A DNA stretch of 64,000 bases from Bdellovibrio sp. KM01 (GTDB lineage: Bacteria > Bdellovibrionota > Bdellovibrionia > Bdellovibrionales > Bdellovibrionaceae). The stretch spans positions 3,286,001 through 3,350,000 of the forward strand of contig NZ_CP058348.1 of assembly GCF_013752535.1 (NCBI RefSeq), read 5' to 3'. The position numbers and the translations under genes were made by a program. The notes under the pieces were generated by a model, which saw only the letters and a program-made list of their open reading frames with translations, made no database searches and was not told the origin of the DNA. Shown here in pieces: positions 1 through 64,000 of the stretch; positions within the stretch are counted from its first letter, which is position 1, and the number at the start of each line of letters is the position of its first letter.

Positions 1-408
1 GGTCATTGGATTCCCGTCGTTGCAGGCTTTCTGCGCAAAGACGGAAAGATCTTGGTCGGCCAACGCCCCGAAAATAATTCCTTAGCTGGGCAATGGGAAT
101 TTCCCGGTGGAAAAATCGAAAGTGGTGAGACACCTGAACAAGCTTTGGCTCGTGAACTCGACGAGGAGCTTGGTATTGAAGCTGAAGTCGGCGACCTAAA
201 ACTAGCGTGCACTCATTCTTATGGAGATGTAGGGATTCTCATATTATTTTATGAAATCCTATATTGGAAAGGCGAACCTCGCGCCAAACATCACATGATG
301 CTTGAGTGGATACATCCGGAAGAACTAAAACACCGTAATATCCCCGAAGCCAATCGTAAGATTCTGAACAGAATCTACAAAGCCCTGGGACTTGAATGGC
401 CAAAATAA
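1..408 (+). CDS. Nudix hydrolase (MutT-like), 5' end cut by window edge
   Basis: Reading frame 1 is open from the first base, so the gene starts outside the window. The visible 135 residues contain a perfect Nudix box (G-x5-E-x7-R-E-L-x-E-E-x-G-I), which binds the metal and diphosphate in the Nudix fold. The preceding WEFPGG and small size fit MutT-type 8-oxo-dGTP diphosphatases that clean the nucleotide pool; substrate is inferred from family only. An internal TTG at 52 would remove the first strand of the fold, so it is not the start. The stop overlaps the next gene by 13 bp, so the two are probably translated together. Confidence 0.85.
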   Translation, partial: GHWIPVVAGFLRKDGKILVGQRPENNSLAGQWEFPGGKIESGETPEQALARELDEELGIEAEVGDLKLACTHSYGDVGILILFYEILYWKGEPRAKHHMMLEWIHPEELKHRNIPEANRKILNRIYKALGLEWPK

Positions 409-1511
409 TCCTCGTTAGTACCAAAGTTCAAAGCACGACATGGCAGCTGGCTCAAGCATTGCGCTCCCAACAACATGAAGTAACAGTACTAACCAGTTAT
501 GGCGACGTCCCTCCAGAAACAACTAACGGCATTGAATTCATGGCCTATTTTAAAAAGTGGTCTGTACTGGAAGGTTTAAAAATCATTCCGGGTCTTTTCG
601 GAATGCAGCCTCATATTTTACACCTGATTTTAGACGATGATCGCATGAACGCAGCCCAGGTGATTTTGTCGACTTTCGCAAAATCCCATCCCAGCTGTGT
701 GCTGACGACATCTTTATTGCACATCAAACGCGGTCTGAAAAAATCCAATCCCGTTCGTTATCTGGTCGAGGAAAGTGACATCATCACTTTTCCGACAGTC
801 GAATCATTGGCACAATTGCGTGGCCTCAACGTCCGCTCGACAAAACAAGGTCGCGGTATTTTGCCACCGGCTTTAGATTTTAAAAATCAACAGCAGCAAT
901 TGGGTGCTTTGGATGAAGACGAAGTTTCCTTGCTATCAAATATCCAAGATAAAGAATTTTTCGTCCTGCCCTTTCGTGAAGGCCGCTTTAATCCCGAGTC
1001 CGATCGTTTTGCCCGTTTAAAAATGCTGGCTCGTCGTCATAAAGTCGTCTTGTGGGGCAGCTATTCCCACTGGTCCCTGCGCGAAAGAAAACACTTCGCC
1101 AACTGGATGGAAAAAAACGGTTGCGGTGACCGCTGGGTGGTGACCGGAGAAATCTCCCCTCATCTATCCAGAATTCTATTAGAGAAATCTGTCGCTTTCG
1201 TGATGGCGGGGCAGTCTTTTACGCCTGTGGAAATGACTGAGTATTATATGCGCGCGATCCAGGCGAAATCGACTTTGATCTTGGATTCCAAACAGACCAG
1301 CGTGCACGCGGATCTTTGGAAAAACACTGTGAATTGCTGGGTACTGAATGCCGACAGTTTACACAAGGATCTGGTTAAACTTTTAGAGCGTACAAATTTA
1401 TCGTTACCCGAAGCCCTCTCTGAAGACTGGGCACAAAGCAGTCATATTGTTGATTCATCCATGAATGAATTAAACCGACTGTACAATCGGGCCTTGGCTT
1501 CTGCCAGATAG
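396..1511 (+). CDS. GT-B-fold glycosyltransferase-like protein
   Basis: 371 residues. The N-terminus is a Rossmann-type strand-loop-helix (MAKIILVSTKV, then TWQLAQAL) as in glycosyltransferases of the GT4 group, and the second half has the alternating strand/helix pattern of a GT-B C-terminal domain, but I see no clear E-x7-E motif, so activity is uncertain. It overlaps the Nudix gene and is followed 17 bp later by a clear GT4 enzyme, which suggests one operon for surface polysaccharide or glycolipid synthesis. It could be a non-catalytic partner of that enzyme. Confidence 0.55.
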   Translation: MAKIILVSTKVQSTTWQLAQALRSQQHEVTVLTSYGDVPPETTNGIEFMAYFKKWSVLEGLKIIPGLFGMQPHILHLILDDDRMNAAQVILSTFAKSHPSCVLTTSLLHIKRGLKKSNPVRYLVEESDIITFPTVESLAQLRGLNVRSTKQGRGILPPALDFKNQQQQLGALDEDEVSLLSNIQDKEFFVLPFREGRFNPESDRFARLKMLARRHKVVLWGSYSHWSLRERKHFANWMEKNGCGDRWVVTGEISPHLSRILLEKSVAFVMAGQSFTPVEMTEYYMRAIQAKSTLILDSKQTSVHADLWKNTVNCWVLNADSLHKDLVKLLERTNLSLPEALSEDWAQSSHIVDSSMNELNRLYNRALASAR

Positions 1512-1528
1512 TCTTTTAATCTTTATTC

Positions 1529-2791
1529 ATGTTCGCGAAAAAATCCGCACTGCCGGAATCTCTTAACATTTGCCTGACCTCGCATCGTTTTCCGATTCTT
1601 AGTCGGGCAACTGATCATGGTTTTTTGTGGCCTATCGCTCGCGGCCTGGCTCGCGAGGGACATAAGGTCACGGTTATTTCCGCGAACTCCCCTTTAAAAA
1701 AACCTGAAGTGACCCGCGATGGTGTTCGCGTGTTTTATCTGAACGAGGGTGAAAAAAATCTTGCTCACTTGCGCTTTCAAATGGCGGTTCGTCAAAAGTT
1801 CATGCAGCTTCACCGCGAAACACCGTTTCACATTGTGCATTCGATTGATAAATCGGGTTATCGCATCGGCAATCGTAAAAAAGATCTGAAAGTGGCAGTC
1901 GCTTACGACGTGGAAGCCACGCAAATGTCACAATTGTTTGCGATCCTGGCGATGAAGCAGGAAACCTTGCCAAGTATTCTGACGACGGGCCTTGCGACAG
2001 CTTATAAGTTTCTGACGACTTATTATGGTGGCGATCGCCAACTTCTTTCCACAGCGGATGGCATCTTTGTGACCAATCCCCAGCAGAAAATCATCCTGGA
2101 AAGATATTATCTGTATCCGGATTTTCATACCTATACAGTGCCGTATGGAATTGACCTGGGGGATTTGACTCCCAAAGAACAATCCCTGGAGTTGCGAAAT
2201 AAATTAAACCTGCCGGAAAATTCCCACATCGCCGTCACGATCAATGACATGACCGATGCGCAGGAAATGCTTCCTTTATTGCAAGCCTTTGAAAAGGTCG
2301 CGATAAAAAAGCCGAATAGCTATTTGATCGTTGTTGGTAACGGGCCTAAGTTTAAAGACGTGGAATACCAGGTTTTGAATTTGGCTTTGGGTAATCGTGT
2401 AATCCTCGCAGGTGCGGTACCGGCTTCTGAATTGGAAGACTATATCGTTTTGGGCGACGTTTTCATCAACATGGGTTCCAGAAGTACGGGTTTTGAGCCG
2501 TCAACTTTGGAAGCCATGGCTCAGAAAAAAGTCGTCATGGGATCTGAAGTTTCCCCGATCGCAAATATCATCGAAGATGGCCGCGACGGGTTCTTATTGC
2601 GCCCAGCTGACGTAGATTCGATCTCAAACCTTTTGGTGGAGATCTTTTCAGGAACAATGCCCGCAGATGAGATCGGCGAAAGAGCGCGTCAGCGCGTCAT
2701 GGACCTGTTCGATACGGGCAAAATGGTCCAGGCCGTCATTGATGCCTACCGTAAAATCCTGCTCAGCACCGGAAGTTATAAGAAGCAATGA
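1529..2791 (+). CDS. Glycosyltransferase family 4 (group 1)
   Basis: 420 residues, usual length for GT4. The N-terminal domain begins with the acceptor-side fold (LNICLTSHRFPILS, then HGFLWPIARGLAREGHKV). The C-terminal domain has PYGIDL, and then GFEPSTLEAMA, where the E and a following acidic stretch form the retaining E-x7-E type nucleotide-sugar site, followed by IIEDGRDGFLLRPAD. It should transfer a sugar from an NDP-sugar in the cytoplasm during envelope glycan synthesis; donor and acceptor are not predictable. The ATG at 1529 has a poor Shine-Dalgarno, so translation may depend on the upstream gene. Confidence 0.85.
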   Translation: MFAKKSALPESLNICLTSHRFPILSRATDHGFLWPIARGLAREGHKVTVISANSPLKKPEVTRDGVRVFYLNEGEKNLAHLRFQMAVRQKFMQLHRETPFHIVHSIDKSGYRIGNRKKDLKVAVAYDVEATQMSQLFAILAMKQETLPSILTTGLATAYKFLTTYYGGDRQLLSTADGIFVTNPQQKIILERYYLYPDFHTYTVPYGIDLGDLTPKEQSLELRNKLNLPENSHIAVTINDMTDAQEMLPLLQAFEKVAIKKPNSYLIVVGNGPKFKDVEYQVLNLALGNRVILAGAVPASELEDYIVLGDVFINMGSRSTGFEPSTLEAMAQKKVVMGSEVSPIANIIEDGRDGFLLRPADVDSISNLLVEIFSGTMPADEIGERARQRVMDLFDTGKMVQAVIDAYRKILLSTGSYKKQ

Positions 2792-2833
2792 GTTAAATCA
2801 TTGAAAAGTGGTAGTCAGCCCCCACACACTCTG

Positions 2834-2839
2834 TATAAT
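2834..2839 (+). promoter_or_regulatory. -10 box of the HU/IHF gene promoter
   Basis: A perfect TATAAT lies 42 bp before the start codon of the HU/IHF-like gene, with TG directly in front. No good -35 sits at 17 bp, so this may work as an extended -10 type promoter. Confidence 0.5.
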
Positions 2840-2881
2840 CGGGAGTGTTATCAATACTTTATGTTCTAGAGGATCTGGACG

Positions 2882-3166
2882 ATGACTAAAGCGGATTTGA
2901 TTAATTTGATCTCTGAAAAAGCTGGTATCACTCGAGTGAAAGCAGAGACCGTTGTGAATACAATCTTCGATTCTATGGTTGAAGCGTTGATGCGTGATGA
3001 CCGTATCGAAATCCGTGGTTTTGGTTCTTTCGTGAATCGTCAATACGGTGCTTATAAAGGCCGCAACCCTCGCACGGGTGAAATCATCAACGTCGAAGAA
3101 AAGAAACTTCCATTCTTCAAAGTCGGTAAAGAACTTAAAGAAGACATCAACGGCGGCAAAGAGTAA
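2882..3166 (+). CDS. HU/IHF-family DNA-bending protein
   Basis: 94 residues, the full length of the family. It starts with MTKADLINLI, has the FGSF turn, and carries the GRNPRTGE motif of the DNA-intercalating arm whose proline wedges into the minor groove. It acts as a dimer that bends DNA and organises the nucleoid. HU and IHF subunits cannot be separated safely from the sequence alone. It is monocistronic: own TATAAT upstream, AGAGG Shine-Dalgarno about 10 bp before the ATG, strong terminator just after. Confidence 0.95.
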   Translation: MTKADLINLISEKAGITRVKAETVVNTIFDSMVEALMRDDRIEIRGFGSFVNRQYGAYKGRNPRTGEIINVEEKKLPFFKVGKELKEDINGGKE

Positions 3167-3188
3167 CTCACTCTTTCTACTGAATGAA

Positions 3189-3215
3189 AAAGGGACCCCA
3201 CGGTCCCTTTTTTTT
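3189..3215. terminator. Bidirectional intrinsic terminator between HU and epmA
   Basis: Stem AAAGGGACC / GGTCCCTTT with a 4-nt loop and a T-run on the plus strand; the minus strand also ends in a T-run. It serves both convergent genes. Confidence 0.9.
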
Positions 3216-3219
3216 ATGC

Positions 3220-4431
3220 CTACTTTGGAAAAACGGAAATATCTGAGATTTTTCTGATTCCGTGCAGGGCCATGAACAGGCGTTCAACTCCCAAAGCAAT
3301 CCCCCCACTTGGCGGCAAACCTGCATCCAGGCATTGGAAAAATTCTGGATCCAAAGAGATCATTTCCTTATGCGAATCCTGTTTTTTTTGCAGATCTTCT
3401 TCAGAACGCTGTCTTTGAATTTGCGGATCGTTCAGTTCGTGGAACGCGTTGCAAAGCTCAAGACCGTGCCAATACGCCTCGAACCTGTCTCCCCAACCAT
3501 CTGGCGTCAGTCGAGCAAGGGCCGCTTGGTAAGGAGGATATTTTTCAACAAAAATTAAATCTTCGCCGTGCAATTGAGATTCGATTTTCTCCATGAAGAT
3601 CAGAAAAAAATAATCGTCGATGCTTTCTGCACTGTGGACATCCACGTTTAATTTTTGGGCGAGTGCTTTTAATTCAGCTTTTGTAGTTTCCGGAGTGAGA
3701 TCAAATCCACAATGGATTTTAAAAAGTTCCGCCACGGAATAGCTCTTGATCTGACGAGGAGCTGGGAATTTTAAAACCTTCACCAGGTGCTGAACCAAAT
3801 CAATCACGTCTTGCTTGATAGCTCCTAGAGTATCGTAAGCACGATACCACTCCAACATATTGAATTCCGGTTGGTGACGTTCCGTCACTTCGCCATTACG
3901 GAAACAAGGTGCGATTTCGAAAATTTTCTCAGCACCTAAGGCCAAGGCCTTTTTCAAATGCAGTTCAGGGCTGGTTGGCAAATAAAGTTTTTCTTTGCGG
4001 GAACCAATTTTAAGTTCTGTCGAGAACACGTCCAACGACGGCTCCGTTCCAGGACATACCACCAAAGAAGGCGTTTTCACTTCCAAGAAATTTTTGCGAC
4101 GGAAAAAGTGACGAACCTCTTCCACGTAACGATTCCATTTTTCCAAAATATCTTTGTTAAATGTGCGATTTGGCAGAGCTGATTTATTGGGAGCCAGCAG
4201 AATCAATTCCGTCGCAGAAACCGCAGCGACGATGTCGCCTTCAATCAAAAATTCCGATTGCGGTGGGGCTTTTTCAAAGGAAATGATTTGCTCTTGCCCG
4301 TCACGAATCAAAGTGACTTCCAATTCACCCGCTTCGCGTTCAATCTGATAAATTCGTCCCGCCGCCTTCGCATCAGCGGGCATCGCGGGATATGTCTTCC
4401 AATGTTGATTTAAAAAAGTATTTCTATCCAA
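3220..4431 (-). CDS. epmA: EpmA/PoxA-like EF-P lysine ligase with N-terminal extension
   Basis: 403 residues. The last 320 form a class II lysyl-tRNA-synthetase-type catalytic core: TSPELHLKKALALG, motif 2 (FRNGEVTERHQPEFNMLEWY) and motif 3 (GGIALGVERL). EpmA uses this core to attach (R)-beta-lysine to a conserved lysine of elongation factor P. E. coli EpmA is about 325 residues with no N-terminal domain; here about 85 extra residues look like a small beta-barrel (GRIYQIEREAGELEV, then LIEGDIVAAV), perhaps a remnant of the LysRS OB-fold. Neither efp nor epmB is in view. It is convergent with the HU gene. Confidence 0.8.
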   Translation of the reverse strand: MDRNTFLNQHWKTYPAMPADAKAAGRIYQIEREAGELEVTLIRDGQEQIISFEKAPPQSEFLIEGDIVAAVSATELILLAPNKSALPNRTFNKDILEKWNRYVEEVRHFFRRKNFLEVKTPSLVVCPGTEPSLDVFSTELKIGSRKEKLYLPTSPELHLKKALALGAEKIFEIAPCFRNGEVTERHQPEFNMLEWYRAYDTLGAIKQDVIDLVQHLVKVLKFPAPRQIKSYSVAELFKIHCGFDLTPETTKAELKALAQKLNVDVHSAESIDDYFFLIFMEKIESQLHGEDLIFVEKYPPYQAALARLTPDGWGDRFEAYWHGLELCNAFHELNDPQIQRQRSEEDLQKKQDSHKEMISLDPEFFQCLDAGLPPSGGIALGVERLFMALHGIRKISDISVFPK

Positions 4432-4486
4432 AGTCCCCGCAGATTAATGGTACGGACTTACTTTTGGTAGCAAGCACGCGTCAGAT

Positions 4487-4723
4487 TTACTGGCAAAGAC
4501 CTTGAGTACGAAGGGCACCAAGTTCAGCAGAGATGGCTTCAAGATCATCAGCTCCATAGACCACCTGGTCTCCCACTGTGATCCGATGTTTAACCCACAA
4601 ACCATCATAAATTCCTTCGCTGCTTAGTGAACATTCTGACTTTGCAGTCAAAGTCGAAGCGGGTGCCCAGCTAGCGATAAAAGAAAGCAATAATGTAGTT
4701 CCAAGTGCTAAAAGAATTCTCAT
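4487..4723 (-). CDS. Small exported protein
   Basis: About 78 residues from the internal ATG near 4723, which follows a purine-rich GGGGAAGGGG Shine-Dalgarno; an upstream ATG at 4753 would put charged residues before the signal peptide and is less likely. The signal peptide is MRILLALGTTLLLSFIASWAPAS. The mature part has two cysteines (positions consistent with one disulfide) and is not recognisable. Function unknown. Confidence 0.55.
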   Translation of the reverse strand: MRILLALGTTLLLSFIASWAPASTLTAKSECSLSSEGIYDGLWVKHRITVGDQVVYGADDLEAISAELGALRTQGLCQ

Positions 4724-4812
4724 GGTTTTCCCCTTCCCCCCCTCGAGTCTCATGACTCCGGGATTCTCTCTGCCTTTCTTCTAAAGCAATCTCCTTGCCA
4801 ATTGATTTCTGG

Positions 4813-4869
4813 TCACTTTGACACCGAAAACTCCGGTTCGCCTGGAGAGGAAGTTCAGTGTCAAAGTGA
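4813..4869. other. Long imperfect hairpin in a 480-bp gene-free stretch
   Basis: Between the small exported protein and tldD (about 4754-5236) I find no convincing gene. It contains a 12-bp perfect inverted repeat, TCACTTTGACAC (4813-4824) with GTGTCAAAGTGA (4858-4869). Between the arms AACT/AGTT and CTCC/GGAG can extend the stem, capped by GG-TTCG-CC, a UUCG tetraloop. No T-run follows, so it is not a classical terminator. It could be a structured RNA or a repeat element. Confidence 0.45.
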
Positions 4870-5236
4870 AGAGAAAAATTCGGCCTTCCTTCTCAAAAAT
4901 TCGGGGTCAAGATGCACCAGAAACAAAAAATGTCTCCAGTAAGAAAAAATGAAAAAGTAAGAATTTTTTCGTGGATGGGCACCGCCATCTGCCAGCCAAA
5001 ACGGTCGCAGAACAGCCGAAATCCTAACATCGAGCTCGGGAACCAAATAAAGACTCCGAAACAAAACGAGCGAGGACTGACTGAGCTAAGCGGCGCGGCT
5101 CTCCCACAGGAGACACGCAAACGCCAGCGCGCATAGGGAAAGAAGTTCCGGGAATATTGAACAAAAACAAGTATTAAGGGTTGTTTTTCCCTCCCCTGGT
5201 TGTTATTGAAACCTAGAATTTTAAAGGGAGTAGAAA

Positions 5237-6661
5237 ATGCTAGATTTGCATAAGACGCTAAATAGCCTGAAGGGGTCCGTTGAGTGGGCTCAGTTAAGAC
5301 TGGTTTCAGAGAAGACTACTTGGCGTGTGATTCGTAATGAGCAATTCGAAACAAGTGACATTAGCTTTGATAATGGATTGATGGTTGAGGTTCTTGTTAA
5401 TGGTCATTTTGGTTATGCGGGAACTAGTGACTTAACTGCGGAGGGCGTGAAACGTGCTTTTGACAAAGCGACGTTGATGGCTCGTCAGGCTTCTTCTTTT
5501 AAGGTCCATGACTTTTCTGTTTTGCAAAGACCGGTTGCGCAGGGAAAATATTCTTCTCCGGTTGTTCGTCCGATGGATTCTTATTCTGCTAAAGAAATCA
5601 CAGATCTTTTTATTGATGCGACTCGTGCGATGAAAGTTTCTGATAAAATCATCAACCGTATTGCGATGGCGATGATTGTTGAGTCGGTATTCTCTGTCGT
5701 CAGCACTCACGGTTCTGACGTTCATCAAAAGTTTTCTATCGTTAGTACAGACTTCAACGCGACAGCGGCTGATGCTGGTGAAGTCCAACAGCGCTCTCAA
5801 AGTGGTGGATTGGCTCGATGCAATCAGATTGGTGCGGAAGTTTTTGATCGTACAGCGATCTTGGACAGCGCAAAAATCATCGCAACAGAAGCTTTGGAAT
5901 TGTTGACCGCTGAAAACTGTCCTTCAGAAACTTTGGATTTGCTGATCGCTCCGGACCAAATGACATTGCAAGTGCACGAGTCCATCGGTCACCCGCTTGA
6001 ATACGACCGTATCCTGGGTGACGAAAGAAATTATGCCGGCTGGAGTTTTGTGAAGCCTGAAGATTTCGGGAAACTTCAATACGGATCGAAACTCATGAAC
6101 GTGACTTTCGATCCCACAGTTCCAGATGCGATGGCTTCCTATGCCTTTGACGATGCTGGCGTTAAGGCGACGAAAGAATACTTGATCAAAGATGGCGTTC
6201 TTCTCCGTGGTTTAGGCAGTCTTGAATCTCAAGCGCGCTTAAGCCTGCCAGGTGTTGCGAACTCCCGCTCATCCAGCTGGAATCGCGCTCCAATTGACCG
6301 TATGGCAAATATCAACTTAGAGCCAGGCACGTCCAAGCTTTCAGATATGATCGCTTCCGTTGAGCGTGGAGTTTTCATGCACGCCAATAAATCCTGGTCG
6401 ATCGATGACTACCGCAACAAATTCCAATTCGGTTGCGAATACGCGCAAATGATTGAAAACGGCAAAATCACTAAAACTTTGAAAAATCCAAACTATCGCG
6501 GAACGACTGTGAAGTTCTGGAACTCTTTGAAAGCCGTCAGCGAGAATCGTGAAACATACGGCTCCCCTTTCTGCGGCAAAGGTGAACCTAACCAAGTGAT
6601 CCGCGTGGGTCACACAACTCCTTACTGCCTGTTCGGTGGTATGGAAGTGTTTGGAGCGTAA
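5237..6661 (+). CDS. tldD: TldD-family metallopeptidase
   Basis: 474 residues, typical length. The zinc motif HExxxH is visible as HESIGH (residues 247-252), and the family C-terminus GEPNQ...GHTTPYCLFGG is present. TldD pairs with TldE/PmbA to form a heterodimeric protease that trims unfolded peptides in the cytoplasm and, in enterics, matures microcin B17 and degrades CcdA. TldD carries the active site. The partner follows with one base between stop and ATG, which fits an obligate complex. An AAGGGAG Shine-Dalgarno precedes the ATG. Confidence 0.9.
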   Translation: MLDLHKTLNSLKGSVEWAQLRLVSEKTTWRVIRNEQFETSDISFDNGLMVEVLVNGHFGYAGTSDLTAEGVKRAFDKATLMARQASSFKVHDFSVLQRPVAQGKYSSPVVRPMDSYSAKEITDLFIDATRAMKVSDKIINRIAMAMIVESVFSVVSTHGSDVHQKFSIVSTDFNATAADAGEVQQRSQSGGLARCNQIGAEVFDRTAILDSAKIIATEALELLTAENCPSETLDLLIAPDQMTLQVHESIGHPLEYDRILGDERNYAGWSFVKPEDFGKLQYGSKLMNVTFDPTVPDAMASYAFDDAGVKATKEYLIKDGVLLRGLGSLESQARLSLPGVANSRSSSWNRAPIDRMANINLEPGTSKLSDMIASVERGVFMHANKSWSIDDYRNKFQFGCEYAQMIENGKITKTLKNPNYRGTTVKFWNSLKAVSENRETYGSPFCGKGEPNQVIRVGHTTPYCLFGGMEVFGA

Positions 6662-6662
6662 T

Positions 6663-8000
6663 ATGAACTTTATCGAAACAACGCAAAAAACATTTAATGC
6701 GATTGCTGATCAGATCTTTGCAAAACTTCAATCTGGCGAAGAGGCGAATATCAATTTGAACGCCGAAGACTCGGTCTTTGTTCGTATCAATAATAACAAA
6801 GTTCGTCAGAACACGCATGTTGAGCAACGCACGATCAGCATGCAGTTTCAAAAAAATCAGCGCACAGCTCGCATCACTTTTGAAATTACAGGTGTTGCAG
6901 ACCTCGACAAGGCACGCGCTTTAGAAATTCTTGAGATGGCTCGCAAAGAGTGTGAATTGTTACCGGAAGATCCTAAGCAAGTTCCGATGCGCAACAACGG
7001 CACCAGCAGCAACTATATCAAAGGCAGTCTGCTTTCTCACGAAGAGATGTTTGAAAAACTGATTGCACCGGCGGAAGGCTCTGACCTGGCCGGTATTTAC
7101 TGCGCAGGGCCTCGCGTTTCTGCGAGCCGCAACTCTGCAGGACAAAATCATTTCTTTGCGACGGATTCATTCTTTATCGATTACTCTTTGTACATGGGCG
7201 AAAAGGCTGTGAAAGGTACTTACGCTGGGACGCAGTGGAATCAAAATGAATATGCCGCAAATCTGGCACAAAACAAAAACCAGCTAAAGCTGATGGACCG
7301 TCCTAAAAAAGTTTTACCTCAAGGGCCTTACAAAGTTTATCTGGCACCAGCAGCGGTTGCTGAAATGGCTTCGATGTTTTCCTGGAGTGCGATGAGCTAC
7401 AGTGCTTACAAGCAAGGTAGCAGCCCTCTGCAAAAACTGGCGGATAAAGAAAAATCATTCTCCCCGCTTTTCTCGATGCGCGAAAATTTCTCGACAGGTC
7501 TGACTCCCCCATTCAATTCCCTGGGTGAAGTTTCCCCAGAGAAAGTGGAATTGATCAATCAAGGTCAGCTTAAGACTTTCTTGATTTCGTCAGGCACCGC
7601 GAAAGAGTACGGCGTTGAAGGAAACCTGGCTGGTCCAAACGAAGGACCACGCGCCTTGGAAATCTTGCCGGGAACATTGGCAAAGGAAAATATTTTGAAG
7701 GAGCTTGGAACCGGTGTTTACCTTTCCAACCTTCACTACTTGAATTGGTCGGACCGTCCCACAGCACGAATCACGGGGATGACTCGATATGCTTGCTTCT
7801 GGGTTGAGAACGGCGAAATCGTCGCTCCTATCGCAGATATGCGTTGGGATGAGAGTTTGTTTGATTGCCTGGGTGAGAACCTTTTGGCAGTGACGAACTT
7901 CCAGGACATTGATCCTTCGGTCGACACTTACAACTCTCGTGCCTGGGGTGGGAAAAAACTGCCAGGACTTTTGATCAAAGATTTTAAATTTACTCTTTAG
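6663..8000 (+). CDS. TldE/PmbA-like partner of TldD
   Basis: 445 residues from the ATG at 6663, one base after the tldD stop and preceded by GGAG inside the tldD tail. A GTG at 6636 is in frame but overlaps tldD and has no advantage. It belongs to the PmbA/TldD superfamily (C-terminal half with SAYKQGSSPLQKLADKE and NLHYLNWSDRPTARITGMTRYACFWVENGEIVAPIADMRW in outline) and lacks HExxxH, as expected of the inactive TldE subunit. It should form the barrel-like heterodimer with TldD. Confidence 0.85.
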   Translation: MNFIETTQKTFNAIADQIFAKLQSGEEANINLNAEDSVFVRINNNKVRQNTHVEQRTISMQFQKNQRTARITFEITGVADLDKARALEILEMARKECELLPEDPKQVPMRNNGTSSNYIKGSLLSHEEMFEKLIAPAEGSDLAGIYCAGPRVSASRNSAGQNHFFATDSFFIDYSLYMGEKAVKGTYAGTQWNQNEYAANLAQNKNQLKLMDRPKKVLPQGPYKVYLAPAAVAEMASMFSWSAMSYSAYKQGSSPLQKLADKEKSFSPLFSMRENFSTGLTPPFNSLGEVSPEKVELINQGQLKTFLISSGTAKEYGVEGNLAGPNEGPRALEILPGTLAKENILKELGTGVYLSNLHYLNWSDRPTARITGMTRYACFWVENGEIVAPIADMRWDESLFDCLGENLLAVTNFQDIDPSVDTYNSRAWGGKKLPGLLIKDFKFTL

Positions 8001-8012
8001 GAGAATTCACAA

Positions 8013-8336
8013 ATGGTTACCTATATCGTGCAAACTACAGTTCAATACGAAGTCTACAATGAGTACGTAGAGTGGTTGAAAACTGACTACATTCCTCAAG
8101 CCTTGAAAATCCCTGGATTTATCAGTGCAGATCTTTGCCTTCGCAAAGGCGGCGCAATGGAATCTTCGGCAAAAGAACTTCGTGTCGTATTTAAAGTCGA
8201 GAGTGAAGACTCTATTAAATCCTATATTTCGGAGCACGCAATGCCGCTTCGTGAAAAGGCGACTGAAAAATTCCCAGGCAGATTCTCTAACAATCGCGAA
8301 ATTTGGCTAGACACCATTACTTTTGTGTCAAAATAA
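8013..8336 (+). CDS. DUF4286-like dimeric alpha/beta-barrel protein
   Basis: 107 residues. The pattern YIVQTTVQYEVYNEYVEWLKTDYIPQ, a middle FKVESEDSIKSYI and a C-terminal basic helix match DUF4286 proteins of the dimeric alpha-beta barrel (ABM) superfamily. Biochemical role of the family is unknown. A strong AGGAG spans the stop of the TldE-like gene, so it is the third gene of that operon. Confidence 0.7.
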   Translation: MVTYIVQTTVQYEVYNEYVEWLKTDYIPQALKIPGFISADLCLRKGGAMESSAKELRVVFKVESEDSIKSYISEHAMPLREKATEKFPGRFSNNREIWLDTITFVSK

Positions 8337-8405
8337 CAGTTCGAGTCTTTTAAATCGGGAACCACGGGTGTAAAGTGGTTTCCGAGCTCTTGAAAGGAGA
8401 AGATC

Positions 8406-8870
8406 ATGTCATCTGCATCATTTCAGAAACTTTTGAATAACCTCTCAAAGAACAAGAACGTACAAAGCCTTCTTGAGAACTTCCAAACTTTGAGCGACGA
8501 AATCAAAAAACGCGAAGGCGACCTTAAAGGCAAATTCGATAAATCCAAAGAACAGAAGATCGAGCAAGCTTGGCAGAAATACCAAGAGATCGTAAAAGTT
8601 TTGAGCGCCTCTGAAGAGAAGCTTGAAAAAGAAGTGACGACGACAATTGCAAAAATCAAAAAATCTGCGGACGCTCTAGAAAAGAACATCCAAGTCGCTA
8701 AGAAAAAAGCGATCGTTCAAAAAACGAAATTGGAAAAAGCCTTGTTCAAAAAAACAATGACGGCCAAAAAAGGCGCTGCAAAAACAGCTAAAAAAGCTGC
8801 CGCGAAACGCCCTGTTAAAACCGCTAAAAAGGCAGTTCGCAAGGCTACAAAAAAGGCTACTCGCAAGTAA
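8406..8870 (+). CDS. Coiled coil with histone H1-like lysine/alanine tail
   Basis: 154 residues. Residues 1-115 are helical with heptads (LLENFQTLSDEIKKREGDL onward). The last 40 are almost only K, A, R, T and P (AAKTAKKAAAKRPVKTAKKA region), the composition of eukaryotic H1 tails and of bacterial H1-like proteins such as chlamydial Hc1 and AlgP. This suggests a DNA-binding or DNA-compacting protein whose coiled coil gives oligomers. Own AAGGAG Shine-Dalgarno; 69 bp after the DUF4286-like gene. The tail is simple sequence, so DNA binding is inferred from composition. Confidence 0.7.
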   Translation: MSSASFQKLLNNLSKNKNVQSLLENFQTLSDEIKKREGDLKGKFDKSKEQKIEQAWQKYQEIVKVLSASEEKLEKEVTTTIAKIKKSADALEKNIQVAKKKAIVQKTKLEKALFKKTMTAKKGAAKTAKKAAAKRPVKTAKKAVRKATKKATRK

Positions 8871-8882
8871 AACTGTCTCAAT

Positions 8883-8946
8883 AAGGCATAGACATAGGTC
8901 TGTTTTTGATACTTATGCTATGCCTTCCTCGCTTTTTCAAAAAGCG
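8883..8946. repeat. Two adjacent palindromes after the H1-like gene
   Basis: AAGGCATAG (8883-8891) pairs with CTATGCCTT (8917/8918-8925 region). Directly after, CGCTTTTTCAAAAAGCG (8930-8946) is a perfect 17-nt palindrome. Neither has a proper T-run. They may stop or stabilise the H1-like transcript or be part of the promoter region of the fibre gene; the rest of 8947-9126 holds nothing I recognise. Confidence 0.4.
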
Positions 8947-9126
8947 AATCTTCGTATTATTCCTTTACCAAATCTTATTAGTTGAATTTGGCATTACCCG
9001 AAGGTGTTCCGCAATAAAGTGATCTTTTTTTCAATTTCAATTTGGCAACAATACTTAACTATTTGATTTGTCTTACCGAAGAGTCCTAAGGAACGTTTTT
9101 TAACGAATTCTTAACAGGGACGTCTC

Positions 9127-12100
9127 ATGCGAATCGGTAAAAAAATCATAACTGTGGTTGCGCTGATACTGCTCGGGTTTATAGCATCTGTGGCAACAGC
9201 GTCTCCACAAAAACTCACATATCAAGGTCGAATCGTTGATTCAACTGGCAATGCACTAAACTACAACGACGTCTCTTTCAGATTCCAAATTACGTCCACC
9301 GATGGATTGTGTGTTCTTTATTATGAAGAGCGCCAACACATCAACATGCAAAACTCTGATGGTATCTTTGATATCGCTATCGGCGACGGCAATGTGATTT
9401 ATGCTGCCGGTGGTGCGAATAAACTTTCTGATTCATTCACAAACGGAATTACTCACAACTGTTATGGTGGTGGTACTTGGGCTTCATCTGCCACTTCTGA
9501 ACGTCTTTTGAAAGTAAGCTTTCATGACGGCACTGGTTGGCAGGCAATCGATCCAGCCAACACGATTCGTTCGGTTCCGTTCGCCATGTCTTCTTTCTCG
9601 GCACAAACATTGGCTGATAAAACTATTAATGATCTAGTATTGAAAGCAAGCTTAACTTCGTGTGCTGCTGGTCAGGCATTAAGCTGGAATGGGACGACGT
9701 TCTCTTGCGTCGCTACCTCGACAGGTACACTGACAGGTGTCACAGCAGGTACAGGTCTTACTGGTGGTGGTACATCTGGTACCGTGACTGTTTCTCTTGC
9801 GAACTCTGGCGTGACTGCTGGCACTTATGGTTCTGCAACTCAAGTTCCAGTGGTTGCCGTCGATGCCACAGGTCGCATCACTTCAGTTACTCCGACCACT
9901 ATTACAGGTATCGCCCCTGGCGGCTCCGCAAGTGGTGATTTAAGTGGTTCATACCCATCTCCAACTATTGCGAACAACGCAATTACTTCAGGCAAAATCG
10001 CTGATGGCACCGTTGTCGCAGCTGATATGGATTTCACAGGAACTAATATTGCAACTTCAAGCATTGTGATCAAAGACTCCACTGGAAAATTTGCTGAGTT
10101 TGCATGTTCCACTGTTGGTCACGTTGCCACTTGGACTGCCGTGGGTTGGGGTTGCCAAGCTCCTTCAACGACGGATGCGACGAAGTTACCTTTGGCTGGC
10201 GGCACAATGGCCGGCACGATCGACATGAACAGCAACAACATCACAAACATTGGTTTCATGACAATGTCTGCGAACAAGAGCCTTCATGTTTCAAACAATG
10301 CTGCAGACCCAAGTTTGGTTGCTGCTGACAAAGGTAAAATCTGGTTTAACTCGACAACGAATGAATTGAAATACTGGAATGGTACTGCGGCAGTTGCTGT
10401 AGGTTCCACTGGGGCTGCTATCACAGACTTAACAGGTGAAGTAACTGCAACAGGCCCAGGCTCTGCTGCAGCAACTATCACAAATGGTGCTGTGACCAAT
10501 GCGAAGTTGGCCAACATGGCCTCTTACACATTGAAAGGCAACAACACAGGCTCTTCTGCAGCTCCAACGGATGTTACAATTTCCTCTCTTCAAGGAACAA
10601 CTGCGAATACATTCGCTGCTGGTAATGACTCGCGCATTACAGGCGCTCTTCAATCGGGTGCCTCTGCTGGTGGCGACCTGACTGGTACATATCCAAATCC
10701 TACAATCGCAACAGGTGCCGTAACTTCTGCGAAAATCGCAGATGGTACAATCACTGCAACGGACATGGATTTCACAGGTACTAATTCAGCGACGGCTGGT
10801 GCTGTGATCAAAGATGCGTCTGGTAAATTCGTGACTTATACATGTTCGACTGTTGGCCATGTTGCGACTTGGACAGCTTCAGGTTGGGCTTGTGCTCCAG
10901 TTGCGGTTCCTTCTCTTGCAAATACAAATTTCTGGGTTGGTGACGCTTCGAATGTTGCTCAGTCAGTTGCCATGAGTGGTGACGCGACTTTGGCAAATAC
11001 AGGTGCCTTGACTCTTGCGAGCGTGGTTTCTGCAGGTACGTATACTAAAGTAACTGTCGACGTAAAAGGTCGTGTGACGACAGGTGCAAACTTAGGTGCT
11101 TCTGATATCACGACGGCTCTAACGTACACTCCGGTAAATAAAGCTGGCGATGTGATGACGGGTTCATTAGGTCTTGGTAACTTCACGAACGCGACAGAGA
11201 CCACTCTGATCACAGGTTGGACTGCTGCTGACAAAGGTAAAACTTGGTTTAACACTTCCACGAATCAGGTGAAATACTGGGACGGCTCTGCAGCTCAGGC
11301 TTTGGGAGTTTCTGGTGCTGGCTTAACTTCCCTAAATGGTGAATCTGGTTCGGCGCAAACTTTTGCAACGCCAGGTACTTCTGGAACAGCTCCTGCTTGG
11401 TCTTCAGCTTCCAATGCTCATACATTGAATATCCCAATGGCTTCGGCTGCGGGTGTGACTGCAGGGCTTATCAGTAAAACTGAATACGATTCTTTCGTTG
11501 CCAAGCAAGATGCTGGTAACTATGTCACCGCATTAACTGGTGACGTAACAGCTTCAGGCCCAGGCTCTGCCGCTGCGACTATCGCTGCCAATGCAGTGAC
11601 AAGTTCTAAGATCGCTGATGGAACTATCGTCGGTGCGGATATGGATTTCACTGGCGTAAATGCTGGTACTGCGAATCTTGTTATTAAAGATTCTTCCGGT
11701 AAATTCGCAAACTTTGGTTGTTCAACTGCAGGTCACGTTGCTACTTGGTCTGTGACAGGTTGGTCTTGTGCCGCTCCTACTCCACTTATGCCATCACTAG
11801 CTAACGGAAAAATCTGGGTTGGTGATGGTTCGAATGCCGCAACGGCGGTGAGCGTAAGTGGTGATGCGACACTTGCTAATACAGGTGCTTTGACTCTGAA
11901 AAACACGGGTACTGCAGGTACATATTATAGTGTGACAACGGATGCTCAAGGCCGTGTAACAGCGGGTGCTGCTTCGTTGGTCGCTGCTGACATTCCAAAT
12001 CTTGATTGGGCAAAAATCACTTCCGGCAAACCAACATCCCTTTCAGGTTATGGAATCACAGACGGTGTTCAAAATGCTGGTGGCACTCCAAGTGTTGCTA

Positions 12101-14667
12101 CAGGTTTGGATGCAAGTAAACCAGCTGCCGGTACTGCCGGTCGCATTTACGTAGCGACAGATACGCAAAAAATCTATTCTGACTCTGGCGCTGTATGGAC
12201 AGTTGTTGGTGCTTACACTTCACTGACTGGTGCAACTGGCGCCTTCGTTAACGGCGGTAACTCTTTCGGTACGGCCGCTTCCCTTGGAACAAACGACAGC
12301 AATCAATTAACTCTTAAAACAAACAACACAGATCGTATCACGATCGACACAGCTGGTAACGTAGGTATCGGTGGTGCTCCCGCTTATAAAGCTCATATCA
12401 GAAATGGTGTTCTAGCAGTTAAAGGTGACGCTGGTTCCTCGAATGCTCCATCCACTGAATCCGTAGCTTCTTTCGATAGAGAAGCTGTTGGTGGTGTGGG
12501 TATGAACATGTACACAATGAACTCCCAGCCTGCGACGATCTATTTTGGTAATACATCGAGTGCCCAGCAAGGTTCTATTAAATACCAAGTAGATGCTGCG
12601 ACCCCAGCTAATCAATATATGGCTTTCCGCGTGAACTCTGCTGAAAGAGCACGAATCACTTCGACCGGAAATTTCGGTATTGGGACAACCACGCCGACAT
12701 CTCCTTTACACGTAGCTGGCACGATGACTAATACCACTGGTGCACCAGCATTGAACTACTTCTATGGAACTGCAGATCCGACGGCGGCTTCCACGGCCGT
12801 GTTCTATGGCAGCAATGGCTCTGTTGCTAAATTTGACAATGCCAACATGTCGGGCGCCCAAACTGTCGGTGCTGCCGGTATCGTTGAACAAGGTGGAACA
12901 GGCACTTTGGGTACTGCCGTTGGAGTAGAAGGTTATCTTACGAAGTACGGCACAGGAAATGTTACTAACTCCTACGGCGTATTCTCGCACATGAAAAGCA
13001 GCACCACAGGAACTATTGGTTCATTCTCTGGTTTACGAGTGGCTACAGACGTTACGGCTGGCACTCTAACCAATGCCTACGGTGTATATATCGAAACTCT
13101 TCAAGGGACCAATCGTTACGGCATCTATCAGCAAGGCGCTTCCGATCAAAACTACTTTGCTGGTGCAGTGGGCGTCGGAGTCTCCTCTCCGGCCTATAAA
13201 CTTGATGTCGCTGGTGACATTAACATCACTGGTAATTTCAAAATCAATGGCACTAATATCGCAACTGGTGGCGGTACCATCACTGCTTTGACTGGCGATG
13301 TAACGGCGAGTGGTACTGGCTCTGTGGCGGCAACAATCGCTAACAGTGCCGTGACGAATGCCAAAATGGCAAACATGGCTGCAAATACTCTTAAAGGTAA
13401 TGCCACAGGTTCGGCGGCTGCGCCAACAGACATTACAATCGCGAGCTTACAGGGTACGACTTCCACTACCTTTGCAGCTGGAGATGACTCTCGTATTACA
13501 GGAGCATTGCAAAGCGGTGCAACTGCGGGTGGAGACCTTACAGGTACTTATCCAAACCCTACGATCACCACAGGCGCGGTGACGACATCTAAAATCGCAA
13601 GTGCTACGATCCTTGGTACTAACATGAACTTCACGGGTGTAAATTCCGGAACTTCCAACATGGTCATCAAGGATTCTACAGGTAAGTTCTATGATTTCGG
13701 TTGTTCGACTGCAGGTTACGTTGCAACTTGGACTGTTTCGGGTTGGGCTTGTCAGGCAGTAAGCGTCTCCGGTTCGAGCTTTGGCTCCCAAACTCAAAAA
13801 ACTTTCTTGGCGGCTCCAACAGGTGCTGATGGCAATCCAACATTTAGAACTATTGCTTCCACGGACTTGCCAACTTCTGTTTATGTAAACGGTGGTAACT
13901 CTTTCGGTGCAGCTGCAACAATTGGCACAGCTGATTCGAACAATTTTACAATCAACACGGCAGGTTCGCCTCGCATGACATTCCTTTCCACAGGTAAGGT
14001 TGGTATTGGTCCAACCTCACCAGCTTATCCACTTGAAGTATCCGGCGGTACAACAGGTGACTATTCGAAATCAACTATCTCAACGGACAGCAGTATTGCC
14101 TTAGGAGGCTTTGATTACGCCTCTGTGACTGGTAAAGGACTTTTACTTGCCAAAGTATACGATGGTACAGGCACTCACAAAGGTTATGTGTACTTCTCAA
14201 CTCCGTCAGGAAATGGTGCCGCGGTAACTTTACGCACGGCCGACCAGACAAAATCTGGAAGCATGCAGATGATGAACTCCGATGGTCACATCAGCTTCCA
14301 AACAAGCAATACAGAAAGATTGGCAATTGGCTACTCAAACACGATCACGGCTTCCACAGCCATGGTTGGAACACCATCAACTGTAGCTGCCGCTGCGGTT
14401 GACCTTTCAACAAGCAATACTCACACATTGGCTTCCGTGGGTGGTTCAACAATCACGCTATCGAATATGGCGAATGGTGGTCACTATACTCTGGTGATTA
14501 CTGATACAACTTCTCGTACTTACACTTTCTCCGGTTGTAATTCGTCGAAGTTCTCTCCGTCCAACCAAGCAACAGTTGCGGGCACACCTTCGATTTATTC
14601 CATCATCACGATTTACAATGGATCGACTTACGATTGTTACATCACTTGGTCGACAGGGTATAACTAA
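9127..14667 (+). CDS. Very long secreted fibre-like protein with tail-fibre-type repeats
   Basis: 1846 residues. A signal peptide (GKKIITVVALILLGFIASVATAS) is followed by a QKLTYQGRIVDSTGNAL domain. Most of the rest is built from phage tail-fibre-like glycine/threonine modules: GVTAGTGLTGGG, GDLTGTYPNPTI, a DMDFTG...GKF...CSTVGHVATW...GWAC module seen four times (from about residues 270, 516, 805, 1468), and KLANMASYTLKGN...TFAAGNDSRITGALQ twice. Near 1000 and 1580 are NGGNSFG...NTDRITIDTAGNVGIG segments as in fibre tips. Likely a cell-surface or outer-membrane fibre or adhesin. The next gene starts 2 bp after its stop, so the two are co-expressed and may act together. Confidence 0.75.
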   Translation: MRIGKKIITVVALILLGFIASVATASPQKLTYQGRIVDSTGNALNYNDVSFRFQITSTDGLCVLYYEERQHINMQNSDGIFDIAIGDGNVIYAAGGANKLSDSFTNGITHNCYGGGTWASSATSERLLKVSFHDGTGWQAIDPANTIRSVPFAMSSFSAQTLADKTINDLVLKASLTSCAAGQALSWNGTTFSCVATSTGTLTGVTAGTGLTGGGTSGTVTVSLANSGVTAGTYGSATQVPVVAVDATGRITSVTPTTITGIAPGGSASGDLSGSYPSPTIANNAITSGKIADGTVVAADMDFTGTNIATSSIVIKDSTGKFAEFACSTVGHVATWTAVGWGCQAPSTTDATKLPLAGGTMAGTIDMNSNNITNIGFMTMSANKSLHVSNNAADPSLVAADKGKIWFNSTTNELKYWNGTAAVAVGSTGAAITDLTGEVTATGPGSAAATITNGAVTNAKLANMASYTLKGNNTGSSAAPTDVTISSLQGTTANTFAAGNDSRITGALQSGASAGGDLTGTYPNPTIATGAVTSAKIADGTITATDMDFTGTNSATAGAVIKDASGKFVTYTCSTVGHVATWTASGWACAPVAVPSLANTNFWVGDASNVAQSVAMSGDATLANTGALTLASVVSAGTYTKVTVDVKGRVTTGANLGASDITTALTYTPVNKAGDVMTGSLGLGNFTNATETTLITGWTAADKGKTWFNTSTNQVKYWDGSAAQALGVSGAGLTSLNGESGSAQTFATPGTSGTAPAWSSASNAHTLNIPMASAAGVTAGLISKTEYDSFVAKQDAGNYVTALTGDVTASGPGSAAATIAANAVTSSKIADGTIVGADMDFTGVNAGTANLVIKDSSGKFANFGCSTAGHVATWSVTGWSCAAPTPLMPSLANGKIWVGDGSNAATAVSVSGDATLANTGALTLKNTGTAGTYYSVTTDAQGRVTAGAASLVAADIPNLDWAKITSGKPTSLSGYGITDGVQNAGGTPSVATGLDASKPAAGTAGRIYVATDTQKIYSDSGAVWTVVGAYTSLTGATGAFVNGGNSFGTAASLGTNDSNQLTLKTNNTDRITIDTAGNVGIGGAPAYKAHIRNGVLAVKGDAGSSNAPSTESVASFDREAVGGVGMNMYTMNSQPATIYFGNTSSAQQGSIKYQVDAATPANQYMAFRVNSAERARITSTGNFGIGTTTPTSPLHVAGTMTNTTGAPALNYFYGTADPTAASTAVFYGSNGSVAKFDNANMSGAQTVGAAGIVEQGGTGTLGTAVGVEGYLTKYGTGNVTNSYGVFSHMKSSTTGTIGSFSGLRVATDVTAGTLTNAYGVYIETLQGTNRYGIYQQGASDQNYFAGAVGVGVSSPAYKLDVAGDINITGNFKINGTNIATGGGTITALTGDVTASGTGSVAATIANSAVTNAKMANMAANTLKGNATGSAAAPTDITIASLQGTTSTTFAAGDDSRITGALQSGATAGGDLTGTYPNPTITTGAVTTSKIASATILGTNMNFTGVNSGTSNMVIKDSTGKFYDFGCSTAGYVATWTVSGWACQAVSVSGSSFGSQTQKTFLAAPTGADGNPTFRTIASTDLPTSVYVNGGNSFGAAATIGTADSNNFTINTAGSPRMTFLSTGKVGIGPTSPAYPLEVSGGTTGDYSKSTISTDSSIALGGFDYASVTGKGLLLAKVYDGTGTHKGYVYFSTPSGNGAAVTLRTADQTKSGSMQMMNSDGHISFQTSNTERLAIGYSNTITASTAMVGTPSTVAAAAVDLSTSNTHTLASVGGSTITLSNMANGGHYTLVITDTTSRTYTFSGCNSSKFSPSNQATVAGTPSIYSIITIYNGSTYDCYITWSTGYN
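9934..13762 (+). repeat. Four protein-level repeat modules in the fibre gene
   Basis: Modules begin near 9934, 10672, 11540 and 13528, each about 75 residues ending in a two-cysteine GHVATW...GWxC unit. A further 60-residue unit occurs at 10497-10673 and 13353-13533. The copies agree well as protein but differ at many synonymous sites, so they are old duplications kept by selection on the protein. Confidence 0.75.
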
Positions 14668-14669
14668 TC

Positions 14670-15620
14670 ATGAATAAAACTATCGGCTCAATCATGATGA
14701 TTTTGCTTTCTGTGTCAGTCTCCCGGGCACAGATTCCCGGCACGCAAACAGGCTTGCCGTCGGCGCATAATTCCCAAGAATGCAAAAGCCCCGATCGTGC
14801 GGCCTTTATGCCGAAAGCAAATAATATCAAAGCACTTTGGCACTTTGATGGGACCGTAGGCGCTATCTCAAATGGTGCTACGATCGCAAAAGGCTTCTCA
14901 ACTGGAGCCAATGCGACGGCATCAATGACGGCGGCGACTCTTTCATACGCCAACTCGTCGATTGCAAATTTTCGACAAGCCATCACCGCAACCGGTGCAA
15001 CTTCAACAGACATTATTTCTCTTACAGACTCTTCCACAGACTTGACTGCTGGCACCTGGAGCTTCTGGGTGAAAATGGCTTTACCCGCTTCCGGCCAGCA
15101 GCGCCTTTTTTATAAAAGTAATAACAACAGCGACTCGGGTTATTTAGCCGCTATCTATTCCGACGGCACGCTGGAATTCGTAAAAGTCAAATCCAGCAAT
15201 AACTTGAAACTGCAAACTTGTAGATTGAATTCAACGTACTTCGCAAATACCTGGCATCACATCGTCATCACTTGGGATGGAACGACTACGTATACGGCGG
15301 ACAACGTGAACAATCTTACCGGTGTTAAAATGTATATTGATGGGGCCGAGCTTACGAACCCAGGTGCCGCAGATACCACCCGTTTCACAGGTACTTGTTC
15401 TAACACGGGTAACCACGGTGGCTATGCCTACTCCCAACCAGGTTCTGGTACTGCTGGAGCCGATACTGGACTTCCGTTGTTCCTGATGGGAATTCATGCG
15501 TCCTATACCTCCCCCGCCGCCAACGCTTTCACGGGCAGTATGGATGAGTTCATGATTTGGAATACAGCTTTATCCGCTGCAGAAGTAGCCACCGTTTACA
15601 AACATCAAAAGTGCAATTAG
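14670..15620 (+). CDS. Secreted LamG/ConA-like lectin-domain protein
   Basis: 316 residues with a signal peptide (MNKTIGSIMMILLSVSVSRA). Residues about 55-312 fit a laminin-G/pentraxin-like jelly roll: LWHFDGTVG at the start, TAGTWSFWVKM, NTWHHIVITWDG, VKMYIDGAEL and the typical ending FTGSMDEFMIWNTALSAAEV. Such domains bind glycans or proteins outside the cell. The start lies 2 bp after the stop of the fibre gene, so this is probably the partner or tip of that fibre. Ligand unknown. Confidence 0.8.
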   Translation: MNKTIGSIMMILLSVSVSRAQIPGTQTGLPSAHNSQECKSPDRAAFMPKANNIKALWHFDGTVGAISNGATIAKGFSTGANATASMTAATLSYANSSIANFRQAITATGATSTDIISLTDSSTDLTAGTWSFWVKMALPASGQQRLFYKSNNNSDSGYLAAIYSDGTLEFVKVKSSNNLKLQTCRLNSTYFANTWHHIVITWDGTTTYTADNVNNLTGVKMYIDGAELTNPGAADTTRFTGTCSNTGNHGGYAYSQPGSGTAGADTGLPLFLMGIHASYTSPAANAFTGSMDEFMIWNTALSAAEVATVYKHQKCN

Positions 15621-15686
15621 ACCTTCGTTGGTCCTGACGCTCGATTCATTGAAATCCGTTCTCCAACTTGCGATGATTAAACCTGA

Positions 15687-16346
15687 ATGAAGGTTTTTAA
15701 AGTCATCGCGAAGCATCTTCTGCTTTTCGCATTTATCAGCATCACAACTCTTTTTCTTGCGATAGGTGGAGTCACCTATTACGTGCTGAACCATATCCAC
15801 GACGACAGCGGAAACAACCACAACCTTCACGAAGTGATGAAGATTGGCGAAAGCTATGTGGCGGAACTGGATTCTTTCGCGGGCCTGGAGAAAGTGCTGC
15901 AAAATAAGACAATGCCTCCATTTTGCAAAACCCTTTGCAATCCGAGTTCGATCAGTCAGGAAATGCTTTTAAACCAGCGCACCCCCTATCTGACGGAGTT
16001 TTATAACGCTGCCGGCTCCAAGGCCTTTCAGGACCCCATGTTCCGCTTTAAAATATGGCAGATGAACTCGGTTTCCCGAGCGGTCCCCCTATCTGTTCGC
16101 GAAATTCTGAAGGATGTCCTGAATAAGGAATCCCTGACCACGAAAAACAAGGTTTTGCTGGCTCTGCGAATCGAAACCGTTCTGTTAACAAATCTTCCCT
16201 CGCTCCAAAGCCGAATGGCTGCATTTATGGCCGATTCCGAGCGCCAAAACCAAGCCCGTACTTGGATTAAAGCCTGCCAAATGGGCGGGAATTCCAAAAA
16301 AATCATGGCCGAGTGCGAAGCCGAATTCAGACCTGTGATAAAGTAG
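15687..16346 (+). CDS. Membrane-anchored protein of unknown function
   Basis: 219 residues. One strong transmembrane segment (about residues 8-32, LLLFAFISITTLFLAIGGVTYYV) is followed by a HIHDDSGNNHNLHE histidine-rich stretch and a helical soluble domain with four cysteines (PFCKTLC, KACQMG, MAECEA), probably periplasmic. I do not recognise a family. It stands 66 bp after the LamG gene in the same direction. Confidence 0.6.
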   Translation: MKVFKVIAKHLLLFAFISITTLFLAIGGVTYYVLNHIHDDSGNNHNLHEVMKIGESYVAELDSFAGLEKVLQNKTMPPFCKTLCNPSSISQEMLLNQRTPYLTEFYNAAGSKAFQDPMFRFKIWQMNSVSRAVPLSVREILKDVLNKESLTTKNKVLLALRIETVLLTNLPSLQSRMAAFMADSERQNQARTWIKACQMGGNSKKIMAECEAEFRPVIK

Positions 16347-16439
16347 TCATACTGCCTTGCATTAGCTGAGTCGCTTCCTCCACAAAGCTTTAATCGTTTT
16401 CTCCGTTATGCTAGGCTCCTTGTGCGCATTGAGGTGCTT

Positions 16440-19310
16440 ATGAAAATCGAAAATTTATCTGCTAGAAATGAATTTATTCCCCGCCACATTGGTCCAAGCG
16501 ACTCTGACATCCAAGCGATGTTGAAAGAGTTGGGTTTCGCCAATTTGGACGAGCTGGCCAACAAAATTATTCCTTCTCAGATCCGCACGGATCATAAATT
16601 CGACGGCGTAGGCCCCGGTATTTCCGAATTCGGTTTGTTGAATCATTTGAAATCAATGGTTTCCAAAAACAAAGTGATGAAATCCTATATCGGTTTGGGT
16701 TTCCACGATTCCATCACTCCAACGATCATTCAAAGAAATATCTTTGAAAATCCAGTGTGGTACACAGCATACACTCCTTACCAAGCAGAGATCGCACAAG
16801 GTCGCTTGGAAGCACTTTTGAACTTCCAAACAATGGTTGCTGATTTAACGGGTATGGAAATTTCCAACTCCTCACTTCTTGATGAAGGAACAGCTGCTGC
16901 TGAAGCGATGTTCATGGCTCACGCACTTTGCAAAACTAAAGCAAATGCGTTTGTGGTTTCAGATAAAATGCATCCTCACGTAATCGAAGTCCTGGGTACT
17001 CGTGCAGAACCATTGGGCTTAGAGATGATTGTGACGAATCCAGCGACTTACGATTTCGCAAAACCAGCGTTCGGTGTGTTCTTCCAATACCCTGACACTG
17101 AAGGTGCTGTAGAAAACTATTCTGATCTTGCAAAAAAATATAAAGACCAAGGCGCACACGTTGTAGCTTCAGTTGATTTGTTGGCAATGACTCTTCTGAC
17201 TCCTCCGGGAGAGTGGGGTGCTGATATCGTTGTGGGTAACTCTCAACGTTTCGGCGTGCCATTGGGTTACGGCGGTCCTCACGCTGCCTTCCTTGCAACG
17301 AAAGATGCTTACAAGCGCATGATGCCAGGTCGTTTGGTTGGCGTGTCTGTGGACTCTCAAGGCAAACAAGCATTACGTCTGGCTTTGCAAACTCGCGAGC
17401 AACATATCCGTCGTGAAAAAGCGACTTCGAATATCTGTACTGCTCAAGTGCTATTGGCAAACATGGCTTCGATGTACGCAGTTTACCACGGACCACAAGG
17501 TCTTAAGAAAATCGCTCAACGCGTGAATCGCCTGACAGCGATCATGGCTGATGGTCTTTCGAAACTTGGTTACAATGTTTCCAAAGGTGCGTTCTTTGAT
17601 ACGATTACTGTTATCTCTGACAACGCTGCAGGAATTTTGGCTGAGGCAGAAAAACTGGGCATGAACTTCCGCAAAATCAACGACAAGACTTTGGGCATCT
17701 CTTTGGATGAGACAGTGACTTTGACTGACGTTGAAACAGTTTGGATGGCCTTCAACGGTGGCAACAAAGCGGCCTTCGATTGTCACTCTATCGACGATAC
17801 TTTGAAATTGGAAATCCCAGCGGCTTTGGCTCGTAAATCGGCATTCATGACAAACCCGGTGTTCAACTCGCATCACAGCGAGACAGAACTTCTTCGTTAC
17901 ATCCACCACTTGCAAAACAAAGACATCACTTTGACTCACTCGATGATTCCATTGGGTTCTTGCACAATGAAATTGAATGCGACGACTGAATTGGTTCCGG
18001 TTTCATGGCCAGAGATCAGCAAACTTCACCCGTTTGCTCCGGTTTCTCAAACTTCTGGTTTGATTGAAATGATCAAAGACCTTGAAGCGAAACTTTGCGA
18101 CATCACGGGTTTTGCAGCTGTGAGCTTGCAACCCAATGCGGGTTCCCAAGGTGAATACGCGGGTCTTTTGGTGATTCGTAAGTACCACCAATCCCGTGGT
18201 CAAGGTCACAGAAACATCTGCTTGATCCCTTCTTCTGCGCACGGAACAAACCCTGCCTCTGCAGCTTTGGCTGGCATGCAAGTGGTTGTTGTGAACTGCG
18301 ATGACTTGGGTAACGTTGAAATTTCTGATCTAAAAGCAAAAGCTGAACAACACAAAGACAATTTGTCTGCGTTGATGATCACTTATCCATCCACTCACGG
18401 TGTTTACGAAGAAGGTATCAAAGAAATCTGCGATATCGTTCACGCAAACGGCGGTCAAGTGTACATGGACGGAGCGAACATGAACGCCTTGGTCGGCATG
18501 TGCCGTCCAGGTACTTTTGGTGCTGACGTTTCTCACATGAACCTTCACAAAACATTCGCGATCCCTCACGGTGGTGGCGGTCCTGGTGTGGGTCCAATCG
18601 GTGTGGGCGCTCACTTGAAAGAATTCTTGCCTAAGCACTCTTTGGTTCCAGAAGCTGGTCCTGCAAACGGTATCACGTCAACGACATCGGCTCCATGGGG
18701 TTCGGCTTCGATCCTTCCGATCTCTTGGGCGTACATCACTATGATGGGTGCCGAGGGTCTTCGTAAGGCGACTTTGGTTTCGATTTTGTCAGCGAACTAC
18801 ATCGCTAAGAAATTAGAAAAAGCTTATCCAGTTCTTTACAAAGGTAAGTCTGGATATGTGGCGCATGAATGTATCATCGACGTTCGCGATATCAAGAAAA
18901 CATCTGGTATCGACGTGACGGACGTTGCAAAACGTCTAATCGATTACGGCTTCCATGCCCCGACGATGTCATTCCCTGTTGCAGGAACATTGATGATCGA
19001 GCCAACTGAATCCGAGCCAAAACAAGAAGTGGATCGCTTCATCGATGCGATGCTTGCGATCCGTGGCGAAATCGCCGCGGTTGAGTCTGGCAAAATGGAC
19101 AAAGAAAACAACGCACTTAAAAACTCTCCGCACACAGCGCAGATGATGATGAAACCTGAATGGAATCATCCTTACTCACGCGAAGAGGCGGTTTACCCGG
19201 TTGAGTGGTTGCGCACGAACAAGTTCTGGCCCGTAGTAGGACGCGTAGACAACGCCTACGGCGACCGCAACTTGATCTGCTCATGTCCATCCATCGAAGA
19301 ATACCGCTAA
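16440..19310 (+). CDS. gcvP: Glycine dehydrogenase (decarboxylating), P protein of the glycine cleavage system
   Basis: 956 residues from the ATG at 16440, preceded by GAGGTG; an in-frame GTG at 16422 would add six residues. It is the fused two-lobe P protein. PLP-lysine is K704 in [16 protein letters not shown]; the N-lobe has FIPRHIGPS and [12 protein letters not shown], the C-lobe [14 protein letters not shown]. It decarboxylates glycine and loads aminomethyl on lipoyl-GcvH. gcvH and gcvT are in the same window but on the other strand 21 kb away (about 5 kb in the pre-island order). No glycine riboswitch is visible in the short leader. Confidence 0.97.
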
Positions 19311-19329
19311 AAGGTACGCCGTACCTTTT
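19309..19329 (+). terminator. Hairpin overlapping the gcvP stop
   Basis: AAAAGGTAC / GTACCTTTT with a 3-nt loop begins in the gcvP stop codon. The T-run is short and part of the stem, so it may be a weak terminator. Confidence 0.5.
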
Positions 19330-19367
19330 GGGGGTGCGGCGCATACAGAAACAGGACCTGGCACCGA

Positions 19368-20339
19368 ATGAAACGAGTTTTGCTTATACGACTGGATAAG
19401 ATTGGAGATTTGATTTCCACGATGTGCGTGGATCAGGCTTCGTTTTTATCTAGTTGTGAAGTGAAATGGGTGATCGCTAAAGGGTTGGGTTTTGTTCCTG
19501 ACAATGCAGAGCCTAAGCGTTCTTACATCGAACTTTCAAAGGACGACTGGAAAAATTCCCTTAAAGCTTTGCGCGCATTTATTCGCGAATACAAACCCGA
19601 CGTAGCGGTTAGTTTTCAAGCGCCATGGTGGGTGGCATTCGCTTTGTGGGCAGAAGGCGTTAAAGTTCGCGCGGGAGTTCAATCCCAGTGGCACAGCTTT
19701 TTGTTTTTAAATAAAGGCCTTCGCCAGCGTCGCAGCAAAGCTGTTCAGCACGAAGCCGATTACAACATGGATCTGTTGCGCTTTGCTTTGGATGAAAAAT
19801 CCAAAGCGCCCACTCCAGTTTTGAAATTGCTGGCGGCAAAAAATCCAGAGCTACTGGACAAGCATTCACTCACCGAGAAAAATTATGTTGTGGTTCACCC
19901 TGGAATGGCGGGATCCGCTCTGAACTGGCCCACAGCTCGCTATATTTCTTTAATTGAACAGATCACTCCGTTTGCGAAAGTGGCCCTGACAGGTACCCCC
20001 GCAGATGAGCCATTCTTAACTGAAATCAAAGCTCGTTTTAAAAACGACTCTCAAGTGATCAACCTGCAAAATCAGCTAAAGCCGGCTGAACTATTTACGA
20101 TCCTTAAAAATGCAATGGCCGTCGTGGTTCCAAGCACCGGAGTTGCCCATATGGCAGCATCCCTGGGAGCACCTGTTTTAGGACTTTACTCCCCGATCCG
20201 CGTGCAACATCCCCGTCGCTGGGCTGCCCGTGGTGAAAATGTAAAAATTTTCGTGTCTAAGAACGAAAATCCCCCTTACGACCACGCTATGGAAGAAATC
20301 CAGGTCGAAGATTTGCTAAAAGCCCTGAATACTCTGTAG
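19368..20339 (+). CDS. Glycosyltransferase family 9 (ADP-heptose:LPS heptosyltransferase-like)
   Basis: 323 residues. MKRVLLIRLDKIGDLI is the GT9 N-terminal signature with the catalytic-site aspartate; YVVVHPGMAGSALNWPTARYISLI and VVVPSTGVAHMAASLGAPVLGLYSPI are the nucleotide-sugar binding motifs. It should add heptose or a similar sugar to the LPS core at the inner face of the membrane. The closing PRRWAARGEN matches the family. The following gene begins 14 bp after its stop. Confidence 0.9.
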   Translation: MKRVLLIRLDKIGDLISTMCVDQASFLSSCEVKWVIAKGLGFVPDNAEPKRSYIELSKDDWKNSLKALRAFIREYKPDVAVSFQAPWWVAFALWAEGVKVRAGVQSQWHSFLFLNKGLRQRRSKAVQHEADYNMDLLRFALDEKSKAPTPVLKLLAAKNPELLDKHSLTEKNYVVVHPGMAGSALNWPTARYISLIEQITPFAKVALTGTPADEPFLTEIKARFKNDSQVINLQNQLKPAELFTILKNAMAVVVPSTGVAHMAASLGAPVLGLYSPIRVQHPRRWAARGENVKIFVSKNENPPYDHAMEEIQVEDLLKALNTL

Positions 20340-20353
20340 AATCCCGGGCATCC

Positions 20354-21370
20354 ATGCAAAGACATTTCACTGTTCCCGCAAATTTTGAAGAGGCCATTGC
20401 GAAAGCATTGGCCGATTACAAGCTCTCCTTGAACGATTCCAAGGAACTGGCGAAATGCGTTTTAGCGTTGTCTGACTTCTTTATCACTCAACCCGATGGC
20501 CAAACTCCGTGGCATGAAACCTGGGCGCAGGTGGCGTATCTTTGCTATTACTTGCCTTTGAATGCCGCTCGCTTGCGTGCAGTGATTGGCGAGGGCGAAA
20601 AGCGTGGCTTCTTTCAAGGCTTGGAAGATGTTTATGACTTTGGAGCGGGACTTGCGACAGCTTCATTGAGTTTGTCTGAATCTCAGAATCTAAAATACAC
20701 ATTGATTGAGCGTGCGACAGAACCACAGCGTTTGATTGAAAAGTATTTTTCATTCTTTAAATCTCAAGAATGGATTCGTGCGATTGGCTCATCGCAAATT
20801 AAAAATCCAAAGAAATCTTTGGCGCTATTCTCATACTCTTTGACGGAGCTAAGCGATCTGCCATCTTGGGCCTATGAATGCGAAGCTTTGATGATAGCAG
20901 AGCCCTCTACTCAACAAGATGGCCGCAAATTGATGGAACTGCGTGCGAAGCTTTTAGAAAAGGGCTTTCACGTCTGGGCACCGTGCACGCACGAAGGACC
21001 TTGTCCTTTGCTGACTCAATCTAAAACTGATTGGTGCCACGACCGCATTCATTTCGATGCGCCTAAATGGTTCTTAAGCATGGAAGAGCAACTTCCTATG
21101 AAGAACCGCACATTAACGACAAGTTATTTGCTAATGAGAAAATCCAAACCTGAAGCCATCGCCGCGGCACGTGTGGTGGGTGATACATTAAAAGAAAAAG
21201 GCAAAGACCGCCAGATGATCTGCCGCGGTTCTGATCGTGAATTCCTGGCTTGGATGCACAAGTTTAAAATTCAACAGGAAATTCCTCGCGGCACTTTGAT
21301 CGAAATCCCCGAAGGTCTGCAAAAAGTCTCAAACGAGCTCCGCGTACAGCAAGAAATCAATATTCTTTAA
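20354..21370 (+). CDS. Rsm22-family ribosome assembly methyltransferase-like protein
   Basis: 338 residues. DVYDFGAGLATASLSL is a SAM-binding-like motif I. The C-terminal cysteine motif PCTHEGPCPL...DWCHDRIHFDAPK is the family hallmark, where cysteines can hold an Fe-S cluster. The family includes mitochondrial Rsm22/METTL17, which helps assemble the small ribosomal subunit. The bacterial homologues are little studied. It is followed by a convergent small gene. Confidence 0.8.
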   Translation: MQRHFTVPANFEEAIAKALADYKLSLNDSKELAKCVLALSDFFITQPDGQTPWHETWAQVAYLCYYLPLNAARLRAVIGEGEKRGFFQGLEDVYDFGAGLATASLSLSESQNLKYTLIERATEPQRLIEKYFSFFKSQEWIRAIGSSQIKNPKKSLALFSYSLTELSDLPSWAYECEALMIAEPSTQQDGRKLMELRAKLLEKGFHVWAPCTHEGPCPLLTQSKTDWCHDRIHFDAPKWFLSMEEQLPMKNRTLTTSYLLMRKSKPEAIAAARVVGDTLKEKGKDRQMICRGSDREFLAWMHKFKIQQEIPRGTLIEIPEGLQKVSNELRVQQEINIL

Positions 21371-21371
21371 T

Positions 21372-21409
21372 TAAAAAAATCCTTCGAAACATAGAAGCTT
21401 CGAAGGATT
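21372..21409 (-). terminator. Terminator of the exported protein at 21439-21966
   Basis: On the minus strand a 10-bp stem (ATCCTTCGAA / TTCGAAGGAT, loop of 10) is followed by seven Ts. On the plus strand there is no T-run. Confidence 0.75.
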
Positions 21410-21438
21410 CATAACAACTGCTTTTTTTTACAAGACGA

Positions 21439-21966
21439 CTATTCGGCGCTATAGATATCGATTTTAACTTCCTTTATGAAAGTCGCCTCGATTGTCGTTT
21501 TGCCTTTTGAATCGTCCCAGCCATCTTCAGTTTTCGGGAATGAGTTTGTTAATTCAACTCGAACCAAGAACTTAACCGAGTCGAATGAGGCTGCTTTATG
21601 AACGCCCATTTGAGATGCGATCGTCACGAAGAAGATTCCATATTTACCATTACTGCAGAATCCCTCGTCACAGTAAACGCCAAATTGATCTTCGCCGTCG
21701 ATCAAAGTGATTCGGATGTCTTTTGGGGAAAGAGGAAGATTGATAGTGCCGTTGGCATTGCGACCATCGACATAGTCATTTTTAACGATCAATTTACCGA
21801 TAGGAGAGCTGTAGTCCTTAGAGTCTTTCAAAACTTTTTGGATTGCAGCAGGACCTAGAACTTTCGTCAATTCATCGCGAAGTCCCGGTCCGTTAAGCTC
21901 ACCAGCCTGCGCTACAGATCCAACGAACAAATAAATGACTAAAAGACTTTTAAATACGCTTTTCAT
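21439..21966 (-). CDS. Exported protein of unknown function
   Basis: 175 residues from the ATG at 21966, preceded by TAGGAGT; an upstream start at 21999 would add a non-hydrophobic lead. The signal peptide is MKSVFKSLLVIYLFVGSVAQA. The mature part has a helix then a beta-rich domain with a CDEGFC pair. It resembles small secreted proteins common in predatory bacteria. Function unknown. Confidence 0.65.
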   Translation of the reverse strand: MKSVFKSLLVIYLFVGSVAQAGELNGPGLRDELTKVLGPAAIQKVLKDSKDYSSPIGKLIVKNDYVDGRNANGTINLPLSPKDIRITLIDGEDQFGVYCDEGFCSNGKYGIFFVTIASQMGVHKAASFDSVKFLVRVELTNSFPKTEDGWDDSKGKTTIEATFIKEVKIDIYSAE

Positions 21967-22140
21967 AATAACTCCTAAAAAGAAAGTGCGCTTAATCACA
22001 TTCCTTTTAGGGAAAAACCACAGTACTGTATATCAAAACGATTAGACGGCTATCTTCTAAAATATAGATACGTCGTCAGCACATCCCCAATGCCATATGA
22101 CTTACTTGCCTCGGAGCGACCTCAGGTTTAAGGTAATTCT

Positions 22141-23007
22141 ATGAGCGAAAAAGAGACTTCTCCGAAACCCCAGCCTTCTTTAAGCCCGGTTCATGCCTGG
22201 CACTACGATATGTTGATTGATCATGAAAGAAATCATTTTTATGAAACGATCATCAAGAATAACTGCAAAGACAAAGTAGTTTTAGAAATCGGCGCCGGCA
22301 GCGGCTTGATGTCAGTGCTGGCAATTCGCCACGGAGCCAAAAAAGTCTTCTGCTGTGAGGCCAATCCGCTGTTAGCCAAGGCCGCCGAACTTCTTATAAA
22401 CCGCATGGGCATGCGAGACAGAATCACACTCATCCAAGGATTCTCAACCGACATTCCTACGGACGCGATTCCAAAAGTAGACATGGTCCTTCACGAACTA
22501 TTCGCCTCAGACCCCTTCGCCGAAGACGTGATCCACTCACTTAGAGACGCAAAACGCTTCATGAAACCAGATGCCATCTACGTCCCAGAAGGCATCCAAC
22601 TGACTTACCAAACTGTCCAAGGGCACGCTTTAAGACAAGAACTAAAATTCGCCGGAATAGAACTAACAGAAATGACTCAGTTGTTAGGACAAGTGCACCC
22701 CGCCCTAAGAAACAACAACAACCCAGGCTTCCCCAACAAAACCTATTTCCTGCCAAAAACCTCAATGGAGAGCTTGGTCAACAACTCCTTCGACCACCAA
22801 GAAACAAACCCCGATCTCATCGGAATAGACGCCATCGAAGTAACCTACAAAATCTACGACGGCCAAACCGAAATGCAAGCAGCCCCTTTTGGTCTGCTCT
22901 CCGAAAACCGCCACTGGTCCACCCAATTTTTCTACAAAACAAACCTACAAACAGATCACCTACACTTCTGCCTAAACGACGACGAGATGAAGCTGATCGT
23001 GATCTAG
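22141..23007 (+). CDS. PRMT-like class I SAM methyltransferase
   Basis: 288 residues. The order of motifs is that of protein arginine methyltransferases: WHYDMLIDHERNHFYETII before motif I, VLEIGAGSGLMSVLAIRHGAKKV as motif I, CCEAN as the acidic SAM-ribose site, and VDMVLHELFAS where the PRMT double-E loop lies. The C-terminal half is a beta-barrel-like region. Only one glutamate is seen where PRMTs have two close glutamates, so substrate may differ. It may methylate protein; rare in bacteria. Confidence 0.7.
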   Translation: MSEKETSPKPQPSLSPVHAWHYDMLIDHERNHFYETIIKNNCKDKVVLEIGAGSGLMSVLAIRHGAKKVFCCEANPLLAKAAELLINRMGMRDRITLIQGFSTDIPTDAIPKVDMVLHELFASDPFAEDVIHSLRDAKRFMKPDAIYVPEGIQLTYQTVQGHALRQELKFAGIELTEMTQLLGQVHPALRNNNNPGFPNKTYFLPKTSMESLVNNSFDHQETNPDLIGIDAIEVTYKIYDGQTEMQAAPFGLLSENRHWSTQFFYKTNLQTDHLHFCLNDDEMKLIVI

Positions 23008-23028
23008 GCAGCAGAAACCGAAGGTAAA

Positions 23029-23283
23029 TTAGGAAGCTTTTTTGGAAACGTATTCGATTAGGATATTTCTAATGAGCTTTTGATAGTCAATGTCATCATC
23101 TTTGGCAATTTTCTTTACTGCCTTAAGTAAATCGTCGCTAACTCTCAAAGTGATAGTTTTGTTTTTCTTTTGAAGCTGGAAAAGCTCATTCAAACGAACC
23201 CACTTCCCCTTTTCTTTTAAAAGGAAAGACATATCTCTATCAAGCGGGTCAGAGTCTGACTTCTTCTTTTTAGATTTTGCCAT
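23029..23283 (-). CDS. brnA: BrnA-like antitoxin
   Basis: 84 residues from the ATG at 23283, which overlaps the toxin end by 14 bp and is preceded by GGAGAGG. A lysine-rich N-terminus (MAKSKKKKSD) is followed by a C-terminal ribbon-helix-helix (TITLRVSDDLLKAVKKIAKDDDIDYQKLIRNILIEYV), the DNA-binding fold of BrnA. It should bind BrnT and repress the operon. Order toxin-then-antitoxin is usual for brnTA. Confidence 0.85.
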   Translation of the reverse strand: MAKSKKKKSDSDPLDRDMSFLLKEKGKWVRLNELFQLQKKNKTITLRVSDDLLKAVKKIAKDDDIDYQKLIRNILIEYVSKKAS

Positions 23284-23560
23284 TGAACCTCTCCCATTCT
23301 TTCTTATGAGCATAGCGAGCTGATATAATTCTGAATTTTAAAACTCCATCGATTGCTCGAATTGTGAAAACGACAAATAAGATTCTGTTGCCGAACCGAT
23401 CGAATGCAAAAAAACGAGTTTCACTGGTTGAGTTCTCTACATCGGAATAAAGACGTGGATTTCTTTCAAGGAAGAACTCTATTTCCTTGATGGTTAATCC
23501 ATGCTTCTGAACTTTACCGATATTCCCGTGATCCCAGTCAAAACCATGAATTTTGGTCAT
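23270..23560 (-). CDS. brnT: BrnT-family toxin
   Basis: 96 residues. FDWDHGNIGKVQKHGLTIKEIE at the start and RIISARYAHKKEWERF at the end are the BrnT signature of a RelE-like ribonuclease toxin that cuts mRNA and halts translation. Basic and aromatic residues at the C-terminus are the expected catalytic set. It overlaps brnA downstream. The pair sits about 0.75 kb left of the island boundary, outside it. Confidence 0.9.
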   Translation of the reverse strand: MTKIHGFDWDHGNIGKVQKHGLTIKEIEFFLERNPRLYSDVENSTSETRFFAFDRFGNRILFVVFTIRAIDGVLKFRIISARYAHKKEWERFNGKI

Positions 23561-23573
23561 CTACATCCTACCT

Positions 23574-23597
23574 TGTAAATACAAAAATGTAAATACA
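23574..23597 (-). promoter_or_regulatory. Direct-repeat operator of brnTA
   Basis: TGTAAATACA occurs twice, at 23574-23583 and 23588-23597, separated by AAAA (period 14). It lies 14-37 bp before the brnT start codon, where the promoter must be, and is the expected type of site for two ribbon-helix-helix dimers of BrnA. Confidence 0.6.
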
Positions 23598-23603
23598 TGT
23601 AAG

Positions 23604-23915
23604 TTATACATTTTCGGTACCGTAAGGAGGACTCATATATATTACATGCCACTGAGCACCTTTAAGTCCTAGACAAATGAGAAAGGTGTCTTTTCGACGT
23701 AAATGGTGCAGTATTTTGCAATCAACAACGACGGGATATAAAACTTTGCCATTAAAAAGATGTGTTAACTCAATGCGAGTCTTTTGAATCTTCGTTACTT
23801 GATACATATCCATAACGGAGCACTCAAAGAGAGCAGCATTTTTATCAAGCACCGAGGGTGCCATCCCTTCGAAATGTTCATCAATTGCCGCAGTAAGTTT
23901 TTTGATTCGTATCAC
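23604..23915 (-). CDS. Small protein of unknown function
   Basis: 103 residues from the GTG at 23915, which has GGGAGG five bases upstream; a longer frame back to 23936 has no good signal. The sequence is mixed alpha/beta with VVDCKILHHLRRKDTFLICLGL in the middle. I do not recognise it. It lies upstream of brnT in the same direction and ends 43 bp before the toxin start, so the brnTA operator lies between them. Confidence 0.5.
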   Translation of the reverse strand: MIRIKKLTAAIDEHFEGMAPSVLDKNAALFECSVMDMYQVTKIQKTRIELTHLFNGKVLYPVVVDCKILHHLRRKDTFLICLGLKGAQWHVIYMSPPYGTENV

Positions 23916-24026
23916 AGGAACCTCCCAGCAAAGCACACTGCAGGGAATAGTCCAAGAACGAAAAAGTAGTCAGCAATAGACCGACGAAATTAACTGGCGA
24001 AATTCGGAAAGAAAAAGAAAGCGATC

Positions 24027-24208
24027 CCGCCAAAGGCGGAAGCCAAGAAGCGAGTTGCCAAAGGCAACAAGCCAGTCGAGCTCTGACAAGAGCGAGGTCC
24101 CAAAAGAACGAAGACGGTAAAGCCCCAAGAGGTTGTGCCCGCGCTAAAACAGTCCGGGGGACTGTTTTAGTGTGGAGCATGGAGGAAGAAGGACCGCAAA
24201 GGCGGTCC
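24027..24208. other. Run of five hairpins (structured region)
   Basis: The gene-free stretch 23916-24484 contains, in order: CCGCC-aaa-GGCGG (24027-24039), GTTGCC-aaa-GGCAAC (24054-24068), GCTCT-gaca-AGAGC (24080-24093), a perfect 12-bp stem CTAAAACAGTCC-ggg-GGACTGTTTTAG (24144-24170) and GGACCGC-aaag-GCGGTCC (24191-24208). Open frames here are on the minus strand and read through all hairpins, so I do not trust them. It may be a structured RNA, a leader of the gene at 23604-23915, or a palindromic repeat element. The region lies just outside the island. Confidence 0.5.
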
Positions 24209-24254
24209 GCCGACCGACAGTCCCGAGCAGGCGGTACCAAATCAACCGCACAAA

Positions 24255-24284
24255 TAAAAAAAGCCGACCAGTTAAGTCAGCTTT
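24255..24284 (-). terminator. Stranded terminator of the tRNA-Leu transcript
   Basis: Minus strand: AAAGCTGAC / GTCGGCTTT (9 bp with one T-G pair, 7-nt loop) followed by Ts. No minus-strand gene lies upstream of it now; before island insertion it would lie about 30 nt after the tRNA-Leu CCA end. Confidence 0.65.
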
Positions 24285-24308
24285 GATTATTCTTCGATCA
24301 GAGAAGAA

Positions 24309-24322
24309 AGATTTGGTGCCCC
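24309..24322. repeat. Left direct repeat (att site) of the island
   Basis: AGATTTGGTGCCCC is identical to 40687-40700, which covers the last nine bases (minus strand GGGGCACCA) of tRNA-Leu plus five bases beyond. It is the duplicated 3' end left by integration. Confidence 0.9.
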
Positions 24323-24334
24323 ACCCATCAAATC

Positions 24335-24352
24335 CGACACAATTTAAACTCC
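24335..24352. repeat. Left terminal inverted repeat
   Basis: CGACACAATTTAAACTCC, 12 bp inside the left direct repeat. Exact reverse complement at 40660-40677. The match continues outward with one indel (AATC/AAT). Probable recombinase or excisionase binding arm. The remaining 24353-24484 holds no gene; it must contain the promoter of the first operon. Confidence 0.85.
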
Positions 24353-24484
24353 AGTGAATTCAAATAGTTAAGGATGAGGCATTTGAGCTCAGTTGCTCTT
24401 ACGATAGACCTTATCTGTCGCCAAGAAAGTTAGCAAGCATTATCCGGCACGAGATTTTCATTACGTCCGATCAACGGAGGTTTT

Positions 24485-24826
24485 ATGAAAGTCGTACAAT
24501 TTAATTCCGAAGCAGATCCATATGCCGCATATATCAAAGATCCTGTAGATCTATTTTGCAGTTTGTTTGAAGGAAATCCCCATAAGGTAATTTGCTTCCT
24601 TGATCTATCGAATCTATGCACAAAGTATTGGACACAAAATCATTGGATCGAAGAAGTCTGCGATCAAGTAGTACTCGTTACGGAAGATATAATTGAGAGC
24701 TTCGCGGTTACCAAAGTTCCAATGTTTCAATTCTACCTTTATGAAACAGAAGTTCATGAAATCTGTGGAACTGCGACTGAAAACACAGTTCGGTTAGCAA
24801 TTAAGCAAGTTGCGGAGCGCGTATGA
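24485..24826 (+). CDS. Thioredoxin-fold protein lacking the CxxC motif
   Basis: 113 residues. The second half follows a thioredoxin: IIESFAVTKVPMFQFYLYETEVHEICG, with the cis-proline of VTKVP and the strand-strand-helix end. Where thioredoxin has WCGPC this protein has NLCTKYW, one cysteine only, so disulfide exchange is unlikely and a binding or clamp role is more probable (thioredoxin serves phage T7 polymerase as a clamp). Strong CGGAGG before the ATG. The stop overlaps the next start as ATGA. First gene of a three-gene operon. Fold assignment is by eye. Confidence 0.65.
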   Translation: MKVVQFNSEADPYAAYIKDPVDLFCSLFEGNPHKVICFLDLSNLCTKYWTQNHWIEEVCDQVVLVTEDIIESFAVTKVPMFQFYLYETEVHEICGTATENTVRLAIKQVAERV

Positions 24827-25779
24827 TTAACGTGAATAACGGTGAGCTACAAGCTTCAGATTTCACATTAAAATCCAGCTATAGCCGGGAAATCTCAACG
24901 CACTTTGCCAGCTTAAACGATGACGAGCGGACTGCAGCCTTATCTAGCCTCATCGAAGTTGGTTGGGTTTCCATTAAAGTTGGTCAAAATCGCGGAGACT
25001 TTGACTACTGGGAGAGGCTTACGAAAGAGTGGATCGAAGGCCTCTCAAGCAACTTAATTGACTCCAATGAGGAGCTACTCAAAAACTTCAAAGAAGAGAT
25101 TACGTTCAACATTTTAGAATTTAAAAACAAAGTACAGCTAAATGAAGTGGCCAAAGATACAGCTGAAGCTTTAGCTGACAGAACCACTTTGAAAGGACTA
25201 ACTTTCGAGGATGAAGTCCACGCAATTCTGGCGGACCTTGCAAGTTTAAGAAATGGCGAAGTTGAAGCGGTGGGATTGTATCCTGGCCTTTCCAGCAGCA
25301 AGAAAGGTGACTTTACTTATAAAGACGAGCTGACATCTTGCCTAATCTCAATTGAAGCGAAGGACCTTAATAGCAAGATTTCAGCTGGGAAAATTGATGA
25401 AATACTTATGGAGTCCATTCAGAACCGTGGCGCTTCAGTCGGTATATTCGTGGTTCGTAACTCATCTTGTCTTCCCGAATACTTCAAAGAATTTCACGTG
25501 GGCAAGAAGTACATCACTTGTACGGTTAACCACCTTCGAATTGCAGTTTCCGTCGCTAGCTTACTAGCTCCAGATTTGTCAAAGCGTAGCTCAGATTTCG
25601 CTGATATTAGTGCGTTCATAGAACACATCAAGTCCGAATTGGCGATGATTGATGAGATCGTCAAATCTGCTAACGCGGGAAAGAAATCTATTGTTAAGGC
25701 AATATCGCTATCTCAATCACTCAAGGAAAATTTAGAGATGAGAGTCGAGTGTTTCACGAAAGGAGCAAACAATGAATGA
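24823..25779 (+). CDS. PD-(D/E)XK nuclease-like protein
   Basis: 318 residues. Residues 127-215 carry the nuclease-type core: FEDEV (E129/E131), KGDF (D163), ISIEAK (E178-A-K180), then a helix and GASVGIFVVRNSS strand, similar in outline to DUF2130-type restriction-endonuclease-fold proteins. Residues 1-125 are helical and the C-terminus (residues about 255-305) is a coiled-coil-like helix. It would cut DNA when activated, presumably controlled by the ATPase encoded next, whose start overlaps its end by 8 bp. Target unknown. Confidence 0.65.
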   Translation: MINVNNGELQASDFTLKSSYSREISTHFASLNDDERTAALSSLIEVGWVSIKVGQNRGDFDYWERLTKEWIEGLSSNLIDSNEELLKNFKEEITFNILEFKNKVQLNEVAKDTAEALADRTTLKGLTFEDEVHAILADLASLRNGEVEAVGLYPGLSSSKKGDFTYKDELTSCLISIEAKDLNSKISAGKIDEILMESIQNRGASVGIFVVRNSSCLPEYFKEFHVGKKYITCTVNHLRIAVSVASLLAPDLSKRSSDFADISAFIEHIKSELAMIDEIVKSANAGKKSIVKAISLSQSLKENLEMRVECFTKGANNE

Positions 25780-27958
25780 TTCAGAAAACTACTGGGAAAA
25801 TATCCATATGGACACGCCAGAAGACGTTCCTGAAAGCGCAATTGCGAACGAATACAACAAGGGCTTATACAAAGTATTCTTATCTGCTCAGAACCTATTC
25901 CATTTACCCACGATCGACTCTATGGATGTTCACCATTACATCGGTTTGGAGCATTTGAGAATTGTCATCAGAGCAGCGCTAGCCCAAATCTCAAAAGATC
26001 AAAATTTCAAGTATCTAGCAGTATTCGAAGATAATCGCCAACTTCCTTACACCCGAGGAACAGACTTCCTTATGCGTGACGACTTCTTTGCTAGTGAGGA
26101 CCTGGACGTTGTAAATCTGTTGATTAAGAAAACAATCTATCTTTGTCAGAAAAGTCTTAAAACAATCGATGAGCTTCTTGAACCATATGATTCGAAAATG
26201 CGACTCAGAATCGATCCAGAAGCCTTGCTACAGTCAAAGATACAGTGGGACATTTACATCCTTCATCTGAATTATTGCGGCCTGGGCTTTCCCAGAACTA
26301 AAGTTAAAAGAAACCACCGCAATGACAGTCTGAGTATCGAACGTGTAGGCCTCTTCCTCGGCAGCCTCTATTCAACAGATGTTTTGGACAAAGAACTTAC
26401 GTGCTCCTCCTATTTGTTTGCGAACAGGATTATATTGACCCACCTTAACCAAGTTTCAAGTTGGGAGGAAGTGACCTTAGTTCTTTCTGACTATTCCAGA
26501 CGCACATTTAATAAGCCCCCAACTACCGGAAGGAAAGGTTCAGATGAAATCAGTCCGGAACATTCTATTGACGATCTAGTTTTGGATGAAAGAGTTCGCA
26601 AAGATATTATTAATTTGTGCGACTTCCATTCAAGGGCTTACAAAAAGCGTCCGCTGACTTTCCTTTTTAAGGGTCCATCGGGAGTTGGAAAAACAACACT
26701 CGCACACGGAATTGCAAGACATTTGGGAAAAAAGCTCCTGCGCATATCAGTAAATGCATCATGGGGTGAAATTGCCCCAACATATTTACGCTTTTATTGC
26801 GAGCAAGCTAAGTCGCAAAACTACATCCTTTTCTTTGATGAAGCGGAACAACTATTTAGATACAGCATGGATGAGGAACAGTCGTCTGGCTGGGCCAGAA
26901 TTCTATTTGAAGAATTTGAAGGCATAGCTATCTTTACAAGCAATTTCTCTTTGCCATACGGAATAGACAGACGCATGTCTTATGTGGTTGAATTCAATGA
27001 CCTGAGTGCAGACAAGAAAGCTTCAGTTCTATCAAAGATGGCCAGAGAAAATGGTTTCTATCTTTCCGCCAATGAAATCAAGGAGCTTAGTAAATTTGAC
27101 CTTTCTCCAGGTTACTACGACAGTATCTTCTTGGTTGCGTCAGCACAACCGGGAATCAAGTCGTATGAGAACCTAAAAGAAAGCTTTATCCAAAGAGCTT
27201 CCTTTTTTCTTTCCGAGGATGAAGTTGAGAAACTAAGAGGAAAGAAGATCTCTTCAACAAAGCTATCCTTTGAGCAAAGCTTTCAAGACCAACTAAAGCC
27301 CGTTAACTATGGACTTTTAAAGTTTCAAGAAAATCCAAAGCTTTTCCCTAAGGGAATCAAGATGCTTTTCACAGGTGCTCCAGGGTTAGGAAAGACAGCA
27401 CTGGCAACCTCGATGGCAGAAGATCTCAAGATGGATTTGAAGGTAATCACACCTTCCGACATATTAAGCATGTATGTTGGAGGTAGTGAACGAAATGTTA
27501 AGAGGCACTTTGAGTATAGCGAAGCAAACCCCCAGGTCTTGTTCCTAGATGAAGTAGAAAGTCTTTTCATCACTCGAGACTTCGCGAAAAGAACTCACGA
27601 ACTAAGTTTAGCCAATGAGCTACTTTCTAGATTTGACGCCTATCCCGGAGTCGTAATTGCCGCTACAAACAGGCACGATTTGTTAGACCCAGCGTTCAAA
27701 AGACGATTCCTGTTTCACCTTGAGTTCACTCTTCCATCACAGCCTGTACGAGAACAAATCTGGCGAGAATATGCCCAGACTCTCCCAGAAGAAAGTATTC
27801 TTCAGCTTTCTCAATATGCACTGACTGGAGCTGACATTGCTGACATTTGTTTCAAAATTTTAAACTTTTACGGTACCGATCAGGAGAGATTAATCCGCGA
27901 GTGCAAGGAGATAATTGCCTCTAGGCATCCCCCAACGAAGACAATTTCGATCGTCTAA
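25772..27958 (+). CDS. Double AAA+ ATPase
   Basis: 728 residues. Residues 1-260 are a unique domain. AAA-1: Walker A GPSGVGKT (301-308), Walker B ILFFDE (352-357), sensor FTSN (388-391), arginines 400/401. AAA-2: Walker A GAPGLGKT (535-542), Walker B LFLDE (590-594), sensor ATN (631-633), arginines 644/645. AAA-2 has the MYVGGSERNVKR pore-loop region of FtsH/p97-type remodellers. It overlaps the nuclease gene by 8 bp, so ATPase, nuclease and thioredoxin-fold protein are made in fixed proportion and probably act together. I cannot assign it to a named defence system. Confidence 0.85.
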   Translation: MNDSENYWENIHMDTPEDVPESAIANEYNKGLYKVFLSAQNLFHLPTIDSMDVHHYIGLEHLRIVIRAALAQISKDQNFKYLAVFEDNRQLPYTRGTDFLMRDDFFASEDLDVVNLLIKKTIYLCQKSLKTIDELLEPYDSKMRLRIDPEALLQSKIQWDIYILHLNYCGLGFPRTKVKRNHRNDSLSIERVGLFLGSLYSTDVLDKELTCSSYLFANRIILTHLNQVSSWEEVTLVLSDYSRRTFNKPPTTGRKGSDEISPEHSIDDLVLDERVRKDIINLCDFHSRAYKKRPLTFLFKGPSGVGKTTLAHGIARHLGKKLLRISVNASWGEIAPTYLRFYCEQAKSQNYILFFDEAEQLFRYSMDEEQSSGWARILFEEFEGIAIFTSNFSLPYGIDRRMSYVVEFNDLSADKKASVLSKMARENGFYLSANEIKELSKFDLSPGYYDSIFLVASAQPGIKSYENLKESFIQRASFFLSEDEVEKLRGKKISSTKLSFEQSFQDQLKPVNYGLLKFQENPKLFPKGIKMLFTGAPGLGKTALATSMAEDLKMDLKVITPSDILSMYVGGSERNVKRHFEYSEANPQVLFLDEVESLFITRDFAKRTHELSLANELLSRFDAYPGVVIAATNRHDLLDPAFKRRFLFHLEFTLPSQPVREQIWREYAQTLPEESILQLSQYALTGADIADICFKILNFYGTDQERLIRECKEIIASRHPPTKTISIV

Positions 27959-27996
27959 TACGACTTTCCGTATCTCTACGACATGTCGGAATAAGC

Positions 27997-28025
27997 TTAA
28001 ACTGACTCAAGTTGAGTCTCATAAT
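27997..28025 (+). promoter_or_regulatory. Self-repressed, likely leaderless promoter of the XRE gene
   Basis: -35-like TTAAAC (27997-28002), 17-bp spacer, -10 CATAAT (28020-28025). The spacer carries a perfect palindrome GACTCAA-g-TTGAGTC (28004-28018). The ATG is only 8 bp after the -10, where transcription would start. A second palindrome CGACATGTCG lies at 27979-27988. Confidence 0.55.
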
Positions 28026-28033
28026 GGCGAACT

Positions 28034-28381
28034 ATGAAAAAGACAATCCAGCAAACCCGGCGCAAGGAAGTGCCTTTTGGTAAAATACTGTCCGGTATCA
28101 TGAAGGAACGGCAGCTGACTTTAAAGATGGTAGCTCAAATGGCGGGGGTCAGCGTTTCCGTCGCCTCCGATTGGACTGCCGGAAATACTCCTCGTGATCT
28201 TCATGCAGTATTCCGTCTGGCACAGGGATTGGGAATAGACTTTTCGCGACTATTACTTGGAGAGGTGCAAACTACCAAGGAGGTCGGTTCAATTTCGGAA
28301 CTTTTTGAAGAAACTGACATGTTTGAAGGGCTCGTACGCATAAGCATAAAGAAGGTCCATCTAAGAAATTCAACGAAGTGA
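28034..28381 (+). CDS. XRE-family helix-turn-helix regulator
   Basis: 115 residues. The HTH is in residues 21-60 (GIMKERQLTLKMVAQMAGVSVSVASDWTAGNTPRD outline), followed by HAVFRLAQGLGIDFSRLLLG, a typical XRE dimer helix, and a short C-terminal tail. It has no Shine-Dalgarno and starts 8 bp after a -10 box with a palindromic operator, like phage repressors. It may repress itself and the adjoining cargo; which genes it controls is unknown. Confidence 0.8.
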   Translation: MKKTIQQTRRKEVPFGKILSGIMKERQLTLKMVAQMAGVSVSVASDWTAGNTPRDLHAVFRLAQGLGIDFSRLLLGEVQTTKEVGSISELFEETDMFEGLVRISIKKVHLRNSTK

Positions 28382-28488
28382 TATGATTCGTTCCGGGATT
28401 CCGGAATCTCCTAAACATTGTTTACTAGACTGTCGAAAAATACAGAGAACATTACCCAACTCACGTCGTTTCGGGAATGGAGCAAACA

Positions 28489-29994
28489 ATGAGTATGAAA
28501 AGCATGACTGTATCTATGGTTCTCGCAGGCTCACATCTGCTGACCGGATGTCTCTCAAGTTCTGGTGGAGGTGGTTTCTCATCGCCAAGCGGGGCTATTG
28601 CACCAAAATATGTGGGCACGTACACTTACACCACGCCTGCACTAAACGTTGGCGACGGCACTCTTGATGTACCACCAAATGGCATTACCAGCTGTATCGA
28701 AGTGTCTACCAACGTACCCGTGGATACATCAAAATGCCCTGGCCTTGCTTCTGCGACAAAGAAGACCTACAAATCACCTGCTGGAAGTATTGATATTGCC
28801 ATTACAGGTGCAGTTAATGGTAAAGCCGTAGTTTCCGTCGCTGAAGGTGAGCACTTCGATCAGAGCTCACAAAGTGGAATTGCTAAAATCACTGCCGCTC
28901 TTACTTGCGATTCGACTTATGAGAAAAACGGTGCAACATGTGAGGTTGCCTATTTAAAAGCTAAAGAAGTTTTTTCCAGTGGAAATGGTAGTTGCGTATT
29001 AACAGTAGATAGCAAAGTGAAGTGCTTTGGATCTGGTTACTTTGGACAGGGCACGACTCAAAATTTAACCTCTCCAACCGAAATAACAGAGCTCGCCGGA
29101 GCAACTAGCATTTCATATAGCGGACACATATGCGCAATTATGTCTGATGGAAAAGTAAAATGTGCCGGTCGGAATCTCTATGGCGAATTGGGACTGAGCG
29201 ACACAACCCAAAGACTCTCCCCCGTTGAAGTTCCACAATTCAACGGGGCGAAAGCTATCTTTACAGGTTCTTTCAGAACATGCGCAACATTTGAAGATGG
29301 GACTGTCAAATGTGCGGGCGCAAATAACACGGGCTCTTTGGGTCTTGGGGATTTAGCGGATCGTAACACCCCAACGATAATTCCTAGCTTCTTCGGAGCT
29401 AAATCCGTCACATTTGGCACGGGAAACATCTGCGCATTGTTTGCAGATAAAAAGGTCAAATGCACGGGTTACTTAGGATACGGAGATCTAGGCTCAAGCA
29501 CCAGTTATAGAACGACACCAATTGAAATTTCAGATCTTCAAGGTGCTATAAGTATCTCGGGATCTGCCACACACACTTGTGCGCTGCTGGATTCCGGTTC
29601 GGTAAAATGCATCGGAATGAATACTTACTACCAACTGGGGGACGGCACAAACACATACCGAGGCACAGCTGTTGTGATTTCGGGATTTGCAACACCTAGT
29701 TCAATCACTACCGGAGATTTCGGAACTTGTGCGATTTACTCCGATAAAACTTCCAAATGTGCTGGCTGGAACTACTCAGGAGAGCTCGGAATCGGAAATA
29801 ACACGAACCAGCCATCACCAGTTACTGCCTTCGGTGGTGAAAAAGTATTGATGATCGCAAGAGGATCTTCTCACTCATGTGCAATTATGGATGACAATCG
29901 AGTAAAATGCAGTGGCGCAAATGACTATACCCAACTTGGCAACGGAACCTCTTCTTCAGAAACAACAGCAATCCTGGTAGTAAAGGGTAACTAA
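28489..29994 (+). CDS. RCC1-repeat lipoprotein
   Basis: 501 residues from the ATG at 28489, chosen because GGAG lies 6 bp before it. Lipobox LLTGC gives a lipid-anchored N-terminus. Residues about 25-165 are a unique beta-rich domain. Residues 165-500 hold about seven 50-residue repeats of the RCC1 beta-propeller type (CA..xDGxVKCAGxNxxGELG), each with two cysteines. Such propellers mediate protein binding on the cell surface. It is unusual cargo; it may alter recognition by predator, prey or phage. The following gene is 1 bp downstream. Confidence 0.8.
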   Translation: MSMKSMTVSMVLAGSHLLTGCLSSSGGGGFSSPSGAIAPKYVGTYTYTTPALNVGDGTLDVPPNGITSCIEVSTNVPVDTSKCPGLASATKKTYKSPAGSIDIAITGAVNGKAVVSVAEGEHFDQSSQSGIAKITAALTCDSTYEKNGATCEVAYLKAKEVFSSGNGSCVLTVDSKVKCFGSGYFGQGTTQNLTSPTEITELAGATSISYSGHICAIMSDGKVKCAGRNLYGELGLSDTTQRLSPVEVPQFNGAKAIFTGSFRTCATFEDGTVKCAGANNTGSLGLGDLADRNTPTIIPSFFGAKSVTFGTGNICALFADKKVKCTGYLGYGDLGSSTSYRTTPIEISDLQGAISISGSATHTCALLDSGSVKCIGMNTYYQLGDGTNTYRGTAVVISGFATPSSITTGDFGTCAIYSDKTSKCAGWNYSGELGIGNNTNQPSPVTAFGGEKVLMIARGSSHSCAIMDDNRVKCSGANDYTQLGNGTSSSETTAILVVKGN

Positions 29995-29995
29995 C

Positions 29996-30538
29996 ATGAT
30001 AAGTCTTATTGAATGTTCTGTTTGTAAAAAACAAATCGCATACTCAGCAGCAAATTGTCCGGACTGCGGAGCAGAAAACAAGTGGGTACATCCTAAATTC
30101 ATTGCCTTTAAAGAAGCTCTCAAACAAATGGACCTCCCAGAGTTCACCTACAGAACGACGCGCACAACTCTGGATGCTACTTTAAAAAAACCTAGATCAA
30201 TAGATTCTGGAACGGCATTTATTCGTTTCGTCGGAGTTCTAATTGGGCTAATCATCTGGGAGGTTTCATTAGGTTGGCTAAAAACCACGCAAGGAGGAAT
30301 ACTGATTCTCTCTGCTGGAGAGATAGTTCTTCTAGTTGGCATGGGATACTATTTTGTGATGGCATTAATTAAGCTCTTGAAAGAAATCTTCACTCCTATT
30401 GAAGACTCCATCAATGAATGGAAGAATTACGACAAGATTTATATAGATTACTCCGAAAACCTGGAGACACCTAAGGTCACATGCAACAATGATGAAGTTT
30501 GGAAACCCGTCAGGGACTTTTTCACAAACGGCAAATAA
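29996..30538 (+). CDS. Zinc-ribbon protein with two membrane segments
   Basis: 180 residues. N-terminal zinc ribbon CSVCKKQIAYSAANCPDCG (CxxC...CxxC). Two transmembrane helices, about residues 75-94 and 101-126. The rest is cytoplasmic. Starts one base after the stop of the RCC1 lipoprotein, so the two form one unit. The role is not recognisable; a membrane partner of the lipoprotein is possible. Confidence 0.65.
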   Translation: MISLIECSVCKKQIAYSAANCPDCGAENKWVHPKFIAFKEALKQMDLPEFTYRTTRTTLDATLKKPRSIDSGTAFIRFVGVLIGLIIWEVSLGWLKTTQGGILILSAGEIVLLVGMGYYFVMALIKLLKEIFTPIEDSINEWKNYDKIYIDYSENLETPKVTCNNDEVWKPVRDFFTNGK

Positions 30539-30567
30539 ATTACCGATGCGACACAAAATGAAGGCTT

Positions 30568-31191
30568 CTATTCTTCAGCTAATCTTTCAGAAACTTTTGT
30601 AAAAGCGCTACCAAGTTTTGTAATTAGCTCGTCATCAATAGCTAGATTCGTGGCTCCAATTTTTATCAAATCAGTCATATACTTCTTGTATTGATGGAGC
30701 ACCAGTTCATTTAGTAGCACAAACCGCTTATGATCTTTCACACTCAAGGTGAAGTTAATAACCTGGTAAAAGCACCGGATAAATGCTTCAACTGACGAGC
30801 TTTGATTCTTTAGCTTTTGGATATTAGCAATACTTTGATGGGCTTTGTAGTTTTCGCAAAGTATTTCAAGTGCGACAATTCCCTTATGTTCGATTCCGTT
30901 GTCAAGACAGTAGAAGTCGTTCGAACGCTGCACCAGCGTACCATAAAGCAGATTGAAAAATTGAGTTTCGGTAGTATCCCTTAATGAATCATTTTGCTGA
31001 GAAATTTGGTACTGCTGGAGCATTAGTCCATAAGCCACCAACCCCAAGGCCACCGCACCCGCTATGCCACCCACGAACTGTCCAAAGTTCGACATGTCGC
31101 TCAAACACCAACTGTACGCAAATCCACAAATTATACAAAAGGCAACCAAGGCTACGATCGAAATACCAACTGCTTTATTGAAACTATTCAT
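30568..31191 (-). CDS. AbiC-like phage abortive infection membrane protein
   Basis: 207 residues. Two transmembrane helices (about 8-31 and 38-60) followed by a helical cytoplasmic domain starting ETQFFNLLYG. FGQFVGGIAGAVALGLVAYGLMLQQ then polar residues and FFNLL is the pattern of putative phage abortive infection proteins (putAbiC, PF16872). Such proteins are thought to sense phage and stop cell growth; mechanism unknown. It is transcribed against the neighbouring genes. Confidence 0.65.
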   Translation of the reverse strand: MNSFNKAVGISIVALVAFCIICGFAYSWCLSDMSNFGQFVGGIAGAVALGLVAYGLMLQQYQISQQNDSLRDTTETQFFNLLYGTLVQRSNDFYCLDNGIEHKGIVALEILCENYKAHQSIANIQKLKNQSSSVEAFIRCFYQVINFTLSVKDHKRFVLLNELVLHQYKKYMTDLIKIGATNLAIDDELITKLGSAFTKVSERLAEE

Positions 31192-31318
31192 TGTTTAGAT
31201 TCTAAAGTGCACGAATAGGTAAGCAAGATGATCGAAGGCTAGTCCAAAAAAAAAAGTTGGTTGGAAGAAAAAAAAGAGAGTTGAAGTTGGTAAAGGGCTT
31301 TTAAAGGAGGACTACAAC

Positions 31319-34060
31319 ATGAAAAAGTCCAAAACAGAAATGACCCTAAAACTATCGAACTTCAGATCTCCAGCACCTGCGATCAGCCACGGCGACGCAC
31401 ACAACATTCAAGATGACATGAGTTCTGATATCCCAGCCTTGCCAAAGATGTCTCACAATGAGATTTCATTGCAAGATCAACAACTTGCAGATTCCAATAT
31501 CAACAAATTTCAAGAATTTCGTCGCCCATTACCTCTCCAATATATTGATAATGCTGCAGAGTGTTGTTATAATAAAGAGGAAGTATTAAAACAGGTTCAA
31601 CCTATTGAAATTAATGGCAAAGGCAAAGGACGATTCAAAATGAAACAGACGAATCGCTTCAAAGGACAATGGTTCCAAGAACTATATGTCTCCATTCAAG
31701 ACAGAAAAGTGGGGCACACGTCACTTTTAAGCGAGCATGAGCTGAAAAAATCGATCGCTTTGCATCCACTTCCGGAGGGTTACACTGTCACAGAAGTGCT
31801 GGATGCAATTAGATACAGACAACGTGAGTATCGCAAATCGATCATGCCATTAGCACATACTAACGAGGAACTTTCTTCTTTGACGATTGAATCGTTTAGA
31901 CCAGCACTAACTCAGCTGTTGTCTGCCCAGTCTTTAAATCAAACCATGCATGCACTAAAATGCATTTATCTTCCGTTCTTAAAAGAAACCTACTCATCCG
32001 ATGTTAAAAACGGACTACGAAAGCTTAAGGAGGAGTGGAACATCAAAGTGATGTTCCTCAAAAATGAAAACTTACAAGATTTCAATGCCTGGCTAAAATC
32101 GAAGGAACCACATATCTATCACGCATCTGATATTTCAAAAATCCGTGGTCTCGCCAGTCTTATCTTCGAACGCAGCTCGAATCCAATTAGAACAAGAAGC
32201 ACCAAACATTCGACTTTCAATCCCGAAATCGAAGACATCTTAAAAAAGTTTACGCTGGCAGGATTTGAAGGCCGCAAGGGAATCGTAATCATCTCCCAAG
32301 CACGCAAGGCCATCAAATTGGCTCAGATTACGACAGCGGATGAATTAAAGTCGACCGTGGGCCTGGAGAAGATCGTAAAATTGAACGCTGAAGGCAAAAT
32401 TTCAGACGCTGACGTATCCCGCTTTAAACCCTTCTTTAACTGGCTGGGTGAAGAATACGATTTTTCAGTTCCAGGTTTCTTTGAAAAACACCAGCGAGCT
32501 GCGATTCACGAACTTACCCCGGAAGAAAAGGAATGGTTCCAACGTCACATTGAAAATGTACTACGTCTACACGATCCCGAATTAAAGGGAGTTAAAAGAC
32601 AACTAGATTTGTATCGCCTTCTCCTTGGACAACTTCACCGCCGTGGCGTCACATCATTCACAGACATCCGTCCTTCTGATTTTATTGCTGCAGCCGCACT
32701 AGGAGCAAAAGAAGAAAGAAACCTAGGGCAGTTAAGAGGACTCAAAGGTCTTGCTTCTGCTTTGGTTGAATTCGCATCTCAAAAGAATAAATGGAAAGTT
32801 TTTTCCGATGAGTCCTACGCAGAGTTTGAAACTGCCTGCTTGGATGCCATTGACTATTGCGGCAACAAACATCTCGAAAACTTAGATCTGCTTCGCTACA
32901 AACCGGTCTTTACGTCCCTCGAATGTTCATGGAAATCATTCTTCGAAATAGTATCACAAGATTTTAACAAAATTGCTCTTCTGGATACAAAAGCGCGGGA
33001 AGGAACCAGATCAGCATCCAAAAGCAAAGCTCATGCGGACCTCTATGCACAGATTTATGAAAATCTTATGGAAATTGCACATGGCCCAAAATGCGGCAAT
33101 CGCAGATTAGGTGCAGTTAAAGACTCCTTCGGCAACTTCAGAGAAGGGGGCATTTTAGATAAAGACTACTTAAGCTTTAGCCCTGACGATAAGAGAACGC
33201 TTGATAAATACACTGCCTATGCACTTCAAGCATTCGGTTGCCTACGCTTTCGTTCAGAAAGTGACAACCTGGTTTTCTTTGAGAAGAAGCCAATTTCAAT
33301 GGATGGTATTGCCGGGTGTATTTACCCGACAACCTATATTGACAAATTTTTAGGTGAGACTACAGCGCTCGTTCTCCAACAAGCAGGAGATAGCAGAAAG
33401 TATGACGTTTCATACCTTGTGCCTCTGAGTACCCTAGGGGATGAGTTCATCTACAAATATCTTGCAGTATTTAATATCAAAAACGGTGAAAAGCTTTTCA
33501 AACGTCATGTTTCCACCTATGCAGCTGAAATTAAATGCATTAGCTGTGAGTGGTTTGGCTCAAATGTGAATTTTGAAGATTTAAAAAACGGAAAGACATC
33601 AAACAAAGCTCTCACAACTCACCGCTACAGAAACGTCCTAATTCGCGCAATTGAGAAGTTTTATAATGGTCATGATACTGCGCAAATCCAAGCCATCGTT
33701 GCGGGTCACACATTGGACAGAAAAGACGGATCAAGTACCACACAAATTTATTCCGACTATATTGCTGCTTGCGAGAAGCACTATCCAACACTCAGACGCA
33801 TTAAAGATCTAAACTATAAAACGGAAGCAGAGTTGTTAAACCAACAACTACAAGAAAAACTGGCAAAATTGGAACAACAAGCGGATGCTCATCAGGAACA
33901 GAACTTGGCATTCCAAAAGGAAAACACCCAAAAGGTAATGACGGGACTTGCCGTAGTTAATTCCAATGTTTTGTCACTTAAAGAAGAATTATCCATCGCT
34001 CATGAGGAAAATTCTAAGGGCGCACAAGCAATTCTACCGCTAAAAGGAAATAAAACATAA
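31319..34060 (+). CDS. Very large tyrosine recombinase-like protein
   Basis: 913 residues, about twice to three times normal. The C-terminal part has tyrosine-recombinase box II: HRYR (H768, R771), then GHT (H797) and STTQIY (Y811) as in the usual GH...TTxxY. A possible first arginine is R643 or R645 (GCLRFRSE). The first 600 residues are novel, helical, with two SAM-like helix bundles. The last 70 residues are a coiled coil. Strong AAAGGAGG before the ATG. It may be the integrase of this island or act on another element. Confidence 0.6.
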   Translation: MKKSKTEMTLKLSNFRSPAPAISHGDAHNIQDDMSSDIPALPKMSHNEISLQDQQLADSNINKFQEFRRPLPLQYIDNAAECCYNKEEVLKQVQPIEINGKGKGRFKMKQTNRFKGQWFQELYVSIQDRKVGHTSLLSEHELKKSIALHPLPEGYTVTEVLDAIRYRQREYRKSIMPLAHTNEELSSLTIESFRPALTQLLSAQSLNQTMHALKCIYLPFLKETYSSDVKNGLRKLKEEWNIKVMFLKNENLQDFNAWLKSKEPHIYHASDISKIRGLASLIFERSSNPIRTRSTKHSTFNPEIEDILKKFTLAGFEGRKGIVIISQARKAIKLAQITTADELKSTVGLEKIVKLNAEGKISDADVSRFKPFFNWLGEEYDFSVPGFFEKHQRAAIHELTPEEKEWFQRHIENVLRLHDPELKGVKRQLDLYRLLLGQLHRRGVTSFTDIRPSDFIAAAALGAKEERNLGQLRGLKGLASALVEFASQKNKWKVFSDESYAEFETACLDAIDYCGNKHLENLDLLRYKPVFTSLECSWKSFFEIVSQDFNKIALLDTKAREGTRSASKSKAHADLYAQIYENLMEIAHGPKCGNRRLGAVKDSFGNFREGGILDKDYLSFSPDDKRTLDKYTAYALQAFGCLRFRSESDNLVFFEKKPISMDGIAGCIYPTTYIDKFLGETTALVLQQAGDSRKYDVSYLVPLSTLGDEFIYKYLAVFNIKNGEKLFKRHVSTYAAEIKCISCEWFGSNVNFEDLKNGKTSNKALTTHRYRNVLIRAIEKFYNGHDTAQIQAIVAGHTLDRKDGSSTTQIYSDYIAACEKHYPTLRRIKDLNYKTEAELLNQQLQEKLAKLEQQADAHQEQNLAFQKENTQKVMTGLAVVNSNVLSLKEELSIAHEENSKGAQAILPLKGNKT

Positions 34061-34087
34061 ACTAAAATAAGAAAAGGCACTAGGGTT

Positions 34088-34726
34088 CTACGGGACCTTG
34101 AGTGCCTCATTAAATTTCTCAAAATACTGATAAACTAGAGGTGCAACTTCTGACATTGGCGGTGGAGCGACACCGTCCAAGTAGGAGATGGCGAGGGCCG
34201 ACTGAATAAATTGGCAAGTTCCCAATTGAACAACAACATCATTTGGGAGTGAGACATCCCTATTAGAACCTAAAGCTGTTAGATATTTCAATAAAGCCTC
34301 GCGCACTCTCCAAATCCTCTTCGCAGAAAAATCCTTCCAGTGTCTTCCTTCCTCGTAAAATTTTTGAACTGCAGGATCTCTAAATGCAACATTCGCAGAA
34401 TGCGATAGGACATGACGATGTTTGCGTAGCTCCTCCACATCTTCTTCAGGAAAAGGCAATGCCAGAAGTCCCGTCCTTTTCCTTTGTTTTAGGATATCTT
34501 GAAGGTGCTCTGATATCGAGACAGTTCCTGCCGTAATCATCGCCTCATTGTTCCGATACAAGATATTGTTTGCCACATTGGTTTTAAAAGTCCTAGCACG
34601 CTCTTCCTCTGGCAAACCGTAAAATTGCCAGTTAAGAAAACCTTTTGAGGCGATAGCCGTCAGGACGTCTCTCGAATGTAACCATAGTATTGTATCCAAC
34701 ATCTCCAAACGTTGAAGTTCGTTCAT
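34088..34726 (-). CDS. HEPN-motif-like helical protein
   Basis: 212 residues, mainly helical. RHVLSH fits the R-x4-6-H active-site motif of HEPN ribonucleases (about residues 103-110). The rest shows no known domain. HEPN proteins in defence islands are often RNases of toxin-antitoxin or abortive systems. One motif of six residues is weak evidence. Convergent with the tyrosine recombinase gene, 27 bp apart. Confidence 0.45.
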   Translation of the reverse strand: MNELQRLEMLDTILWLHSRDVLTAIASKGFLNWQFYGLPEEERARTFKTNVANNILYRNNEAMITAGTVSISEHLQDILKQRKRTGLLALPFPEEDVEELRKHRHVLSHSANVAFRDPAVQKFYEEGRHWKDFSAKRIWRVREALLKYLTALGSNRDVSLPNDVVVQLGTCQFIQSALAISYLDGVAPPPMSEVAPLVYQYFEKFNEALKVP

Positions 34727-34773
34727 TTGACATCCACCATCAAAGTTAACTTTTTATTAGTTCTTGATTTACA

Positions 34774-34779
34774 TATAAT
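34774..34779 (+). promoter_or_regulatory. -10 box before the small gene at 34827
   Basis: TATAAT with TTTTTA at a 17-bp spacing upstream (34751-34756), 47 bp before the ATG at 34827. Confidence 0.4.
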
Positions 34780-34826
34780 TTACACAGTGGGAAAAAGCAA
34801 CTATATACCGATCAATCAGGTGACCA

Positions 34827-35111
34827 ATGACACGACGAAAACAATCCCTGTTACCTAAACCCCAATTGTCTATTTGGGAAAAGTCCGGAAATAACTGGAA
34901 GGCGATTTCAAAGGAGGCGCTTTTAAAGGCAATCGAAGAATCACCAAATGATGAAACAACGATTCAGAATATCGCTGGACGCGGATTCCATCACTTTGAA
35001 AGTGCTCTTCAAGGAAGAGAAATATCAATTTGGGCAGTTCAGTTAATCGAATACTCACTGCTGCCGCCACAGTCTCTAACTCTAACAACAACGCCAACCT
35101 TCACAAATTGA
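34827..35111 (+). CDS. Small protein upstream of the Mrr-STAND gene
   Basis: 94 residues, ATG preceded by AGGTGA. N-terminus basic (MTRRKQSLLPKPQLSIWEK), middle AISKEALLKAIEESPND, end rich in T and P. Not recognised. It ends 41 bp before the second small gene and 290 bp before the Mrr-STAND gene, so it may be part of that system. Confidence 0.5.
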   Translation: MTRRKQSLLPKPQLSIWEKSGNNWKAISKEALLKAIEESPNDETTIQNIAGRGFHHFESALQGREISIWAVQLIEYSLLPPQSLTLTTTPTFTN

Positions 35112-35152
35112 GTGGGCACAACTCCTGCAGCCAAACTCAGTCGGAGGCAAAT

Positions 35153-35299
35153 GTGAAAAGCTACGACTTGATACAAAAAGATCTTACCGAAATCCGGACA
35201 CTGCGGTTAATTGCAATTGAGCTTGAGCTCTGGGAGGACTATTTAATTTTAACTGAGATGGATTCCGAGTTAACAGAACAGCTGAAGGCTTATCAATAA
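35153..35299 (+). CDS. 48-residue helical protein
   Basis: Starts at the GTG at 35153, with GGAGG five bases upstream; longer reading back to 35030 overlaps the previous gene and has low-complexity N/T/S residues, so it is rejected. It is helical, acidic and leucine-rich (VKSYDLIQKDLTEIRTLRLI). Function unknown. It lies 102 bp before the Mrr-STAND gene. Confidence 0.5.
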   Translation: MKSYDLIQKDLTEIRTLRLIAIELELWEDYLILTEMDSELTEQLKAYQ

Positions 35300-35401
35300 A
35301 CACGGTTGTGTTAATACGTTAGTCTTGAATATAAAAAACGTTTGGATTGTTACGGACGATTTGAAATTCTACAAGGTGTGTCCTTAGATTTCAGAGGTGC
35401 T

Positions 35402-37669
35402 ATGTATAGCTTTCAAGAACTTCACGACAAAGAATTTGAATTTCTCAGCTTAGATCTCCTTTCCAAAAAATTTGGCAGGCATATTACAAGATTTAAGAAG
35501 GGCAAAGACAAAGGAGTAGATGGAAGATTCTTTACGTCAGATGGTATGGAAGTTGTTTTCCAATGTAAACACTGGAACAACTCAACCTTCAATCAGCTCT
35601 TGAAGGAACTTGAAGAAGTAGAACTACCCAAAGTAAAAAAGCTATCTCCCAAACAATACTACGTAGTGACCAGCCAAAAACTCACCAGAACACAAAAGAA
35701 CGCCATTTTTTCAGTATTCAAAAGTTACATGAAGAACGCGGACAACGTACTTGGTCTTTATGAGCTTAATCAACTGCTCCAAGATTATCCGGATATAGCC
35801 AGGCAACATTACAAACTATGGTTAGCGGCCACAGATGTACTTTCACATGTGCTTTACAAAGATATCCACGAGCGTTCTTCAGAAAAATTAATCTCGATCA
35901 AAGACCAACTAAGGTACTACCACCCGACCGAGCATCATAAAAAGGCACTCAGCCAACTAGAGAAAAATAAAGTACTAATCATCTCTGGAGAACCAGGCAG
36001 CGGCAAGACTACTCTGGCGGAACAACTTTGCCTTGAGTATGTCGCAAATAAATTTCAATTTTGTCTAATTCAATATGATCTAAGAGAAGCAGATAAACTC
36101 TTTGCTGCAGATCGAGAACAGATATTCTACTTCGACGATTTCCTAGGAAGTAACTACTTCGATGCACTTGAGGGGAGACACGACTCAGCCATTATCGAAT
36201 TTATTAAGCGAATTGAACGTAGCACAGCGGCCAAGCGATTTATTCTTACATCGCGAGTAAATATTCTCAACGCCGGTTACCGACTAAGTGATAAATTGAG
36301 AACGTTAGATCAGGAAAAGTACCACTATTTAATGAAGAACCACTCAACGGTGGATAGAGCAAATATTTTATACAATATTCTGTGGCATAGTTCTCTTACT
36401 GATTTGTATAAGCAAGAGATACTAAAAGACAAAAAATATAAAAATATAGTCAATCATAAGAACTATAGTCCTCGCATTATGAACCACGTAGTGAACTATG
36501 TTGATAAAAGCCTCACCAGCGAAGAATCCTATTTTCCTTGGGTTGAGCAAACTTTGAACAACCCCGAAGAAGTGTGGGCAAATCTATTCGACACCCAACT
36601 CAATGACCACGAGAGATTACTTGTGATTTTGGTGATAGCAAACGGTCATAAGATGCACTCGCTGAATTTAAAACAGGCGTACGAGACTTTCATTAGCAAC
36701 TACCCTTTACCTACGAGAGGAAATATTAACACCGCGTTTGAGGTGCAATTGAAGGTGCTCATCAACTCGATGTTGAAGACCGATCAATATACAAAAGCTA
36801 CTTTTCATTCTGCGATAAATCCTTCCGTTGCAGATTTTATTCTGAAAAGAATGGCGATTCTCCCGTATATAGAACGCTACTATCTCTCGATTGCTAACGC
36901 CCACTCATTCACTTCATTGTTAGGTCTACGAGAAAGAAATCTAATCTCTAGCGATAAAGTAGAACAGGTAGTGAACACTATATGGGCAGCGATCCTTAAA
37001 GATGATGGCCACTTCGATGCTGAATTTATAATTGCCTGGGCAGATGAAAAGCTGAAACGCAAAGTCAATCAAAGTGACCTAAAAAACTATGTCGAGAAAT
37101 TAATTGATAATTCAGATGATATACTTCAAGTCGACCCTGGCTACGTTTTGCCACACTTTAAAAGACTATACTCAGATTTAAACGTATTTGCCTTAAAAGA
37201 ATTGATAGAGGAATACCTCACACGACACGCTGAACTTCTTGAATGGGATCTGCACCAAACTGCCATTGAGTTAGCTACTGTGATCGATATAAAAATATTA
37301 CGCCAAGTAAAAGAGGAGATCAAATCCGTTATTATTTTTTACTGGAAACAAGATTTCAGGACTCAACTAATAGAAACTGACTCGCTTTCTCCAAGCGACC
37401 GTCATGACGACACGGAGTTGCTAATCAAAATTCGCGAGACTATAGAAGACTGGCTACAACATTATGATTACGTATCATTCAACGCCTCAGACACGGCAGA
37501 AATAGTTGATACCATTGACCTGGCTGAACTTAAAGATCTTCTCAGAATGAAAGAACTAATGACTCCTTCCAACCGAAGCTTTCAATTGGAAAAACGAAGC
37601 GGACACGGGAACATAAAGACAGATGAACAATCTATAGAAGAACTATTTGAAGACTTGAAATTTACTTAA
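35402..37669 (+). CDS. Mrr-like nuclease fused to STAND NTPase (Avs-like)
   Basis: 755 residues from the ATG at 35402, preceded by AGAGGTG; an in-frame TTG at 35342 has no signal. Residues 1-110 are an Mrr-type restriction endonuclease: E13, GVDG (D40), FQCK (Q54, K56). Residues 170-400 are a STAND ATPase of the nSTAND3 type: Walker A GEPGSGKT (196-203), Walker B IFYFDD (241-246), TSR sensor. The rest is helical repeats, the sensor part. This order (nuclease, STAND, sensor) is that of Avs anti-phage proteins, which recognise phage proteins, oligomerise and cut DNA. Confidence 0.8.
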   Translation: MYSFQELHDKEFEFLSLDLLSKKFGRHITRFKKGKDKGVDGRFFTSDGMEVVFQCKHWNNSTFNQLLKELEEVELPKVKKLSPKQYYVVTSQKLTRTQKNAIFSVFKSYMKNADNVLGLYELNQLLQDYPDIARQHYKLWLAATDVLSHVLYKDIHERSSEKLISIKDQLRYYHPTEHHKKALSQLEKNKVLIISGEPGSGKTTLAEQLCLEYVANKFQFCLIQYDLREADKLFAADREQIFYFDDFLGSNYFDALEGRHDSAIIEFIKRIERSTAAKRFILTSRVNILNAGYRLSDKLRTLDQEKYHYLMKNHSTVDRANILYNILWHSSLTDLYKQEILKDKKYKNIVNHKNYSPRIMNHVVNYVDKSLTSEESYFPWVEQTLNNPEEVWANLFDTQLNDHERLLVILVIANGHKMHSLNLKQAYETFISNYPLPTRGNINTAFEVQLKVLINSMLKTDQYTKATFHSAINPSVADFILKRMAILPYIERYYLSIANAHSFTSLLGLRERNLISSDKVEQVVNTIWAAILKDDGHFDAEFIIAWADEKLKRKVNQSDLKNYVEKLIDNSDDILQVDPGYVLPHFKRLYSDLNVFALKELIEEYLTRHAELLEWDLHQTAIELATVIDIKILRQVKEEIKSVIIFYWKQDFRTQLIETDSLSPSDRHDDTELLIKIRETIEDWLQHYDYVSFNASDTAEIVDTIDLAELKDLLRMKELMTPSNRSFQLEKRSGHGNIKTDEQSIEELFEDLKFT

Positions 37670-37714
37670 AGTATTCTTTGTATCTAAAAATCACACTTTT
37701 TTACGAGAGAACAC

Positions 37715-38248
37715 ATGAAAAATACTTCCTATAAAACCAATTGGCCTGTCCCTGACAGCTTTTTAATCGAAATTGGTCGTCTCAGTGCCCTTTGGGAATC
37801 ACTCGAAACAGCATTGAATTTTTCAATTGGAAAACTCGCTGGTTTCGAGGATCTAACGGACCCAATTCCGTTTATTTTAACAGCGCACTCAAGTTTCCCA
37901 CAAAGGCTAGATATTTTGGGAACGCTCTGCGAACGGCACTCGCAACATTACCATCATCTCAAAAGCTTCAAGGATGTGATTTCCAAGATAAAGTCTGCAC
38001 AATCGTTGAGGAATAAATTTGTACACAATGGAATAGCATATGACCCTGAGACAGGGAGCTATAAACTTGCGATTGCATCCGCACGACAAACTTTAAAGAC
38101 ATCAATTAGTGAAATTACTCCGGAAACAATCCATAATGCGTGCAAAGAAGTTCATCTCGCCTCCTTGGCGCTCCATGAGCTGATTACTAAAGTAAAATAT
38201 CCACCAATCTGGGAAAGAAGCTCAGATATATCTAATGAGGACGTTTAA
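37715..38248 (+). CDS. HEPN-like protein with RNxxxH motif
   Basis: 177 residues, all-helical. RNKFVH (about residues 97-102) is the classical HEPN RNase motif RNxxxH, set in the usual helix (SLRNKFVHNGI). Starts 45 bp after the Mrr-STAND gene and is followed 2 bp later by a small membrane protein. It may be an RNase toxin of an abortive system; no nucleotidyltransferase partner is seen, so a standard HEPN/MNT pair is not supported. Confidence 0.55.
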   Translation: MKNTSYKTNWPVPDSFLIEIGRLSALWESLETALNFSIGKLAGFEDLTDPIPFILTAHSSFPQRLDILGTLCERHSQHYHHLKSFKDVISKIKSAQSLRNKFVHNGIAYDPETGSYKLAIASARQTLKTSISEITPETIHNACKEVHLASLALHELITKVKYPPIWERSSDISNEDV

Positions 38249-38250
38249 TC

Positions 38251-38433
38251 ATGCACCGATACGAACTGCTATTTTTCTTAGGTGTTTTCGCGCTTTCATT
38301 TCCCAAGGTATATAAAGAGAATGGCGGTTTTGGGTGGACGCTGTTCATGTCTTCCCTTATTGCGGGATTGCTAGCAGTCATCTACTTCTTTCTTGTATTT
38401 TTATGCGCATACTTCGGATTCTTGATCGAATGA
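38251..38433 (+). CDS. 60-residue membrane protein
   Basis: Two hydrophobic helices (YELLFFLGVFALSFP and LFMSSLIAGLLAVIYFFLVFLCAYFG) with a charged turn. It starts 2 bp after the HEPN-like gene. It may be an effector or antitoxin-like partner; no family recognised. The 230 bp that follow up to the serine recombinase hold only weak, overlapping frames. Confidence 0.55.
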   Translation: MHRYELLFFLGVFALSFPKVYKENGGFGWTLFMSSLIAGLLAVIYFFLVFLCAYFGFLIE

Positions 38434-38666
38434 AGCGTGCAGGTGAAAGAACCCTAAGGAGCGTTAGAGATGACGTGTTCGTAGATATGAATGGCAGGAT
38501 TGTCCAACACGACTTCGATTGCACATCTACTGCCATCTACTAACAAAATATTGTTTTTAATTGAAAGACCAAATATTCATCCTAGATGTCGATGCCGCAT
38601 TAAAAGCTCCAAACACTGGCAATTTCTAATATCCGGCAAAAATATTCTTTAACCAGAAAATACATT

Positions 38667-40346
38667 CTATGACTTCAATAAAACCTCAACGCGTTGGTCA
38701 GGGTAAATTACAACTCTTTCAAGCAAAGCATATACAATCGATTTCTTATTTTCAAAACTCATATCTTCGCAAACAAAAGTCTTAACTTTATCTAAGGGGT
38801 TAATTCTTTCATGAGCTGCGACAACTTTCTTTTGTTGAATTCTAATACACTCTTGCACTTGCTTGACTGCTTTATCCAACTTTTTCTTTTCGACCTCGAG
38901 GCGATTCTTCTGTGTCATCCAATCTTCCTCGGATAGGACACCTCTACCCAATAAGGAAACAAAGTTATTTCTTTCAATATCTAATTTTTTGTAGTCCACA
39001 TGCAAAAACTGCAGGTCCGCTTTAAGCTGATTTATTTCAGATTGGAGCAGTTCGGTGGACTTTTTCTTTTGATGAATACGATCAATAACGTCTGTCTTGA
39101 GATACATCTCAATTCTTTCCCAGACTAACTTATCAACAGCATCGCTACCGTGATGCTTTCGGTGATCACAAGCAACCCGACCAGCGGTTTGCTTTGACTG
39201 ACATACGTAGTATTTTGCAACGTTTTTTTCGATGGACTTAGTTGAGCTTTTGTAAAAATCATTGTGCCTCGCTCGAACTCCCATCTTTGCGCCACAAGAA
39301 CCACAATAAGCATGTCCCTGTAGAAGATACTCCTGCACCGCATGACGAGGAGTTACACAGGCTCTTCCCAGTCTTGCCTGCTTTGCGAGAGCCCATTCTT
39401 CAGAAGACACTATAGGAGGAATTTCAATAGCGATAGCCTCCCTTTCTTGTTTTGAGCTTCCTTTTTTGCCTACTTCAGTGACCTGTTTAAGATGATAGAC
39501 GTGGCGTCCGGTGTAGCGATCGTCACGGTAAATATTTGTCAGCCAATTGCGCGGAAGGCGACCTTGAGGATTCTTCAGTGCTGCTATCCTAAAATTATTC
39601 CTTTTGAAGTATTCTAGTAGATTAACCCCAGCAAGCTCCAAAGCTGAAATAACGTCCTTATCCGACACCCCAAATGTATTCTTCTCTACCACCAATTTCA
39701 TCGACGTAGGCATATCAGCGGTCACCTGGCCTGACGCCATCGCCACCGCCCATCTAATCGCCTGAGCCTCGCTTGGAACAATACTCCAGGCGTTTTGACT
39801 TTTATCAAAGTCGTAACCCCAAAAAGCTCTGCCATTAGGAGGGCGACCATTGTTTTGAACTTTAAACTTCTTACCAATATGCAACTTTCTTAGGGTCTGC
39901 TTTTTATCCTCTGCACCAATTGCAGACATGAACTGCAGAACAAGTCCGCTATTTACAGGGCCAGTCGGAGTAAGGATTTGTACTTCGTGCTCCTCAATCA
40001 AATCCATGATCTGACCACGCACACTGTGAGATCGGGCTCTAAAGATACGATCGATATTGTCTACATAGATGGCATTCACGCTGCCATCTTTGCAAAGTTG
40101 CAACAGGTGAAAGAATGCCGTTCCTTCGCGGATTTCTTCAAGGTTGTATGCTTCGTCAATAAAGTACTGATCTGCAAGGGATGATCCCGAGGATCTCGAA
40201 TACAGGACACCTTTGCCACCATCAAAAACACCTAGCCTTTTAAGTTCGATACCTGCCTGTTCAATTTGGCGGTGGATGTTTCCACCAGTTCTTTGTTCAT
40301 CAGACGACACTCTGCAATATACTGCTAAAGAAAGTTTTGCTGTCAT
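38667..40346 (-). CDS. Large serine recombinase
   Basis: 559 residues from the ATG at 40346, preceded by AGGAGGAGG. Catalytic domain with S14 in AVYCRVSSDEQ; DNIDRIFR in the expected place; recombinase domain (residues 170-270); zinc ribbon YCGSCGAKM with a later CxxC-like pair (YYVCQ...ACDH); then a long coiled coil. This is the order of phage- and ICE-type large serine integrases. It lies next to the right att site, directly downstream of tRNA-Leu and in the same direction, so it may be read from the gcvTH-tRNA promoter. Its target site is not known. Confidence 0.9.
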   Translation of the reverse strand: MTAKLSLAVYCRVSSDEQRTGGNIHRQIEQAGIELKRLGVFDGGKGVLYSRSSGSSLADQYFIDEAYNLEEIREGTAFFHLLQLCKDGSVNAIYVDNIDRIFRARSHSVRGQIMDLIEEHEVQILTPTGPVNSGLVLQFMSAIGAEDKKQTLRKLHIGKKFKVQNNGRPPNGRAFWGYDFDKSQNAWSIVPSEAQAIRWAVAMASGQVTADMPTSMKLVVEKNTFGVSDKDVISALELAGVNLLEYFKRNNFRIAALKNPQGRLPRNWLTNIYRDDRYTGRHVYHLKQVTEVGKKGSSKQEREAIAIEIPPIVSSEEWALAKQARLGRACVTPRHAVQEYLLQGHAYCGSCGAKMGVRARHNDFYKSSTKSIEKNVAKYYVCQSKQTAGRVACDHRKHHGSDAVDKLVWERIEMYLKTDVIDRIHQKKKSTELLQSEINQLKADLQFLHVDYKKLDIERNNFVSLLGRGVLSEEDWMTQKNRLEVEKKKLDKAVKQVQECIRIQQKKVVAAHERINPLDKVKTFVCEDMSFENKKSIVYALLERVVIYPDQRVEVLLKS

Positions 40347-40491
40347 TAGCAACCTCCTCCTGGGCATTTACCAAGATCGTGTGAAGAATTTTTTCGACCC
40401 GGGCAATTTCCAGCTCCGAAATCGGTACTTTTGATTTTAATACGATGATTCTGTACGGCTTGGCCTTGGGTCCACGCTTCTTCGATGTCAC
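40300..40491 (-). CDS. Small protein overlapping the recombinase start
   Basis: 63 residues from the GTG at 40491, which has AGAAGGAG six bases upstream. Basic N-terminus (TSKKRGPKAKPYRIIVLKSK) and a helix (ISELEIARVEKILHTILV). It overlaps the recombinase by 47 bp in another frame. A second frame (40346-40642, ATG at 40642) covers the same DNA and ends as TAATG on the recombinase start; its first 50 residues look protein-like, its end does not. Confidence 0.45.
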   Translation of the reverse strand: MTSKKRGPKAKPYRIIVLKSKVPISELEIARVEKILHTILVNAQEEVANDSKTFFSSILQSVV

Positions 40492-40659
40492 AGAAAGCTC
40501 CTTCTGGATAAGATTCCAAAAGTTCTTTACCAAGATTGGCTATCAAGAGAAGGCATTGAAATGCAGAAATACCCCTGTTTGCGTTAGCAAAAAGCGGTAA
40601 AAATTGTCGTATGTGTTTAAAAGTTATCCAGGGAACCGACATCCGGGAGAGACCTCTCC

Positions 40660-40677
40660 GGAGTTTAAATTGTGTCG
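40660..40677. repeat. Right terminal inverted repeat
   Basis: GGAGTTTAAATTGTGTCG, exact reverse complement of 24335-24352, 9 bp inside the right direct repeat. Next to it (40643-40661) a CCGG(G)AGAG/CTCTCCGG hairpin. Confidence 0.85.
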
Positions 40678-40686
40678 ATTAGTTTT

Positions 40687-40700
40687 AGATTTGGTGCCCC
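40687..40700. repeat. Right direct repeat, overlapping the tRNA-Leu 3' end
   Basis: AGATTTGGTGCCCC, identical to 24309-24322; covers CCA and six acceptor-stem/discriminator bases. Confidence 0.9.
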
Positions 40701-40774
40701 GCGAGGGACTTGAACCCCCACGCTTGCGCACTAGATCCTAAGTCTAGCGTGTCTGCCAATTTCACCAGCGGGGC
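40692..40774 (-). tRNA. tRNA-Leu (anticodon UAG)
   Basis: 83 nt, CCA encoded. Acceptor stem GCCCCGC / GCGGGGC, D-arm TGGTGAAATTGGCAGACA, anticodon stem CTAGA / TCTAG with loop CTTAGGA (UAG reads CUA and other CUN codons), long variable arm (TGCGCAAGCG), T-loop GGTTCAAGTCC. It follows gcvH by 58 bp in the same direction. It is the integration target of the island and remains intact because the island brought its own 14-bp copy of the 3' end. Confidence 0.95.
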
Positions 40775-40832
40775 AACACCGTTTTAGCGGAAACAAAGAT
40801 TTAGCGAACTGTTGTCGCTAAATCAATAAAAA

Positions 40833-41222
40833 TTATTTCTCAGCGATCAATTTTTTGTAATCAGGGGCGCGCATCAAGTTTGCGAGCTCCTTTTCAGTAT
40901 CCATTTCGATACGAACCAACCAGCCTTCGTTCACTGGATCGTCGTTCAAAACAGATGGATCGTCGCCCAAAGACGCGTTTACTTCGATTACAGTGCCAGA
41001 AACTGGCGCGTAAAGGTCAGAAACGGCTTTTACGGACTCAACAACGCCGAAAGTTTGGCCTTGAGTGATTTTTTGACCTTCTTCTGGAAGTTCAACGTAA
41101 ACGATCTCGCCCAATGAATCTTGCGCGAACTCAGTGATACCAACAGTTACGATGTTCTCGTCTACTTGAGCCCATTCGTGTTCTTTAGTGTAGTAATAGT
41201 CTTCAGGAATATGAAATGGCAT
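40833..41222 (-). CDS. gcvH: Glycine cleavage system H protein
   Basis: 129 residues. Lipoyl lysine is K65 in GVVESVKAVSDLYAP. GcvH shuttles the aminomethyl group from GcvP to GcvT on its lipoyl arm in the cytoplasm. It starts 11 bp after the end of gcvT, in one operon, and is followed by tRNA-Leu. Confidence 0.97.
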   Translation of the reverse strand: MPFHIPEDYYYTKEHEWAQVDENIVTVGITEFAQDSLGEIVYVELPEEGQKITQGQTFGVVESVKAVSDLYAPVSGTVIEVNASLGDDPSVLNDDPVNEGWLVRIEMDTEKELANLMRAPDYKKLIAEK

Positions 41223-41233
41223 CTGAGTGCTCC

Positions 41234-42316
41234 TTATTTCGAAATAAATGGCGTTTTAACAACAACCGCTTTCACTTTACGACCACGGATATCTAGAAGG
41301 AACTCAGTCCCCTCTTTGGCATAAGCTACATCGATAAATGCGATGCCAATTGGTTCATCCAGGCTTGGTGAGTGAGTACCACTAGTTACCTTTCCGATCT
41401 CTTTATTGTCAAAAGAAAACAGGGAGTAACCTTGGCGAGGGATGCCCTTCTCGAGCATCTTAAATCCCACTAGATTTTGCTTCAATCCGGCCTCTTTGAC
41501 CCCAACGATTTGCGCCTTATTCATAAAGTCTTTTTTGGCCGGTTTAATAACCCAACCAAGACCTGCTTCGTAAGGATTCGTCGTGTCATCGATCTCGTGA
41601 CCGTACAAAGAATACTTCATTTCAGTACGAAGAGTGTCGCGCGCGCCCAAACCAATGGGAGCCACTCCCAAATCTTTCCCCTGAGCCAAAAGCTCATTCC
41701 AAAGAACTGGAGTTCCGGCTGCGTCTACGAACACTTCACAACCTTTTTCCCCAGTATAACCTGTCGTTGCCACCATAATGTTATGGTTTTGGAACTTACC
41801 GGATTTAACTGTGAAAGGTTTCATTTCGCTGACTTTGAATCCAAAAACACGATCACAAAGTTCCAAAGCTTTTGGCCCTTGAATCGCGATTTGACCCCAT
41901 TTATCAGACTCGTCCGTCATGTCGGAGCCCTTGTTATGCTTGGTCATCCAAGCAAAGTCTTTGTCTTTGTTAGAAGCGTTCACGCACACCAGGTAATCAG
42001 AATTTTTAGTCAGGCAATACACGATGATATCGTCAACCAAACCACCTTGGTCATTTGGCAGAAGAGAGTATTGAGCTTCGCCGTCGTTCAGGCGAGCCAC
42101 ATCATTCGTCGTTAACCACTCCAAAGTTTCTAAAGCCTTAGGCCCTTTCACACGGATTTCTCCCATGTGAGAAACGTCGAACAGGCCAACGTTTTTACGA
42201 ACATTATCGTGCTCTTCACGAAGACCAACATATTGAACAGGCATGTACCAACCGGCAAAATCCACCATGCGGGCACCCAAAGAAACGTGTGTATCAGCTA
42301 ACGGAGTTTTTTTCAT
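41234..42316 (-). CDS. gcvT: Aminomethyltransferase, T protein of the glycine cleavage system
   Basis: 360 residues from the ATG at 42316; upstream in-frame starts would add a non-conserved 21-residue lead. KTPLADTHVSLGARMVDFAGWYMPVQY at the start, DVSHMGEI, TGYTGEKGCEVF and LGARDTLRTE are the folate-binding and catalytic motifs. It transfers methylene to tetrahydrofolate, releasing ammonia. Same operon as gcvH; gcvP is at 16440 on the other strand. Confidence 0.97.
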   Translation of the reverse strand: MKKTPLADTHVSLGARMVDFAGWYMPVQYVGLREEHDNVRKNVGLFDVSHMGEIRVKGPKALETLEWLTTNDVARLNDGEAQYSLLPNDQGGLVDDIIVYCLTKNSDYLVCVNASNKDKDFAWMTKHNKGSDMTDESDKWGQIAIQGPKALELCDRVFGFKVSEMKPFTVKSGKFQNHNIMVATTGYTGEKGCEVFVDAAGTPVLWNELLAQGKDLGVAPIGLGARDTLRTEMKYSLYGHEIDDTTNPYEAGLGWVIKPAKKDFMNKAQIVGVKEAGLKQNLVGFKMLEKGIPRQGYSLFSFDNKEIGKVTSGTHSPSLDEPIGIAFIDVAYAKEGTEFLLDIRGRKVKAVVVKTPFISK

Positions 42317-42444
42317 GCGCGCAGTCTCCAATGCCCTCGTATAACAGTCAAGAAACCCTCGCAATGTAACGCCGTCCAAAGAAGCGTGGGCTCAAGCAAA
42401 GTACGCCATAGCCTTGGCGCAGGCCGTATGCTAGGTATCTGCGC

Positions 42445-42960
42445 ATGTTCAAACTTTCCGATCGCATACAAGCGGCCTATGACCATTTGATTCCTGACGA
42501 GCCTGTCTGGGACTTTTGCTGCGATCACGGTTATCTGGGACTCAGCGCGTATCGCAGTGGACGCTTTCCCGAAGTTCATTTCGTCGATCAGGTCCCTCAT
42601 ATTATTGAAAAATTGAAAGAGCGCTTCGAACAAAAGCATCGAAAGTACGAACAGCATCAACGCGCGTTCTTTTGGTCGCAAAGTGGAGAGAGTTTGACGC
42701 ACCAAGTTTCAGGAACTGTTGTGATCATCGGCGTGGGGACACACACGATCACTGACATCATGCGCGGAATTCACGAGAAAAATTCGGGGTTTATCAGCCG
42801 CTACATCATCAGCACACACAACTATGAAGACAAATTGGACGCCTTTTTGGATGAGTTTTTACCTTTCAAAACTGCATATAAATTCACCAAATTCTGTAAT
42901 GTTCCGGAAAACGGACGAGTTCGTAAGCTATTGATATTCGATAAAATTTGCAAAATTTGA
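42445..42960 (+). CDS. TrmK-like tRNA methyltransferase (DUF633)
   Basis: 171 residues. WDFCCDHGYLGLSAY is the SAM motif I of TrmK (usual DIGxDHAYLP) and VVIIGVGTHTITDIMRGI matches its VIxGMGG motif. TrmK makes m1A at position 22 of tRNA. It is shorter than Bacillus TrmK (about 235), lacking the C-terminal coiled coil, so identity is likely but not certain. Divergent from gcvT. Confidence 0.65.
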   Translation: MFKLSDRIQAAYDHLIPDEPVWDFCCDHGYLGLSAYRSGRFPEVHFVDQVPHIIEKLKERFEQKHRKYEQHQRAFFWSQSGESLTHQVSGTVVIIGVGTHTITDIMRGIHEKNSGFISRYIISTHNYEDKLDAFLDEFLPFKTAYKFTKFCNVPENGRVRKLLIFDKICKI

Positions 42961-43046
42961 CGCAATCACTTTGGCTCTATTAAATTGCTGTAAGACTGTG
43001 AACAAAGAATTGATTATTCGGTCCCCTGCAAATACTAACTGTCGCC

Positions 43047-43529
43047 ATGCAAGAACAAATTAAAAACTCAGATTTTCGCCAATTCCTTGAGGACGAGTTA
43101 GCTCGTCGCAGTCAAAACTATCCACGTTATTCTTTGCGTGCTTTCGCAAGACACTTGGAAGTGGATTCATCATTCTTGTCAAAAATTCTTAACGGCAAAC
43201 GCACGGTAACGATGAGAACGATCCGTATGTTTGGTGAGCGTTTGAATTTGCCCGGCGAGCAGCTTCAGCAATTCGCAGAAGTAAGCCGCGAGAAAAAGAT
43301 GAAACGCAAACTCGAGCGTCTTTTAGAAAAGATGCCAAGTGAAGATCGCGAACAATCAACTATCACAATCACAGTTGATGAAGCTCGCCTTGAAGAAGCG
43401 AAAGAAAAAATCAAATCATTCCGCAAAGACCTTGCGCAATGGTTGGATGCTGGCGCTAGCCAACAGGGCAAAACTTATCAGATCTCTGTTTCTATGTTTC
43501 CGGTTTCTGGCTTCGGTCTAAACGACTAA
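43047..43529 (+). CDS. Short TIGR02147-type HTH regulator
   Basis: 160 residues. Residues 1-75 are the YSLRAFARHLEVDSSFLSKILNGKR DNA-binding region and the last 40 (EKIKSFRKDLAQWLD...TYQISVSMFPVS) match the end of the DUF4423 domain in TIGR02147 proteins, a family common in Bdellovibrio and Fibrobacter. Full-length members are about 270 residues; the middle of DUF4423 seems missing. Ends at a strong terminator. Confidence 0.75.
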   Translation: MQEQIKNSDFRQFLEDELARRSQNYPRYSLRAFARHLEVDSSFLSKILNGKRTVTMRTIRMFGERLNLPGEQLQQFAEVSREKKMKRKLERLLEKMPSEDREQSTITITVDEARLEEAKEKIKSFRKDLAQWLDAGASQQGKTYQISVSMFPVSGFGLND

Positions 43530-43555
43530 TCTTGCATATTGATTTTTAAAATCAG

Positions 43556-43591
43556 AAAAACCGAATGCCTTAAAAGCATTCGGTTTTTTTA
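43556..43591. terminator. Bidirectional terminator between the regulator and the binding protein
   Basis: CCGAATGC / GCATTCGG with 7-nt loop, A-run before and seven Ts after; works on both strands. Confidence 0.9.
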
Positions 43592-43595
43592 TTTC

Positions 43596-44372
43596 CTAAT
43601 CGGGTCTTTCAATCGCGGGCCATTCGATTGATTGAAGTCCATACTTCTGCGCGATCTTCTCGATGACTTTCTCTTCGATCATTTTCTTAATTTGCGCATT
43701 GATCGTTGCAAATTGAGCGTCGGTCATCGATTTACGCGAGAAAATGATGTAATAATCCACTTGTTTCTTTAGCTCTGGCACTTCTTGAATCTTACTGCGA
43801 TAGCGTTTGATCCAATATTTTCCATAATCCTCGTTCAAATAAGCCAAGTGATAAGTTCCAAGCTCCGCCATTTTTGCCGTTACCAAAGGATCCTTCTGCG
43901 GAAGAATATTAATTTTCTTTTTTAGTCCCTCGTTGATCTCGGAAAGACTGTCATAAGGGATTGAGTTTTTTGTCACTCCCACTTTCTTTCCCATCAGATC
44001 TTTATAGCTTTTAATATTCTTAACATTTTTTTCCAATCCAAAGAATGCCAAGCTGGAGTGAAATATTGGCGTGGAAAAGTAATACAGCTTCTCGCGCTCG
44101 GGAGTCTTAGCGACAGGACCACCCATCTCCATTTTTCCATCACCAATATTTTTCAAAGCTTCTGCGAACGGCAGAATTGTAAAGCGGCAGGAAAGTTTTT
44201 CTCTTTCACAAAGTTCTTGGATGATTTCGTGAACAGCACCAGAAATACCCGTGGCATCGGGTCGCATGTAGAAGGGTGGCATGTTGTAACCGACAAAGGT
44301 CAAACGACTATCATCGCGATTCGCAGAGGCTCCCATTAGCAGTAATGAAAATAAAGCGACCAACAAATTCAT
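43596..44372 (-). CDS. Periplasmic substrate-binding protein, family 3
   Basis: 258 residues with signal peptide (MNLLVALFSLLLMGASA). LTFVGYNMPPFYM, then AVHEIIQELCEREKLSCRFTILPFAEAL and DLMGKKVGVTKNS are typical of amino-acid-type binding proteins (SBP_bac_3). No permease or ATPase gene nearby, so an orphan receptor; ligand unknown. Confidence 0.85.
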   Translation of the reverse strand: MNLLVALFSLLLMGASANRDDSRLTFVGYNMPPFYMRPDATGISGAVHEIIQELCEREKLSCRFTILPFAEALKNIGDGKMEMGGPVAKTPEREKLYYFSTPIFHSSLAFFGLEKNVKNIKSYKDLMGKKVGVTKNSIPYDSLSEINEGLKKKINILPQKDPLVTAKMAELGTYHLAYLNEDYGKYWIKRYRSKIQEVPELKKQVDYYIIFSRKSMTDAQFATINAQIKKMIEEKVIEKIAQKYGLQSIEWPAIERPD

Positions 44373-44432
44373 GTTGCCATCATAGCGATGTTTAGATTTC
44401 CCGGGAACATCACCATCAAAATACAGAAGTTG

Positions 44433-44846
44433 TTATTTGACGGCCTGGCGTTCGGCTTTGCAAACAGGCATGCCGAAGTTAGTGCTTAAGCGATAGTTCG
44501 GAGGACACTCTCCGTCGATAGGTTCGGCTGTGGCCACTGTGCCTTTTTTAATCTTGTCCATGCTGTTGTATGGTTCGCAGGTACTGAATTCAGTGGCTGA
44601 CGGGTCTATGGTTCGCATGATCATCACACAAGCCATATAGGTTTTACGTTCATCAGAAGAACTCGCGAAATCTTGATGAAAAGTGGTACCACTATCCATC
44701 ACTAAAGAACCGAAATTAAACAATGAGTACATCGAGAACGCAATCGCACCCCAGAATATTGAATTCAGGAGATAGGCACGAAAAACCTTCAACTGAGCGA
44801 GTTCTCGCTCAAGGTTAAACTTGTACTGCGACGGATCTTTACTCAT
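44433..44846 (-). CDS. Single-span membrane protein of unknown function
   Basis: 137 residues. One transmembrane helix (about residues 26-48, LLNSIFWGAIAFSMYSLF) and a C-terminal part with four cysteines (YMACVMI, STCEPY, DGECPP, MPVCKA), presumably periplasmic. No recognised domain. Confidence 0.6.
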   Translation of the reverse strand: MSKDPSQYKFNLERELAQLKVFRAYLLNSIFWGAIAFSMYSLFNFGSLVMDSGTTFHQDFASSSDERKTYMACVMIMRTIDPSATEFSTCEPYNSMDKIKKGTVATAEPIDGECPPNYRLSTNFGMPVCKAERQAVK

Positions 44847-44863
44847 GACATTTGCTTATCGGC

Positions 44864-44894
44864 TAAAAAAAAGCGGCCCTCAACGGACCGCTTT
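44864..44894 (-). terminator. Terminator of the haem-oxygenase-fold gene
   Basis: Minus strand AAAGCGGTCC / GGGCCGCTTT with a 5-nt loop and eight Ts. Confidence 0.85.
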
Positions 44895-44917
44895 GAGACT
44901 GTCTCTAAGTGATACAG

Positions 44918-45562
44918 CTAGGCGGCTTTATTGACTCGAACCTTTGCCATGCCTTTGCACTCGTTCAGCATCTGTTCGTAATAGCTCAAAGTTTGCTTAA
45001 GGTTTTGGATCACCGTTGTCTGGTGATGCGGCGGCAGGCTTGCGATCTTTGTCAAAGCCTCATCTGTGTGGCCTACGTCTTCTTCAGCATGCACTCGCAC
45101 AAAGTGTGCTGCTTTGGGACCCCACGCTTTTTCCACGCGTGCATTAATATGATCACCGAAATAGGCCGCCAGGGCTTCAAGACCCAGGATATATCCAAAG
45201 AATGCCATTGGAGATTCATGCTCGATATAATAGTACTGCGTTTGATAAAGTGCGCAGGTGCCTGGCATCTCGGGCCACTCTTCCATCTTGCTGCCCAAAG
45301 TTTTTAGATCGTTCACCAATAATTTATCATGACCTTTCTCTTCACCACTATGTGCCAGGAAGCGATTATGGAACTCTGGCGCAGAAAATTCAGTGCGTGC
45401 CCCCGCCAGCGCCAACAAGCGCGTCGTGTGACGAGCAAAATAATAAGTCTGAGAAACCCAAGCTGAATACGCTTGTTTGTCTTCCCACGGAAAGCTTTCG
45501 ATTTGTTGTTTGGAGTATTTCAAAAGCTCTTTTAGTTCTTCGTTTACGTTCTTGTTTTGCAT
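44918..45562 (-). CDS. Iron-containing haem-oxygenase-fold enzyme
   Basis: 214 residues from the ATG at 45562, preceded by AAGGGA. All-helical, with the metal-ligand pattern of iron-containing redox enzymes of the haem-oxygenase-like fold: FHNRFLAHSGEEKGH and HAEEDVGHTDEAL, with earlier YYIEHESP. Such enzymes (HDO type) can cleave or oxidise fatty acids or amino acids with O2. It is in the same operon as the GNAT-like gene upstream (43 bp apart), so both may act on one small molecule. Confidence 0.75.
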   Translation of the reverse strand: MQNKNVNEELKELLKYSKQQIESFPWEDKQAYSAWVSQTYYFARHTTRLLALAGARTEFSAPEFHNRFLAHSGEEKGHDKLLVNDLKTLGSKMEEWPEMPGTCALYQTQYYYIEHESPMAFFGYILGLEALAAYFGDHINARVEKAWGPKAAHFVRVHAEEDVGHTDEALTKIASLPPHHQTTVIQNLKQTLSYYEQMLNECKGMAKVRVNKAA

Positions 45563-45605
45563 CTTGTTCCCTTTTCTTAATATGGACTTTGATAAAAATG
45601 TAAAA

Positions 45606-46286
45606 TTAAGCGACTTTTCTAAGTGGGATAACGCGGTTTTCATCCAACAGATTCGTGTGGTTCATTTTTTCCGCCCACAACCTATCCACCAGCGATGCCA
45701 ACTTAGGCTCTGCCAAAGGCTGAACCTCTCCGTTCTTGGTCATTAAAATCTCACACTCGTAATTCATCTTGATGACACTACCGAAGTAGTTAGTTCCACT
45801 TTTCGCAGCTTTGCGGCGCACATTCAGATCGCGGCGAGCCGTCCCCACCAAGCAATCCCATGGACCTGCCTCCATCACACGGCTTCCCAGTGCGATGATA
45901 ATTTCGGCCCAATTTACTTCGGAACTGCGCGAGCGATATTCCGGAGACACCGTCAAATATTCCATGCTCATCATATTGTTGATGCCCAGAGCTTTGAACT
46001 TTCCGATGATGATATCGTCAAAGGCCTTCATATAGTGATGATCCAAAAGCGCGTTCGAGCGCAAATCAAACGAACTATACAAGTGAAACCCAAATACCTT
46101 GCCGTCATCCGTCAGCGCGACGATCACATCGCAGCGATGAAAATCATCTGGATTCAATGGCTCGCCGACTTTACCAAGCACGTCTGTATAAACTGTCTTC
46201 CATAATTCATAGACGTCGTTGCTTAATTTGATGGTATCAGCGGAAAGTGATCTTGGATTAAATAAATGATACTGAATACGCCCCAT
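45606..46286 (-). CDS. GNAT-like acetyl- or acyltransferase
   Basis: 226 residues from the ATG at 46286, preceded by GGAGG. VIVALTDDGKVFGFHLYSSF, then MEYLTVSPEYRSR (strand 4-type, with the typical VxPxYR) and WAEIIIALGSRVMEAG fit the GNAT fold, close in outline to N-acyl-amino-acid and autoinducer synthase groups. It could make an acyl signal or lipid substrate for the oxygenase gene downstream. Confidence 0.6.
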   Translation of the reverse strand: MGRIQYHLFNPRSLSADTIKLSNDVYELWKTVYTDVLGKVGEPLNPDDFHRCDVIVALTDDGKVFGFHLYSSFDLRSNALLDHHYMKAFDDIIIGKFKALGINNMMSMEYLTVSPEYRSRSSEVNWAEIIIALGSRVMEAGPWDCLVGTARRDLNVRRKAAKSGTNYFGSVIKMNYECEILMTKNGEVQPLAEPKLASLVDRLWAEKMNHTNLLDENRVIPLRKVA

Positions 46287-46457
46287 AAAGTCCTCCGCGA
46301 GAATTTTTCGGATGTTGTAGAGGCGAACTTGAAGACAGATTTTTTGGTACAATTTTCAAACGTGCTATTTCAAGATTAACAGAGTATTCACTCCAACTTT
46401 CTGAGTTCGATACGACCAGGAAAAATTGACAACATTCCAGAGCGAGACAAATTGAGT

Positions 46458-46485
46458 TAAAAAAAAACGGGCCGAACGCCCGCTT
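46458..46485 (-). terminator. Terminator of the DUF1254/DUF1214 gene
   Basis: Minus strand CGGGC / GCCCG with 5-nt loop followed by nine Ts. Confidence 0.85.
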
Positions 46486-46516
46486 TCATTAACTTCGCGA
46501 CATAAACAAGACTTAG

Positions 46517-47989
46517 TTATTGATTTAGACCGATTCTTTCTGAAGACGAAGAAAAAGTTATCGACTCAAAGTCTCCAGGCCTCCAGGTTCCATCAAATGC
46601 TGGAGCCGTTGGTCCGTAAATTCTAAAATAGGCAAACCAACCTTTACCTGGAGTCGTTTGAATCCAATACTTTTCTTTGCCTGCCGGCGCTTTAGGACCG
46701 AAATACAGAGTCACTTCTTTTGTTCCCTCAGGGATATCACTTAATTCAATCAAGGAACGCAAAGCAGCTTTGTTTTGTGGAGTTTGAACCTGACTGCGTG
46801 TTTTTGCATCGTACGCTGTCACCGACCAAAAAAGTCTGTTCGGTACAGGGTATGGAACTGTCAGCTTATATGACTTTCCACCGTCCAAAAAGGCACCTTT
46901 CGAATCGCGCAGTCCCATCCAATAAAGTGAACCCGCCCCTGGTACTCGCGCAAACATCGCTGGTGAAGTCACGATGGCTTGTGCAAACCAACGATCTCTT
47001 GCCTGCATATCGATCCCGTCCGCAGTGGCAAAATTGCCGTTATTAGAAATATACCCCACCCACTCCCATTTTCTATCTTTCCAGGCAATGCGTTCGGGGC
47101 GAGGATCGGCAAATGCCGCCACGATCATTTGCGCCTTACCGTCACGGGCGGCACGTTCCAAAATGCCTTTCATGCGGCTGTCAGGATTAAAGGTCTTACC
47201 GCGCTCCATGCCCAAACTCTCTAACAGTCCGTACATGCCGGAGTACTCAGGACTGGTGGGCTCTTCAGAAATAACTTTATGCAACGTCTGCCAATACTGG
47301 ATGTTGTCTTCCACACGTAAAGGAGTCGAATCCATTCTTTGGGCCGTTACGTTCACCATCTTCATCAGCTGCTCGGGATTGTTCAGAGGATGAATTTTAA
47401 TTTTTGATAAAGCCTGGATCGCCTTATTCATATCGCCATCAGTTGGCAATGCACGAATTGCCACTAAGTTTTTGTAGGTTGCTGAATGGCCAATCTGATA
47501 ACCCTTGGGAATTTCGCCACGATAATTCGGCGGCAGGATCAGATGCTTACCACCTTTATCCGCATGGGGCCCCGGCAAACCAAAATCCAAAATCCATTTT
47601 TGATTGTGATCGTTCACCAGGCCAATGTACATCCCCGGGGGAACATCAATCACCATCGGGCCATTTTTCAAATCCAGCACTCCACCGCCATAAGGTGTAT
47701 CGGAATTTAAAGTGAAGCCGATGTGATAAGGCTGTGCCGCAACCACCGAAATACTTTGATCGGCGACGCCAATTTCGCGATTGCCGTTAAAAATGCTTTC
47801 CGCAGAAACCGTGGGGTACCAAAAGCGATAGGCCGTGAGTGCGCGCTGATAATCCTGATCGTCCTGCGCTGACATGACAAACTTATCGCTGGGAAACCCG
47901 GTACTTAAAATTTCTGATTTTTCCAATTTTGCAAAACACGTAAGAGAGCAGAAGATAAGGCAACCGCAAAACAGCAGGTTCTTGTTCAT
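46517..47989 (-). CDS. Secreted DUF1254/DUF1214 protein
   Basis: 490 residues with a signal peptide. Residues about 45-190 match DUF1254 (AYRFWYPTVSAESIF and NSDTPYGGGVLDL, then PMVIDVPPG) and the C-terminal third DUF1214 (VPNRLFWSVTAYD, GPKAPAG, WFAYFRIYGP). Family is widespread and its role unknown. GGAG before the ATG. Confidence 0.85.
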   Translation of the reverse strand: MNKNLLFCGCLIFCSLTCFAKLEKSEILSTGFPSDKFVMSAQDDQDYQRALTAYRFWYPTVSAESIFNGNREIGVADQSISVVAAQPYHIGFTLNSDTPYGGGVLDLKNGPMVIDVPPGMYIGLVNDHNQKWILDFGLPGPHADKGGKHLILPPNYRGEIPKGYQIGHSATYKNLVAIRALPTDGDMNKAIQALSKIKIHPLNNPEQLMKMVNVTAQRMDSTPLRVEDNIQYWQTLHKVISEEPTSPEYSGMYGLLESLGMERGKTFNPDSRMKGILERAARDGKAQMIVAAFADPRPERIAWKDRKWEWVGYISNNGNFATADGIDMQARDRWFAQAIVTSPAMFARVPGAGSLYWMGLRDSKGAFLDGGKSYKLTVPYPVPNRLFWSVTAYDAKTRSQVQTPQNKAALRSLIELSDIPEGTKEVTLYFGPKAPAGKEKYWIQTTPGKGWFAYFRIYGPTAPAFDGTWRPGDFESITFSSSSERIGLNQ

Positions 47990-48206
47990 AACGACTCCAT
48001 TTGCATTTGTTTGTATATTTTAGAGTGAAAAAGACTAATCACGAGCAAATTGCGAATCGCCTGCACAAATGCAGTGGGAGCGCGTTTGAAGGAATCTTCA
48101 AATGAAATTCACACACGTTAGTGGAACACGGATTTTCGACTAGACTTGTTACCTTTTTCTAATGTTCAGGGTTGTTAAACCAGTCTTCAGTTGTTATTCA
48201 ATTTGT

Positions 48207-49712
48207 ATGAGTACAAATACAAACAACACTGAAGTCTTATTGGAAGAGAACGAAAAACAGGAAATGTCGCCAGTTCAAAACAAATCGACATTCGAAAAAA
48301 AGGCATTGTTAGTCCTGTCAGCGGTTTTTGTTGCGGTCTTGGTTGGAGCATGGGGATATGCCATGCGAGTTCGCCAGGGCGTGGCCTCAAACAGCATCAC
48401 GACACATGCTGACCCATCAGCTTTGATTGAGGTCGAACGTTTACGCAATCTCGCGTCATCACAATTGGATAATGGCCGGGCCTATTTCCTTTTGGGATCC
48501 CAATCAATTTACGAAAAACAAAAGAAAGAAAAAGAATCACTATTGGATTCTTTGGCGGCTTTTGAAAAAGAGCACAATCTGCCTGGTGTTCCCGAAATCG
48601 TAAAACGCATTAAGGATATTGAAACAAAAGGTCAGGAGTTTTTCGACCAAGCCGTTGAGCACCGTGATAAGAAAACGGAATCAAAAATCGTCGGTCAATT
48701 TTATCAGGCTCGTACGAATCCTTTGCGCTCGCAATTGAATGACGCTTTTGATGATATCGTGCATTTGCATCAAATAGAAATCGACAAAGCTCAAGCAGAA
48801 ATCAAAGAAGCGGCAACTCAGGCTGAAACTCAAATTCCTTTCGGCATGACTTGGTTGACGGGATCTTTGGCAGCTATTTTCCTGAGTATGGCGTATCTAG
48901 TGATTCGTCTTTCCAGAAAACAGGCGTTCCAATTGGCACAGCAAAAACGCCTCTACGAACAAGCTAAAAAAGCCGTTCAAGACCGTGACGAGACTTTATT
49001 CGCGATTTCTCATGACCTTCAGGATTCCTTGAACATGATTGCTTCCACGGCGGATCGCATGGCGACCACTCCTCAAGGATTAAATATCGTCGAAAGTGGC
49101 GAGCTGGTAAAAAGCACGGTGACGACGATTGAAGGCTTGATCAAAGATATTCGCGATCAAAAAAATATGGAAATGGATGGTCTGACACTTAGGATGGATC
49201 AGCTTTCTATAGATAACGTCCTGGACAACGCCCGCATGCTGATGCAGCCAATGGCGAAGCAACATGACGTTCGCTTACAGATCGACAGTGTCAACCCTCC
49301 CGTTTTAGCTTTCTATGATAACGAACGCGTCCTGCGTGTACTTTCTAACCTGATTGGAAATGCTGTTAAGTTTAGCCCTAAAGGTGAGAAAGTGGTTGTG
49401 AAAGTTCGCAGCGACCAAAAGTTTGTAAATGTCTCTGTGATCGACAATGGCCCGGGAATTCCTTCGAGCCAATTGCCGACTATTTTTGAAAACTTTTGGC
49501 AGGCAAAGAAGACCGCTGAAAAAGGTGCTGGCATTGGACTAGCGATTGTGAAAACTATCGTTGAAGCTCACGGTGGCACCGTTCAAATCCAAAGCCAGCC
49601 TGGCCGCGGAACAACTGTGACATTCTCTTTGCCTCGTCGTCGCCCTGTGGGCGCTTCGATGAAAAAGACTAACGTTGTGATCAAGGGCAATCACGCCCCT
49701 GAGTGGCAATAA
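48207..49712 (+). CDS. Membrane-bound sensor histidine kinase
   Basis: 501 residues from the ATG at 48207; an earlier ATG at 48162 is possible and neither has a good Shine-Dalgarno. TM1 about 31-51, a helical sensor (residues 60-210) as in CHASE3-type, TM2 about 214-234. HisKA with H269 (FAISHDLQDSL) and HATPase (NLIGNAVKFS, VIDNGPGIP, GAGIGLAIV). No response regulator is adjacent, so it is an orphan. Confidence 0.9.
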   Translation: MSTNTNNTEVLLEENEKQEMSPVQNKSTFEKKALLVLSAVFVAVLVGAWGYAMRVRQGVASNSITTHADPSALIEVERLRNLASSQLDNGRAYFLLGSQSIYEKQKKEKESLLDSLAAFEKEHNLPGVPEIVKRIKDIETKGQEFFDQAVEHRDKKTESKIVGQFYQARTNPLRSQLNDAFDDIVHLHQIEIDKAQAEIKEAATQAETQIPFGMTWLTGSLAAIFLSMAYLVIRLSRKQAFQLAQQKRLYEQAKKAVQDRDETLFAISHDLQDSLNMIASTADRMATTPQGLNIVESGELVKSTVTTIEGLIKDIRDQKNMEMDGLTLRMDQLSIDNVLDNARMLMQPMAKQHDVRLQIDSVNPPVLAFYDNERVLRVLSNLIGNAVKFSPKGEKVVVKVRSDQKFVNVSVIDNGPGIPSSQLPTIFENFWQAKKTAEKGAGIGLAIVKTIVEAHGGTVQIQSQPGRGTTVTFSLPRRRPVGASMKKTNVVIKGNHAPEWQ

Positions 49713-49718
49713 TTTAGC

Positions 49719-49751
49719 AAACTGGCCCCTCACTGTGTGGCGGGCCAGTTT
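49719..49751. terminator. Hairpin between convergent genes
   Basis: 10-bp stem AAACTGGCCC / GGGCCAGTTT with 13-nt loop, between two convergent genes. T-run short; likely terminates both. Confidence 0.6.
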
Positions 49752-49756
49752 ATAAA

Positions 49757-50146
49757 TTAGTGACCGCGAGAAATCTCGACGAACTCATTAAGAATGGATG
49801 TTGGCTTTTGGTCAGCACCAACCCAAGCAGCATATTCCATATACGTTTCACCCATTGGAACACCGTTCGCCGTGGCTGTGATAAATAGTTTGCACTCGTA
49901 AATGCCGTCATAGGAAATCTTAATGCAAGTATTTTCGATTACCGTCGATGGATACTTTTCTCGTTGGCTAGCAGGAATTAAAATATCAGCTAAAAGCTCG
50001 CCCTCGTGAACATCCCCCGTCGCTTGAATGTGATGGGATTCTTTGATCAAAAGATCCAGACAAAGCTGATCGATCTCTGTGGAAGAGATTTTCGCAAACG
50101 ATGCTGAAGTCATTAAAGTCACCAAGGTTAACGCTAGAAATTTCAT
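49757..50146 (-). CDS. Small exported protein
   Basis: 129 residues, signal peptide MKFLALTLVTLMTSASFA. Mature part beta-rich with three cysteines (DQLCLDLL, ENTCIKI, YECKLF). Function unknown; small secreted proteins of this kind recur in the window. Confidence 0.6.
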   Translation of the reverse strand: MKFLALTLVTLMTSASFAKISSTEIDQLCLDLLIKESHHIQATGDVHEGELLADILIPASQREKYPSTVIENTCIKISYDGIYECKLFITATANGVPMGETYMEYAAWVGADQKPTSILNEFVEISRGH

Positions 50147-50359
50147 ATTCTACTCCCGTAAAACCCACCTTTAACACAGGACCCAGACTAACTCCATTTG
50201 CCAACTCAAACCTGTATGTATTACTCGATTGTTAAATAATTAAACAGTTCTGCGGTGAGACCAGAAACGGTTATAATATGTCGTGTCAGTTATCTCTTTG
50301 TAAGAGGAACATGCAAACATTTGTTTAGTAAACTATGTTTGATTTTCATCGGAGGAGTT

Positions 50360-52063
50360 ATGACAGAAACTGTGCGCGGTAGCAGTAGCACCAGCGGTAC
50401 AAATGACTTAAACAGCTACGTTAAAAGAGTTGATCGTTTAGTCAGCGTCGTCCAATTACTGTCTGCAGCTCGTGATCTTGAAAATATCATGGCTCTTGTT
50501 AGATCCGCTGCGCGAGAAATCGCGCAATCTGACGGCGCAACTTTCGTGTTAAAAGATAATACCTTCTGCTTTTATGCGGACGAAGATGCCATCAGCCCTT
50601 TGTGGAAAGGCCAACGATTCCCTATGCACTCCTGCATCAGTGGCTGGGCAATGTTGAACAAAAAAGCTGTCATCATCGAGGACATTTACCAAGATGCCCG
50701 TATTCCTTTGGAAGCTTACAAACCAACCTTTGTTAAAAGTCTCGCCATGATTCCTATACGTCGCGAGGATCCCATTGGCGCAATTGGCATTTACTGGGCC
50801 GAACAACACAAATGCACCGAACAGGAACTGGAACTTATCCAAGCTCTTGCCGACACGGTTTCAGTTGCGATGGAAAATGTGAACCTATTTAATTCCCTTT
50901 CAGCCAAAGTGACCGAGCTCCAAAAAGTAAACGAGGCTAAAGATCTTTTCCTAATGACTGTGTCCCACGAATTAAGAACTCCCCTGAATTCAATCTTGGG
51001 ATGGACTGAGATTATGAAAGATGCGGCAGCAACGCCTGAAGACATGCAGCGTGGACTGGAAGTCATCGATCGCAACGCTAAAACGCAAGCCCATATTGTC
51101 GAAGATCTTTTGGATTCTTCAAGAATTATGGCGGGCCGTTTAAGTATGGATAACTCTGAGGTGAATCTGGTCGACGTCGCAAGACAAACTCTGGCTTCAG
51201 TCGCAACTGAAGCTCACAAGAAAAACATTGAGATTCAATTTGCAGCAAAGGTTCCAGAAGCTTTGGTGATTGGCGACTCTCTTCGTTTGCAACAAGTCCT
51301 TACAAATCTTTTAATAAACGCCATTAAATTCTCTAAAGATGGCGGAGAAATTTTAGTTTCCGTGGAAAAACGTGGCCCCGGCGCCGTTATTACGGTTAAA
51401 GATACCGGTGTGGGCCTTTCGAAAGAAAGCCAATTACATCTGTTCACCAGATTTTTTCAAGCAGATAGCACAACGACACGCAAACATGGAGGATTAGGTT
51501 TGGGACTATCCATCAGTAAATATCTGGTTGAAAAACATAATGGACAAATCAACCTTAGCAGCGAAGGCGAAGGAAAAGGCGCGACTGCCGAAGTGGTTAT
51601 TCCTTTAATCGAAGAAAAAAATGTGAACTCCGATGATGCCCTTCACGAACACGCAAAGGCTAATCCTCTAAAACCACTTCAAGGGATTCATGTCCTCGCT
51701 GTGGATGATGATCCGGACTGTCTCCAGCTGGTCGAGGCGGTTTTACGCAAATCAGGCGCGGAAGTTGAAACAGCAAGTTCCGTGGATGAAGCCATTCGCA
51801 TTTCCCGTCTTTTTCATTTTGATGCTTTGGTGAGTGATTTAAGCATGCCGCTCGAGGATGGTTTTTCTTTGGTTCAAAAAGTTCGTGCCGGAGAAACTCC
51901 CCTGGAAAAAGAAATCCCGGCGATCGCGGTCACCGCCTTCAATGACAAAGATAACCACGATAAAGCACTTTCCGCAGGATTCGATGAATTCTTTGGAAAA
52001 CCTTTTTCATCCGTGCGTTTAATCAACACTCTCGAAGCGGGATCCCACCGCTTAGCCCACTAG
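50360..52063 (+). CDS. Cytoplasmic hybrid histidine kinase (GAF-HisKA-HATPase-REC)
   Basis: 567 residues from the ATG at 50360, preceded by GGAGGAG; the open frame extends upstream without a ribosome site. GAF domain about 35-170; HisKA with H203 (TVSHELRTPLNS); HATPase with NLLINAIKFS and LGLGLSIS; receiver with D493 (VSDLSMP) and K in FGKPF. No membrane segment, so it senses an intracellular cue. The output partner is not nearby. Confidence 0.9.
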   Translation: MTETVRGSSSTSGTNDLNSYVKRVDRLVSVVQLLSAARDLENIMALVRSAAREIAQSDGATFVLKDNTFCFYADEDAISPLWKGQRFPMHSCISGWAMLNKKAVIIEDIYQDARIPLEAYKPTFVKSLAMIPIRREDPIGAIGIYWAEQHKCTEQELELIQALADTVSVAMENVNLFNSLSAKVTELQKVNEAKDLFLMTVSHELRTPLNSILGWTEIMKDAAATPEDMQRGLEVIDRNAKTQAHIVEDLLDSSRIMAGRLSMDNSEVNLVDVARQTLASVATEAHKKNIEIQFAAKVPEALVIGDSLRLQQVLTNLLINAIKFSKDGGEILVSVEKRGPGAVITVKDTGVGLSKESQLHLFTRFFQADSTTTRKHGGLGLGLSISKYLVEKHNGQINLSSEGEGKGATAEVVIPLIEEKNVNSDDALHEHAKANPLKPLQGIHVLAVDDDPDCLQLVEAVLRKSGAEVETASSVDEAIRISRLFHFDALVSDLSMPLEDGFSLVQKVRAGETPLEKEIPAIAVTAFNDKDNHDKALSAGFDEFFGKPFSSVRLINTLEAGSHRLAH

Positions 52064-52121
52064 TCATTTTGACATCGGCTTTCGTTTTGATTACTTTCGA
52101 TAAATCGAAAAGGTAGTCAAC

Positions 52122-52559
52122 ATGAAAGCCGTTGTTCAAAGAGTTCTTTCCGCCTCCGTTACTGTCGAGGGTAATAAAATTTCTTCTATCGGCCCCGGGT
52201 TTCTGACCTTGCTTGGAGTTGCCAAGGGCGATACCGAAGTTCAGCTGCAAAAGTTAATTACCAAAATTGCCGCACTTCGCGTGTTTCCTGATGCCGACGG
52301 CAAAATGAATCTATCCTTGAAAGATATCGGTGGCGAACACCTGCTGGTTTCGCAATTCACGTTATTGGGTGATGCATCCAAAGGAAATCGTCCCAGTTTT
52401 ATCGGCGCTGAAGCACCCGCACTTGCGGAGCCTCTTTATAACAGAGCCCTGGAACTCAGCCGCACGGCGGGTCTTCCGACTCAAGGCGGAGCTTTCGGGG
52501 CCGACATGAAGATCGACCTGATCAACGATGGCCCCGTCACTTTGATTTTAGAAGTTTGA
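52122..52559 (+). CDS. dtd: D-aminoacyl-tRNA deacylase
   Basis: 145 residues. [21 protein letters not shown] and the NDGPVT motif are the active-site signature of Dtd. It hydrolyses D-aminoacyl-tRNA and Gly-tRNA(Ala). A 7-bp-arm palindrome (TTTCGAT-aa-ATCGAAA, 52095-52110) sits 11 bp before the ATG and may be an operator. Convergent with the VOC gene, 1 bp between stops. Confidence 0.95.
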
Positions 52560-52560
52560 T

Positions 52561-52944
52561 CTATTCGTGATGGCAGACCGCTTCGATATTGTGGCCGTCT
52601 GGATCTAACACGAAAGCGCCATAATAATTTGCGTGATAATGTGGACGTGGCCCTGGTTTGCCATTGTCTTTCCCACCGGCCGCTAATGCGGCAGCATAAA
52701 ACTCGTCAACTTGTTTTTTAGTTTGCGCGCGAAACGCGACATGCACGTGGGGTTTTTGTGGAGTGCCGCTATTGATCCAAAAGTCAGCTTTGGGTGGCTC
52801 GCCAAATCCCGCAACATCTGCACTTTGGGTAATGGCTGCAGAAAGTTCCATCAGCATTTTATAGCCCAATGGAGCCAAAGCCTTGCTGTAAAACTCTTTG
52901 CTCTTAGCGAAGTCACTTACGGCGACACCTGTATGATCGATCAT
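52561..52944 (-). CDS. VOC-family (glyoxalase-like) protein
   Basis: 127 residues. MIDHTGVAVSDFAKSKEFYSKAL at the start and AFVLDPDGHNIEAVCH at the end are the vicinal oxygen chelate signature, with metal-ligand H and E. Substrate unknown. Last gene of a three-gene minus operon; ATG preceded by CGGAGG and 12 bp after the metallopeptidase stop. Confidence 0.85.
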   Translation of the reverse strand: MIDHTGVAVSDFAKSKEFYSKALAPLGYKMLMELSAAITQSADVAGFGEPPKADFWINSGTPQKPHVHVAFRAQTKKQVDEFYAAALAAGGKDNGKPGPRPHYHANYYGAFVLDPDGHNIEAVCHHE

Positions 52945-52956
52945 GAAACCTCCGGA

Positions 52957-54435
52957 TTATTTACATTCTGTTCCGGTTTCGCCACTTTGGCAAGACAGCG
53001 CCTTTTTGATTTCAGGTTTCGCAAAGTAAATGCGATTTACTCTCTCGGCCATTTCTGGATGCGGAAGTCCGAACTCACCCATTTCGCCTTTTTCAGCGAC
53101 AGAAAATTTTTGGAGGGATGCGCACTTCGGAGCCATGGCTTTTGCTTTGGCATATGACTGCGCAACTAAAGCGGGACAAGTCGCACTATAGAAAACTCCG
53201 GGTGCTGCGAAAGCATATTCTGATTTTTTTGCAGCTGGAAGTGATTCCAGCTTTTCACCTAACGCCTGTGATGCCACCCAATCGGCAAAAGCTTCTTCGA
53301 TGAAAACACTACCCGATATGTCCGGACAGCCTCTGAACTGATCATAGTACTTATCGATATTGTCTAAGCTATCTTCCAAGCCCGCGCGAGTGGCGTCTCG
53401 GGCTCCAATACCTGCACGAACCGTTTCATTTCCTTCTCCGTCTTCTTGGTCTTGGCCAGAATCCACAAAGCTATCAAGTTGAGACAGTTGGGAATTGATC
53501 ACTTTCTTAAGTTCTTTCTTATCGGGAATTTTAATATGAATAGAGGAAGGAGATTCCAGGCATGAAATGACTGAGCCGAATGGATTTTCTCCAGCTGCCA
53601 TTCCTTTGAAGGCAACAGGTCCGGTACTCGACGCGACAATTTTATTCATCCAATTTGGAAACTTTGCACCTGTTTTGGTAAAGTCCATCGCTACAGCGCA
53701 TGGATCGAATGAATGTCCCAATTCATGTCCAAACACTGTGAACAAACTTGATTCCGGCATGTTCATGACCTGTGGGCAAATCATCAACTCATGCAATTGC
53801 ATGTTGTATGCAGCATTCGGTGTCTCACAACCTTGGGCTGCCATCTTTTCCGCGGGACCCGGTGTCCCGATTTTCACGCGAACACTTTTCACACGTTCAA
53901 TCATGTTTTCGATTTGTGCTTTGTTCGACTCGGTCTTTCTTTTATTAAGAATGCTGATGATATGGGCTTTCGTATCTTCATAAATACTTTTCATGCGATC
54001 CGTGGCTTTCGCCAACTTTTGCTGATTCTTTTGAAGATTTTCTTTCCCACCCGCTTTTTCAACATCAACAAACTGTTCGGGATAAAAAAACGGATCATCT
54101 ATAAGTGGTGGATGAACATTTCGCGCACAGATCTCAGCTTCTTCAGCAAAAAATAAGTATGAATAATTAGGAATTTGATACCCTTCAGAATCCTGATAAA
54201 GATAAGCCTCAGATCCACGTTCGGCTAATTTCCCACAATAGCTTTCAAAGCTGCAGGATTCTGGAGAAGGCGGCGTACAAGCTTGAGTTTGTTGCGCCGA
54301 TACCTTGATGGCTTCTCGAACACGATCGACTTTTCCTAAAAGAGCAGTCAATTCGTTGTTTGATAAGGTCTCAGCGACAGAAGTACTTCCCAAAACAATA
54401 ACACTCACTGCTGACAGAAAAATATTTCTGATCAT
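52957..54435 (-). CDS. Secreted zinc metallopeptidase (HExxH, M13-like)
   Basis: 492 residues, signal peptide about 21. HELGHSFDP gives zinc ligands H237 and H241 with E238; EEAFADW near 390 supplies the third ligand, as in M13 neprilysins. Multiple cysteines suit the periplasm or medium. ATG overlaps the upstream stop as TAATG, so it is translated with the gene at 54435-54800. Could digest prey protein. Confidence 0.75.
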   Translation of the reverse strand: MIRNIFLSAVSVIVLGSTSVAETLSNNELTALLGKVDRVREAIKVSAQQTQACTPPSPESCSFESYCGKLAERGSEAYLYQDSEGYQIPNYSYLFFAEEAEICARNVHPPLIDDPFFYPEQFVDVEKAGGKENLQKNQQKLAKATDRMKSIYEDTKAHIISILNKRKTESNKAQIENMIERVKSVRVKIGTPGPAEKMAAQGCETPNAAYNMQLHELMICPQVMNMPESSLFTVFGHELGHSFDPCAVAMDFTKTGAKFPNWMNKIVASSTGPVAFKGMAAGENPFGSVISCLESPSSIHIKIPDKKELKKVINSQLSQLDSFVDSGQDQEDGEGNETVRAGIGARDATRAGLEDSLDNIDKYYDQFRGCPDISGSVFIEEAFADWVASQALGEKLESLPAAKKSEYAFAAPGVFYSATCPALVAQSYAKAKAMAPKCASLQKFSVAEKGEMGEFGLPHPEMAERVNRIYFAKPEIKKALSCQSGETGTECK

Positions 54436-54800
54436 TACTTTACTCCCAACGCATAACTACGCAGGACTTCGATTTGGCCGATCATATTTCCATATTCGGC
54501 GCCCTCTGTGCAGCCGCGAATGATTGAAGTTTTCTTGCCATCCTTTTTGGTAAATGAAAATGTTCCTGACCAGCAGTTGGATGCGGGCTTACGAGCGGGA
54601 GGATATTTGATCGCGTTCCATGAGGTTTTCACTTTGAGGGGAAGCTTTGTACCCAAGTCTTTGCCATCAAAGATGTAATGCCCTCGTGACTCCTCGATTG
54701 TAGTGACTTTTCGGAGGCCCATTTTATTGGTGCGATCCAAAGTGTATTGAGAGGCATATGTCAGGGATGAAAAGAAGGTAACTATCAGAAATAGCTTCAT
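54435..54800 (-). CDS. Small exported protein coupled to the metallopeptidase
   Basis: 121 residues, signal peptide MKLFLIVTFFSSLTYAS. Beta-rich mature part with two cysteines. The stop overlaps the peptidase start, so it may be a pro-segment, chaperone or inhibitor of that enzyme. Not a known family. Confidence 0.55.
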   Translation of the reverse strand: MKLFLIVTFFSSLTYASQYTLDRTNKMGLRKVTTIEESRGHYIFDGKDLGTKLPLKVKTSWNAIKYPPARKPASNCWSGTFSFTKKDGKKTSIIRGCTEGAEYGNMIGQIEVLRSYALGVK

Positions 54801-54981
54801 TTCTTCATTCTAAGGTAAGCCGGGAAGGCCTCCAAGCAGACCTTAAGAACCCAGCCCTTTGTCTTTTGATGACTCCACTATTTATTCAGGGCGCCGTAAT
54901 AATTGCGTTAACACAATCCTCACTTTCAATTTTGCCGCCATTGGTTTACAAGTCTGGCATCAAATTTAAAGGAGATCCCCT

Positions 54982-55341
54982 ATGAAACTTATCGCTGTTA
55001 TCGCGCTTATCGTTACTGGTTCTTTGAATGCATTTGCTGATGTGAATCCTAAAAACATCGTTTGTGCGGGCACTTTGGATTCTGGTACCTATGTTGAGTT
55101 TGAAGCGACTCCGACTGCAATCCCTACTTTCATGAAAGGTGAATTGGCATTCGACTACCGTGAGTGGACTGCAGAGATGAACTGCACACTTTCTAACAAC
55201 TTGACTCAAATGAGCTGCGTTGAAAACATTCCTGGTGGCGAAAAATTGAAAGTTCTAGTGACAGCTGGTAAAGCTATCGTTGCGAAAGAAACTTCAAACG
55301 CACAAGTAGACCGCGGTCTTGGCGTTTTGAACTGCAAATAG
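54982..55341 (+). CDS. Small exported protein
   Basis: 119 residues, signal peptide MKLIAVIALIVTGSLNAFA, preceded by AAAGGAG. Four cysteines (VCAGTL, NCTLSN, SCVEN, NCK) in the mature part, probably two disulfides. Function unknown. Confidence 0.65.
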   Translation: MKLIAVIALIVTGSLNAFADVNPKNIVCAGTLDSGTYVEFEATPTAIPTFMKGELAFDYREWTAEMNCTLSNNLTQMSCVENIPGGEKLKVLVTAGKAIVAKETSNAQVDRGLGVLNCK

Positions 55342-55360
55342 TTTTAAATAAGGAATCACG

Positions 55361-55489
55361 ATGGAATTGGATCCAACGACAGAACCTCGCTCAAAACAAC
55401 TCTACGTTCTTCTTGGATCCATCGCCGCCATCCTTTTGGGTGTCGGCGCCCTCGTGATGCTTATGTACGTGTATCTGGTGATGCCTTAA
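55361..55489 (+). CDS. 42-residue membrane protein
   Basis: Starts at 55361 with AAGGA upstream, 19 bp after the preceding gene. Hydrophilic first 13 residues (MELDPTTEPRSKQ), one helix (LLGSIAAILLGVGALVMLMYVYLV), end MP. Probably co-transcribed with the exported protein. Function unknown. Confidence 0.55.
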   Translation: MELDPTTEPRSKQLYVLLGSIAAILLGVGALVMLMYVYLVMP

Positions 55490-55633
55490 AAGCGAAAGCA
55501 ACACCCATCTCGACCTTAGCCGAGTGGTTGCACCTAATACTAGTCTCCTCACTTCTGCTTCCATTCTTTACAGCTCCCGCCTGAAAATGCCGATAAATAT
55601 TAAGTATTTTGCATTGATCGAGGAGTTAGCCAC

Positions 55634-56770
55634 ATGACTAAAAAATCAGGATTAGTTCTTTCCGGCGGCGGCGCACGCGGTGCCTATCAAGCAGGTGTTC
55701 TGGTCGCTGCTTATGAGATCGCGCAGTCATCTGGTGTTCCTCTGAAATTCGATTTTCTTTCTGGTGTGAGTGCCGGCGCGATCAATGCAAGTTCCCTGGC
55801 CAGTAATGCCAACGATTATAAATACGCGACGGAATCCCTGGCTCGCCTGTGGAGTGAAGTGCATTTTGATCAGGTGTTCTCAACGGACTCGATGACGATG
55901 GGTAAAATCGGCATTCAGTGGTTGAAAGAACTTTCCCTGGGTGGCATCGCTGGAACAACTCCGGGTCGTGGTCTTTTGGATACGACTCCCCTGCGTGGTT
56001 TGATCAGTCGTAATATGGATTATGAGCGCGTGCAGGTGAATATTGAGCAAGGTCATATCGATGCTCTTTGCATCACTTCTATCGATTACGCAAAATCAGC
56101 AACAACATCATTCGTGCAAAGCAAAGGCGACCTTGGTTCATGGGACAAGGGCCGCAAGCGCAGCGAATACAGTGCGATCACGACAGAACACATTATGGCT
56201 TCTGCCGCGATTCCACTGATCTTTCCTCCGATCAAAGTGAATGAAAGATTCTTTGGTGATGGTGCTGTTCGTAATCACGCCCCCTGCAGTCCGGTGATTT
56301 ATCTGGGCGCAGAAAAGTTAATGGTCATCGGTGTGCGCCTGCAAGGCTCCACTGCTTATGACTTGCATGCAGGCAGCACAGACACGGCTCCAAGCTTGGC
56401 TCGCGTGATTAATACAATCTTAAATGGTGTATTGCTGGATGCAGTTGAACAGGATATCGAAAAACTTCGCCGACTGAATGAATACGCATCTGCGATCACG
56501 CCGGAACAACAAAAGAAAGTGGCACTTCGTCCCTTGGACTTTTTGTTCATCTCCCCGTCTGAAGACATCGGTGAAATGGCCGTGCAAAAAGCCGCAAAGC
56601 TTCCACGCATCATTCGCTATTTGATGAAGGGACTTGGCAGCATGCAGGACGCCAGTGAAATCATCAGCTATTTGATGTTTGATCCAACATTCTGCTCGGA
56701 TCTTATAGAAATCGGTCGCAAAGATGGCTATGCTCACAAGGAAGAATTAATTAAATTCCTTTTGAAATAG
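55634..56770 (+). CDS. Patatin-like phospholipase
   Basis: 378 residues. Oxyanion GGGARGAYQAG, nucleophile S46 in GVSAGA, and catalytic D209 in DGA form the Ser-Asp dyad. Hydrolyses phospholipid or lysophospholipid, perhaps in predation or membrane turnover. No signal peptide, so it may leave by another route or act inside. Followed 5 bp later by an AraC regulator, which could control it. Confidence 0.9.
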   Translation: MTKKSGLVLSGGGARGAYQAGVLVAAYEIAQSSGVPLKFDFLSGVSAGAINASSLASNANDYKYATESLARLWSEVHFDQVFSTDSMTMGKIGIQWLKELSLGGIAGTTPGRGLLDTTPLRGLISRNMDYERVQVNIEQGHIDALCITSIDYAKSATTSFVQSKGDLGSWDKGRKRSEYSAITTEHIMASAAIPLIFPPIKVNERFFGDGAVRNHAPCSPVIYLGAEKLMVIGVRLQGSTAYDLHAGSTDTAPSLARVINTILNGVLLDAVEQDIEKLRRLNEYASAITPEQQKKVALRPLDFLFISPSEDIGEMAVQKAAKLPRIIRYLMKGLGSMQDASEIISYLMFDPTFCSDLIEIGRKDGYAHKEELIKFLLK

Positions 56771-56775
56771 GTCCC

Positions 56776-57648
56776 ATGAGCCCGCGACAAGAACTTAAAA
56801 AACGTCATCCCCTGGAATCACTCGGAGTGAAAATGGCTCGTCGTGGGGATATTCGTGTCGAGCGCCTGCAAGAGCGTTTAAACCCCAAAGTTCCATTTCC
56901 ACACAAGCATGACTTTTATCAAATCGTGATCGTGCATTCCTCTGAAGGCCATCATGAAATTGATTTCACCACATATCCGGTGAAGGGCTCTCAGGTCTTT
57001 TTGATCAAGCCCGGGCAAATGCATGGTTGGAAACTTTCAGCACGCAGCAAAGGCTTTGTGATCGAATACACCGAGGAGTCTTTCGACAAAGATTTCATGG
57101 GTAAGTCCAAGCTTGCGCAACACAGTCGTCAGGTGCCGGATCATTTCAAAATTCCCAAGGGCAATCATATTTTCTCAGAAACCTTTCTGGAAATGATGGA
57201 AGTGGAATTTCAACATCAAGGCGATAACTTTGAGATGTGTCTGCAAAGCTATCTTAGCCTGATTCTGCTGGAAGCGCTTCGCATCAGCAAAGCAGCGGAC
57301 CGTCAGTTGGCGGAAAACGACGACGTGATTTCGCAATTCACGGATCTGGTGGAAGAAAATTTCCATGAACAGCATCAGGTCGAATTCTATGCGGGAAAAT
57401 TGGGACTGACCGCGAAAGCCCTATCAGCAAAGATCCAACGGGTATTAGGACCCTCGGCCAAAGAGTATATTCTGAATCGCTGCATGCTCGAAGCAAAACG
57501 ATTGTTATCCTATTCAGAATTGAGTATTTCAGAGATTGGGTACAGTCTGGGTTTCGATGATCCGAACTATTTCAGCCGTTTTTTGAAAAAGAATATGAAG
57601 ATCAGTGCAGGGAAGTTTCGTAAAACTCCCCCTAAAAAGAAGAACTAA
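56776..57648 (+). CDS. AraC-family regulator
   Basis: 290 residues. N-terminal cupin (FPHKHDFYQIVIVHSSEGHHEIDF) and C-terminal double helix-turn-helix (ISEIGYSLGFDDPNYFSRFLKKNMKISAGKFR). Starts 5 bp after the patatin stop, so it is in its operon. The effector is not known. Confidence 0.9.
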   Translation: MSPRQELKKRHPLESLGVKMARRGDIRVERLQERLNPKVPFPHKHDFYQIVIVHSSEGHHEIDFTTYPVKGSQVFLIKPGQMHGWKLSARSKGFVIEYTEESFDKDFMGKSKLAQHSRQVPDHFKIPKGNHIFSETFLEMMEVEFQHQGDNFEMCLQSYLSLILLEALRISKAADRQLAENDDVISQFTDLVEENFHEQHQVEFYAGKLGLTAKALSAKIQRVLGPSAKEYILNRCMLEAKRLLSYSELSISEIGYSLGFDDPNYFSRFLKKNMKISAGKFRKTPPKKKN

Positions 57649-57833
57649 AACTTATCCATCATGTGCTCGGGCGCTTCTTTGCCTTCGCCATGACTTTGTT
57701 CTGCACTCAGAGCCACTTTACCAGTGATTCCCACCCATTCCGGGAAAAAGAACGCCAGCACCGCATAGACCATAAAGCTAATGATCGAGATCACGACTGC
57801 GCCACCGATTACAAACATTGTGCCGTTGTCCAT
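57645..57833 (-). CDS. 62-residue membrane protein
   Basis: ATG preceded by AAGGAG. One helix (MFVIGGAVVISIISFMVYAVLAFFF), then a histidine/glutamate-rich tail (SAEQSHGEGKEAPEHMMDK). Convergent with the AraC gene, stops overlap by 4 bp. Function unknown. Confidence 0.6.
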   Translation of the reverse strand: MDNGTMFVIGGAVVISIISFMVYAVLAFFFPEWVGITGKVALSAEQSHGEGKEAPEHMMDKF

Positions 57834-58008
57834 ACAAGACTCCTTCAGCTATTAATCCTACCCTATCCGACTCTTTTTAGCCATGGAGGAATTCCCCATG
57901 GACTAGCACAAATTTCCTTCCTTCGCCCGCAATCCCCCACGATCCGCCTCGAGCGCCCCAGCACTTTTCCTTCCACAACCACTACCTTCCCCCCCCTCCC
58001 TAACCTCC

Positions 58009-58052
58009 GGGGTATCGGTCATCAGTCATTTGAGGCCCATGACCGATACCCC
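58009..58052. repeat. REP-like palindrome upstream of the transposase
   Basis: GGGGTATCGGTCAT (58009-58022) and ATGACCGATACCCC (58039-58052) form a 14-bp-arm hairpin. GGTATCGGTCA recurs at 58219-58229, inside the gene as TTGACCGATACC (58599-58610), and as GGTATCGG at 58802-58809. 57834-58250 has no other convincing gene. Confidence 0.75.
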
Positions 58053-58250
58053 CGCTCCCCTAGCGACCCCCAAAAAAAGCCCCCGCAATCTCCAGTCCCC
58101 CAATCGCGATCCCCACCAAGAATGGACTGTCCGAAGTACGCCGATGAGAGTGCTTCGCAGAGAAATGGTTCAGCATCAGGGTCGATCCATCGTTTGCAGC
58201 TCCAACTCGTCTATCAAGGGTATCGGTCAATGCAGAAAGGAACCACCGCT

Positions 58251-58802
58251 ATGAAGCAGCAAACATTCTTACCTCTTCAAACTCATTGGAAGTATCGCCA
58301 TTGCCATGGTGGGACACTTCGCAAATCTTCCAAAGGCCGTGGTGCGCGACCCCTTTCGACCAAGGATCCCATTCATCTTGTTTTCAAACTCAACAAATCT
58401 TCTGTGCGAGGCGGGCTTCGTCATCCTCGCAGTTTTTGGCTGATGACTCGTTTAATAAAAAAGTATGCTGCCAAATTCTTTGTGAAAGTTGAGCAGTTTT
58501 CTGTGCAGACCGATCATGTTCATCTGTTGATTCGGGGTGGGCGTCGGTCGCAAGTGCAAAGTTTTATGCGGGTGGTGGCGGGGCAGTTTGTTCAGAGGTT
58601 GACCGATACCTTCGATTCAAAGAACGAGGGGCCGAAGGTTTGGAGGCATCGACCTTTTAGCCGCGTGGTTAAAGGTTACAAGGCTTATGGGATCGTCAGG
58701 GACTATATCCAGCTAAACGAGTGTGAAGCCAATGGTCGGGCTTATTCGAAAACTCGTCTGCGGGGATTAAGTCAGGAGGAGCTGAGGAACCTTTGGGTCT
58801 AG
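58251..58802 (+). CDS. REP-associated tyrosine transposase (RAYT, Y1/HUH family)
   Basis: 183 residues from the ATG at 58251 (AAAGGA upstream). HUH motif H89-V-H91 in TDHVHLLIR and catalytic Y152 in RDYIQLNE, as in IS200-like Y1 transposases. The frame open upstream to 57663 is junk. It lies between REP-like palindromes, as usual for RAYTs, which spread REPs rather than themselves. Confidence 0.85.
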   Translation: MKQQTFLPLQTHWKYRHCHGGTLRKSSKGRGARPLSTKDPIHLVFKLNKSSVRGGLRHPRSFWLMTRLIKKYAAKFFVKVEQFSVQTDHVHLLIRGGRRSQVQSFMRVVAGQFVQRLTDTFDSKNEGPKVWRHRPFSRVVKGYKAYGIVRDYIQLNECEANGRAYSKTRLRGLSQEELRNLWV

Positions 58803-58879
58803 GTATCGGCCCCGGGCAAATCCATTTGAATCACCCCCCGGATCGGTTTACAATTTTGCTTTAACAAGGAAGTTAATTA

Positions 58880-60076
58880 ATGAAACTTGGTATTGAAGTT
58901 TTGCTTTCCGATGCAAAAATGTTGAAGTCCCTGAAAGGAAAGCGTGTTGGTTTGGTTTGCCACCCTGCCAGCGTAAATGAAAATCTTGAGCACAGCCTGG
59001 ATCTTCTGGCAAAAAAAATTAAACTGTCTTGTGCATTCGGCCCCCAACATGGTGTGCGTGGAGACAAGCAAGACAATATGATCGAAAGCCCCGACTTTAT
59101 CGATCCTGTTCATAAAATTCCTATCTTTAGCTTGTACGGCGAGGTGCGCAGACCCACCGCGGAAATGATGAAGCACTTTGATGTTTTACTTTTCGATCTT
59201 CAGGATTTGGGTTGCCGTATTTATACCTTCATCACGACTTTGCTGTATGTGATGGAAGAATGCGCGAAGCTTGATAAGACGGTCATCATTTTGGATCGTC
59301 CGAATCCGGCAGGTCGCCCGGTTGAGGGTTTCCGCATGCTACCAGGTTGGGAATCTTTCGTAGGGGCCGCTCCCATTCCAATGCGCCACGGTCTGACTGT
59401 GGGCGAGCTAGCGCTATATTTCGCTGAATACTATGAAATGGATCTAGAACTTCAGGTTGTTAAAATGAAGGGCTATGCACCTAACAAAGCTCCCGGTTTT
59501 GGTTGGGACATAAAACGAGCTTGGGTGAATCCATCACCGAACGCAGCTTCACTGAACATGGCACGTGCCTATCCCGGAACAGTTTTGATCGAAGGCACGA
59601 CATTATCTGAAGGGCGTGGAACGACACGCGCATTGGAAGTGATCGGGGCTTCGGATATCGATTTCTCTGAAGTTTTGACCAGAATGAAAAAGAAAGCTCC
59701 ACAATGGCACAAAGGTGTCACTTTGCGTGAGTGCTATTTTGAACCGACATTCCACAAACATGTTGGTAAACTTTGTCACGGCTTCCAATTCCATACAGAT
59801 ACGACGACCTATAAGCACGAAGCGTTTAAGCCATTCCGCCTGACCGCTTTGATGTTAAAAGTAATTCGTGAAATGCATCCGAACTATCCAATCTATCGTG
59901 ATTTTGCTTACGAGTACGTTAAAGACCGCTTGGCATTTGATGTGATCAACGGTGGACCCGCATTGAAAAATTGGATCGAGGATAAAAAATCCACTCCTCA
60001 GGATTTGGACAAAGCAATGTCTAAGGACGAAAAAAGTTGGGAAAAAGAGAGAAAGAAATATCTTCTCTACAAATAA
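58880..60076 (+). CDS. namZ: Exo-beta-N-acetylmuramidase NamZ-like (DUF1343)
   Basis: 398 residues. GIEVLLSD, GLVCHPASV, FGPQHGVRG, SLYGEVRRPTAEMM, DLQDLGCRIYTFITT, LDRPNPAG and EGTTLSEGRGT follow DUF1343 in order. NamZ removes terminal MurNAc from peptidoglycan fragments. No signal peptide seen, so it may act on recovered fragments inside, which fits a predator eating prey wall. Confidence 0.85.
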   Translation: MKLGIEVLLSDAKMLKSLKGKRVGLVCHPASVNENLEHSLDLLAKKIKLSCAFGPQHGVRGDKQDNMIESPDFIDPVHKIPIFSLYGEVRRPTAEMMKHFDVLLFDLQDLGCRIYTFITTLLYVMEECAKLDKTVIILDRPNPAGRPVEGFRMLPGWESFVGAAPIPMRHGLTVGELALYFAEYYEMDLELQVVKMKGYAPNKAPGFGWDIKRAWVNPSPNAASLNMARAYPGTVLIEGTTLSEGRGTTRALEVIGASDIDFSEVLTRMKKKAPQWHKGVTLRECYFEPTFHKHVGKLCHGFQFHTDTTTYKHEAFKPFRLTALMLKVIREMHPNYPIYRDFAYEYVKDRLAFDVINGGPALKNWIEDKKSTPQDLDKAMSKDEKSWEKERKKYLLYK

Positions 60077-60083
60077 GAAGAGC

Positions 60084-60120
60084 AAAAAAGCCCGGTTCGA
60101 AAGAATCCGGGCTTTTGTTT
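60084..60120 (+). terminator. Terminator of namZ
   Basis: AAAAGCCCGG / CCGGGCTTTT with 11-nt loop followed by GTTTTT. Confidence 0.9.
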
Positions 60121-60136
60121 TTAGTCGTGAATCAGT

Positions 60137-60316
60137 TCATCCGACAATCACCCCTGGAGCCGAAGCGATTCCCTTTTCCGAATCCGCTATCGAATACTCG
60201 ATAATCTGCAGACTTCGCAAAAGCTTACGACGCAAGATACGGTCTGCAACAGACGCCTCCGAAACTAAAGAAAACAACTGACTCCCTACTACGACTGTTA
60301 ACATTAAGAACCTCAT
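60137..60316 (-). CDS. 59-residue exported peptide
   Basis: ATG at 60316 with GGAAGGGGG upstream. Signal-like MRFLMLTVVVGSQLFSLVSEA, then a basic helix (ADRILRRKLLRSLQIIEYS). Not similar to anything known to me. The rest of 60317-60506 holds only the promoter of the lipoprotein. Confidence 0.45.
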   Translation of the reverse strand: MRFLMLTVVVGSQLFSLVSEASVADRILRRKLLRSLQIIEYSIADSEKGIASAPGVIVG

Positions 60317-60469
60317 CTTGGCCCCCTTCCTGTCTATAAGACGCAGGTACCTCTGGCTTCGGTTAAAACTGTTAAAATGGCCTTCTAGGCTGTTGAAATG
60401 ACAAACTTTTGGACGGTTCTGGATTTAGTTCCGCCCCAGAAGGAAGCCTCTCAAACAAAAAACCAGATA

Positions 60470-60478
60470 TGGTATAAG
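60470..60478 (+). promoter_or_regulatory. Extended -10 of the lipoprotein gene
   Basis: TG-g-TATAAG, 28 bp before the ATG at 60507. Confidence 0.4.
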
Positions 60479-60506
60479 GCTCACTATTCAATTAAACGGG
60501 AGCCTT

Positions 60507-61262
60507 ATGAAAAACGTTATCTTGCCATTGGTTGCACTGACTTTGACTATGTCCGCTTGTAGCTATAAATCGCCAACAGAAGACCTTGATAAAGCGATCG
60601 CCAAGAGCCAACGCGATCTTGATGCTATTTTGTATGGTGGTGGTCAACCTGGCAAAATCAACGTAAGTGGCGTCGCAGTCAAAGATGAGTCTGGATACAT
60701 GCTCCTTGATAAGAGAATTAACATCAGCCAAACGGGTGGAATGGGCGCTCGCGGCGTGGGCGTTGCTGTCGTTGGAGAAAAAAATAAACCGGTCTTTTCA
60801 CCAAACGTGAAAGAAAAATCCGCTCAACTGGCGTCGGCGCATGCCGGTTTGACTAGCGAAGGTTATATTAATCTTGGTTGCGAAAATCTGACAGCGGAAG
60901 ACGTCCAAGGGCTTGAAGAAAAAATTGTAGATATGTCTACTTCGACTTATGGTTTCTTTGCTGCTAAAAAAGTTTTTATTTGTGGCGAGCAGAATAAGTC
61001 TGGCCTTAGCCTGAGTATCATTGCTGAGCAACTCGTATTGAAAGATATCCGAATGACGTTGGTAGGATTAGCTGGAAGTATTTCCATAGAAACTCAAAAA
61101 CTTGAACTGGTGGGCAGTAATCTAATTGGAACGACGGCCCTTTCCAGCGAAGGCTTCGGTATGGATGCACCCGATATTGATCTTGCCGTAGAAAAAGAAC
61201 TTTCCGGCTCAGGAAATTTATCGCTCATTTCCATTGGTGGAGCAGTTGTTGAAAAGAAATAG
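60507..61262 (+). CDS. Lipoprotein of unknown function
   Basis: 251 residues. Lipobox LTMSAC; then a beta-rich domain with a glycine-rich part (TGGMGARGVGVAVVG). No known family. Monocistronic with its own -10 and terminator. Confidence 0.65.
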   Translation: MKNVILPLVALTLTMSACSYKSPTEDLDKAIAKSQRDLDAILYGGGQPGKINVSGVAVKDESGYMLLDKRINISQTGGMGARGVGVAVVGEKNKPVFSPNVKEKSAQLASAHAGLTSEGYINLGCENLTAEDVQGLEEKIVDMSTSTYGFFAAKKVFICGEQNKSGLSLSIIAEQLVLKDIRMTLVGLAGSISIETQKLELVGSNLIGTTALSSEGFGMDAPDIDLAVEKELSGSGNLSLISIGGAVVEKK

Positions 61263-61284
61263 TTTTTAACTATTCACATTCAAA

Positions 61285-61319
61285 ATAAAAAAGGGAACCC
61301 GAAAGGTTCCCTTTTCTTT
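61285..61319. terminator. Bidirectional terminator, copy 1
   Basis: GGGAACC / GGTTCCC with loop CGAAA and A/T runs. Same 33 nt as at 63634-63666. Confidence 0.9.
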
Positions 61320-61689
61320 ATTTACGTTCCCAAATGTAGGAAATGATCTCGTCCCCCATTTCAATATCAAGGAAAAGGCGTCCATTCTTGAACCAGATAT
61401 GCGAGCGTGTTTTTCTTCCCAACTGCATGTCGGAATCTTGGGTGCACCAATCGGCATTTGATGGATTTATCCAAACAACTTCTTGCATTAGAGTTTCTTC
61501 TGAAGATTGATAAAGAGCACGTCTTTCGCAGAACCCCGGCTCGCCATCACGATGATAACGTAGAGAATTTGTACCATCGCTCGAAAATTCATACTCAATC
61601 TGTAAGGCAGGATTAGGTCGGGGAACTTCCTGACCTTGATAAATCAAACTCGAAAAAATCCAGAGGCCCAACAAGGATTCAGTAAACAT
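61318..61689 (-). CDS. Exported protein of unknown function
   Basis: 123 residues. Hydrophobic start MFTESLLGLWIFSSLIYQG, then a beta-rich lipocalin-like pattern (LQIEYEFSSDGTNSLRY, FKNGRLFLDIEMGDEIISYIW). Start 1 bp after the peptidase stop, same operon. Could be an inhibitor or partner; low certainty. Confidence 0.5.
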   Translation of the reverse strand: MFTESLLGLWIFSSLIYQGQEVPRPNPALQIEYEFSSDGTNSLRYHRDGEPGFCERRALYQSSEETLMQEVVWINPSNADWCTQDSDMQLGRKTRSHIWFKNGRLFLDIEMGDEIISYIWERK

Positions 61690-61690
61690 C

Positions 61691-63046
61691 TCAAAAACCT
61701 CTTTTTTGAATAACCGTCTGACCCTCTTTCAGATCTCCGACATTCACAAGCTCAGATTCAAGAACAGCATGCAAATTAACACCGAAGTCCTTAAATTCAC
61801 TGTTGGGAACCAATCGCGCCAGGGTCAAGGCCGCTATGCGAATACCTTTTTCCAAACCGAAGTGTTCCTTCAGATCCCACAAAACACCACTGATAATACC
61901 GGAGTCGTGATATAACCCACCGTTCTTATCCGCGACGGACAAGGTATTCACAACCGAACGGCGAAAAGGCCCTTTTAAGTACGAAGCCTCTCCCATATTT
62001 GGATTATTTAACTGCGCAGCAGTAAAAAAGTCGGCAAAACCTTCATTCAAAGAACCACCCTCTCCCTCAAAGGGAAGTCCCGCAATGGAGTCTACAAGGG
62101 CGTGCACACTTTCATGGACGACAACTGATGGATCTTGGGCAAGGCGAGAATATACTTCGTCATCTCCCGCCCCCAAGCGTATTTTGCCCTGATAATAAAA
62201 TGCAGAATTTGTTTTCTCTGGGAATCCCACCTGAACTTCAGCTTGCAGTAAAAATGGAATTTTAAATCCCAACATTCTTTCAAACCAGGCAAGCGAATCA
62301 TACAGAAAATAGAATGCCTGAACCTGATCAAAACGGGGATCTTTGCTATTGAACTTTAGCGGCTCCATAACAGAGGTAATTTTTGACGAGTTTTGCGAGC
62401 TCACCATCAGCCGCGTGTTTGCCAGAGTCGGACTAGCATACAGACCAGTTAATACAACCTCCTGAAGCTCCCTTTTTTTGGAGCCTTTCGGAAATACCCA
62501 AGCCAACGTATCCTGAAAATAGGAACCAACTCTTTGAATCTTTTGAATTTGCAGATAATTATAAAATCGCGCTTCCCACGTCACGCCTTTGTCATCAACG
62601 TAAACCACTTTCCACAAAGGTTGATAAAAGCCTTTGTGGTGGGCTATTACCAAAGACACGGACTGGGGCGAATTTTTCTTAAACATGGGCAAAGAATTTT
62701 TTAGTCTTCTTTCGATATTACTTTTGTTACCCAGAAATTCTTCTATCGGAATATCTTTTAACTTAGGTTCCGCAGTTACAATGTGCCCACGAACGGCAAC
62801 TAATTTTGATCCGTTAGAAATTTCTTTGACGTAAGTGCCCTCAACAGGAACGCCACGAATAAGTTGCTGGCGTAATAAAATATTCTGGGAATAGAGAGAT
62901 GCCTCGGAAAGAAAAACAGTATCAACTTGTTTTAGAATGACCAGGTTTTCTTTGGAAGAGCCCGATTTCCATTCGATTGTCTGGAAATCGGACTTAGGCG
63001 AACAAGAGGTTAGCGCGATGAAAAGTATAATTAACTTATTTTTCAT
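61691..63046 (-). CDS. Lipoprotein metallopeptidase (M4/M36-like gluzincin)
   Basis: 451 residues. Lipobox ALTSC. N-terminal half like an FTP/PepSY propeptide (RGVPVEGTYVKEISNGS, WKVVYVDDKG). Zinc ligands H311, H315 in HESVH, E335 in NEGFADFF, then HDSGIISGVLWDL as the substrate-binding strand. A cell-bound protease, possibly for prey proteins. Confidence 0.8.
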   Translation of the reverse strand: MKNKLIILFIALTSCSPKSDFQTIEWKSGSSKENLVILKQVDTVFLSEASLYSQNILLRQQLIRGVPVEGTYVKEISNGSKLVAVRGHIVTAEPKLKDIPIEEFLGNKSNIERRLKNSLPMFKKNSPQSVSLVIAHHKGFYQPLWKVVYVDDKGVTWEARFYNYLQIQKIQRVGSYFQDTLAWVFPKGSKKRELQEVVLTGLYASPTLANTRLMVSSQNSSKITSVMEPLKFNSKDPRFDQVQAFYFLYDSLAWFERMLGFKIPFLLQAEVQVGFPEKTNSAFYYQGKIRLGAGDDEVYSRLAQDPSVVVHESVHALVDSIAGLPFEGEGGSLNEGFADFFTAAQLNNPNMGEASYLKGPFRRSVVNTLSVADKNGGLYHDSGIISGVLWDLKEHFGLEKGIRIAALTLARLVPNSEFKDFGVNLHAVLESELVNVGDLKEGQTVIQKRGF

Positions 63047-63077
63047 GCAGGACTTCCTCCGGCTGGCTCAACTTTTC

Positions 63078-63470
63078 TTATTCGATAACAACAGATTTTT
63101 CCAAGTAAGTACCGTCGCCATTTTCAAATCTAAGGTTGTGTTTACCTGGAATGAATTTCCCTAGACGGATTTCTTTTTGAAATGGGATCAGAACCATAAT
63201 GCACATACCTTCTGATACAGAGGCAATTGATTTCACAGTGTGGTTGAAATCGTCCTTGTTATCCACTTCGGCACGTTTCCATTTATAGCAACCATTTTGG
63301 AAAATACCATTTACGACGACATACACGTCTGAATTGGAATCGAAACCACCGGGTACAAAAACACCGCTAATACCAATCTGCACGTCACGCTCTTTTGGCG
63401 CAGCTTGATTTGCGAAAGAAACTGAACCTAAAAGCATCATCAAAGCAAAAACTCTTGCGATCATTTTCAT
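63078..63470 (-). CDS. Small exported protein
   Basis: 130 residues, signal peptide MKMIARVFALMMLLGSVSFA, preceded by AGGAGG. Beta-rich with two cysteines. It is upstream of the peptidase lipoprotein (31 bp apart), so likely the first gene of the operon. Unknown function. Confidence 0.6.
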   Translation of the reverse strand: MKMIARVFALMMLLGSVSFANQAAPKERDVQIGISGVFVPGGFDSNSDVYVVVNGIFQNGCYKWKRAEVDNKDDFNHTVKSIASVSEGMCIMVLIPFQKEIRLGKFIPGKHNLRFENGDGTYLEKSVVIE

Positions 63471-63633
63471 CTTATCCTCCTTGGACAGACATTTTTGTCT
63501 TGCCTAAGGAATACGCCTGCTCTTTTTTCGGGGAGATGACGGCAATCATGTTTATGCAACACCCCAATAGAAATCAATCCACGGTGGAGATTGAGGACAC
63601 TCCGGACAGGAATTGAATCCCAGCTTCAAAAAA

Positions 63634-63666
63634 TAAAAAAGGGAACCCGAAAGGTTCCCTTTTTAT
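63634..63666. terminator. Bidirectional terminator, copy 2
   Basis: GGGAACC / GGTTCCC with loop CGAAA, Ts on both strands. Ends the gene at 63692-63898. Confidence 0.85.
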
Positions 63667-63691
63667 TTTAAGAGCTAAGTCCTAAAACTAA

Positions 63692-63898
63692 TTACTTAGT
63701 TTCAGTTTTAACTTCTTCTTTTTTCTCTACTTTTTCTTTTTTGCCGTGTTTTTTGTGTTTTACTTCTTTTTTAACTTCAGCTTTTTGCTCAACTTGAGCA
63801 GCTGGTTGTTGCTCAGCAACTGGAGCCGCAGCAGGTTCGTTAGCTTGAGCCATAAGACCAGAGAAAAGAATAGCTGTAGTGATAAGTGCGAATTTCAT
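63692..63898 (-). CDS. Exported lysine/glutamate-rich peptide
   Basis: 68 residues from the ATG at 63898 (GGAGG upstream). Signal peptide MKFALITTAILFSGLMAQA, then PAAAP linker and a tail of K and E (VKKEVKHKKHGKKEKVEKKEEV). Low-complexity; role unknown. The last 100 bp of the window hold nothing I recognise. Confidence 0.6.
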   Translation of the reverse strand: MKFALITTAILFSGLMAQANEPAAAPVAEQQPAAQVEQKAEVKKEVKHKKHGKKEKVEKKEEVKTETK

Positions 63899-64000
63899 AA
63901 AACCTCCATTTGGTTTTGTATTTGATTGCTCGCCACAAACACAAGTTACCAAAGAGTTCTTAAACCCCGATTAAAACCACATTAATTCTTTTTTATCTGG

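Follow-up and report, generated by a model that had tools for sequence, protein, structure and literature searches.

Three overlapping genes open a genomic island of Bdellovibrio sp. KM01, and the question that they raise is whether they form a defense system of their own and, if so, which of them belong together. They lie in a stretch of 64,000 nucleotides, here called the window, of a 3.96-Mb genome assembled as one contig (G000). The genes, with the regulator gene that follows them and a possible operator, are these:

24485..24826, + strand: thioredoxin-fold protein, 113 amino acids, without CxxC, with a conserved Cys45 and a cis-Pro region (VP)
24823..25779, + strand: helical region and PD-(D/E)XK nuclease, 318 amino acids, core at about 125-250 (E129, D163, E178, K180)
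25772..27958, + strand: double AAA ATPase, 728 amino acids, with an N-domain at about 1-263 (no match), AAA-1, and AAA-2
28004..28018, no strand: perfect palindrome GACTCAAGTTGAGTC, directly upstream of the HTH gene, identical in G011, a possible operator
28034..28381, + strand: XRE/Cro-type HTH regulator, 115 amino acids, present in all three loci (window, G011, and G344)

An earlier, sequence-only reading of this DNA had tied the first three genes together by their overlaps, and both its coordinates and its overlaps are correct: the thioredoxin-like and nuclease genes share 4 bp (ATGA), and the nuclease and ATPase genes share 8 bp. The HTH gene, missed by the gene set of that reading, begins 75 bp 3' of the ATPase gene, and its product matches HTH_3 of Pfam above the cut-off. 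Homologues of all four proteins are encoded in the congener G011, with amino acid identities of 60% (thioredoxin-like protein), 67% (nuclease), 62% (ATPase), and 83% (HTH protein). Between the window and G011, the three operon genes have a pN of 0.21 to 0.24 with saturated synonymous sites, which indicates that the operon is under purifying selection, and because G011 encodes all three proteins under such selection, their reading frames are not due to chance.

The second gene encodes a protein with a PD-(D/E)XK core. The nuclease-like residues that had been picked out in its sequence are borne out by its relatives, since all seven of the sequences compared, from Bdellovibrionota and Archaea, carry E129, D163, E178, and K180. 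In the modeled core (pLDDT of about 80 to 90), a helix (128-142) is followed by three strands (146-150, 163-168, and 173-179), a second helix (188-202), and a last strand (206-211); this is the alpha-beta-beta-beta-alpha-beta order of the fold, with E...D...ExK in place, and cleavage activity is predicted. The N-terminal helical part varies in length, the whole protein having 318 amino acids here and about 385 to 450 in its relatives. Mrr_cat (PF04471) matches five of the seven family members, the window protein not being among the five. A Gal80p_C-like Pfam match to the window protein (E value, 6.5e-4, below its cut-off) was judged spurious. The structural neighbors of the core found with VIA-align are mostly of the PD-(D/E)XK fold, with TIP26 first (Z score, 10.0) and McrC second (Z score, 8.0), and include Can2, EndoMS, Hjc, Cap4, HamA, DdmD, and LmuAB. 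By VIA-align's own note, Z scores under 8 can reflect a common arrangement, and it is therefore the conserved residues and Mrr_cat that carry weight for the assignment as a nuclease.

The product of the first gene, searched as a single sequence, had thioredoxins only as its best matches, at an E value of 0.49. A profile of the three family members matched 56 PDB chains, all of them thioredoxins or thioredoxin-fold proteins by name, and the top match, LECA thioredoxin (E value, 8.2e-5), was aligned with a conserved cis-Pro region, the alignment being ambiguous around the classic active site. The predicted structure has the order b-a-b-a-b-b-a at a mean pLDDT of 52, and nearly all of the Foldseek rows listed for this model of low confidence are thioredoxin-fold entries. 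The 113-amino-acid protein thus has the core order and the cis-Pro of a thioredoxin fold, and the absence of CxxC, the mark of an active thioredoxin, extends to all three homologues. The fold without CxxC proposed from the sequence therefore stands, and its description as "redox-dead" is likely, with one reservation: C45, within C-x-x-Y, is the sole cysteine common to the three homologues, is placed by the low-confidence model in the helix that follows the strand at the expected active-site position, and may have a monothiol role. A thioredoxin fold without CxxC is also known from proteins of the HyaE and TXNL4/Dim1 type; one family member matches HyaE weakly (E value, 0.17), and TXNL4B is among the PDB matches. 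In contrast to these, the window protein is encoded beside a nuclease and belongs to a different family.

The third protein contains two PF00004 domains, with Walker A motifs at residues 301 (AAA-1) and 535 (AAA-2). Both Walker A/B sets are intact, as had been read from the sequence, which places the protein in the double-AAA (VCP/Cdc48) class, and its best PDB matches are an archaeal VCP-like ATPase, Cdc48, and Rix7. An aromatic YVG at residue 568 occupies the pore-loop-1 position of the second ring, which in AAA proteins that thread proteins is taken by an aromatic pore loop, and its presence points to protein threading over DNA unwinding. The N-domain of about 260 residues had been called unique; residues 1-263 indeed have no Pfam or PDB match at the sequence level, and a Cdc48-type N-domain was not found there with Pfam. 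The protein accordingly shares two classic AAA domains with VCP/Cdc48-type ATPases but differs from them in its unmatched N-domain and its partner genes.

The setting of the operon is defined by the following features:

24309..24322, + strand: attL-type direct repeat AGATTTGGTGCCCC, which marks the left end of the island and copies the 3' end of tRNA-Leu
24335..24352, + strand: inner inverted repeat, left copy, 18 bp; the G011 island has it at its left end too
38667..40367, - strand: large serine recombinase, 566 amino acids (Resolvase, Recombinase, Zn_ribbon_recom), with a 77% identical counterpart in the G011 island
40660..40677, - strand: inner inverted repeat, right copy, 18 bp; pairs with 24335-24352
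40687..40700, + strand: attR-type direct repeat, located where tRNA-Leu has its 3' end
40692-40774, - strand: tRNA-Leu, with its 3' end inside the right direct repeat

The direct repeat at the island ends has 14 bp and includes the tRNA-Leu 3' end. Two congeners (G012 and G022) have empty sites, in which window position 24322 is joined straight to 40687/40691, and these show that the island ends in tRNA-Leu. The island is about 16.4 kb long, and the operon comprises its first genes, in agreement with the position at the head of a tRNA-inserted island that the sequence had suggested. The 18-bp inverted repeats lie just inside the two direct-repeat ends, each nearly as far from its own end as the other, and are possible recombinase sites. 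A BrnT/BrnA-type toxin-antitoxin pair (23029-23560, - strand) lies just outside the left end.

At the same tRNA, a third congener, G011, has a homologue of this island that seems to be divided between two contigs. The trio, the HTH gene, and genes for an RCC1-like protein, a 913-amino-acid protein, and the serine recombinase are common to both islands. The 913-amino-acid protein (31319-34060, + strand), in two pieces in the G011 island, matches nothing significantly in Pfam or PHROG; toward its C terminus it resembles a tyrosine recombinase by eye. The defense-like company claimed for the operon is real and belongs to the variable cargo: the window island has a candidate PDC-S73 (35342-37669, + strand; Mrr_cat nuclease domain and nSTAND3, full-length PADLOC match with an E value of 1.2e-210), and the G011 island has a complete Thoeris (L095, 6391-8944, G011:C5), consisting of a ThsA with SIR2-STALD and two ThsB. 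The tested island genes differ between G000 and G011 by a dS above 2 or saturated, with a pN of 0.11 to 0.33, whereas the host gene gcvH has a dS of 0.35; the two islands are thus far more diverged than their hosts, as would be expected of separate acquisition. A second gene that looks by eye like a serine recombinase (L019, 5016-6353, G011:C1) immediately flanks the G011 island on its left, which suggests a tandem insertion.

Whether the trio is a unit was judged from its distribution. Across 369 phylum genomes, the nuclease and thioredoxin-like genes occur in three copies each and always together (G000, G011, and G344). The full operon is known from two copies, both in one island family; besides these there is one partial locus, in G344, a distant Bdellovibrionales metagenome-assembled genome in which the thioredoxin-like and nuclease genes (31 and 28% identity) are followed by the HTH gene. 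No full-length relative of the ATPase was found in this 97% complete genome, only partial AAA matches. Outside the two islands, relatives of the ATPase at an E value of 1e-100 or better are present in G030, G275, and G253, and the thioredoxin-like gene was not found with any of them. Because the pair stands without the ATPase in G344 and members of the ATPase family are found apart from the other two genes, the trio is not obligate, and its treatment as a unit in the sequence-only reading has to be given up. From the one independent locus, G344, we infer that the linked core would be the thioredoxin-like and nuclease genes, the ATPase and HTH genes being separable.

The ATPase relative of G030 (L018, 8814-12393, G030:C29) adjoins a DUF2130 protein (PF09903; E value, 8e-49), and its neighbors are ZacB/ZacC-like (Azaca-like), Cas4-like, and methyltransferase genes. 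This double AAA ATPase and DUF2130 protein are another candidate ATPase/nuclease pair; when the profile of the nuclease family was compared with this DUF2130 protein, the core and ExK were aligned at a nonsignificant probability of 3.5%. The relatives in G253 and G275 adjoin HTH or WYL regulators, and remoter relatives on plasmids are near WYL regulators and once about 3 kb from BREX brxD. The nuclease, for its part, occurs without either partner in 3 of 366 sampled Acidobacteriota as well as on plasmids of haloarchaea and Methanomethylovorans. On the haloarchaeal plasmids L022, L024, and L025, the genes next to its relatives encode VWA and MBL-fold proteins, helicases, or another PD-(D/E)XK protein. 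The thioredoxin-like protein was unmatched on plasmids. Viral contigs contained no relatives of the three proteins (alignment scans; for the ATPase, also a single-protein scan), and neither the nuclease nor the operon was matched in phage records. A broader scan of genome contigs, made with poor patterns, gave two relatives only, so that lineages beyond the Bdellovibrionota and the Acidobacteriota sample are undersampled.

No existing profile covers this gene set in the 2023 copy of PADLOC, Pfam, or NCBIfam, in line with the earlier statement that no named system has it, and the combination was not found in the open-license literature. Genes 1 and 2 have no model in PADLOC (2023 copy, even at an E value of 1 or below), NCBIfam, or PHROG and no Pfam match above cut-off, and for gene 3 the matches in PADLOC, Pfam, and NCBIfam are to generic AAA domains only, with no system-specific model in that PADLOC copy. 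The closest likeness of the trio is to AAA-plus-nuclease systems such as McrBC: as in McrBC and other type IV restriction, an AAA motor gene adjoins a PD-(D/E)XK gene, and McrC is the second structural neighbor of the core. It differs in that its ATPase belongs to the classic double AAA proteins of the VCP class (PF00004) and is not an McrB-type GTPase, and in its extra thioredoxin-fold gene, and it fails the family tests, no McrB or McrC family being among the PADLOC matches of the three proteins. The best PADLOC match of the ATPase is IetA of IetAS (E value, 3.3e-42), but this match is limited to the AAA domains; the ATPase scores 133 bits against a cut-off of 510 for the IetAS model NF042959 (named IteA in NCBIfam), and no protease domain or IetS model was found among the scanned neighboring genes.

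The explanation that we prefer, although with no better than an even chance, is that these genes make up a mobile nuclease system as yet without a name, which most likely defends the host or the island against phages or rival elements; anti-phage activity itself we infer from gene context only. This reading draws on the gene overlap, the purifying selection, and the constancy of the catalytic residues from bacteria to archaea; on the presence of McrC, Can2, Cap4, HamA, DdmD, and LmuAB among the structural neighbors; on the recurrence of the thioredoxin-like/nuclease pair, always adjacent, in the other context of G344; on the retention of the operon by sister islands that swap other defense genes; and on the G030 ATPase relative, which adjoins a DUF2130 protein near ZacB/ZacC-like genes. 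Against it stand the confinement of the two full operons to one island family, the partnerless nucleases, and the low confidence of the thioredoxin model. Counting against defense is also the place of the operon in the part common to both islands, since it could serve the island itself. For this reason the strongest rival, unlikely as we hold it to be, is a module of island maintenance or competition, in which the nuclease and its thioredoxin-fold partner would be an addiction pair or would exclude related elements rather than phages. The operon, HTH, RCC1-like, 913-amino-acid, and recombinase genes being common and the recognized defense genes variable cargo agrees with such a role, as does the toxin-antitoxin-like layout of a small gene directly 5' of the nuclease gene, with a regulator. 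It is at odds with the G344 pair, whose surroundings differ and include no such recombinase close by, and with the neighbors of the nuclease family elsewhere, which are helicase, methyltransferase, MBL, and VWA genes and not recombinases.

Two further explanations have less to commend them. A DNA repair or housekeeping complex riding on the island by chance is improbable: PD-(D/E)XK nucleases and AAA ATPases are common in repair too, and the top structural neighbor, TIP26, is a nondefense protein, but the patchy distribution (3 of 369 phylum genomes) and the horizontal mobility speak otherwise. Quite improbable is that the thioredoxin-fold protein delivers substrates to the double AAA ATPase as its adaptor, with the nuclease as an accessory. 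Thioredoxin-like folds serve as AAA adaptors elsewhere, in the UAS domains of p97 cofactors and in YjbH for ClpXP, and by analogy with these the VCP class of the ATPase would suit such a role; yet the thioredoxin-like gene is kept in G344 without the ATPase, and the ATPase relatives in G030, G253, and G275 lack the thioredoxin-like gene. Since the trio is not obligate in either direction, the T7-like clamp or ATPase adaptor suggested earlier is less likely than partnership with the nuclease.

Within the reading as a nuclease system, the locus is probably a two-part nuclease effector, unnamed and defensive, with an optional protein-remodelling ATPase. A fuller version, which we advance tentatively and as somewhat short of an even chance, is an undescribed system against phages or other elements in which the CxxC-less thioredoxin-fold protein is a dedicated regulator of the PD-(D/E)XK effector, and predatory bacteria have gained a p97-like AAA remodeller as a control of the pair. 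The thioredoxin-fold protein would bind the nuclease, either holding it inactive or recruiting its target; infection or DNA entry would free the nuclease; and the ATPase would remodel the complex of the two, thereby activating or resetting the nuclease, the choice between these directions being a guess. If this is true, a thioredoxin fold used for binding and not for redox chemistry joins the parts list of nuclease-based bacterial immunity, a p97-class protein remodeller is shown to control a nucleic-acid-cutting effector, and some of the immune and mobile elements that Bdellovibrio-type predators possess, sparsely covered in the literature, are described.

The HTH gene probably autoregulates and may also control the island. 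The palindrome GACTCAAGTTGAGTC lies between possible -35 and -10 boxes of this gene, the boxes having been placed by eye. As no second copy of the palindrome lies upstream of 24485, it is not supported as a control element of the operon itself. We rejected the HTH gene as a diagnostic fourth gene, its family being present in 66 of 364 genomes and on other elements; the relatives inspected adjoin lipoproteins, recombinases, and other cargo. Those at L124, L125, and L126 (G305, G032, and G042) stand beside similar lipoprotein genes, LPP20-like by eye, with recombinase-like and ATPase-like genes in two of the three loci, which suggests a class of Bdellovibrionota elements.
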